Made by a program: the position numbers and the translations under genes. This document shows positions 1 through 32,040 of a stretch of 32,040 nucleotides of DNA, piece after piece (within the stretch, counting starts at the first letter, position 1; each line of letters begins with the position of its first letter). A model generated the notes under the pieces. That model was not told where the DNA came from and did no database searches. It worked only from the letters and a program-made list of their open reading frames with translations. This DNA comes from Phycisphaeraceae bacterium (GTDB taxonomy: Bacteria > Planctomycetota > Phycisphaerae > Phycisphaerales > Phycisphaeraceae): NCBI GenBank assembly GCA_020831765.1, contig JAFIFY010000051.1:1-32040 (forward strand). The letters are read 5' to 3'.

Positions 1-132
1 CGCTGGCCGCTGCACACCAGCGTCCTGGAAGGAATCAACAATAAGATCAAGGTCATCAAACGCATGGCCTACGGCTTCCGCGACGACGAGTATTTCTTCC
101 TCAAACTACGGGCAGCATTCCCCGGAATCTGA
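1..132 (+). pseudogene. ISL3-family transposase, C-terminal end only (cut by window edge)
   Basis: An open frame enters from the left edge and stops at 130-132. Its 43 residues include EGINNKIKVIKRMAYGFRD and end in FLKLRAAFPGI, which is the characteristic C-terminus of ISL3 (IS204/IS1001/IS1165) DDE transposases. The catalytic domain would lie to the left of the window, so it cannot be said whether the element is intact or a remnant. No clean terminal inverted repeat or target duplication is visible just after the stop, although the right end of such elements usually lies within a few tens of bases of it. The feature is typed as a pseudogene only because just the tail is present here; it may be a complete gene outside the window. 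Confidence 0.85.
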
Positions 133-171
133 CGATGAACCTCAATTTCCGGGCTCCGGCTCAGGGGTTCC

Positions 172-215
172 GATTCCGGGGTGCGGTTTCCGGGGGGGCG
201 GTTTCCGGGCGCGGG
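172..215. repeat. Short GC-rich tandem repeat, about 3 units of 14-15 bp
   Basis: Three consecutive units of the form G(A/T)TTCCGGGG-n-GCG begin at 172, 186 and 201. Looser copies of the TTCCGG core occur before (145) and after (about 233). The repeat lies between the transposase end and the sigma-factor gene. It may be slippage-derived debris at an insertion-sequence border. No function is evident. Confidence 0.6.
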
Positions 216-245
216 GAAAACGGGGGTCACGGGTTTCCGGTGGAG

Positions 246-287
246 GGGAGGTGCGGAATGGACACGTTCCGCATCTCCCTGTTTCTT
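246..287 (+). terminator. Hairpin followed by a weak T-rich tract
   Basis: The arms GGGAG-G-TGCGGAA (246-258) and TTCCGCA-T-CTCCC (267-279) form a long stem with one G-T pair around an 8-nt loop, followed by TGTTTCTT on the plus strand. It could end plus-strand transcription from the transposase. The T tract is interrupted, so this may instead be only a hairpin between convergent units. Confidence 0.45.
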
Positions 288-299
288 GACATGCGACAT

Positions 300-1067
300 T
301 CACGGATCAGGCAATTCCGCCGGCCCCACTTGGCGCAGAATTTCGACCAGCTCGTTGATCTCCCGCTCGACCATCCCCTCGGGCACGTAGTCACCGACCA
401 CCTGCTGGAGGAAGCGCTTGAACTTGCGGGTGGCGGTCATCAAGGCGTTGGATGCTTCCGTGGGCGACTTGAACCCGAATCGATCGACCAGTTCATCGTA
501 CGCCAGCGGCTCACAACCAGTCAGAAGGGGTTTGAGCAGACGGAGCTCGAAGAGTTCCCAGATTCTTTCCTGCCCCTTTCGCTGACACTCCTCACGCATC
601 GCGTGCAGTGCCTGATCGAGCACCTGCCTGGCCCAGACCGCATCAAACACGTCCGGGCCGTTTTCCGGGACGGCGGGATGATCGATCCGTGGATCGAGCG
701 TCCGGATGGCGCCACCATCCGGTTGGCGTTTGTCGGCGTGATCCTTTCGCCATTGACTTGTGGCGTATCGATCCAGCGCGGTCAGGAGGAAGGTTCGGAA
801 TCGGCCCGCATCGCGATGAGCGAGGCGGATGATCTCCTTTTCGATCACCTTGTCGGCGATGAAGGACTGCACCAGGTCTTCGGCGTCGGTGGGATTGATC
901 CCCCGGCGCAGGCGAAGATGGGCCCGTAGCGGCCCGGCATAGCGCAGCAGCAAATCGGATAGCGCCTCGGCGTCGCCCCGACCGACCCGCTCGATCAACG
1001 TCCAGGATGTGCGCGGATACCCGCCCGCTCGGGAGCTCACTTCACGTTGTCTGGATTCATCCATCAT
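300..1067 (-). CDS. RNA polymerase sigma-70-like factor, planctomycete type
   Basis: The 255-residue product begins with two Met codons, then a TSWTLIERVGRGDAEAL segment, the usual N-terminal signature of the large planctomycete family of ECF-like sigma factors. Region 2 spans roughly residues 40-110 (DAEDLVQSF, then GRFRTFLLTALDRYATSQWRK). A region-4-like helix-turn-helix lies near residues 185-230 (YDELVDRFGF, then ATRKFKRFL). It is longer than a classical ECF factor (about 180 residues) because of a charged linker between the regions. No anti-sigma factor lies beside it. The divergently transcribed hydrolase at 1275 is a possible target, but that is inference. The start is not firmly fixed because no strong ribosome site precedes either Met. 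Confidence 0.8.
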   Translation of the reverse strand: MMDESRQREVSSRAGGYPRTSWTLIERVGRGDAEALSDLLLRYAGPLRAHLRLRRGINPTDAEDLVQSFIADKVIEKEIIRLAHRDAGRFRTFLLTALDRYATSQWRKDHADKRQPDGGAIRTLDPRIDHPAVPENGPDVFDAVWARQVLDQALHAMREECQRKGQERIWELFELRLLKPLLTGCEPLAYDELVDRFGFKSPTEASNALMTATRKFKRFLQQVVGDYVPEGMVEREINELVEILRQVGPAELPDP

Positions 1068-1274
1068 GCGGCGATCAACCCGGGGCCTCTGTCAACGGTC
1101 GGCGGACGATGATACCCCATGGCTCATCAGCGGCGGCGGGAGAGACGGTGGCCGAACGTGCTAGACTGCCCACCTGGCGGCCGTCGGGCGTGCCGGGGCA
1201 TTCCCGGGTGTGCATGGCTGGTTGAATCGAGGATTCATCGCGATGGTCGTCGCGTGCATGGAGTGATCGAAACG

Positions 1275-2663
1275 ATGGCCGATTTTGTCATCACGGACTA
1301 CGGCGCGGCGGGGGACGGACAGAGCTACGACACCGGTGCGGTTCAGCGGGCGATCGACGCCGCGCACCAGGCCGGCGGGGGGCGGGTGGTGGTGCCGGGG
1401 GGCCGGGTTTACTTGAGCGCGACCTTCAGGCTTCGGAGTTTCGTCGAGCTGCACCTCGAGCCGGGCAGCCGCATCATCGGTGGCCCGGAAAAGGCCGACT
1501 ATCCCAACGCTTCGCTTCGCTGCCTCGTCGAGGCGGTGGACTGCGATTGCATCGCGATCACCGGTATGGGTGAGATCGATGGCCAGGCCCACCTGCATAT
1601 GGTCGAGGACCTTAAGTACATTTATCGCGGCAATGAATGGCGGCCGCGCCTGATGGGGCTGATCCGCTGCCGGCGGGTGACCATCCGAGATGTCACCCTG
1701 CGGAACTCGGCCAACTGGGGTCTGCACATGACCGGTTGCGAGGATGTGGTCATCCACGGCATCCGCATCCTCAACGATCTGAAGGTGCCCAACTGTGATG
1801 GCATCGACCCGGATCACTGCCGCAACGTGCGCATCAGCGATTGCCATATCGAATGCGGCGACGATTGCATCGTGCTGAAGAACACCAAGGAGTTCGGCGG
1901 ATACTTCAGCGAGCCGGATTGCGGCCCGACGGAGAACATCACGGTGACCGGCTGTACGCTGATCTCGACCAGCGCGGCGATCAAGATCGGAACCGAAAGC
2001 GTCAGCGATTTTCGCGATATCGTTTTTGACGGTTGCGTCATCCGGAGCAGTTCCCGCGGTCTTGCGATCCAGCTACGCGACCAGGGGAACATCGAAAACG
2101 TAATCTTCTCGAACATGATCGTGGAGACGCGGCTGTTCGAAAAGCACTGGTGGGGCCGGGCCGAGCCGATCTATGTGACCGCGCTGCGCCGGTTCGGGCA
2201 GGCCGACCGTGAGCAGCTTCCCGATTGGAACCGGGATAACCGGCTGGGCCGGGTGCGTCATGTGCGGTTCAGCAATGTGCTGTGTCGAGGTGAGAACGGC
2301 GTCTTCATCGCCGGCAGTGAGGATTCGCCGATCGAAGACCTGATTCTGGATAACGTTCGAGTGGAAATAGACAAATCGAGCAAGTGGCCCGGGGGCATGT
2401 ACGATCGTCGTCCCTGCGATGCGCTGGGTCCGGCGTTTCGCGATCCGGAGCAGGATCCGGGCCTGTTTCAGCATCCAACCTGCGGTGTGTACTGCGACCA
2501 TGCCCAAGATGTTCGATTGCGGGGTGTCGAAGTGGTGTGGGGGAAGAATCGACCCGATTATTTCAGTTCGGCGCTCAAGGCGCGGCACACGCGCGGGCTG
2601 GTGCTCGATGGATTCCGCGGCAAGGCGGCTCATCAGGGCGTGCCGGATGAGGATGTGGCGTAA
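1275..2663 (+). CDS. Glycoside hydrolase family 28-like (polygalacturonase-type) beta-helix protein
   Basis: The 462-residue product starts with a pectate-lyase-3/GH28 N-terminal motif (DYGAAGDGQSYDTGAVQRAI, residues 9-28) and continues as a right-handed beta-helix. The GH28 catalytic motifs are recognisable: NCDGID (173-178) and the paired aspartates of GDD (195-197). The usual G-H-G is replaced by AAIKIGTES (234-242) and the RIK loop by a RGLAIQLR segment (261-268), as in divergent GH28 members. The expected activity is cleavage of uronic-acid or deoxy-sugar linkages in polysaccharides. No signal peptide is visible from this start. A longer frame begins at 1119, but its extra 52 residues look non-coding, and GGAG lies 9 nt before 1275. 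Its substrate cannot be told from sequence. Confidence 0.85.
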   Translation: MADFVITDYGAAGDGQSYDTGAVQRAIDAAHQAGGGRVVVPGGRVYLSATFRLRSFVELHLEPGSRIIGGPEKADYPNASLRCLVEAVDCDCIAITGMGEIDGQAHLHMVEDLKYIYRGNEWRPRLMGLIRCRRVTIRDVTLRNSANWGLHMTGCEDVVIHGIRILNDLKVPNCDGIDPDHCRNVRISDCHIECGDDCIVLKNTKEFGGYFSEPDCGPTENITVTGCTLISTSAAIKIGTESVSDFRDIVFDGCVIRSSSRGLAIQLRDQGNIENVIFSNMIVETRLFEKHWWGRAEPIYVTALRRFGQADREQLPDWNRDNRLGRVRHVRFSNVLCRGENGVFIAGSEDSPIEDLILDNVRVEIDKSSKWPGGMYDRRPCDALGPAFRDPEQDPGLFQHPTCGVYCDHAQDVRLRGVEVVWGKNRPDYFSSALKARHTRGLVLDGFRGKAAHQGVPDEDVA

Positions 2664-2821
2664 CGCGGGTTGACAGGAAGGCGACGAAGCGCTGAAAGTG
2701 TCAAAACGTGCGTGGATTCTGGTTGTTTTGGAACCTTTGCCGGATTGAACTACGAATGTGAGATCGGTTGATGGTTTCAGCGGCCGCGCTGGGCGAACGA
2801 GACTAAACTCAGGAGTGAACC

Positions 2822-3310
2822 ATGAGTGAAGATTCAGGCATTCAGATTGATTCGGATTGGAAAGCCGAGGCCCGGGCCGAGAAGGAACGTCTGAAAGAAA
2901 AATCAGCGCCCGCCAGCGCCGGTCCCTCCGCGGCATCCCCCGGAACCCCCGGAACCCCCGGAACCCCCGGAAGCGGCGCAACCGAGGGTACCTCGGTGAG
3001 CCCTGGAGCGACGGCGGGCGATCCACGCTCGGGAGCGCGGCCGGCGGATTTTCAATTGCTCGTTTCGACCCTGGCCTCGCCGGCGCTTTTTTACCTCGGT
3101 GAGTACCCGGACCCGCAATCGGGACGGCGAGCGTATGACCTCGACGCCGCGCGGACGCACATCGATCTGCTTGGCGTGCTGGAAGAGAAAACCCGGGACA
3201 CGCTTTCCGACGATGAATCGGCGATGCTGGCCGGGATTCTCTATGACCTCCGCTCGCGTTATATTCAGGTGGCCAGGGCGTCGACGCGAACCGGAGTTTC
3301 GCGCGAGTAG
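2822..3310 (+). CDS. DUF1844 domain protein
   Basis: The 162-residue cytoplasmic protein has a charged N-terminal 35 residues and a low-complexity PGTPGTPGTPGS linker, followed by the DUF1844 domain. The domain signature is FQLLVSTLASPALFYLGE, then AARTHIDLLGVLEEKT and LAGILYDLRSRYI. The family is widespread in Planctomycetota, Acidobacteriota and Deltaproteobacteria and its role is unknown. A good ribosome site (AGGAG at 2811-2815) sits 6 nt before the ATG. It precedes sdhC by 208 bp, and a promoter-like sequence lies between them, so it probably forms its own unit. Confidence 0.9.
   Translation: MSEDSGIQIDSDWKAEARAEKERLKEKSAPASAGPSAASPGTPGTPGTPGSGATEGTSVSPGATAGDPRSGARPADFQLLVSTLASPALFYLGEYPDPQSGRRAYDLDAARTHIDLLGVLEEKTRDTLSDDESAMLAGILYDLRSRYIQVARASTRTGVSRE
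2939..2971. repeat. 9-bp coding microsatellite (GGAACCCCC) in the DUF1844 gene
   Basis: About three and a half copies of GGAACCCCC encode Pro-Gly-Thr triplets in the linker before the DUF1844 domain. The unit is a multiple of three, so a change in copy number would alter linker length without shifting the frame. Confidence 0.8.
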
Positions 3311-3373
3311 GATGCGTGGGACGGCGGGTGAGCGGCTCTGACGGGCTGGCATCCGTTGGTCGCGGGGAACAGG

Positions 3374-3401
3374 TTGACGTTTTTTCGGATGATCGTATCC
3401 T
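3374..3401 (+). promoter_or_regulatory. Candidate sigma-70 promoter of sdhCAB
   Basis: TTGACG (3374-3379) and TATCCT (3396-3401) are separated by 16 bp, upstream of sdhC and inside the otherwise empty 208-bp gap after the DUF1844 gene. A leader of about 110 nt would result. The match is by eye only. Confidence 0.45.
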
Positions 3402-3518
3402 GTTATCGCTCGTCACCCGGTCGGTCGGCCCGTCGGCCGAGTGTCGAGCCTGAGGCCCCGCTCCGAATCCCCGGGCGGCTGAAACTGGGTTCCGGGTTTC
3501 CGCGAAGGAAGTTTACTT

Positions 3519-4379
3519 GTGACTCAATCCGCTGTTGCCCCCTCTTCGAGCTTTCTGGATCGGCATCATTTCCTGCTCCGACGCCTGCACTCGCTGACCG
3601 GCATCATGCCGATCGGCGTGTTCGTGATGTTTCATCTGTTCACGAACATGCAGATGGCGTTCAGCACGTTTCAGCACGAGGTGGATTGGATCCACTCGAT
3701 GCCGGCGCTGCTGTTCCTTGAGGTGTTCGGCCTGTGGCTACCCATCGCGTTTCACGCCGGGTTGGGTCTGATCTACACCTTCAACGCCAAGTACAACACG
3801 CGTCATTACCGTTATGGCGGCAACTGGCGCTACACGCTCCAGCGGGTGACCGGCATCCTCGCGCTGATCTTCATCCTGGTGCATGTGGCGACGCTGCGAT
3901 GGCGTTGGCCGATTCTGGGTGAGCACACGCCGTTCTTCGCCTGGGGCTGGGCGGTGCCCGGTTCCGGTGGGGAGTTGGTGCCCCTGGCCACGGCGACCAC
4001 CGCGCTGGCGATTCAGTCCAGTCTGCTGGTGATCCTGCTTTATGTGGTGGGCGTGTTCAGCGCTGTGTTCCACCTGGCCAATGGGCTGTGGACCGCGGCG
4101 ATCACCTGGGGCCTGACGTTGACCCAGCAGGCGCAGCGGCGATGGGGCTATGTCTGCATCGCCATTTTCCTGGGACTGGCATCGTTTTCCGCCATGGCGC
4201 TCTACGCCTCGGTGACCTACCAAGCCAGTGAAGTCGAGAAAGCCTCGTTGGCCAAAACGCTGGAGGTGTACCGGCAGACCGGCGTTTATCCGCACAAGGG
4301 CGACAAGCCCCATCCCCCCGGGCATGAGCCCGAAGCGGTGGAAACCCGGTTGATCATGCCGCCGGCCACCGATCCGTGA
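3519..4379 (+). CDS. sdhC: Succinate dehydrogenase cytochrome b558 subunit
   Basis: This is the membrane anchor of complex II; it carries haem b and passes electrons from SdhB to quinone. The 286-residue product has about five hydrophobic segments. The four histidines that align with the di-haem ligands of the Bacillus-type SdhC are H39 (MFHLFTN), H79 (AFHAGLGLIY), H122 (VHVATLRW) and H185 (FHLANGLW). The RRLHSLTG motif at 21-28 is also typical. The single anchor polypeptide with four such histidines marks the b558 family rather than the SdhC/SdhD two-subunit type. The start is GTG, preceded by GAAGGAAG at a normal distance. A hydrophilic tail of about 50 residues follows the last membrane helix. 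It is the first gene of sdhCAB. Confidence 0.95.
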   Translation: MTQSAVAPSSSFLDRHHFLLRRLHSLTGIMPIGVFVMFHLFTNMQMAFSTFQHEVDWIHSMPALLFLEVFGLWLPIAFHAGLGLIYTFNAKYNTRHYRYGGNWRYTLQRVTGILALIFILVHVATLRWRWPILGEHTPFFAWGWAVPGSGGELVPLATATTALAIQSSLLVILLYVVGVFSAVFHLANGLWTAAITWGLTLTQQAQRRWGYVCIAIFLGLASFSAMALYASVTYQASEVEKASLAKTLEVYRQTGVYPHKGDKPHPPGHEPEAVETRLIMPPATDP

Positions 4380-4469
4380 CCGGTGGGCCCGGCGATGCAC
4401 GTTAGGACCCCGAACCCATGACGGGTGAGCCCGCCGCCGGCGCGGCATCGCCCAGGAGATTCATCCCCG

Positions 4470-6314
4470 ATGGCCGCTGAAAAGCCTCGCGCTCTTGTTG
4501 TCGGTGGCGGACTGGCCGGACTGGCCGCCACCATCCGTATCGCTGAAACGGGTACGCCCGTGGACCTGTTCTCGATGGTGCCGGTCAAGCGCAGTCACAG
4601 TGTCTGTGCCCAGGGCGGCATCAATGCCTGCAACAAGGTGGCGCGCCAGCAGGGATATTCGGAATGGATGCACTTCGATGAGACGCTTTACGGCGGTGAC
4701 TTTCTCAACCACCAGCCGCCGGTCTACGACATGGCCCATTGGGCGCCGCGCATCATCGACCTGCTGGACCGCATGGGTGTGCCGTTCAACCGCACGCACG
4801 AAGGCGAGCGCGATCTGCGGATGTTTGGCGGAAGCCTTTTCAAGCGGACGCACTTCGCTGGGGCGACGACGGGCCAGCAGCTTCTTTACGCCCTCGATGA
4901 GCAGGTACGTCGATGGGAAGCCGAGGGGCTGGTTCGCAAGTTCGAGTTCTGGGAGTTCCTCGCTCCCGTGCTGGATGATGGGGGCATGTGCAAGGGGATC
5001 ATCGCCCAGGACATGCGGACGATGGAAATTCGGGCTTTTCGCGGTGATGCCACCGTGCTGGCCACCGGCGGCAACGGGCTGGTCTATGGAAAGAGCACCA
5101 ACAGCGTGATCTGCAACGGGGCGGCGGCGATCCGGGCCTACGCCCAGGGTGCCTGGCTGGGGAATCCCGAGTTCATCCAGGTTCACCCCACGGCGATTCC
5201 CGGTGAGGACAAGTGCCGGTTGATGAGTGAATCGGCGCGTGGCGAAGGCGGGCGCGTGTGGGTGCCGCGCAAGAAGGGCGATAGCCGCGCCCCCGGCGAC
5301 ATCCCGGAAGGCGAGCGGTCGTATTTCCTCGAGGAGAAATACCCCGCCTATGGCAACCTCGTGCCGCGCGACATCGCCACCCGCGAGATTTTCTGGAAGT
5401 GCCTGGAAGGCTACGGTGTGGCCGGCGGGCGAATGGTTTACCTCGATTGCACCCATCTGCCGGATGCCACCAAGAACAAGCTGGCCGGCATATTCGAGAT
5501 TTACGAGAAGTTCACCGGTGACGATCCGCGCAAGGTCGCGATGAAGATATTCCCCGCCGTGCATTACACCATGGGCGGACTCTACACGGTTTACACGCCG
5601 CGCTCCGACTACAAGGGCATGGAACCGGGCGCGCCCAACAACATGATGACCAACATTCCGGGTCTTTACGCCTTTGGCGAAGTCAATTATCAGTATCACG
5701 GAGGCACGCGACTTGGCGCCAATGCCCTGCTTTCGTGCATCTTTGATGGGCTTTTCTGTGGGCTTTCCGTGGCCAACCATATCCGTGACAAGGCCGGCAA
5801 GCGGGCCCAAGAGCTGTCGGCGGGCCTCTACGAGCAGGGCGTTCGCCGGCAGGAGGATGCGGTCCGTCAGTTGATTGATGCCAAGGGGGAGAACAATCCG
5901 TACACCATCGCCCGGGAGATGGGCGAAGTGATGACCGATCGTGTGACCGTGGTGCGCGATGAGGAAGGGCTGAAGCTGGCGCTGAATACCATTGGGTCGC
6001 TGCGTCAGCGATATCAGAGCATGCGGATTTCCGATACCGGCACGTGGACCAACCAGAACCTGGCGTTCGCCCGGGCGCTGGGCGACATGTTGATTTACGC
6101 CGAGGCGATTGTGATCGGCGCGACCGAGCGCCGGGAATCGCGCGGCAGCCACTTCCGATCGGACCATCTGGAACGAAACGACGATAAATACCTCAAGACC
6201 ACCATCATGAAATACGACGCGGCGAACGATCGCCACACGCTGGAGTATGAGGATGTGCCCACGCCGCTGGTCAAGCCGCGGCCCCGCACCTACGGCAAGG
6301 TCGAAGCGGCCTAG
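4470..6314 (+). CDS. sdhA: Succinate dehydrogenase flavoprotein subunit
   Basis: The 614-residue flavoprotein oxidises succinate to fumarate in the TCA cycle and hands electrons to SdhB. The FAD-binding Rossmann motif GGGLAGLAA is at residues 12-20. The FAD-attachment histidine is H43 in RSHSVCAQGGINA; Cys after SV is the Bacillus/Wolinella-type variant. Downstream are the substrate motifs HPTAIPG, SARGEGGRVWVP and RDIATREI, and the C-terminal FAD-domain motif YHGGTRLGANALLSC. Length fits the family. The ATG at 4470 has AGGAG 11 nt upstream; an in-frame start at 4425 would add 15 unconserved residues. It follows sdhC by 90 bp and precedes sdhB by 87 bp, clearly in one operon. Confidence 0.96.
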   Translation: MAAEKPRALVVGGGLAGLAATIRIAETGTPVDLFSMVPVKRSHSVCAQGGINACNKVARQQGYSEWMHFDETLYGGDFLNHQPPVYDMAHWAPRIIDLLDRMGVPFNRTHEGERDLRMFGGSLFKRTHFAGATTGQQLLYALDEQVRRWEAEGLVRKFEFWEFLAPVLDDGGMCKGIIAQDMRTMEIRAFRGDATVLATGGNGLVYGKSTNSVICNGAAAIRAYAQGAWLGNPEFIQVHPTAIPGEDKCRLMSESARGEGGRVWVPRKKGDSRAPGDIPEGERSYFLEEKYPAYGNLVPRDIATREIFWKCLEGYGVAGGRMVYLDCTHLPDATKNKLAGIFEIYEKFTGDDPRKVAMKIFPAVHYTMGGLYTVYTPRSDYKGMEPGAPNNMMTNIPGLYAFGEVNYQYHGGTRLGANALLSCIFDGLFCGLSVANHIRDKAGKRAQELSAGLYEQGVRRQEDAVRQLIDAKGENNPYTIAREMGEVMTDRVTVVRDEEGLKLALNTIGSLRQRYQSMRISDTGTWTNQNLAFARALGDMLIYAEAIVIGATERRESRGSHFRSDHLERNDDKYLKTTIMKYDAANDRHTLEYEDVPTPLVKPRPRTYGKVEAA

Positions 6315-6347
6315 GCGACCGAGGGGCGCGCCGGCCCGTCGGTCGCC
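6314..6347 (+). other. Strong hairpin between sdhA and sdhB
   Basis: GGCGACCGA (6314-6322) pairs perfectly with TCGGTCGCC (6339-6347). An inner GGGC/GCCC pair can extend the stem. The left arm shares its first base with the last base of the sdhA stop codon. No T tract follows, so this is not a classical terminator. An intra-operon mRNA stability or attenuation element is possible. Confidence 0.6.
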
Positions 6348-6401
6348 CTCTAGAATCGTCCAACGGTCCTCCGGTTTGAATACACCGAGGTTTGAAATCC
6401 C

Positions 6402-7184
6402 ATGATTGCCCCGAAGAAACCTGAAATCATCACCTTCCGGATCAAGCGACAGGATGCCCGCGATGCCCAGCCTTACTGGGAAGTTTTCGAGGTGCCCTAC
6501 AAGCCCAATCTCAATGTGATCAGTTGCCTGCAATTGATCGCCGAGAACCCGGTGACGCGTGAAGGACGGCAATCGCGCCCGGTGGTCTGGGATTGCAGTT
6601 GTCTGGAAGAGGTGTGCGGTGCTTGCACCATGGTCATCAATGGCCGAGTGCGGCAGAGCTGCTCGGCGCTGGTCGATCAACTGCTGGAAGAAGTCGGTGA
6701 GGGGGAGATCACCCTCGAGCCGATGACCAAGTTTCCGGTGGTGCGCGATCTGTGGGTCGATCGTCAGCGGATGTTCGATAACCTCCTGCGCTTCAAGGGT
6801 TGGGTGCCGATCGATGGAACCCACGATCTGGGCGAAGGCCCCAAGGAATCGCCCGAGGAGCAGGAGCTTCGTTACGAACTTTCGCGCTGCATGACGTGCG
6901 GCTGCTGTCTCGAAGCCTGTCCGCAGTTTACGCTCGACAATGATTTCATTGGCGCCAACACTTTCGGGCAAGTGGTTTACTTCAACGCGCACAAGACCGG
7001 CCGCGTGCTGATGAACGAGCGCCTTGATGCCCTGATGGAACCGGGCGGCATCGCCGATTGCGGCAACGCGCAGAATTGCGTCAAGGTCTGCCCCAAGGAT
7101 GTACCGTTGACGATCGCGATCGCCAAGGCCGGCCGCCAGACCACGGTGCATTCGATCAAGCGTTTCTTTACGGGTAAGAGATAA
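6402..7184 (+). CDS. sdhB: Succinate dehydrogenase iron-sulfur subunit
   Basis: The 260-residue electron-transfer subunit of complex II links the flavin of SdhA to the haem/quinone site of SdhC. The plant-type ferredoxin domain holds the [2Fe-2S] cysteines C67, C72, C75 (CLEEVCGAC) and C87. The C-terminal ferredoxin-like domain has C163, C166, C169 and C173 (RCMTCGCCLEACP) and C220, C226 and C230 (NCVKVCPKDVP) for the [4Fe-4S] and [3Fe-4S] centres. All ligands are present, so the subunit should be functional. Length is normal. It is the last gene of sdhCAB, and no strong terminator is seen after it. Confidence 0.96.
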   Translation: MIAPKKPEIITFRIKRQDARDAQPYWEVFEVPYKPNLNVISCLQLIAENPVTREGRQSRPVVWDCSCLEEVCGACTMVINGRVRQSCSALVDQLLEEVGEGEITLEPMTKFPVVRDLWVDRQRMFDNLLRFKGWVPIDGTHDLGEGPKESPEEQELRYELSRCMTCGCCLEACPQFTLDNDFIGANTFGQVVYFNAHKTGRVLMNERLDALMEPGGIADCGNAQNCVKVCPKDVPLTIAIAKAGRQTTVHSIKRFFTGKR

Positions 7185-7632
7185 CCGGGGAGGACTTGGT
7201 CCGCTCGGTGATTCGGTGGTTGGCGTGGCGTGGCGTGGTTGTGGGCGAACCGCGTCGCGGCGACCGGGCCTGTTCGTGCAGCGATTGCAGAATCCGCTTT
7301 TGGTTATTTGGTGGAGTTGGGGTGGGGAGACGGTTCAGCGGGCGGGCGGTGCCGCTGGAACGGGGGAGTCGCCAATATCTGGATAAGTAAGTGTGAATGT
7401 GTAAGTCGGTTACCGATGGCCGGGTTCTTCCCGTCGGCGATCGAGCGTTTCGGGTGGCCGAGCCAGCCGGACGCCGGTGTGTTGGCGACGTTTCCGGCCA
7501 TGCCGCACTTGTTAGTTCGGCCCCGGTCCGATAGATTTGGAACCGGTTGACCGGTCAGCGCGTATATGCTTGATGTGTTGGGCGTGTGGTTTAATCGCTG
7601 TCGGGCGATCATCAGAACAGAAAGGAAATACC
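7185..7632. other. Non-coding gap between sdhB and the secreted-protein gene
   Basis: This 448-bp stretch has no convincing gene. It holds three copies of TGGCG in a row (7221-7235) and, close to the next gene, two adjacent palindromes: AACCGGTT (7541-7548) and TGACCGGTCA (7548-7557). The palindromes sit about 75-90 bp before the ATG at 7633 and could be an operator, but no well-spaced promoter is evident. Confidence 0.5.
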
Positions 7633-9717
7633 ATGATCCGTAGGATGAAACGAGGGCTGACCTGTGTGGTGGCCGGGTTCGCGCTGTTGGCCACTTCCCT
7701 TTTGGCGGCCCAGTCGCCGTCGTCCTGGCAGCATCTCCCCGACGAGACGGTTCTTGCGGTTCGGGTCAATGCGCCGAACAAGACCATCGAACTGCTCCGG
7801 GAGCGCACCCGATTGGGCGCTGAGCTTTTGACCGATGAGCGGATCGAGGGCATGGTCGAGAAGCTCAAGGAGATGGGTGAGCAGGCGGACTTCGATGAGA
7901 TGGTCGCGGAGCTGGCCAAGCTGGGGCTCAAGCCCGAGGACTTCAAGCTGCTGGGCAACGGCGAGATCGTCTTCTCCCTGATCATGGAAGAGCGGCCGCA
8001 GCGTGATCCGTTGTTCATCGGTCTGACTTGGGTCGAGCCGGGACAGGAGCATGCCGCGCGGTTCTTCGAGGCGATCGGCAAGGGCGTCGAGGAAGCGCTT
8101 AAGGAAGATGATGAGACGATGCGCCGCGTGGATTTCGATCTCAACGGCGTGAAGGTGATGCATCTTTCACAGTCCGAAGTGCGCAAGCACGTGCCTTCGG
8201 ATTTCTGGAATGTCCCGCCCGAAATCTGGGAGGGAACCGAGGAACAGATCAATGAATTCTTCCGCAACCGCCAGGAGGCCTACGAGGCGATTCAGCCGGC
8301 GAAGGTGGATCAGTCCAATTTCATGGTGGCCGTACACGGCGGCAAGCTGGTGATGGTCAACACGTTCCCGCAGAACGCTGATGATGTGGTGAAGATGCGG
8401 GAAGCGGCTGGCGGACGTGAGATTGATTTTGATGAAGTGACCGGCGCCAAGAAGGCGACGGCGCTGCTGGGTCGTTTCCTGCAGGCGCAGGGACGCCCCG
8501 CGCAAGGCGGCTTCGTGGCCCGCATGGCCGCGACGCCGGGCCTGAGCGATGCGATGCCCGCAGGCGACCGGATGGTGGAAGGTTATGTCGATGCCGGCCG
8601 GTTGATGAGGGCCGCAGCCACTGCCCTTGGTCAGCAGGACGAGGGTGGCGCCAAGGTATTCCGGGCCATGGGTCTCGAAGGTCTGGGCGCTGCCGGTTTC
8701 GCATTGACGTTGGACAACAACATCATGCGAAGCTCGGTGTATGTCGGTCTGCCGGCGCAGCGAACGGGTCTGCTGACGCTGCTGGAGCAGCGCGAGCTTC
8801 CCGCGGTCGTGCCGGCCTGGGTGCCCAACGATGTGGCCAGCTACATGCATGCCAGCTTCGACCTGGGCAAGGCGTATGAAGTGATCAAGAAGCTTGTGAT
8901 TGATGCCATGCCGGAGGCCAGGGAAGGGTTCGACATGGCCGAGGGCGGCATGCGGGAAGAAATGGGCATTACGCCCGTCGATCTCCTGGGATCCGTCGGG
9001 ACGGCCCATCATTGGCTGTACTGGGGTTTGACGATGAAGAACCCTGAAGATGTGGGCATGTTCGAGCCACCCTTTGACATTCAGCAATCTTTCGTCTGGC
9101 GACCGACCAACGAGAGGACCTTCAATACGCTCTTCGATCGGCTCAAGGCGATGGGTGAGGAGATGGGCGAGCACGGCCCGAAGATTGTCGAAGAGCAGGG
9201 CTTCACGGGCCTGCGTGCCGATGAGGAAATGGGGATGAACGTGGGCTTCTTCCATGGTCGAGGCTTCCTGACCATGACCATGGGCGAGGGCGTCACCGAA
9301 AAGACGCTTGCCCTCCTGCGCCAGGGACAAGCGGCCAACCCCCTGGCCAATGAGGCGATGTTTCGACGGGCCGGCCAGATTCTGCGCCTCCGTCCGAACA
9401 TGGCCTTCTCGATCGACGACAGCAACAAGAGCATGCTCAACCTTCGTGAGATGGTGCTGACCGCCGCCAAGCAGGCCGCCGGGCAGGGGCCCATGATGAT
9501 GCCCCCGGGCATGGATGATGCCGATCTGCCCCCGGAAGCACGCGAGTGGATGGAGCAGATGCGCAAGGATCAGGCCGAAGCGGCTGAGAAGCTTGAGAAG
9601 CTCATCCCCACACGCGAGGAAATCGATGGCGTGTTCGGCGTCAGCGTCGGGCAGGTCTACGTGACGCGCCAGGGCATTATCATTGAAGGTGCCGGCGAAC
9701 TGGCCCCCAAGCGCTGA
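7633..9717 (+). CDS. Secreted protein of unknown function (694 aa)
   Basis: I do not recognise the family. A clear Sec signal peptide (MIRRMKRG, hydrophobic core to about residue 25, then LLAAQS) shows export; no lipobox or membrane anchor follows. The mature part opens with a HLPDETVLAVRV segment, a style seen in planctomycete exported proteins loosely related to DUF3352, but the match is weak. The rest is acidic, Met- and Gly-rich, and mixed alpha/beta, with a run of Met and Pro near residue 620 and a charged helix (about 640-660) before the C-terminus. The ATG at 7633 is preceded by AAAGGAA, and a longer in-frame start at 7537 lacks support. The gene is monocistronic and ends in a strong terminator. 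Confidence 0.85.
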   Translation: MIRRMKRGLTCVVAGFALLATSLLAAQSPSSWQHLPDETVLAVRVNAPNKTIELLRERTRLGAELLTDERIEGMVEKLKEMGEQADFDEMVAELAKLGLKPEDFKLLGNGEIVFSLIMEERPQRDPLFIGLTWVEPGQEHAARFFEAIGKGVEEALKEDDETMRRVDFDLNGVKVMHLSQSEVRKHVPSDFWNVPPEIWEGTEEQINEFFRNRQEAYEAIQPAKVDQSNFMVAVHGGKLVMVNTFPQNADDVVKMREAAGGREIDFDEVTGAKKATALLGRFLQAQGRPAQGGFVARMAATPGLSDAMPAGDRMVEGYVDAGRLMRAAATALGQQDEGGAKVFRAMGLEGLGAAGFALTLDNNIMRSSVYVGLPAQRTGLLTLLEQRELPAVVPAWVPNDVASYMHASFDLGKAYEVIKKLVIDAMPEAREGFDMAEGGMREEMGITPVDLLGSVGTAHHWLYWGLTMKNPEDVGMFEPPFDIQQSFVWRPTNERTFNTLFDRLKAMGEEMGEHGPKIVEEQGFTGLRADEEMGMNVGFFHGRGFLTMTMGEGVTEKTLALLRQGQAANPLANEAMFRRAGQILRLRPNMAFSIDDSNKSMLNLREMVLTAAKQAAGQGPMMMPPGMDDADLPPEAREWMEQMRKDQAEAAEKLEKLIPTREEIDGVFGVSVGQVYVTRQGIIIEGAGELAPKR

Positions 9718-9745
9718 ACCAGCGCTTCATCGATTGATCACACAG

Positions 9746-9778
9746 AAAAACTCCCGGCTTGGCCGGGAGTTTTTTTTT
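9746..9778 (+). terminator. Rho-independent terminator (bidirectional)
   Basis: CTCCCGGC (9751-9758) and GCCGGGAG (9762-9769) form an 8-bp stem with a 3-nt loop, flanked by five A on the left and nine T on the right. It lies between convergent genes and can serve both the secreted-protein gene and clpS on the minus strand. Confidence 0.95.
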
Positions 9779-9887
9779 ATTCATCCAGATCGCCGGTGCC
9801 AATGCCCAGCGCACACGGCGAAACCATGTTCCAACCCTGACTCATGCGTGGCCGCGCTTGAAAGCGGCGTGAATGCTCGATTCACCA

Positions 9888-10220
9888 TCAATCGTCGGGT
9901 TCGATGGTGACCGTCAGGTTCTTACTGTGAAATTGATCGGCGTAAAGCTCAGCGCGTTCCTGATGGGTTATCAACAGAAGGCTGACGCCATTCTCATGCG
10001 CCTCAAAGGTGCGCTCCATCGCATCGCCGAGGTTGAGCGGCGTCAACTCCTCGATCGTGCGAATGACATGTTCGAGGTAGTTCTTTTCATCGTTGTGCAG
10101 AAGCACCTTCCATCGCGGCAGATCATCAGCGGGCTGAAGTTCGCGATGGGGGATGGGACGACTCTCGGTGATGGATGAGGAGTCGTGTTCCTCACTCCGA
10201 GCTGGAGCATGGTCACTCAT
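9888..10220 (-). CDS. clpS: ATP-dependent Clp protease adaptor ClpS
   Basis: ClpS delivers N-degron substrates (destabilising N-terminal residues) to the ClpA or ClpC unfoldase of ClpP. The 110-residue product has a flexible N-terminal tail of about 35 residues and then the adaptor fold: RWKVLLHNDEKNYLEHVI (N43 and D44 bind the N-terminal amine), EAHENG with H75, and a C-terminal TVTIEPD. The minus-strand ATG has AGGAG about 10 nt upstream. No clp ATPase gene is adjacent. It lies 194 bp downstream of the aminotransferase on the same strand and probably has its own promoter. Confidence 0.93.
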   Translation of the reverse strand: MSDHAPARSEEHDSSSITESRPIPHRELQPADDLPRWKVLLHNDEKNYLEHVIRTIEELTPLNLGDAMERTFEAHENGVSLLLITHQERAELYADQFHSKNLTVTIEPDD

Positions 10221-10414
10221 GATGGGTTCTCTCCTGGGTCTTCCACGATCTCGAACACTTCCATTTTACCCCGCAATGGCGCCTATTTGAATAGCGGTGC
10301 GCAAATACCACTTCGATAGAGACTTGCGGAGTGCGTGCCCGGCCGGGGCAAAAGGAACGGGGCGGCGGTGGCCCTTTTGGGCGTCCGGGCCCTGTCATGC
10401 CCCGGATGCCGTGT

Positions 10415-11836
10415 TCAACCCGTCGTGACCGGTTGATCGGTGGTCGGCGCCCGCTTTCGCAGCGCGGCAGCGCCCAGTTTCTTGCCCACTTCCCAGGCCG
10501 GGCCGGGGAACTTGTGGCACGCCGCGACAACCTTGTCGAACGCCGTGACGATCTGGTCCACATCCTCAGCACTGACCACCATCGGCGGGATGAGCTTGAT
10601 GATGTCCATATGGTGGCCGGCAACCTGAGCCAGGATGTGATGATCGGTAAAGAGCGGCATGAGCACCGCCTGGCAGAAGAGGCTTTCGTCAAGCTTGTGC
10701 AGCAGCTTCCAGCCCATGCCCAGGCCAAGGCTCCGTGGCTTCTGGAACTCCAGAGCCACCATCAATCCCTTGCCCCGCGCTTCCTTGACCATCTCATATT
10801 CGCCGGCCATCGCGTTCAAGCCGTCAATCAGCCGTTGGCCCATGGTCGCGGCGTTTTCGACGATCCGCTCCTCACGCAGCACGTGCAGGGTCGCCAGCCC
10901 CGCGGCCATGGCCAGATCGTTCTGGCCGAACGTCGTGGAATGGACAACGCAACGGTCCAGGGTGGAGAACACCTTGCGGAATATCCACCTGCGGCAGAGC
11001 ACAGCGCCCACCGGCACATAGCCGCCGCTGAGCCCCTTGGCCGTGATCATCACATCCGGCTCGACATCCCAGTGCTCGGCGGCGAACATCCGCCCGGTTC
11101 GGCCGTAACCGGTCTGCACCTCATCGAGAATGAACAGCGCCCCGTGCTTGCGACAGAGGTCCGCGACAGCGGGCAGATAGTCGGCGTCGGCGATGGTCAC
11201 GCCCTTGCCCTGGATGGGTTCGACGATGAAGCCGGCCACATCGCCCTTGAGCAGTTCCGCCTCCAGCGCCGCGGCATCGTTGAACGGGATCATGGTGGTA
11301 TCCGGCAATAGGTCGCCGAATCCCTCGCGGAACTCCTGTCCGCCGTTGAGCGAGAGCGAACCGGTGGTAAGTCCGTGGAACCCCCGCTTGCAGTAGACCA
11401 TTCGCCGGCGCCCGGTCGCGGCGCGGGCGTATTTGATGGCCGTCTCCACGCCTTCCGTGCCGCAATTGGTGAAGAAGACCGTGTCCAAACCTGGCGGGGC
11501 GATCTTCACCAGTTCCCCGGCCAGCAGGCCCGAGAGCCGATAGGCCCCCATCTTAATCAGGTTCGGCAGATCGGCTTCCATGGCCTGCTGGATGGCCGAT
11601 CGCACCACGGGGTGATTGCGGCCGACGTTGAAGACGGCATAGCCGCCCAGACAGTCGATGTAGCGGTTGCCCTCGCTGTCCCAGAGGTAGGGCCCCTGGC
11701 CGCGCACGTACTGGACATCGAACCCGATCGTCCGGAGCACCTTGGCGAAGACGGGGTTGATGTGCTGGTCGATCAGTTCCAGCGAGCGCCCCTCGGTGGC
11801 ATCGAGCAGCGATTTAAGGTTGAACGGTTGGGCCAT
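10415..11836 (-). CDS. Class III PLP-dependent aminotransferase, HpnO-like
   Basis: The 473-residue cytosolic enzyme has the fold-type I class III motifs: NCGTEG (124-129) for the cofactor phosphate, FHGLTTGSLSLNG (153-165), the aspartate of LDEVQTGYGRTG (D238) that contacts the PLP pyridine, and the Schiff-base lysine in ITAKGLSGGYVPVGA (K267). Between these, GFDVQYVRGQG, GRNHP and a C-terminal FTDHHILAQVAGHH segment resemble the 'aspartate aminotransferase family' branch that includes HpnO, which makes aminobacteriohopanetriol from a hopanoid precursor. The class III call is firm; the HpnO link is recalled from family sequences and supported only by the divergent HpnN-like neighbour. A start at 11881 would add 15 residues; 11836 fits better with the family. 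Confidence 0.9.
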   Translation of the reverse strand: MAQPFNLKSLLDATEGRSLELIDQHINPVFAKVLRTIGFDVQYVRGQGPYLWDSEGNRYIDCLGGYAVFNVGRNHPVVRSAIQQAMEADLPNLIKMGAYRLSGLLAGELVKIAPPGLDTVFFTNCGTEGVETAIKYARAATGRRRMVYCKRGFHGLTTGSLSLNGGQEFREGFGDLLPDTTMIPFNDAAALEAELLKGDVAGFIVEPIQGKGVTIADADYLPAVADLCRKHGALFILDEVQTGYGRTGRMFAAEHWDVEPDVMITAKGLSGGYVPVGAVLCRRWIFRKVFSTLDRCVVHSTTFGQNDLAMAAGLATLHVLREERIVENAATMGQRLIDGLNAMAGEYEMVKEARGKGLMVALEFQKPRSLGLGMGWKLLHKLDESLFCQAVLMPLFTDHHILAQVAGHHMDIIKLIPPMVVSAEDVDQIVTAFDKVVAACHKFPGPAWEVGKKLGAAALRKRAPTTDQPVTTG

Positions 11837-12000
11837 GGATTGTCCGGTGCAAGGTAGGGTGACCGATGCCACCGGCCGCATCGGGATTCGGGCCGTCAGG
11901 CATCGGAATTACAAGCTAGGATACGCTCCCGATCGGCCGGAGGCCAATGGTTCACCGCGGTGCGGACCGGGCCGGTTCGGTCGCTACGTCCAGGTGTCGG

Positions 12001-14853
12001 ATGGCCAGAATCACAACGCAAGCGGCGAAGGCTTGGGCCAGGTTTGTCAGCAGGGGAAGCTATATCGTGCTGGTGGCGGCTCTGCTGTTGGCCGCTGGCG
12101 GCATCACGCTGGCGGTGACGAAGATGGGCTTCATCGCTGACCGCAATGCGCTGATCAGCCGCGATCTGGACTGGAATCAGCGGTTCCTGGGTTGGTGGGA
12201 ACGGTTTCCCGGTGTCTACGACCTGGTCGTGGTCGTGGACAGCCATTCCGATACGGACCCCAAGGGCCTGGAGCGCGCCAAGGCGTATCTGGATGAGCTT
12301 GGCCCGAAGCTGAACGATCACCCCCTGGTCGAGCGCGCTGATTGGGGCGCTCCCGTCGCCGATTTCTCCCCCCGAACCGCCCTCCTGTTGCCGCCCGATG
12401 ATTTTCAAGAGCAGGTCGCCCAAGCCGGCGAGGCCGCGGACCTGTTGCGATCGCCAACGCCCGGCGACCTGATCGATCGGACCACCGCGCGCTTGCGCCA
12501 GGGCGGCGGGAACGACGCCGATGAAGCGGAAGCAGCCGCGCGGATTCAACGGATGACCACGCTGATCGATTCGCTTGGCGAGGCGATCAGAACCGGGGAG
12601 GGGCGTCCGCTGGAGTGGCTCAGCGACCCCGGGGATGGGCCGGAATGGGAGTATCTGGTCAGTGCCAATCGTCGGCTGCTGTTCATGCGCGTGACGCCGC
12701 GGCTGGAAGAAGGCGCCATCAACGCGTTGGAAGAATCGGTGCTGGCCGTCCGGCGTGCCATGGCCGAAGTGGCCAAGCGTCACCCGGGCATCGATGCCGG
12801 ATTGACCGGCAACGAAGTGGTGGAGACCGATGAGACGATCGCGATCACGCGTGATGCGACGCTGGCTTCGATCCTGGCTCTGCTAGGCGTGACCGTGCTG
12901 CTGATTTCAGCGCTGGGTGGGGTTCGCGTTCCGCTGATGGCGGTGACGGCGCTTCTGATCGGCGTCGCCTGGTCGTTCGGTTTCCTGGTGCTGACCGTTG
13001 GTCATCTTCAGTTGCTCAGCGTGTTCTTCATCGCGATTCTGCTCGGCCTGGGCATAGATTTTGGCATTCATCTTTCCGCGGCGATGGAGCGTGTCCGTCC
13101 GGACCATCAGCCGGGGTTGGATGGCTTTGAAGAGAGCCTGGGTGGGGCATTCAGGTTGTCCGCGCCGGGGATCATCACGGGAGCGGTGACGACGGCGGCG
13201 GCGTTCGGGGTGATGGTGTTTGGCGACTTCAGTGGTGTCAGCGAGATGGGCCTGATCGCGTTGGGCGGCATTCTGCTCTGTCTGCTGGCGATGCTGACCG
13301 TGTTTCCGGCGATCTGGCGCATTTTCTCCATCAATCAGCCCGATCGGCCGATCACCACGCGAACCACGATTCCCGGCCGGATCGTCGGCTGGATGGGCCG
13401 GTCGGCCCAAGCGCCCGCGGCGGTGCTCATCGCGGCGGGAGTGATCAGCCTGGTGGCGCTGATTCCCGTCTCCCAGCTTCGTTTCGATTACGACCTCATG
13501 GCCATCCAGCCCAGGGCGATCGAGAGCATCCAGTGGCAGGAGCGGATCAGCGAGGATGGCGGGCAGTCGATCTGGTTCGCCGTGAGCATTGGTGATGACC
13601 TTGAAGAGCTCGAGCGGCGGGCCCGGCGCTTTGCCGCGCTGGAAGAGGTCGCTGAAGTCCTGGGTATCGGCTTGCTGTGGCATCCCCATGCCGATGGCAA
13701 TCGGCAATGGCTTGAGGAAGCCGAGCCGGAAATCAGGGAGTTGGCCGAGGATGCCCAGCGGGAATCGGCGCCGGGGGGCGAGGTGATGGCCACGGCCGGT
13801 GGGCTTGATCACCGCCTGGCGTCATTGGCCGGCATGCTTCGGTTGGCCGGGGACGGGCGTGTTCCCGAGACGTTGCGGTCTTCGCTTGATGACCTGCGCC
13901 AGAGTATCGACCGGACCCGCACCGCGATCGATGAGCTGCCCGCCGATGCAAGGCCCGGGCGGCTGGTGCAACTGACCCGGAGCTACCGGGCGCAACGCGC
14001 GGCGGTGGCGGCCCGGGTCGAGCAACTGGTCGATGGCCGGCCCCTGACGCTGGAAGACTTTCCTGAAAGTCTGTTTCGGCCTTATGTGGATGCCGATGGG
14101 CCGGGGCCGGTCCGGTATGCGCTGGAGATTCATCCCAGACTGCCGCGCGGCGATGGGATCGCCAGCCCGCTTTCTCCCCGGTTCCTGCCCGGGTTCGTCC
14201 AGGCCCTCCGGGAGATCGATTCGAAAGTCACCGGCGTCATTTTTCAGGTCTACGAGTTCGGTCACCTCATGCAGCGGGCCTACATCCAGGCCGGCATCAT
14301 GGCCCTGGCCGCGGTGTTCATCATCGTCTGGATCAGCTTCCGCCGGCTGACCGACGCCTTGATGTGCATGCTGCCGGTGAGCCTTGGCTTTCTCTGGATG
14401 TTCGCGGTGGTTGTCCTTAGCGGTGTCACCCTGAACCCGGCCAACATCACCGTGCTGCCGCTGATGTTCGGCATCGGTGTGGATGCCGCCGTCCATGTGC
14501 TGCACCGCTACGGCCAGCACCCCCAGACCAGGCCGCTTGGCCTGGCGCTGGGAACCGGTAAGGGCATCACCCTCACCAGCCTCACCACCATGATCGGCTT
14601 CGCGGCCATGATGATCGCCGACCACCGGGGCATCTTCAGCCTCGGCTTCGTGCTGACCGTCGGCATGGGCATGACGCTCCTGATCTGCCTGACGGTGATG
14701 CCCTCACTCCTGGAACTGCGCACCAGGCGAAGAATCCGGTGTGGCCTCCTGACCGATACCCCGGAAGCCCCGGACGCCCCGGAAGGTGCTCCCCCGGATA
14801 CCGGCCAGGCTCAGGCACGTGCTGCCGTGGATGCTCAGGGTTCGGCAGGATGA
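12001..14853 (+). CDS. RND/MMPL-superfamily transporter, HpnN-like
   Basis: The 950-residue membrane protein has the duplicated RND architecture: one helix at about 18-37, a large periplasmic loop, five helices around 285-450, another helix near 480, a second large loop, and five helices around 760-910. Conserved charged helix motifs are GLGIDFGIHL in the first half and FGIGVDAAVHVLHRY in the second. The first loop (TKMGFIADRNALIS, then WERFPGVYDLVVVVD) resembles HpnN, which moves hopanoids to the outer membrane. An equally safe name is 'MMPL family transporter'. The C-terminal tail is Pro-rich (PEAPDAPEGAPPD). ATG 12001 is preferred over 11947, which has its ribosome site only 3 nt away. It is transcribed divergently from the aminotransferase. 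Confidence 0.88.
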   Translation: MARITTQAAKAWARFVSRGSYIVLVAALLLAAGGITLAVTKMGFIADRNALISRDLDWNQRFLGWWERFPGVYDLVVVVDSHSDTDPKGLERAKAYLDELGPKLNDHPLVERADWGAPVADFSPRTALLLPPDDFQEQVAQAGEAADLLRSPTPGDLIDRTTARLRQGGGNDADEAEAAARIQRMTTLIDSLGEAIRTGEGRPLEWLSDPGDGPEWEYLVSANRRLLFMRVTPRLEEGAINALEESVLAVRRAMAEVAKRHPGIDAGLTGNEVVETDETIAITRDATLASILALLGVTVLLISALGGVRVPLMAVTALLIGVAWSFGFLVLTVGHLQLLSVFFIAILLGLGIDFGIHLSAAMERVRPDHQPGLDGFEESLGGAFRLSAPGIITGAVTTAAAFGVMVFGDFSGVSEMGLIALGGILLCLLAMLTVFPAIWRIFSINQPDRPITTRTTIPGRIVGWMGRSAQAPAAVLIAAGVISLVALIPVSQLRFDYDLMAIQPRAIESIQWQERISEDGGQSIWFAVSIGDDLEELERRARRFAALEEVAEVLGIGLLWHPHADGNRQWLEEAEPEIRELAEDAQRESAPGGEVMATAGGLDHRLASLAGMLRLAGDGRVPETLRSSLDDLRQSIDRTRTAIDELPADARPGRLVQLTRSYRAQRAAVAARVEQLVDGRPLTLEDFPESLFRPYVDADGPGPVRYALEIHPRLPRGDGIASPLSPRFLPGFVQALREIDSKVTGVIFQVYEFGHLMQRAYIQAGIMALAAVFIIVWISFRRLTDALMCMLPVSLGFLWMFAVVVLSGVTLNPANITVLPLMFGIGVDAAVHVLHRYGQHPQTRPLGLALGTGKGITLTSLTTMIGFAAMMIADHRGIFSLGFVLTVGMGMTLLICLTVMPSLLELRTRRRIRCGLLTDTPEAPDAPEGAPPDTGQAQARAAVDAQGSAG

Positions 14854-15199
14854 ATGGAACTCAAAGTGCTCGAAGGGAAGGACTCTTCCGGCCGGACGGC
14901 ATGGGACGGCATCGCGTTCTTGTGGCTCAGGGGGGGCGACTTGAGTACTCCGGCGGTAACGGGATTTTTTTTATCCAAATGTCACAAAAAGGATTGTCCG
15001 GACGCAGTTAATGAGGTACTCTTTCCGGGTTGCGGGATGTTTGGTCGGAAGGTCGGTGGTCCGGGCGTCCTGCGGAGCGTGAGTTTTGGGGGATGGCGGC
15101 GGCTCAGGATGAGCTTGGACTGCTTATCGCTTCGGCAGCCGGAACCAGTAAGCTCGCATCGAAATGTTGCGTTCAGCAACCCAATGCCCACGGGTTCAG

Positions 15200-15233
15200 G
15201 CCCAGGGAAGCACCCTCCCTGGGCTTTTTTTTT
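15200..15233 (+). terminator. Rho-independent terminator
   Basis: GCCCAGGGA (15200-15208) pairs with TCCCTGGGC (15216-15224) around a 7-nt loop and is followed directly by nine T. It is strong and specific to the plus strand. The nearest upstream gene ends at 14853. Confidence 0.93.
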
Positions 15234-15431
15234 GCGCGGATGGGTTGAATTGCGATTTCTGGCCATCGCGGCCGGCCCGTCTGGCGGGTGTCGGTGGATC
15301 CGTGGCTGCCCAAGTCGCGTTCGTCCCTCGCATTTTGCCCAAATTAACAGCGTTGGATTACAGGGCTCGATGGTCCGATAGTAAACGGGGGGTTGCGTGC
15401 GGGTTTTTGAGCCAAGTGCGTGCGAAAGTGC

Positions 15432-15459
15432 TTGACAGGTGAGCATTCTGTTGTAGTCT
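15432..15459 (+). promoter_or_regulatory. Candidate sigma-70 promoter for the EPS cluster
   Basis: A perfect TTGACA (15432-15437) is followed after 16 bp by TAGTCT (15454-15459). It would give a leader of about 305 nt before the sugar transferase start at 15773. It is the best -35 match seen in the gap. Confidence 0.5.
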
Positions 15460-15539
15460 TAGGAGGCGTTTAGTTGGTCGGTCGTGGTTTCTGCCATACG
15501 GGGTAAAGCTGCTTGCCAGAGCATGCTGTTGCGGAAACG

Positions 15540-15556
15540 TCCACCTGGCAGGTGGA
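15540..15556 (+). other. Hairpin in the EPS leader
   Basis: TCCACCT and AGGTGGA form a perfect 7-bp stem with a GGC loop, extendable with a one-base bulge (GT on the left, AC on the right). No T tract follows. It lies about 80 nt after the putative transcription start and 216 nt before the coding start, and may be part of a structured 5' leader. Confidence 0.45.
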
Positions 15557-15772
15557 GACGAGACCGTTGATGTGAAGAGATTCCTGGTCGATTATGGGTG
15601 AGCCTGGGCGGTTGTGGTGACCTTGGGTCGTGCGATTGACGGGTTGCTGATTCCTCCTGAAGCTTGGGGAGGTCGAGCCTGATCCGCACGACTGAATGAG
15701 TCGGCTTGGACCGCGGATTGGATTACCGAGGCTGGTTTGGATGGCCGCCGTTCGGTGAACAGGGGAAAGCAA

Positions 15773-16432
15773 ATGCCGGAACCGATAACGATGGTGATGG
15801 TCGGGGCGGGGGGAGGCGGCTTGCTGCTGGAGTTGGCGCGGCGGCATTTCCGTATGTTCAAGGAAATGATGGACTATGTCCTTGGCGGGCTTTGCCTGCT
15901 CTTTTTCCTGCCGCTGATGTTGGTCTGCGCAGCGCTGATCAAGCTGCACGATCCCTCAGCGCCGGTACTTTTTCAGCAGGTTCGCGTCGGTCTCAATGGC
16001 CGACTCTTCAAGGTGTTCAAGCTCCGAACGATGTACGCGGATGCGGAGAAGTGCGGCAAGGCGCAGTGGGCCGGCGACAACGACCCGCGGATCATTCCCA
16101 TCTGCCGCTGGATGCGCAAGAGCCATGTCGATGAACTGCCGCAGTTGATCAATATCCTTCGCGGCGAAATGAGCCTCGTCGGTCCCCGACCGGAGCGTCC
16201 CGAGCTTTTCGAATCGCTGGTCCGGCAGGTGCCCGATTTCGAACGCCGCCTGGCCGTCAAGCCCGGGCTGACGGGTCTTGCCCAGATTCGCAACGGGTAC
16301 GACACGGACATCGATTCGGTCCGGCGTAAGCTGAAGTACGACTTGGAGTACATCGAGAACATGTCGTTGGGGCTGGAATTCCGGCTGCTCTTTGCGACGA
16401 TCGCCAAGTTCCGGGACGACGGGGCGCGATGA
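15773..16432 (+). CDS. Undecaprenyl-phosphate sugar phosphotransferase (bacterial sugar transferase)
   Basis: This enzyme starts EPS repeat-unit assembly by moving a sugar-1-phosphate from a nucleotide sugar onto the polyprenyl carrier at the inner membrane. The 219-residue product is the short, PglC-like form with only the catalytic domain. A membrane re-entrant helix lies at about 33-57, followed by FKLRTMYAD (82-90), the catalytic Asp-Glu in HVDELPQLINILRGE (D120, E121), SLVGPRPERPE (134-144) and KPGLTGLAQI (163-172). The start at 15773 has AGGGGAA 5-6 nt upstream. Oddly, the first 27 residues (MPEPITM, a Gly-rich hydrophobic run, then LARRHFR) look like a PEP-CTERM signal placed at the N-terminus. 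It lies 517 bp before the export gene and may be a separate transcript. Confidence 0.92.
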   Translation: MPEPITMVMVGAGGGGLLLELARRHFRMFKEMMDYVLGGLCLLFFLPLMLVCAALIKLHDPSAPVLFQQVRVGLNGRLFKVFKLRTMYADAEKCGKAQWAGDNDPRIIPICRWMRKSHVDELPQLINILRGEMSLVGPRPERPELFESLVRQVPDFERRLAVKPGLTGLAQIRNGYDTDIDSVRRKLKYDLEYIENMSLGLEFRLLFATIAKFRDDGAR

Positions 16433-16949
16433 TGCCATGGTTGGCGGCGTAGCGGTCCGGGGCGTAAGCGATTGAGCTCCGGGGCATTTCGGACGGGTGA
16501 GAGTCGCTTGGTGCAGTGCGGAGCCTTGGCGGCGCGCCTCGCAAGTCCGATAACGATGCATGGGTATGGCTGACCGGGATGGCTCGCCGGTGCAAGGCTG
16601 GCGGGGCTGCGACCATTAACGGGTCGCCGACATGGACCGTAGGGGTGACGAAGCTTGGGCGGATGGCCGCCGACAGTGATTTGCGGTTCCGATCCGGCCG
16701 ATGAACCGAGTCAGCGGTCCGTCCCGCGGGTTTGTGGGCGGCGGTCTCTTGGCTGTGAATCCGATGGCCGTACGTCTGGTCGGAGCTTGGCCTTTGGGGT
16801 AGACTTTGGTCGAGGATGGACCGATACTTATGGAGCCGGCGCATCGGTGCCGGACGCAATCGGCATGCTGGGACGGTCGATGCTTGTTCAGGCTGTCGAT
16901 GGCGTGGCGTTCGGAATTGAACGGCAGGGCGGAAACCTGGGAGTTGATC
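16433..16949. other. Non-coding gap inside the EPS cluster
   Basis: This gap of 517 bp lies between two co-oriented EPS genes and holds no convincing gene. A hairpin with arms GCGACC and GGTCGC spans 16609-16627. A TAGACT hexamer at 16800-16805 could be a -10 box for the export gene (leader about 145 nt), but its -35 (near 16776) is poor. The region may hold a promoter with a structured leader. Confidence 0.5.
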
Positions 16950-17681
16950 ATGGAATCGCGTGTCTGTGCAATGGTGATGGCGTTGGCGATGGTTGTGGCG
17001 CTGGCTGGCTGCCGCGTGCCGCCGCCGGGCGTTGATTTTGATGTGTTCCTTGATCCGGATCGGCCGCGAGCGATCGTGGCCGGCAAGCCGTATGTGATCG
17101 AGCCGCCGGATTCCATCCGTGTGCTTGCCCCCGAGGCTTCCGAAGACCTTCACAATGTCACCGCGACCATTCGTCCGGACGGCTACATCACGCTGCCACT
17201 GATCGGCGAAATGATGGCCGCGGGCAAAACGCCGTCGCAACTGGCCGCGGAGATCGAAGAGGCGGCGCTTCGGTATTACGATCGGATCACGGTACAGGTC
17301 GAGATGACCAGCTTCGTGTCAAAGCGTTACTACATGGCTGGTGAGACCAGTGCCGGCCCCAAGCAGTATACCGGTCGGGATACGGTCCTCGATGCCGCGT
17401 TGAGCGCCGGCATTCCGCGTTCGGCCTGGCCGGAGCGTGCCGTGCTGATCCGGCCCAGTGAACAACCGGACCTGATCGCACGTATGACGGTCAATCTTCG
17501 GGATCTGTACGAACTGGGCGATCACCGATACAACGTGGTCCTCGAAGAGGGAGATATCCTCTTCATACCGACCAATCGCGTGGCCCAGGTGGGTATTTTC
17601 GTTCAGAACCTGATCTCGCCGGTCGATCCTGTGATTCGTGCGATTTCGACGCCGGCGCGGGCCAGTGCGGGGCTGCCGTAA
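16950..17681 (+). CDS. Polysaccharide export lipoprotein (Wza-like, Poly_export/SLBB)
   Basis: The product is probably the outer-membrane or periplasmic exit component for the polymer. The 243-residue protein starts with a lipoprotein signal peptide ending in the lipobox ALAGC (Cys21), then a Poly_export domain (YVIEPPDSIRVLAPEAS, then IRPDGYITLPLIGE). A single SLBB-like domain follows (KRYYMAGETSAGPKQYTG). It is short compared with Wza (about 380 residues) and lacks the second and third SLBB repeats and the C-terminal amphipathic pore helix, as in many XrtA/PEP-CTERM-associated export proteins. The ATG at 16950 is chosen because GGGAG lies 6 nt upstream and the signal peptide begins there; the longer frame from 16806 would bury it. 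Confidence 0.92.
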   Translation: MESRVCAMVMALAMVVALAGCRVPPPGVDFDVFLDPDRPRAIVAGKPYVIEPPDSIRVLAPEASEDLHNVTATIRPDGYITLPLIGEMMAAGKTPSQLAAEIEEAALRYYDRITVQVEMTSFVSKRYYMAGETSAGPKQYTGRDTVLDAALSAGIPRSAWPERAVLIRPSEQPDLIARMTVNLRDLYELGDHRYNVVLEEGDILFIPTNRVAQVGIFVQNLISPVDPVIRAISTPARASAGLP

Positions 17682-17770
17682 GGGCGGGAAGCCGCGTTGG
17701 CGTCGGGTGATAGGGACAGGGCTGAACTGGATCGCTTCCGGCAGCGGACCTTAGAACAGGGTGATATGAC

Positions 17771-19396
17771 ATGGCATGGAGAAAGCCGACAACCGTGCAT
17801 GAGTGGCTGGGCATTCTGCTCCGTCACAAGAAGAAATTCGTCTTTCCGGCCCTGATCGTCGCCATCGCGGTGATATTGGGCGGTGGCACCATCGAGCCCA
17901 ACTGGCAGACCGCGGGTCAACTCGAACGGGTGAATGATCCGCTGCAGCAGCAACGGGGCAGCGCGGCCATCACGCGAAATGTCGAACAGGAACGTAGAAC
18001 CATTCGCGAGTCGATGCTCGATCGTGCTGCGATGGTGCAGGTCATTCGCGATCTTGATCTGGGTGTGTTGGACATGGTCGATGGGCGGTTGACCACCGAG
18101 GGAGCCCGCCGCCAACAGGAACTGGTCGAGACGCTGCAGTCCCGCCTCCGGCTGCGGATGCGGATCGCCGGTACCGATTACGATCTGATTGAGGTTACTT
18201 ATGTCGGGCCGGACCGTGCCCGAGGCCCGCGAATCGTCAATCAGGTCATCGAGAACTACCTCACCAGCACCATGCGACGACTCGAGAGCTCGCTCACATC
18301 AACGACCGACTACGTCAACGAGCGGGTCAAGTCCCTGTCCGAGCGAAAGCGGAACCTTGAGGGTGATCTACAGAACCACCAGACCCGCTGGCCTCGCCAG
18401 TTGCCGGAGAACCCTGGCGAGCTTCGTCTGCAGATCGCGGCGAAGGCCGAACAACTGGCCGAGAACGCCGAGCAGATCGAGAAGCTTCGCAGTGCCGTCC
18501 GCTTTGCCGAAGAATATGTCCAGTCGGCATCGCAGTACATCGAGGAGCGCCAGACCGGGCGCAATCCGGATTGGGTACGCTTGCAGCAGCAGATCGGGCA
18601 GATCGAGAACGAATATCGTCAGCGCCGGGCTTCGGGCATGACCGATCTCCACCCCACGTTGGTTCGCCTGCGGGCCAACCTCGAGAGCCTTTACGCCGAG
18701 TTCGAGAATACGCCTGAGCAGGCCGAACTGGGCGTCACCACCAAGCCGAATCAACGCTGGCACGAAGAGCAGCAGAATATCCTCCGATTCACCAATGAAA
18801 TCCGTCGCCTCCAGACTCTCCAGGCGAATTTGGTCGAGGAACGCGATGCGCTGACGCGCATGGAACGCCAGTACACGGATATCCGGGAGGTTGGTCGTCG
18901 AATCGAGCAGGAACTGGCCGATGTCAGGCGCGATCTGTCGATGTGGGAGCAGACCTATCGCGACCAGGAGCACGCCCTGCGCCAGATGCACACAGGACGC
19001 GCGGTGAACTACATCTTCAGACAACGCGCAATTGAGGCGAGCAGGCCGGTCAGTCCCGATGTCCGGACCATTCTGGGCGCGGCCCTCGTGCTGGGGTTGA
19101 TGGTTGGCGCGGGCCTTGTTCTGGCTTCGGAAGTGACCAATCGAACCTTCCGCAACATCGAGCACGCCACGGATGAGCTCCGCTTGCCGGTGTTCGGCGC
19201 GGTCGATCAGATCGCCAGCCCCGGACAGGCTTTCCGGAGGCGCCTGATCGACTGGGTGCTCTTCCCCGTCGCGGCTTTCGCGATGATCCTCGTGCTCCTG
19301 CTGTGCATCGCGTTGACGTATTCGAACTTCGATGTCACACGGGACCGTGAATTCACCTCGCCGTTGGAGACCATTCGACAGGTAATCGGCGTGTAA
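17771..19396 (+). CDS. Polysaccharide chain-length determinant (Wzz/GumC-like, XrtA-associated type)
   Basis: This inner-membrane co-polymerase sets polymer length and connects the cytoplasmic kinase to the export machinery. The 541-residue product has an N-terminal Wzz domain with a helix at about 24-42, a long periplasmic coiled-coil region (about 170-415, rich in Glu, Gln and Arg heptads), then a second helix (about 434-452). The motif DELRLPVFGAVD typical of GumC/Wzz proteins follows, and a third hydrophobic segment (495-517) with a cytoplasmic or periplasmic tail. The final extra helix and the absence of a fused kinase match the PEP-CTERM/XrtA chain-length family (TIGR03007 style, from memory). 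AGGGTGA lies about 6 nt before the ATG. It is 89 bp after the export gene and 61 bp before the ATPase. Confidence 0.92.
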   Translation: MAWRKPTTVHEWLGILLRHKKKFVFPALIVAIAVILGGGTIEPNWQTAGQLERVNDPLQQQRGSAAITRNVEQERRTIRESMLDRAAMVQVIRDLDLGVLDMVDGRLTTEGARRQQELVETLQSRLRLRMRIAGTDYDLIEVTYVGPDRARGPRIVNQVIENYLTSTMRRLESSLTSTTDYVNERVKSLSERKRNLEGDLQNHQTRWPRQLPENPGELRLQIAAKAEQLAENAEQIEKLRSAVRFAEEYVQSASQYIEERQTGRNPDWVRLQQQIGQIENEYRQRRASGMTDLHPTLVRLRANLESLYAEFENTPEQAELGVTTKPNQRWHEEQQNILRFTNEIRRLQTLQANLVEERDALTRMERQYTDIREVGRRIEQELADVRRDLSMWEQTYRDQEHALRQMHTGRAVNYIFRQRAIEASRPVSPDVRTILGAALVLGLMVGAGLVLASEVTNRTFRNIEHATDELRLPVFGAVDQIASPGQAFRRRLIDWVLFPVAAFAMILVLLLCIALTYSNFDVTRDREFTSPLETIRQVIGV

Positions 19397-19457
19397 CCCA
19401 TGCGGTCCGCCCCGGGCAAGCCGGCGGAGTAATGCCCGCCCAATCGGAATCGGCCAG

Positions 19458-20345
19458 ATGTATGAGAGCTTTTTCAACCTCGCGTGTTCGCCGTTTCAGA
19501 ACACGCCCAATCCCCGGTTCTTCTATGAGACCGAGCAGCACCGTGAGGCTCTGGCCAAGCTGGAATACACGGTGCGCAATCGCCGTGGATTCGCGCTGAT
19601 CACCGGGGAGATCGGCTCGGGCAAGACGACGCTGATTCGCACGCTGATGCGGCGCCTGGGCAGTGATGCCCGCATCGCGATCGTCAACAACACCCGGGTC
19701 AGCTCCGAGCAGCTTCTGCGGCTGATCTGTCAGGAATTGGGTGTCGAGGTTGGCCCGGAGAAGGATAAATCGGTATTGATCGCGCAGATCAAGCGGTTCG
19801 TCGAGCATCAGGCGGCGGTGGGTCGGAACGTGGTCATCATCATCGATGAGGGCCAGTGCCTGAGCATTGATGAGTTCGAGGAGATACGCCTGCTGACCAA
19901 CCTGGAGAGCGAAACCGAGAAACTGGTGCAATTGCTGATCCTCGGTCAGCCCGAGCTTCGCAACACGCTTCGTCACCCCCGATTGGCGCCGCTGATCCAG
20001 CGCATCTGCATGTATTGCCACTTGCAGCCGATGGGCTTCACGGACATGACTCGGTACATCGCTTTTCGCCTGGTACGGGCCGGCAAGGGGCGGCCGAACG
20101 TCGATTTTTCGCGAGAAGCGCTTCAGATGATCTATCAGTACACCAAGGGGATTCCCCGCCTGGTCAATCTCTGTTGTGACAATGCCCTGTTGGCGGGGTA
20201 TTCCAATGACACCAAGTTGATCGACTCGGGCATCGTCCGACGCGCCATTTCACAGATGATGCCGAACTTCGAGGGTCAGATGACCGATATTGTCGAGGAG
20301 TGGCCGGTGCAGAATCAGGAGATTGAGGATGGGCGACGTATATAA
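19458..20345 (+). CDS. ExeA-like AAA ATPase, XrtA/PEP-CTERM-associated type
   Basis: The 295-residue cytoplasmic ATPase begins MYESFFNLACSPFQNTPNP, the typical start of GspA/ExeA-like AAA proteins. Walker A is GEIGSGKTT (50-58 region) and Walker B is VVIIIDEGQ (D130, E131), followed by LLILGQPELRNTL and a C-terminal lid with TKGIPRLVNLCCDNALL. There is no membrane helix or peptidoglycan-binding domain, which distinguishes it from ExeA itself. Members of this type (TIGR03015 style) sit in exosortase-linked EPS clusters with an unknown role, perhaps powering assembly of the secretion complex. Its last 17 nt overlap the next gene, showing translational coupling to the kinase. Confidence 0.93.
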   Translation: MYESFFNLACSPFQNTPNPRFFYETEQHREALAKLEYTVRNRRGFALITGEIGSGKTTLIRTLMRRLGSDARIAIVNNTRVSSEQLLRLICQELGVEVGPEKDKSVLIAQIKRFVEHQAAVGRNVVIIIDEGQCLSIDEFEEIRLLTNLESETEKLVQLLILGQPELRNTLRHPRLAPLIQRICMYCHLQPMGFTDMTRYIAFRLVRAGKGRPNVDFSREALQMIYQYTKGIPRLVNLCCDNALLAGYSNDTKLIDSGIVRRAISQMMPNFEGQMTDIVEEWPVQNQEIEDGRRI

Positions 20346-21489
20346 GGCCATGCAGAAGGCCAGGCAGCAGTCCGGCGAACGGGCGGCTGACCCGGTCGGC
20401 GAGGCAGGCGTTGCCCCCGCGCCTGACGAGGGGGTCCGCACCGCCGAGCCTGGGGCATCGGAGGTGGGCGGCCTGCCCATGGACCAGATCCAGGCTTCAC
20501 CGCTGGTTGATGACCGCATCGCGGCGGGGAAGGATGGCCTTGCCCTCGACGAGGATGATGAGTTGATCGTTGAATCCGCGCCCCCGGTCGAAGGATCGGA
20601 GGTCGGCGCTGCGGCGGGTTCCCAATCCGTGCCGGCTGCGGATAGGGAGGCGGCAACCGCATCTGTGCCGGGGTCCGACTCGGGCAAAATGGATTCAACC
20701 GTCAGCCGCGCCATGAGTCGGGTGCCGACCGCGAAGCCCGGTAAGCGTATTCAGGGCGCGCACCGTGATCGCAAGTACCACGGTTCGCTCAACGGGTACT
20801 CGCGCGAGGTGGTGGCCCATCACGATCGCGGCAGCGTCATCACGGAACAGTATCGCGCGATCCGCACGCAGATTCTCGCCCGCGGCCGCACGCGGAAGCT
20901 GCACACCCACACCATCACCAGTTCGCTGCCCGGTGAGGGCAAAACCGTGACGACGCTCAATCTCGGTGTGACGTTCGCTGAATTGACCGATCAGAACACG
21001 CTGATCATCGAAGCCGATCTTCGCTGCCCGGCCTTCGCCAAGCTGCTTGACCGCGACGGCAAACCGGGGCTTCTGGATTACCTCGAGGGTCGGACCGACG
21101 ATATCGACGAGATCATCCAGCGCACGGTTTACGACAATTTCCAGTTCATCCCCGCCGGGGGCTCCGCGGCCGACCGCAGCACCCAGCTTCTATCGTCGCC
21201 GCGCATGCTTCGGCTGCTGGACCGGCTCAAGGACCGCTACGATCACCTGTTCATCGATACCCCGCCGATCATCAGCGTCACCGACGCCTGCATCATGGGC
21301 GCCGCCAGCGACCAGGTCATGCTGGTGGTGCAGCTCAACCGGACCACCAGCGAAGCCGTCGAGCGCGCCAAGCGATTGCTCAAGGCGGGACATTGCGAAG
21401 TCAGCGGTGTCATTCTGACCCATCAGACTGAACACCATGAGGACTATTACACCTCCAAGTACAGCCGATACTATCGGCCCGCGGAATGA
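20329..21489 (+). CDS. CpsD/CapB-type tyrosine autokinase (BY-kinase)
   Basis: The kinase controls EPS polymerisation through cycles of autophosphorylation with the Wzz-like protein. The 386-residue product has an N-terminal acidic, Ala/Gly/Pro-rich region of about 150 residues that looks disordered. Then comes a BY-kinase domain with Walker A SSLPGEGKT (198-206), a Walker A' LIIEADLRCP (with Glu where Asp is usual) and Walker B HLFIDTPP (307-313). The tail carries a tyrosine cluster: Y373, Y374, Y378, Y381 and Y382, the expected phosphorylation sites. ATG 20329 has AGGAG just upstream and overlaps the ATPase gene by 17 nt; an earlier in-frame start at 20290 lies deep inside that gene. Confidence 0.93.
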   Translation: MGDVYKAMQKARQQSGERAADPVGEAGVAPAPDEGVRTAEPGASEVGGLPMDQIQASPLVDDRIAAGKDGLALDEDDELIVESAPPVEGSEVGAAAGSQSVPAADREAATASVPGSDSGKMDSTVSRAMSRVPTAKPGKRIQGAHRDRKYHGSLNGYSREVVAHHDRGSVITEQYRAIRTQILARGRTRKLHTHTITSSLPGEGKTVTTLNLGVTFAELTDQNTLIIEADLRCPAFAKLLDRDGKPGLLDYLEGRTDDIDEIIQRTVYDNFQFIPAGGSAADRSTQLLSSPRMLRLLDRLKDRYDHLFIDTPPIISVTDACIMGAASDQVMLVVQLNRTTSEAVERAKRLLKAGHCEVSGVILTHQTEHHEDYYTSKYSRYYRPAE

Positions 21490-21522
21490 GCGCCCGAGCC
21501 CCATCGTGCGTGTGGAGTGAGC

Positions 21523-22815
21523 ATGAGCGATCAGGATCGGCAATCCACGGAGGATGAATCGACGGGCGATGGTTCTCGTAAGCCTCGATTGTTGATGCTG
21601 ACCCATCGCCTGCCCTATCCTCCGGATCGCGGGGATCGCATCCGCAGTTACAACCTGCTCAAGCAGTTGTCCCAGCATTTTGAACTGGCCGTGGCCTCGG
21701 TCAGCGAAGACCCGATCTGGCTTCAGCACCACCAGTTGCTGGCCTCGATCGCCAAGCGCGTGGCGCTGTATCCGGTCTCGAACCTGACGATCCGTATCAA
21801 TGCGGTCAAGGGGCTGCTTACCGGACGAGCCATCACTCCGAGTTGCTTTTTCCGGCAGGGGCTTTGCGATCAGATATTGCGATGGCAGGAGGAGGATCCG
21901 TTTGATGCGGTTCTGACTTTCTGCACCGGCATGATCGAATATGTCCGTCGCCTGCGGAATCACCGTCCCAAGCCGTTCACCGGCCGGCATGTGCTGGACC
22001 TTGTCGATGTCGATAGCGCCAAGTGGCAGGCCTATGCCGGGAACTCCTGGTTTCCCATGAGCATGCTCTACCGGACCGAGGCAAGAAGGCTTCGCCGGAT
22101 CGAGCGTGGCGAGTATGAGCCGTTCGATGCCCTGACCGTGGTCAGTGAAGCCGAGGCCGAGGCCTACCGCCGGACGGTCGGACCTTCAGATCGCGTGCAT
22201 GCGGTGGGCAACGGCGTGGATTTGCAGTATTTCCATCCACTGCCCGAGGCCGAATCCCCGACCCTCTGTTTCGTGGGTGTGCTCAATTACCGGCCCAATG
22301 CCGAGGGCATCACCTGGTTCGCCCGGGAAGTGATGCCTTTGCTGCATGAGCGGAGGCCGGATATCCGGTTGCTGGTCGTCGGGCGGCATCCCACATCGAG
22401 CATCGAGGAACTGGGCCGACATCCGGCGATCGAGATCGTCGGCTCGGTGCCGGACGTTCGCGCTTACATCCGCGAGGCGGGCGTGGTGATCGCGCCGCTG
22501 AAGCTGGCTCGTGGCGTTCAGAATAAGGTGCTCGAAGCCATGGCCTGCAAACGCGTGGCGATGTGCAGTCCCGCGGCGGCCGAAGGTCTGGATGCGGACC
22601 CCGAGCAGGAGATGGTCGTCGCCGACAAGGCCGAGGAGTGGGTCGAACGCATCATCCAACTCCTTGACGATGTTCAATTGAATCGCAAGATCGCTGAAGC
22701 CGCGCGACGACGAGTGGAGCGGGCATACTCATGGGAATCTCGTCTCGAACCCATGATTCGGTTGCTCAATGGCCAGTCGCCGCTTCGGATCACCACCGAC
22801 ACCGAAGCCGCCTGA
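21523..22815 (+). CDS. GT4-type glycosyltransferase, XrtA/PEP-CTERM-associated (TIGR03087-like)
   Basis: The 430-residue enzyme adds a sugar to the growing lipid-linked repeat on the cytoplasmic side. After a polar 20-residue start comes LMLTHRLPYPPDRGDRIRSYNLLKQL, shown in part here as LPYPPDRGDRIRSYN, a signature of the exosortase-system sugar transferase 1 family. A central LTVVSEAEAEAYRR segment and the C-terminal nucleotide-binding half follow, with VGNGVD, FVGVLNYRPNAEG and the GT4 acidic motif region VIAPLKLARGVQNKVLEAMAC. GGAG lies about 6 nt before the ATG. It follows the kinase by 33 bp and ends the cluster, meeting aroDE tail to tail with a 22-bp gap. Confidence 0.9.
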   Translation: MSDQDRQSTEDESTGDGSRKPRLLMLTHRLPYPPDRGDRIRSYNLLKQLSQHFELAVASVSEDPIWLQHHQLLASIAKRVALYPVSNLTIRINAVKGLLTGRAITPSCFFRQGLCDQILRWQEEDPFDAVLTFCTGMIEYVRRLRNHRPKPFTGRHVLDLVDVDSAKWQAYAGNSWFPMSMLYRTEARRLRRIERGEYEPFDALTVVSEAEAEAYRRTVGPSDRVHAVGNGVDLQYFHPLPEAESPTLCFVGVLNYRPNAEGITWFAREVMPLLHERRPDIRLLVVGRHPTSSIEELGRHPAIEIVGSVPDVRAYIREAGVVIAPLKLARGVQNKVLEAMACKRVAMCSPAAAEGLDADPEQEMVVADKAEEWVERIIQLLDDVQLNRKIAEAARRRVERAYSWESRLEPMIRLLNGQSPLRITTDTEAA

Positions 22816-22837
22816 TCCTTTTCGCCCACCAAGCGGA

Positions 22838-24433
22838 CTACTTCCCTTCAAGTTTCCGTCGCATGACCTGGGCGAAGCGTTCCAGTGGTGCGGCTTTGCC
22901 CGTCCAGAGTTCAAACTGCGTCGCCGCCTGGCGGATGAACATCTCATCACCGGTAATGATCCGACAGCCCCGGGCCTGCGCATCACGGATCAGGCGGGTC
23001 TTGAGCGGGTTGTAAATCGTATCAAAGACGACCGCATCGTCGCCGAAGGAATCGGGCATTTCCTCCGTCGGCCAAGGGGTGTCCTCTTCCTTGGGATGCA
23101 TACCCAGCGGGGTGCAGTTGATGACGATCGGGCAGCAGCTCTGGCAACGTTTCTCCCACGGCCCCGCGACCACCTTGCCGGGTAGTGATGAGAAAGCGGC
23201 GGCCAATTCTTCAGCGCGGGCCTGGGTGCGGTTGTAGATGATCACGGTGGCACCGTACTGGGCCAGGCCCGCCACGATCGCCCGCGCAGCGCCGCCGGCA
23301 CCCAGCACGACCACCCGCCGGCCGGCCAGCCCCTCACGCTCGATGCCAAGAGCCGCACACAGCGCATCCAGCGCCGCGGCGTAATCGGAATTGGAGGCCA
23401 TCAGGCCGCCATCCTCGCGGATCGAGAGCGTGTTGGCCGCGCCGATCAATTCGGCCAGCGGTTCGACATGACCGCCCTGTTCGCCAACGAAGCGAAGCAG
23501 GTTCTCCTTATGGGGGATCGTCACCGAAGCGCCACGGAAGTTGAGCGAGGGTAGATCGAGCCAGGAGCGAACCACGGCCTTGAAGGATTCCCATTCCGGC
23601 TGGACGGGCATCAGCACGTACACGCCGTTGTGGCCGATCTCGGAGAAGCCGGCGTTGTGAATCGCCGGAGACATCGAGTGGCCCACCGGGTGGCCGATCA
23701 CGCCGTAGACCTCGGTATCCGCATGCTGGTCATCCCAGCGATAAAGGTTCTTGAGTTCGACCACGTCCGGCTGTCCCGGCGCGGCGGCCTGGTGCCCGGG
23801 GGGTGAGGCGAAAGTGAGCAGGGCGTTGAACTTCCGCGCCAGCACGCGGCTGGGCAGACCGTGATCGCCCATGCAAATCGCGATGGTCGGCTTGAACTGC
23901 TGACCGATCAACTCGAACGCTTCGAGATTGTCATACAGCGATCGGGCGCGCCAGGCGACTTTGATCACCCGGGCCGCCGGGCTCGCCGCCATGGCCTCGA
24001 TTCGCTGATAGAGATCCGCCGGGCGGCCGACGAAGTCGTGGGTCGAGAGGATCAGGCCCGTTTGTCGCCGCCCCGGATTGCCCGGATGATCCAGCCAGGG
24101 CATCAGCGCTTCGCGCAGTTCCGCTTGCGCTTGCCACTGGGTCAGCTCCACATCGACATAGGCCGGTCCCTGCCCCGCTTTCAGTCCGGCCAGCAGGCGC
24201 TCGATCCGCCGCGCTGGGGTCATATCCTCCCGCCCGCCTTCATCTTCATGCCGACAGGTCAGAATGCAGGGGATCGGCGAGGCATCAATGAGCTGCCCGA
24301 CCTCTTCATCCGAACCGGAAAAACCATCGATCCGGAATTCGACCAGGTCCGCGCCGTGCTCAGCCGCCATCGCGGCCTGGCGCAGGGCATCGGCCCGGTC
24401 ATGAACGAGAATGGAAACGGCCAGGTGCGTCAT
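22838..24433 (-). CDS. aroDE: Bifunctional 3-dehydroquinate dehydratase (type I) / shikimate dehydrogenase
   Basis: The 531-residue protein catalyses two successive steps of the shikimate pathway: dehydration of 3-dehydroquinate and NADPH reduction of 3-dehydroshikimate. The N-terminal half (1-235) is a class I dehydroquinase with E32 in VEFRID, H132 in LSTHDF and the Schiff-base lysine K158 in VIKVAWRA. The C-terminal half (about 241-531) is AroE with GHPVGHSMSPAIHN (247-260), the catalytic K309 in VTIPHKENLL, N334, D350 and the NADP-binding VLGAGGAARA plus NRT (401-403). All key residues are present. This fusion order is typical of plants, chlamydiae and planctomycetes, and supports the organism guess. 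It stands alone on the minus strand. Confidence 0.95.
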   Translation of the reverse strand: MTHLAVSILVHDRADALRQAAMAAEHGADLVEFRIDGFSGSDEEVGQLIDASPIPCILTCRHEDEGGREDMTPARRIERLLAGLKAGQGPAYVDVELTQWQAQAELREALMPWLDHPGNPGRRQTGLILSTHDFVGRPADLYQRIEAMAASPAARVIKVAWRARSLYDNLEAFELIGQQFKPTIAICMGDHGLPSRVLARKFNALLTFASPPGHQAAAPGQPDVVELKNLYRWDDQHADTEVYGVIGHPVGHSMSPAIHNAGFSEIGHNGVYVLMPVQPEWESFKAVVRSWLDLPSLNFRGASVTIPHKENLLRFVGEQGGHVEPLAELIGAANTLSIREDGGLMASNSDYAAALDALCAALGIEREGLAGRRVVVLGAGGAARAIVAGLAQYGATVIIYNRTQARAEELAAAFSSLPGKVVAGPWEKRCQSCCPIVINCTPLGMHPKEEDTPWPTEEMPDSFGDDAVVFDTIYNPLKTRLIRDAQARGCRIITGDEMFIRQAATQFELWTGKAAPLERFAQVMRRKLEGK

Positions 24434-24580
24434 GGTGGCAAGAATACCCGATCACGCCGGGCTTACCGACCCGCCAACCCCGATGATTTGGGCGAGTCGG
24501 GCAACTGGTCGGGCCGGTGGGATCGTGACACAAAGCTAACATTTCTATAACCCGGGTGAAATCGTTACCCTGTGCCGTTC

Positions 24581-26872
24581 ATGGAACCGTCCGTCGGCAA
24601 CCGGCTCTATCGTCAGATTCTGGCGTGGTCACTGCTCGTGATCATGCTGGTGTTCTTGATCTGGCCGATTCTGTTGACGGTCGGCAAGGGCTTCATCCGA
24701 GCGGATGGCGCCAGTCGAGGCGCGGCGTACATCCTCTTCAACCACGATCCGGACCAACCGGGAGTCTTCAACTATGCCGGGCTCGATGCCCGCTCGGGGC
24801 AGTGGGTGATCGGTCGCCGCGATGCCGAGGGCTGGCACGACCTGGCCGTCGCCCCCGGAGCCCGCGCCAACCAGAACTATGAACTCCGCCTGGTGTTCGA
24901 GGAGACCGGCGTCACGCTGGCATCGACCCGGCCATTGGTTCGACACCAGTTCGAGCTGCCGGCCGGCGGGCGGATCGGCCTGTCGGCGGTCGATGCCCCG
25001 GCGACCTTTTCCCGACTGGACATCCGGTATGCCCGCCAGACGCCGGGCCGCGTGGGCAACGAGGTCATCCGCTTCACCGCATCCGAGCATCTGCCCCGCG
25101 ATCCTTCGCCAGAGGCCCGCTGGAGCACCGACCGCAATCAACTGGTGACGCCCGTCAGCACCGGTCAGACCGCCATCGGGTTCTTTGCCGATCCCGAGGA
25201 ATCCCGTCGCATTCTGGGCGTCGAGGTCGTGCTGCGCTCGACCGCCGTCGGGTGGTTCACCCTGGATTATTTTCTGGGCATCTTCCGCGATCCGGTCCTG
25301 GTCAACGGGCTGCTCAACAGTCTGTGGATCGCCATCGGCACCACGCTGCTGTGCCTGATCATCGCGCTGCCGCTGGCGATGGTTTCAGCGCGTTGCGAGT
25401 TTCCGGGCAAGGCGATCTTCTCGGCGCTGGTGCTGGTGCCGCTGATCCTGCCGCCCTTTGTCGGGGCGATTGGTCTGAGGGCGATCATGGGTCGGGCCGG
25501 ATCGCTCAATGCGCTTCTGGGTGATATCGGGGTGATCGACGCGGATGCGCCCGGCTTGGATTTCCTGGGGGCTTATCGGTTCACCGCTGTGATCGTGCTT
25601 CAGGCGCTGCATCTGTATCCGATCCTGTATCTGAACCTGGTCGCGGCGCTGGCCAACCTGGACCCCTCGCTCGATGAGGCCGCCAAGAACATGGGCGCCG
25701 GTTCGTTTCGGCGTTTCTGGCGCATCACCGTTCCCCTGATCATGCCCGGGGTCTTCGCCGGCGGCACCATCGTCTTCATCTGGGCCTTTACCGAGTTGGG
25801 CACGCCACTGATGCTCAACGTCCGCGATGTGATGCCGGTTCAGGTGTTCGAGGGCCTGCGACAGATCGAGACCAATCCCCGCCCGTTCGCCCTGGTGGTG
25901 GTGATGTTACTGGCCTCGGTGATTCTCTATGGCCTGGGCCGGCTGGCGCTTGGCCGACAGGCTTATGCGATGCAGTCCAAGGCCTCGGTCGGCTCCAGCA
26001 CCCTTAAGCTGGGGTGGGTTGGGTCGCTGATGGCGATGTCGTTCTTCGGCCTGGTCACGTTCATCGCCGTGCTGCCGCACATCGGCGTCATCTTCACGTC
26101 CCTGACCATGGATGGGCAGTGGTATCGCTCGGTGTTTCCACAAGAGTGGACATTGACCCACTACGAGAACGCGCTTTCCCATCCGCTGGCGGTCGGTTCG
26201 ATCCAGAACAGCCTGCTGCTGGCCAGCGCTGCCATGGTGCTGTGCATCATCGTGGGCCTGGCGATCTCGTACCTGAACGTGCGTTGTCGAATGAAGCTGG
26301 GCGTGATTCTTGATGGGCTAGCCATGCTGCCGCTGGCCGTGCCCGGCATCGTGCTGGCGTTCGGCTACATCGCCATGTCCCTGGTCTGGCCGCTGGGCCC
26401 CGGTACGGTGAGCGAGGGTGGCTTCCTTCAGGTGGTGGGAACCGACCCCAACCCGTTCCCATTGCTGATCATCGCCTATGCGGTGCGGCGATTGCCCTAC
26501 GTGGTGCGCTCGGCTTCGGCGGGGCTGCAGCAGACCTCGGGCATGCTCGAGGAAGCGGCGCTGAACCTGGGCGCTTCGACCATGACCGCCATCCGCCGCA
26601 TTGTGCTGCCGCTGATCATGGCCAACCTCATCGCCGGCGGCATCCTGGCCTTTTCCTTCGCCATGCTGGAAGTAAGCGATTCGCTCATCCTCGCCCAGCA
26701 GGAGCGCCACTTCCCCATCACCAAGGCGATCTTCAGCCTCTTCAATCGCCTCGGAGACGGTCCCTATATCGCAAGCGCGATGGGTGTCTGGGCGATGATG
26801 CTGTTGGCCCTGACGCTGGTCGCGGCCAGCATGCTGATGGGTAAACGCATGGGCGCGATCTTCCGTATCTGA
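24581..26872 (+). CDS. Double-domain ABC transporter permease (FbpB-like) with a periplasmic jelly-roll-like insert
   Basis: The 763-residue inner-membrane protein contains two fused binding-protein-dependent permease domains. Each has an EAA loop that would contact the ATPase: DEAAKNMGAGSFRRF near 365 and LEEAALNLGASTMTAIRR near 656. This double layout is typical of ferric iron, thiamine or polyamine/phosphonate-type importers. Between the first helix (about 15-36) and the second (about 237-268) is an unusual periplasmic stretch of some 200 residues. Its first half (NYAGLDARSGQWVIGRRD, then NYELRLVF, GGRIGLSAVDAPATFSRLDI) reads like a concanavalin/LamG-type sandwich. No binding protein or ATPase gene lies nearby, so the substrate is unknown. 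ATG 24581 is chosen; GTG at 24572 would add three residues. Confidence 0.9.
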   Translation: MEPSVGNRLYRQILAWSLLVIMLVFLIWPILLTVGKGFIRADGASRGAAYILFNHDPDQPGVFNYAGLDARSGQWVIGRRDAEGWHDLAVAPGARANQNYELRLVFEETGVTLASTRPLVRHQFELPAGGRIGLSAVDAPATFSRLDIRYARQTPGRVGNEVIRFTASEHLPRDPSPEARWSTDRNQLVTPVSTGQTAIGFFADPEESRRILGVEVVLRSTAVGWFTLDYFLGIFRDPVLVNGLLNSLWIAIGTTLLCLIIALPLAMVSARCEFPGKAIFSALVLVPLILPPFVGAIGLRAIMGRAGSLNALLGDIGVIDADAPGLDFLGAYRFTAVIVLQALHLYPILYLNLVAALANLDPSLDEAAKNMGAGSFRRFWRITVPLIMPGVFAGGTIVFIWAFTELGTPLMLNVRDVMPVQVFEGLRQIETNPRPFALVVVMLLASVILYGLGRLALGRQAYAMQSKASVGSSTLKLGWVGSLMAMSFFGLVTFIAVLPHIGVIFTSLTMDGQWYRSVFPQEWTLTHYENALSHPLAVGSIQNSLLLASAAMVLCIIVGLAISYLNVRCRMKLGVILDGLAMLPLAVPGIVLAFGYIAMSLVWPLGPGTVSEGGFLQVVGTDPNPFPLLIIAYAVRRLPYVVRSASAGLQQTSGMLEEAALNLGASTMTAIRRIVLPLIMANLIAGGILAFSFAMLEVSDSLILAQQERHFPITKAIFSLFNRLGDGPYIASAMGVWAMMLLALTLVAASMLMGKRMGAIFRI

Positions 26873-27004
26873 TCGATGAAGCGGATTGGTTGGACCACGA
26901 GGCGAACTCGGCCGAATGCCCCGAGCACCCGGCGATGGTCCGCAGTGTCCCGGCCTTCGCCAAGCGCGACGGGAATCTGATCATCCCCACAGCGCCGGTC
27001 GGCC

Positions 27005-27679
27005 TTATTCAGGAACCCGCCACTGTTCGCCCGGCTCCATCACCTTGACCTCCACGCCCTCGGGCTTGAATTCGCTGATGTCATCGGTCAGCAGGGGGAA
27101 GGTCTTGTAGTGAACCGGGATGGCGTAGCGGGGCTTGACGAACTCCGCGGCCCGCGCGGCCAGGGCCGGGCCCATGGTGAACCGATCACCCACCGGCAGA
27201 CAAGCGATCAGCGGGTGGGCGTATTCGCCGATCAGCTTCATGTCGCTGAACAGCCCGGTATCCCCGGCGTGATAAATCTTCACGCCCGCGATCTCGATGA
27301 CCAGACCCGCGGGCTGGCCCATGTAGCGGCCTTCGTAGCTCGAAGAGTGAAACGCCGGCGTGAACGCCACGTAGCCGAAATCGGTCATGATCCGCCCGCC
27401 GGGGTTGCCCGGCTCGGTCTTTTCCACTCCCTTTTCACCAAGGTGGATCGCAAGCTCGTTGACCGCGATCACCGGAGCCTTGTTGGCCTTGGCGATCGCC
27501 ACCGTATCGCCGACATGGTCATCGTGGCCATGGGTCAGGGCGATGTAATCACAGCGGATATCGGCCGGTTTGTGTTTGGCCAGCGGGTTGCCGGTCAGGA
27601 ATGGATCGACCGCCAGCGTCTTGCGGCCGTCGCTGAAAAGAAAACCTGAATGTCCGAGAAAGGTGACGGTAAGAGGCAT
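27005..27679 (-). CDS. UPF0173 metal-dependent hydrolase (metallo-beta-lactamase fold)
   Basis: The 224-residue cytoplasmic protein matches the UPF0173/YtkL family. Its N-terminus is LTVTFLGHSGFLF. The zinc-binding HxHxDH motif is THGHDDHVGD (H50, H52, D54, H55), later metal ligands fall in YHAGDTG, and the C-terminal IPVHYKTFP is characteristic. The biological substrate of the family is not established. The ATG at 27679 is supported by AGGAG 8 nt upstream; a longer frame from 27733 would run into the promoter area, where TATAGT (minus strand, 27714-27719) is a plausible -10 box. It converges with the ABC permease across 132 bp with no clear terminator. Confidence 0.93.
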   Translation of the reverse strand: MPLTVTFLGHSGFLFSDGRKTLAVDPFLTGNPLAKHKPADIRCDYIALTHGHDDHVGDTVAIAKANKAPVIAVNELAIHLGEKGVEKTEPGNPGGRIMTDFGYVAFTPAFHSSSYEGRYMGQPAGLVIEIAGVKIYHAGDTGLFSDMKLIGEYAHPLIACLPVGDRFTMGPALAARAAEFVKPRYAIPVHYKTFPLLTDDISEFKPEGVEVKVMEPGEQWRVPE

Positions 27680-27789
27680 GGCAAAGCTCCTGATCAAACG
27701 ATTACCCACTCCTACTATACGCAATTCCTGCACGGTATCACGACTCCGGACGTTCCACGTTGTACTCTTGAACGATTGTGGAGTTGTGC

Positions 27790-28998
27790 ATGAGGCTTGA
27801 CCGGTCCATTGAGGTTCGTTTCGACCACCGGCTGATCGTCACCCGAGGGGTGTTCGATTCCGACGCGGCCGGGGCCGATGCCCTGGCGGCGGTGATACGT
27901 GAGGGCATGGCGGTCGGCGGTTCGGGCGGCGAGTTGAAGTCGGAATCGGACCGGCGGGCGAAGGTGCTCTTCTGCATCGATACCCATGTTGCCAAGGCTC
28001 ATCCGGATCTGGTGGATCGCATCCACGCCTGGGAGCGACGGCACGCCGAATTGATCGAGCCGGCCGGACGCGTCCATCCCGTACCCGGCGGCGAGTTCTG
28101 CAAGAACAATCGCGAAATCTTGTACGCCCTGCTCAGCCGCATCCATCACCAGGGTCTGGATCGGCAAAGCTACATCGTCGTCATCGGCGGCGGGGCGGTT
28201 CTGGATTGCGTCGGCATGGCCGCGGCGCTGGCCCACCGCGGAGTGCGCTTGATCCGCATGCCCACCACGACCCTGGCCCAGGGCGATTCCGGCGTGGGGG
28301 TCAAGAATGCGATCAACGGTTTTGAGCAGAAGAACTATCTGGGCACCTTCGCCGTGCCCTGGGCGGTTATTCACGACGAGGCGTTTCTGGACAGCCTTTC
28401 GCCTGAAGCGTGGCGGGATGGCTTCAGCGAAGCGGTGAAAGTGGCGCTACTCAAGGATGCGACGCTTCTGGAGCGCCTCGAGCTTGACGCTGACCGGATT
28501 CGCCGCGTGGGTGATCCGGCGGGCCTGGACGTCCTGCGCCGCTCGGCGGTGCTGCACATGGACCATATCGCCCTTGGCGGCGATCCGTTCGAGATGACCT
28601 CGGCCCGCCCATTGGATTTTGGCCATTGGGCGGCCCATCGGATCGAAGCGTTGACGGATTACCGCATCTCGCATGGCCACGCGGTGGCGATCGGGCTGAT
28701 GATCGATCTTGAGTACGGCCGCCGCGCGGGGTTGACGGAGCCGGATTGCGCCCGACGAGGCGCGGCGGTGCTCCGTAACCTCGGTTTTTCGGCACCGACC
28801 GACCTGTGCATCCCCTCGCGCCGGCTGCTTGAGGGTATCGAGCATTTCCGAGCCCATCTGGGCGGAGCGCTGACCTTGACCATGGTTCAATCCCCCGGCC
28901 GAGCGGTCAATATTCACGAAGTGGATATGCCCGCGATGCTCGGCGCGCTCGATACCGTGCTCCCACGACAACGGGTCGGTTCGGCCCGGTCCACCTGA
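27790..28998 (+). CDS. eboD: 3-dehydroquinate synthase paralogue, EboD-like
   Basis: The 402-residue protein belongs to the dehydroquinate synthase / sugar-phosphate cyclase superfamily: NAD-binding IGGGAVLDCVGMAAA (GGG 134-136), PTTTLAQGDSGVGVKN (158-173), and the zinc ligands expected at E214 (GFSEAVKVALLKD), H279 (PLDFGHW) and H295 or H297 (SHGHAVAIG). Sequence features such as RGVRLIRMPTT, KNYLGTFAVP and GGDPFEMTSARPLDFGHWAA fit the EboD branch of the ebo cluster rather than housekeeping AroB. The usual HGE before AVAIG is HGH here. The other ebo genes (eboA, B, C, E, F) are not in the window. GGAG lies 6 nt before the ATG; a GTG at 27778 is an alternative start. Confidence 0.82.
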   Translation: MRLDRSIEVRFDHRLIVTRGVFDSDAAGADALAAVIREGMAVGGSGGELKSESDRRAKVLFCIDTHVAKAHPDLVDRIHAWERRHAELIEPAGRVHPVPGGEFCKNNREILYALLSRIHHQGLDRQSYIVVIGGGAVLDCVGMAAALAHRGVRLIRMPTTTLAQGDSGVGVKNAINGFEQKNYLGTFAVPWAVIHDEAFLDSLSPEAWRDGFSEAVKVALLKDATLLERLELDADRIRRVGDPAGLDVLRRSAVLHMDHIALGGDPFEMTSARPLDFGHWAAHRIEALTDYRISHGHAVAIGLMIDLEYGRRAGLTEPDCARRGAAVLRNLGFSAPTDLCIPSRRLLEGIEHFRAHLGGALTLTMVQSPGRAVNIHEVDMPAMLGALDTVLPRQRVGSARST

Positions 28999-29030
28999 TC
29001 GCGCAATTTCCCGTCCGCTTTCAGGCCGGG

Positions 29031-30191
29031 TCACTCCATCGATCCCGCCCGGCGGATGCCCCGATCACCAAACTTTCGACGCACCGCATCCATCGTCTCA
29101 TCCAGTCGGCGTTGCTTTTCATCCTCCGGATGCTCGAACAGCATGCCCGGCGCGGCCTGGCGCGGCACCAGCTTGCTCAACGTGATGCCGGCCAACCGAA
29201 GCGGACGCATCCCCGCCATCAGCCACTGCCCGAGCAATCCATCGGCCGCTTCCCAGATGCGCTGGGTGGAATCGGTTGGAGCGGTCAACGTGACCGACCG
29301 GCTGATGGTCACGAATTCGCTTGTCCGCAGCTTCAAGGTCATCGTGCCCGCCAGAAGCTCACGCCCGCGCAGTGATCGGCAGACCGACTCGGTCAGCCAA
29401 AGCAAGATGCCACGCAACGCCGCGCTGTCGCACACATCCTGCCCGAAAGTCCGTTCCTGCCCGATGCTTTTGGCCTTGCGGTGGTCCTCGACGGGGCGAT
29501 CATCCAGACCGTGGGCCAGTGCCCACATGCCCGATGCCTGGCGGCCGACGATCGACTCCAGCCATGAAACCGGGCGGCTGCGCAATTGCCCGATCGTACG
29601 GATGCCCAGCGATTCCAGCTTGTCCGCGGTGGCCGGTCCCACCCCCCAGAGCCGGCCAACCGGCAGCGGATCGAGGATCACCCGGGCCTGCTGTGGCTCG
29701 ATCAGTTTCAGCCCATCGGGTTTGGCCATCTCGCAGGCCAGCTTGGCCAGGCTCTTGTTCGGACCGATCCCGATCGAACACGCCAGCCCGGTGGCGCTGC
29801 GAACCTCCCGCCGAATCCACGCCCCCGCTTCGGCCCAGCGCCCCATCCAGGTCTGGACGCCGGTCAACTCCACGAACGCCTCATCCAGCGAAAGCGGCTC
29901 CATCACCGGCGACACCGATGCGAGAGTGTCCATCACCACCGCCGATAGCTGCTGATACCGATCGAATCGAGGCGGTCGAATCACCGCTTCGGGGCAGAGG
30001 CGTCGTGCCATGGCCATCGGCTGGGCCGAGTGGCAACCGAATCGGCGCGCTTCGTAACTGGCCGTACACACCACGCCCCGCGACCCATCGTAGCCCACCA
30101 GCACCGGCCGGCCGACAAGGGAAGGATCATCCAGCGCCTCGACCGAGGCGAAGAACGCATCCAGGTCCATGTGCAGCACGCAACGAAGCAC
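29031..30191 (-). CDS. dinB: DNA polymerase IV (Y-family translesion polymerase)
   Basis: The polymerase copies damaged DNA at the cost of accuracy. The 386-residue product has the Y-family palm residues D9 (HMDLDAFFASVE) and D103/E104 (SLDEAF), the finger motif SYEARRFG, the GIGPNKSLAKLA and WGVGPATADKLESLGI helix-hairpin-helix segments, and a little-finger domain starting near KSIGQERTFGQDV. The motif QAAPGMLF (345-352) resembles a beta-clamp-binding peptide, but it is followed by a further 34 basic and acidic residues. The GTG start at 30191 has AAGGTGA 5 nt upstream. No clear LexA box is visible; a TATAGT at 30227-30232 (minus strand) may be its -10 box. Confidence 0.94.
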   Translation of the reverse strand: MLRCVLHMDLDAFFASVEALDDPSLVGRPVLVGYDGSRGVVCTASYEARRFGCHSAQPMAMARRLCPEAVIRPPRFDRYQQLSAVVMDTLASVSPVMEPLSLDEAFVELTGVQTWMGRWAEAGAWIRREVRSATGLACSIGIGPNKSLAKLACEMAKPDGLKLIEPQQARVILDPLPVGRLWGVGPATADKLESLGIRTIGQLRSRPVSWLESIVGRQASGMWALAHGLDDRPVEDHRKAKSIGQERTFGQDVCDSAALRGILLWLTESVCRSLRGRELLAGTMTLKLRTSEFVTISRSVTLTAPTDSTQRIWEAADGLLGQWLMAGMRPLRLAGITLSKLVPRQAAPGMLFEHPEDEKQRRLDETMDAVRRKFGDRGIRRAGSME

Positions 30192-30371
30192 CGGTCACCT
30201 TGGCTGTTGAGATCGAACCAGGGATTACTATAGCGGACCGGATCATGGCGCGGCGGTCCGGATCGCTTATGATCGCCCACCGCCGGAGCGATGGGGAAGC
30301 ACAGGGTTCGGGCGCCGTTGCGCGGTTGTGGTTGACCGGTACCAGGCGCCTCGGATGATGGATGACCTTAC

Positions 30372-31634
30372 ATGAAACTTGACCATGATTTTGAGGGCGG
30401 AACGCCGTTCGATGTGGAGCGGCCGGAATCGGGGATCATGAGTATCGTGCCCCGTGCGCCGGGTTCGGGGAGTCAGTGGTTTTATCTCTGTTTTCGTTGC
30501 CGTTGTGATGGCCAGGGCCCGCACGCCGATGATGTCATGTGCATCCGTTGGCCGCGCTCCTATGGTGTTGAAGACCTGCCGCCGGAGTTGGATGAGGAAG
30601 TCCGGTTCCGCATGACCAGTCACGACAACTTCGCCGCGGCGCTCCACCGCACGCTCTTTTGGAGCCCGGACATGCGCACGTGGAAAAAGTTGAAGGTCGA
30701 GCCGGCCGATTCGGATCGGAGCATCATGGTTCCGGTCCCGGATCAGAAGCGCGCGGTCTACATCGCCACGCAGATTCCGTATCTGGCGACGTATTACGAA
30801 TCGTTGATCGAGCACGTCCGGTCGGTGGAGCCTGATGCGTTGCTGACCTTGGGCAAGAGCCAGGGCGGCCGCCCGATTTATGGTTTTCGATTCGCCGATC
30901 GGGATCAGGAATCGACCGATGATGATTCAGCGATCGGCCCGGTGCTGCACCTGCAGGCTTATCAGCACCTGACCGAATTCACCGGCCCGCGGGTGCTCGA
31001 TGCCATCGCGCGGGCGCTGGCAGGCCGCCCGGACCATCCGCTTCGCGCGAAGATGACGGTGGATATGGTTCCGGTGGTGGATGTTGATGGTCTTGACGAA
31101 GGGGTCGGGATGTTGCTGGAACCGCCTGAGGATGGTCAACCCCGGGCCGGGGAGCCCAACCCGAATCGCTGCTGGAGCAACGGCGCCTGGCCGGAAGTCG
31201 AGGCGGTCCGTGCCCATGTGCGGCGGACGATCAACCAGGGTGGCGATTATCGACTGGCATTGGACCTGCACAACGGTTGGTACAAGGTGGATGTTTCCGG
31301 GGCGTGCTACACGATGGAGCCGGCTTCACGGGCCGATGAAGCTTATCGGGGGAGACAGAAACGATTCATCGACTGGATGTACCGACATACGGATCACGAT
31401 AAACCCGGGACCTACTGGGAGCACGATACCGGCGGCCGCACCTTCGCCTCATGGTTGCCGACCCTTTGCCCCGATGTGACGGCTTGCACCGTCGAGTTCT
31501 CCCGGCACATCTGGTGGAATCGCAAACGGGAGTCTTACGAGCCGGTGGATGTCCACCATCCCGAGCAGTTCGCGCTCCAAGCGCTGGAGGCGATCACGGA
31601 ATATCCGCTGTCCGAGGAACCCAAAGAGGATTAG
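30372..31634 (+). CDS. M14 metallocarboxypeptidase-like protein (cytosolic carboxypeptidase branch)
   Basis: The 420-residue product has no signal peptide. An N-terminal beta-rich domain (about 1-125) precedes an M14 peptidase domain. The linker IATQIPYLATYYESLI and LGKSQGGRPIYGFRF resemble the AGBL/cytosolic carboxypeptidase branch. Zinc ligands fit H199 and E202 (AYQHLTEFTG, in place of the usual HPGE) and H300 (LALDLHNGW). Substrate-binding N265/R266 (NPNRCW) and catalytic E375 (TVEFSRHIWW) follow at the expected spacing. The altered first motif, His-Leu-Thr-Glu, keeps both ligands, so activity is plausible. Bacterial members often trim acidic or cell-wall peptides, but the substrate here is unknown. 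The ribosome site before the ATG is weak. Confidence 0.82.
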   Translation: MKLDHDFEGGTPFDVERPESGIMSIVPRAPGSGSQWFYLCFRCRCDGQGPHADDVMCIRWPRSYGVEDLPPELDEEVRFRMTSHDNFAAALHRTLFWSPDMRTWKKLKVEPADSDRSIMVPVPDQKRAVYIATQIPYLATYYESLIEHVRSVEPDALLTLGKSQGGRPIYGFRFADRDQESTDDDSAIGPVLHLQAYQHLTEFTGPRVLDAIARALAGRPDHPLRAKMTVDMVPVVDVDGLDEGVGMLLEPPEDGQPRAGEPNPNRCWSNGAWPEVEAVRAHVRRTINQGGDYRLALDLHNGWYKVDVSGACYTMEPASRADEAYRGRQKRFIDWMYRHTDHDKPGTYWEHDTGGRTFASWLPTLCPDVTACTVEFSRHIWWNRKRESYEPVDVHHPEQFALQALEAITEYPLSEEPKED

Positions 31635-31641
31635 GGGGGCG

Positions 31642-31673
31642 AACAGGAGAGCAGGAGAACAGGAGAGCAGGAG
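31642..31673. repeat. Exact 16-bp direct tandem repeat, two copies
   Basis: AACAGGAGAGCAGGAG occurs twice in a row immediately after the M14 gene stop. It is purine-rich and itself built from the smaller units ACAGGAG and GCAGGAG. It is typical intergenic repeat debris, with no function apparent. Confidence 0.9.
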
Positions 31674-31850
31674 GGCGATTTACTTCCGGGGGTTCAGGCG
31701 ACGAATGGGGGCTTGTTGGGGTTGGCGCTTCGTTCGATGCGTTCGATTTTTCCCGACTTCAACATTGGGACACCCATTTCCAGGATCCATCCCCCTGCAA
31801 AACAAGGATTTATGAACGCACTTCAGCCGTGTGTTGAAGTCAGGTGATCA

Positions 31851-31987
31851 CCACGAAGATCGCGAAGAGCACGAAGCAAGAAAAGAAAAGTAGAGCATCG
31901 AGAGTCGAGAGGCGAGGGATCGATTCCTCGACATTCCACGCTCTGCCGCCAACGGCTCCCCCTTCGTGGCCTTCGAGTTCTTCGTGG
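31851..31987. repeat. CACGAAG-type inverted repeat
   Basis: The left arm (31851-31876) begins CCACGAAGA and ends CACGAAG. The right arm (31962-31987) is its near reverse complement, with 22 of 26 positions matching. Each arm itself contains three GAAG units spaced by 8-9 bp. The 85-bp interior holds purine-rich sequence and the pair GTCGAG/CTCGAC. It has the appearance of a small non-autonomous or palindromic intergenic repeat. Confidence 0.7.
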
Positions 31988-32040
31988 AGAACATGGCTGC
32001 GCATGGCCGCCAAAGTCGGCCAGTGGGAATTGGTTCGGCT

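Follow-up and report, generated by a model that had tools for sequence, protein, structure and literature searches.

How does an ABC importer permease come to carry a large extra domain in front of its membrane core, and what becomes of the importer when neither a binding protein nor an ATPase is encoded beside it? Both questions are raised by a gene in a stretch of 32,040 nucleotides from a Phycisphaeraceae bacterium (contig JAFIFY010000051.1 of assembly GCA_020831765.1), hereafter the window. A sequence-only reading had recognised in it an ABC permease with a lectin-like module between its first two helices, and had suggested that the module could replace or assist a separate binding protein, or sense periplasmic glycans.

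The Permease Gene and Its Core

The open reading frame occupies positions 24581–26872 of the forward strand, from an ATG at 24581 to a stop codon at 26872, and encodes 763 aa; an in-frame GTG at 24572 is an alternative start that would give 766 aa. By its open reading frame and by Pfam and NCBIfam scans the product is indeed an ABC permease, and more precisely a double (fused) type-I importer permease. BPD_transp_1 is its sole Pfam domain (E 4.8e-23), matched in two stretches covering both halves and scoring 82.3 bits against a gathering score of 26.4. Transmembrane helix 1 (residues 13–31, 24617–24673, +) stands out by hydropathy and has a similar segment in the orthologs; a simple hydropathy scan of the whole protein finds 11 hydrophobic segments. 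The core (residues 223–763, 25247–26869, +), recognised by Pfam, homology and motifs, contains the EAA coupling motif in each half, EAAKNMG at residues 366–372 (25676–25696, +) and EAALNLG at residues 658–664 (26552–26572, +).

The best 25 of 35 NCBIfam matches comprise molybdate, aminoethylphosphonate, tungstate, sulfate, polyamine and other types, and the permease scores under the cut-off of every one of these 25 models. Among its relatives of solved structure are MalF and the iron permease 9j4r, and both the NCBIfam and the solved-relative matches start only downstream of the insert described below. Permeases of the PhnU2, PotB/C and ModB types, as well as 9j4r, have the same core, PhnU2 also being a double permease. 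A permease match at E <= 1e-40 is present in 129 of 151 genomes of the order, and relatives were found in Planctomycetota and Verrucomicrobiota (80 loci kept of 264 found). By these sequence features the protein is a type-I ABC importer permease with all its parts, and it is conserved in both Phycisphaerae and Verrucomicrobiota.

The Insertion in the First Loop and Its Distribution

The inserted domain, located by comparing loop lengths with those of orthologs, spans residues 46–222 (24716–25246, +). Its borders were placed by eye and are approximate (±5 aa), giving a length of about 177 aa, or 181–183 aa when the insert is taken as the amount by which the loop exceeds the median. With the end of helix 1 and a fixed core position as end points, the loop is 210 aa long in the window permease and 212 aa in that of the sister genome G142, against 22–40 aa in 107 of the 109 measured orthologous loci, which bears out the earlier remark that the region between helices 1 and 2 is overlong. 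The anchor was obtained for 109 of 110 loci, the paralogs L002–L006 and the contig-cut permease of G145 being excluded and one ORF being counted twice (L008 = L036). Of 22 additional loci, namely G015, G033 and 20 others picked mostly for long open frames, 21 have a loop of 26–50 aa and one, G015, has a loop of 147 aa that is unrelated in sequence. Alignments of orthologs to the window permease mostly start at residue 200 or later, usually at about 222. The segment might have turned out to be a common part of ordinary permeases; it is missing from nearly all orthologs surveyed.

Two other readings were rejected. An assembly chimera is ruled out by G142, which has an insert of 34% identity at the same site, and the permease of G033, with an apparent match from residue 70, is an ordinary one of 615 aa with a 27-aa loop.

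Matches to the insert profile are present in at least 7 of 400 genomes of the order, among which permease inserts occur only in the window genome (G000), G142 and G145; in G145 at least the first half of the insert is present, and a contig end cuts it. The best matches inspected in G085, G097, G136 and G156 are other, non-permease proteins. In the phylum sample at least 6 of 392 genomes have a match, and the 12 loci examined besides the window have the domain in proteins without the permease core. In both surveys at most eight candidates were scored per genome, and misses are possible. The permease is thus widely shared, and its insert is seen in one small lineage. When 42 permease cores are placed in a tree, the two rows with a complete insert group together as a single clade (support 100/98) amid insert-less rows, which fits one gain; a single gain is well supported, and it probably took place in the ancestor of the window genus and genus g27.

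The long loop of G015, a genome from another family of the order (L184:1438–3639, −), lies at the same site and has no Pfam domain inside; being unrelated, it indicates that the loop gained extra sequence more than once. It could accordingly be argued that the loop accepts inserts and that the domain does little beyond folding without blocking the transporter. This is consistent with the G015 loop and with the fast divergence of the insert, for which identity between the window and G142 is 34% as against 72% for the core. The frame, however, has been kept open in two genera, and domain-typical residues are shared (WVIG, Y, H.F), and a merely tolerated decoration is regarded as unlikely.

Relationship of the Insert to ConA-Like Domains

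Pfam and NCBIfam scans of the insert alone give no match, and no SBP-type binding domain is matched by Pfam in the permease chain or in the insert. A search of the 51 family genomes with the insert finds matching repeats (best E 1.7e-7) in G097 and, within very long open frames, in G156; these repeats score PF06439 (1.9e-10) and PF13385, Laminin_G_3 of the ConA-like lectin superfamily (2.5e-6), and of 11 canonical units scanned singly, 7 match PF13385 and 3 match PF06439 at E <= 0.1. The matching part of the insert, residues 58–150, resembles a ConA-like (PF13385/PF06439/CBM66-like) domain in large non-permease proteins of relatives. A half-domain profile built from non-permease repeat proteins gives residues 37–154 a score of 42.5 bits, the maximum in 1000 shuffles being 6.9, and among the 5837 ORFs of loci L001–L115 the same profile finds only two proteins, the insert-bearing permeases (E 9e-10 and 4e-5). 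In profile tests (hhalign 88.2, E 1e-14) residues 46–150 (24716–25030, +) correspond to the C-terminal part of a ConA-like/CBM66-like domain, the B half, which here comes first. On the strength of these comparisons the first half of the insert is homologous to ConA-like/CBM66-like domains. The LamG/concanavalin pattern read earlier in residues 45–150 was therefore right in kind, and the profile search suggested with it does lead to the ConA-like repeats of relatives; the proposed extent was too short, the domain running on to about residue 222 with its halves apparently swapped.

One relative is CBM66 of the Bacillus subtilis levanase (4AZZ, 4B1L, 4B1M); the profile built from the 11 canonical units can be aligned with it over positions 18–172 of 175 (E 0.012). 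Another match, obtained with the insert profile, is the C-terminal part of a GH43 enzyme (2.2e-6, with one stop within the aligned stretch), and this GH43-attached relative matches both PF06439 (3.2e-10) and CBM66 (8e-10). By these indirect links CBM66 and the PF06439/PF13385 domains are remote homologs of the insert, which, unlike them, appears to have its halves swapped and sits within a membrane permease. A direct sequence search of the PDB with the insert returns mostly antibody chains (best E 0.00068), and in a search of solved sequences with a three-row insert profile antibody chains (0.0044) come ahead of CBM66 (0.04). This likeness was judged to be a chance one, since it runs across the point where the two halves meet and since the canonical-repeat profiles list CBM66 and no antibody at E <= 1. 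No relatives of the repeat were confirmed in viral contigs.

It is also worth mentioning that the domain is matched 20 times in G156, whose open frames with it reach 4936 aa and contain head-to-tail repeats of 174–178 aa (L119, L131, L134, L136–L145, L172–L178), and that a single copy is located within an apparent RHS/YD-repeat protein, by our own reading (L171:1738–2259, −).

Because the kin of the domain are carbohydrate-binding modules, the main rival to the explanation proposed below is that the insert is a glycan-binding module, whose lectin function would anchor the transporter on polysaccharide of the cell wall or surface, or concentrate a glycan substrate near the binding protein. Its ConA-like/CBM66-like relatives, one on the GH43 enzyme and many in large repeat proteins, agree with this, and the characterised CBM66 specificities named in the available part of PMC11002231 are fructans and xanthan. 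The window copy, however, lacks the VDG-type motif found in most repeats and in the sister copies (VDD, VDG), and the nearest listed transporter models are those for molybdate, aminoethylphosphonate, sulfate and polyamine, all under their cut-offs. Tethering of the complex or its substrate through residual glycan binding is the next most likely role of the insert after docking, and as a full account of the domain glycan binding is possible but rather doubtful.

The Order of the Two Halves

In the canonical domain the N-terminal A half, with the motif EDF.DG..ADF ... G.W.V....RY, precedes the C-terminal B half, with the motif LIFDYQGP.DFKFAG ... VDG...H.F ... GLGT..A.A.FDDL. The A half comes first in the single-copy protein L171 and at the starts of the arrays L137, L134 and L178; the array L138/L173, which opens with a B half lacking a recognisable A half upstream, is an exception to the canonical order. 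In the permease insert the order appears reversed, B being followed by A: residues 151–222 (25031–25246, +), the last part of the insert, resemble the N-terminal part of a ConA-like/CBM66-like domain by profile–profile alignment and shuffles. In this alignment the second half of the insert falls on canonical columns 41–85, just before those of B (85–191), with a score of 22.1 that was reached in none of 300 column shuffles (maximum 20.6). When the canonical order of the halves is restored, the total rises from 88.8 to 99.9, higher than in any of 300 shuffles (maximum 95.8).

A second, independent panel consists of 22 domains, all from G547; L186, L187 and L188 are left out of it (their matches start too late), and L189 yielded none. 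This panel places the A half on columns 8–84 with a score of 15.3, equalled in 7 of 150 shuffles, and raises the total in canonical order from 97.0 to 100.6, reached by 1 of 150; the result is weaker than that of the first panel, in the same direction and in the same register. The sister insert is collinear with a profile in B–A phase over 11–168 of its 178 positions, the window insert only over 9–109. In one-sided profile searches the A half of the window alone does not rise above chance (589 of 1000 shuffles as high), and that of the sister alone is equalled by 5 of 1000.

The repeat period is 174–178 aa (12 units), compared with about 177 aa for the insert. Given the rotated phase and the length of one period, the simplest history is the capture of one period from a tandem array. 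That the insert is one repeat period in rotated phase, a circular permutant, is well supported, although the similarity behind it is remote. It suggests that a unit of a tandem array captured in rotated phase may still close into a fold.

Single-sequence AlphaFold gives pLDDT 40 for the whole permease and, for residues 42–225, an all-beta model of low confidence (pLDDT 43), both too poor to rely on. A fold search with the latter has no match at E <= 0.001; CBM66 chains stand at ranks 5, 7 and 27 with E values of 0.09–0.23, which are not significant. The insert would fold into a closed sandwich, and the known fold of such permeases would place it on the periplasmic side.

Probable Partner Genes Elsewhere in the Genome

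Pfam scans of the eight main neighbouring ORFs (19458–31634) reveal neither an ABC ATPase nor a binding protein near the permease. The statement that the permease has no partner genes holds for these ORFs but not for the genome, which encodes a binding-protein ortholog (G000:C130:36320–37456, 539-aa ORF, SBP_bac_6) and an ATPase ortholog (G000:C174:3727–4806, 366 aa, ABC_tran + TOBE_2). The latter scores E 1.1e-111 and the next ATPase 4e-65, the ortholog threshold of E < 1e-80 having been set after the scores were seen. The binding-protein ortholog is also present in the insert-bearing genomes G142 and G145.

Across the 51 genomes of the family the presence of the permease agrees with that of the binding protein in 48 and with that of the ATPase in 45. 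Among the 33 genomes with at least 90% completeness and at most 5% contamination, agreement is found in 32 and 33, respectively, and with one such genome per genus in 22 of 23 and 23 of 23; in Fisher tests of this co-occurrence, genomes with common ancestry are not independent. A check of the genome for a co-occurring ATPase and binding protein, as the sequence-only reading had advised, has thus brought up both, and the two co-occur with the permease across the family.

Binding protein and ATPase are located directly upstream of the permease, on the same strand, in 10 of the 80 named loci (L050, L051, L053, L054, L064, L067, L092, L093, L099 and L114), nine from Verrucomicrobiota and one, L054, a Phycisphaerae record. 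The binding protein alone is present at six further loci (L061, L062, L066, L097, L103 and L111, the last on the other strand and side). The upstream DNA examined varies among these 80 loci, amounting to at least 4 kb in 60. In loci L036–L049, nearly all named Planctomycetota or Phycisphaerae, the pair is present in 0 of 14, L040 having a weak, distant ATPase match. In single-contig genomes the three genes are far apart; in G026, for example, the permease lies near 7.27 Mb, the binding protein at 0.79 Mb and the ATPase at 5.27 Mb. Isolation of the permease is common to orthologs without the insert. Since the partner orthologs encoded elsewhere in the genome co-occur with the permease, the importer is most likely complete, with its genes dispersed, and the products of the three genes presumably work together. 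An orphan-looking importer is thus likely to be complete, its genes scattered over the chromosome, which matters for operon-based prediction of transport.

These data bear on the suggestion that the insert is a built-in substrate-binding domain replacing a separate binding protein. No binding protein adjoins the gene and the insert has lectin-like homology, both of which would fit; yet the binding-protein ortholog is present in all three insert-bearing genomes and co-occurs with the permease, and orthologs without the insert are often equally isolated. As the binding protein is there and co-occurs, replacement is unlikely on that ground, and we regard it as very improbable overall.

Two other arrangements were noted. 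In a Verrucomicrobial record (L050:2995–7581, +) the ATPase, the binding protein and the permease follow one another consecutively. The window genome itself encodes a second, linked importer (G000:C62:14677–18583), whose permease is distantly paralogous to the one described here (31% identity) and lies about 1.7 kb from an ATPase.

A Possible Role at the Position of MalF-P2

The nearest known parallel in position and size is the P2 region of E. coli MalF. According to the parts of PMC3150292 available, P2 comprises residues 91–271 and a part of it directly touches the maltose-binding protein; titles in reference lists refer to contact throughout the cycle and to a signal of substrate availability. 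Residues 248–389 of the window permease align to MalF 282–424 (phmmer), so that, with P2 at the position given in that text, the insert and P2 both lie just before the core. Like the insert, P2 so delimited is about 180 aa long and forms a periplasmic loop right before a type-I importer core. MalF is one half of a permease pair, whereas the window permease has both halves fused. The insert profile, searched up to an E value of 10, matches 33 distinct solved sequences, none of them a MalF chain. Contact with the binding protein, reported for P2 in the available text, would for the insert be an analogy of position only.

The following explanation can be proposed with moderate confidence. In the ancestor of the window genus and g27, one ConA-like/CBM66-like period of about 177 aa would have entered the first periplasmic loop, cut from a tandem repeat array in rotated phase and hence a circular permutant. 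Orthologs of the binding protein and the ATPase are still encoded elsewhere in the genome, and the domain would serve as an accessory extracytoplasmic platform at the MalF-P2 site, where, at the transporter mouth, it may touch the binding protein or steer it. A platform or docking role appears the most likely one because the core motifs are intact, the partners have been kept and the domain lies in the loop before the core, in the position of MalF-P2. A permease with such an insert was not found in a narrow search of the open-licence literature. With empty-loop orthologs at hand in the same family, this case shows an importer acquiring an extracytoplasmic domain of the size of MalF-P2.

A bolder version is that the captured rotated period, folded as a permutant, acts as a lid gated by glycan or by the binding protein and couples surface polysaccharide to import. 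We consider it improbable, though if true it would give ABC importers a built-in accessory domain of a new kind.

Other Genes of the Neighbourhood

Upstream of the permease, on the opposite strand, a fusion of type I dehydroquinase and shikimate dehydrogenase is encoded at 22838–24433 (−), as recognised by Pfam, and a dehydroquinate-synthase ORF is located at 27778–28998; genes of the shikimate pathway thus lie on both sides of the permease. Further upstream, at 19458–22815 (+), an AAA_22 ATPase, an AAA_31 protein (tyrosine-kinase-like in our own reading) and a group 1 glycosyltransferase are encoded in a row, an arrangement resembling an exopolysaccharide cluster.
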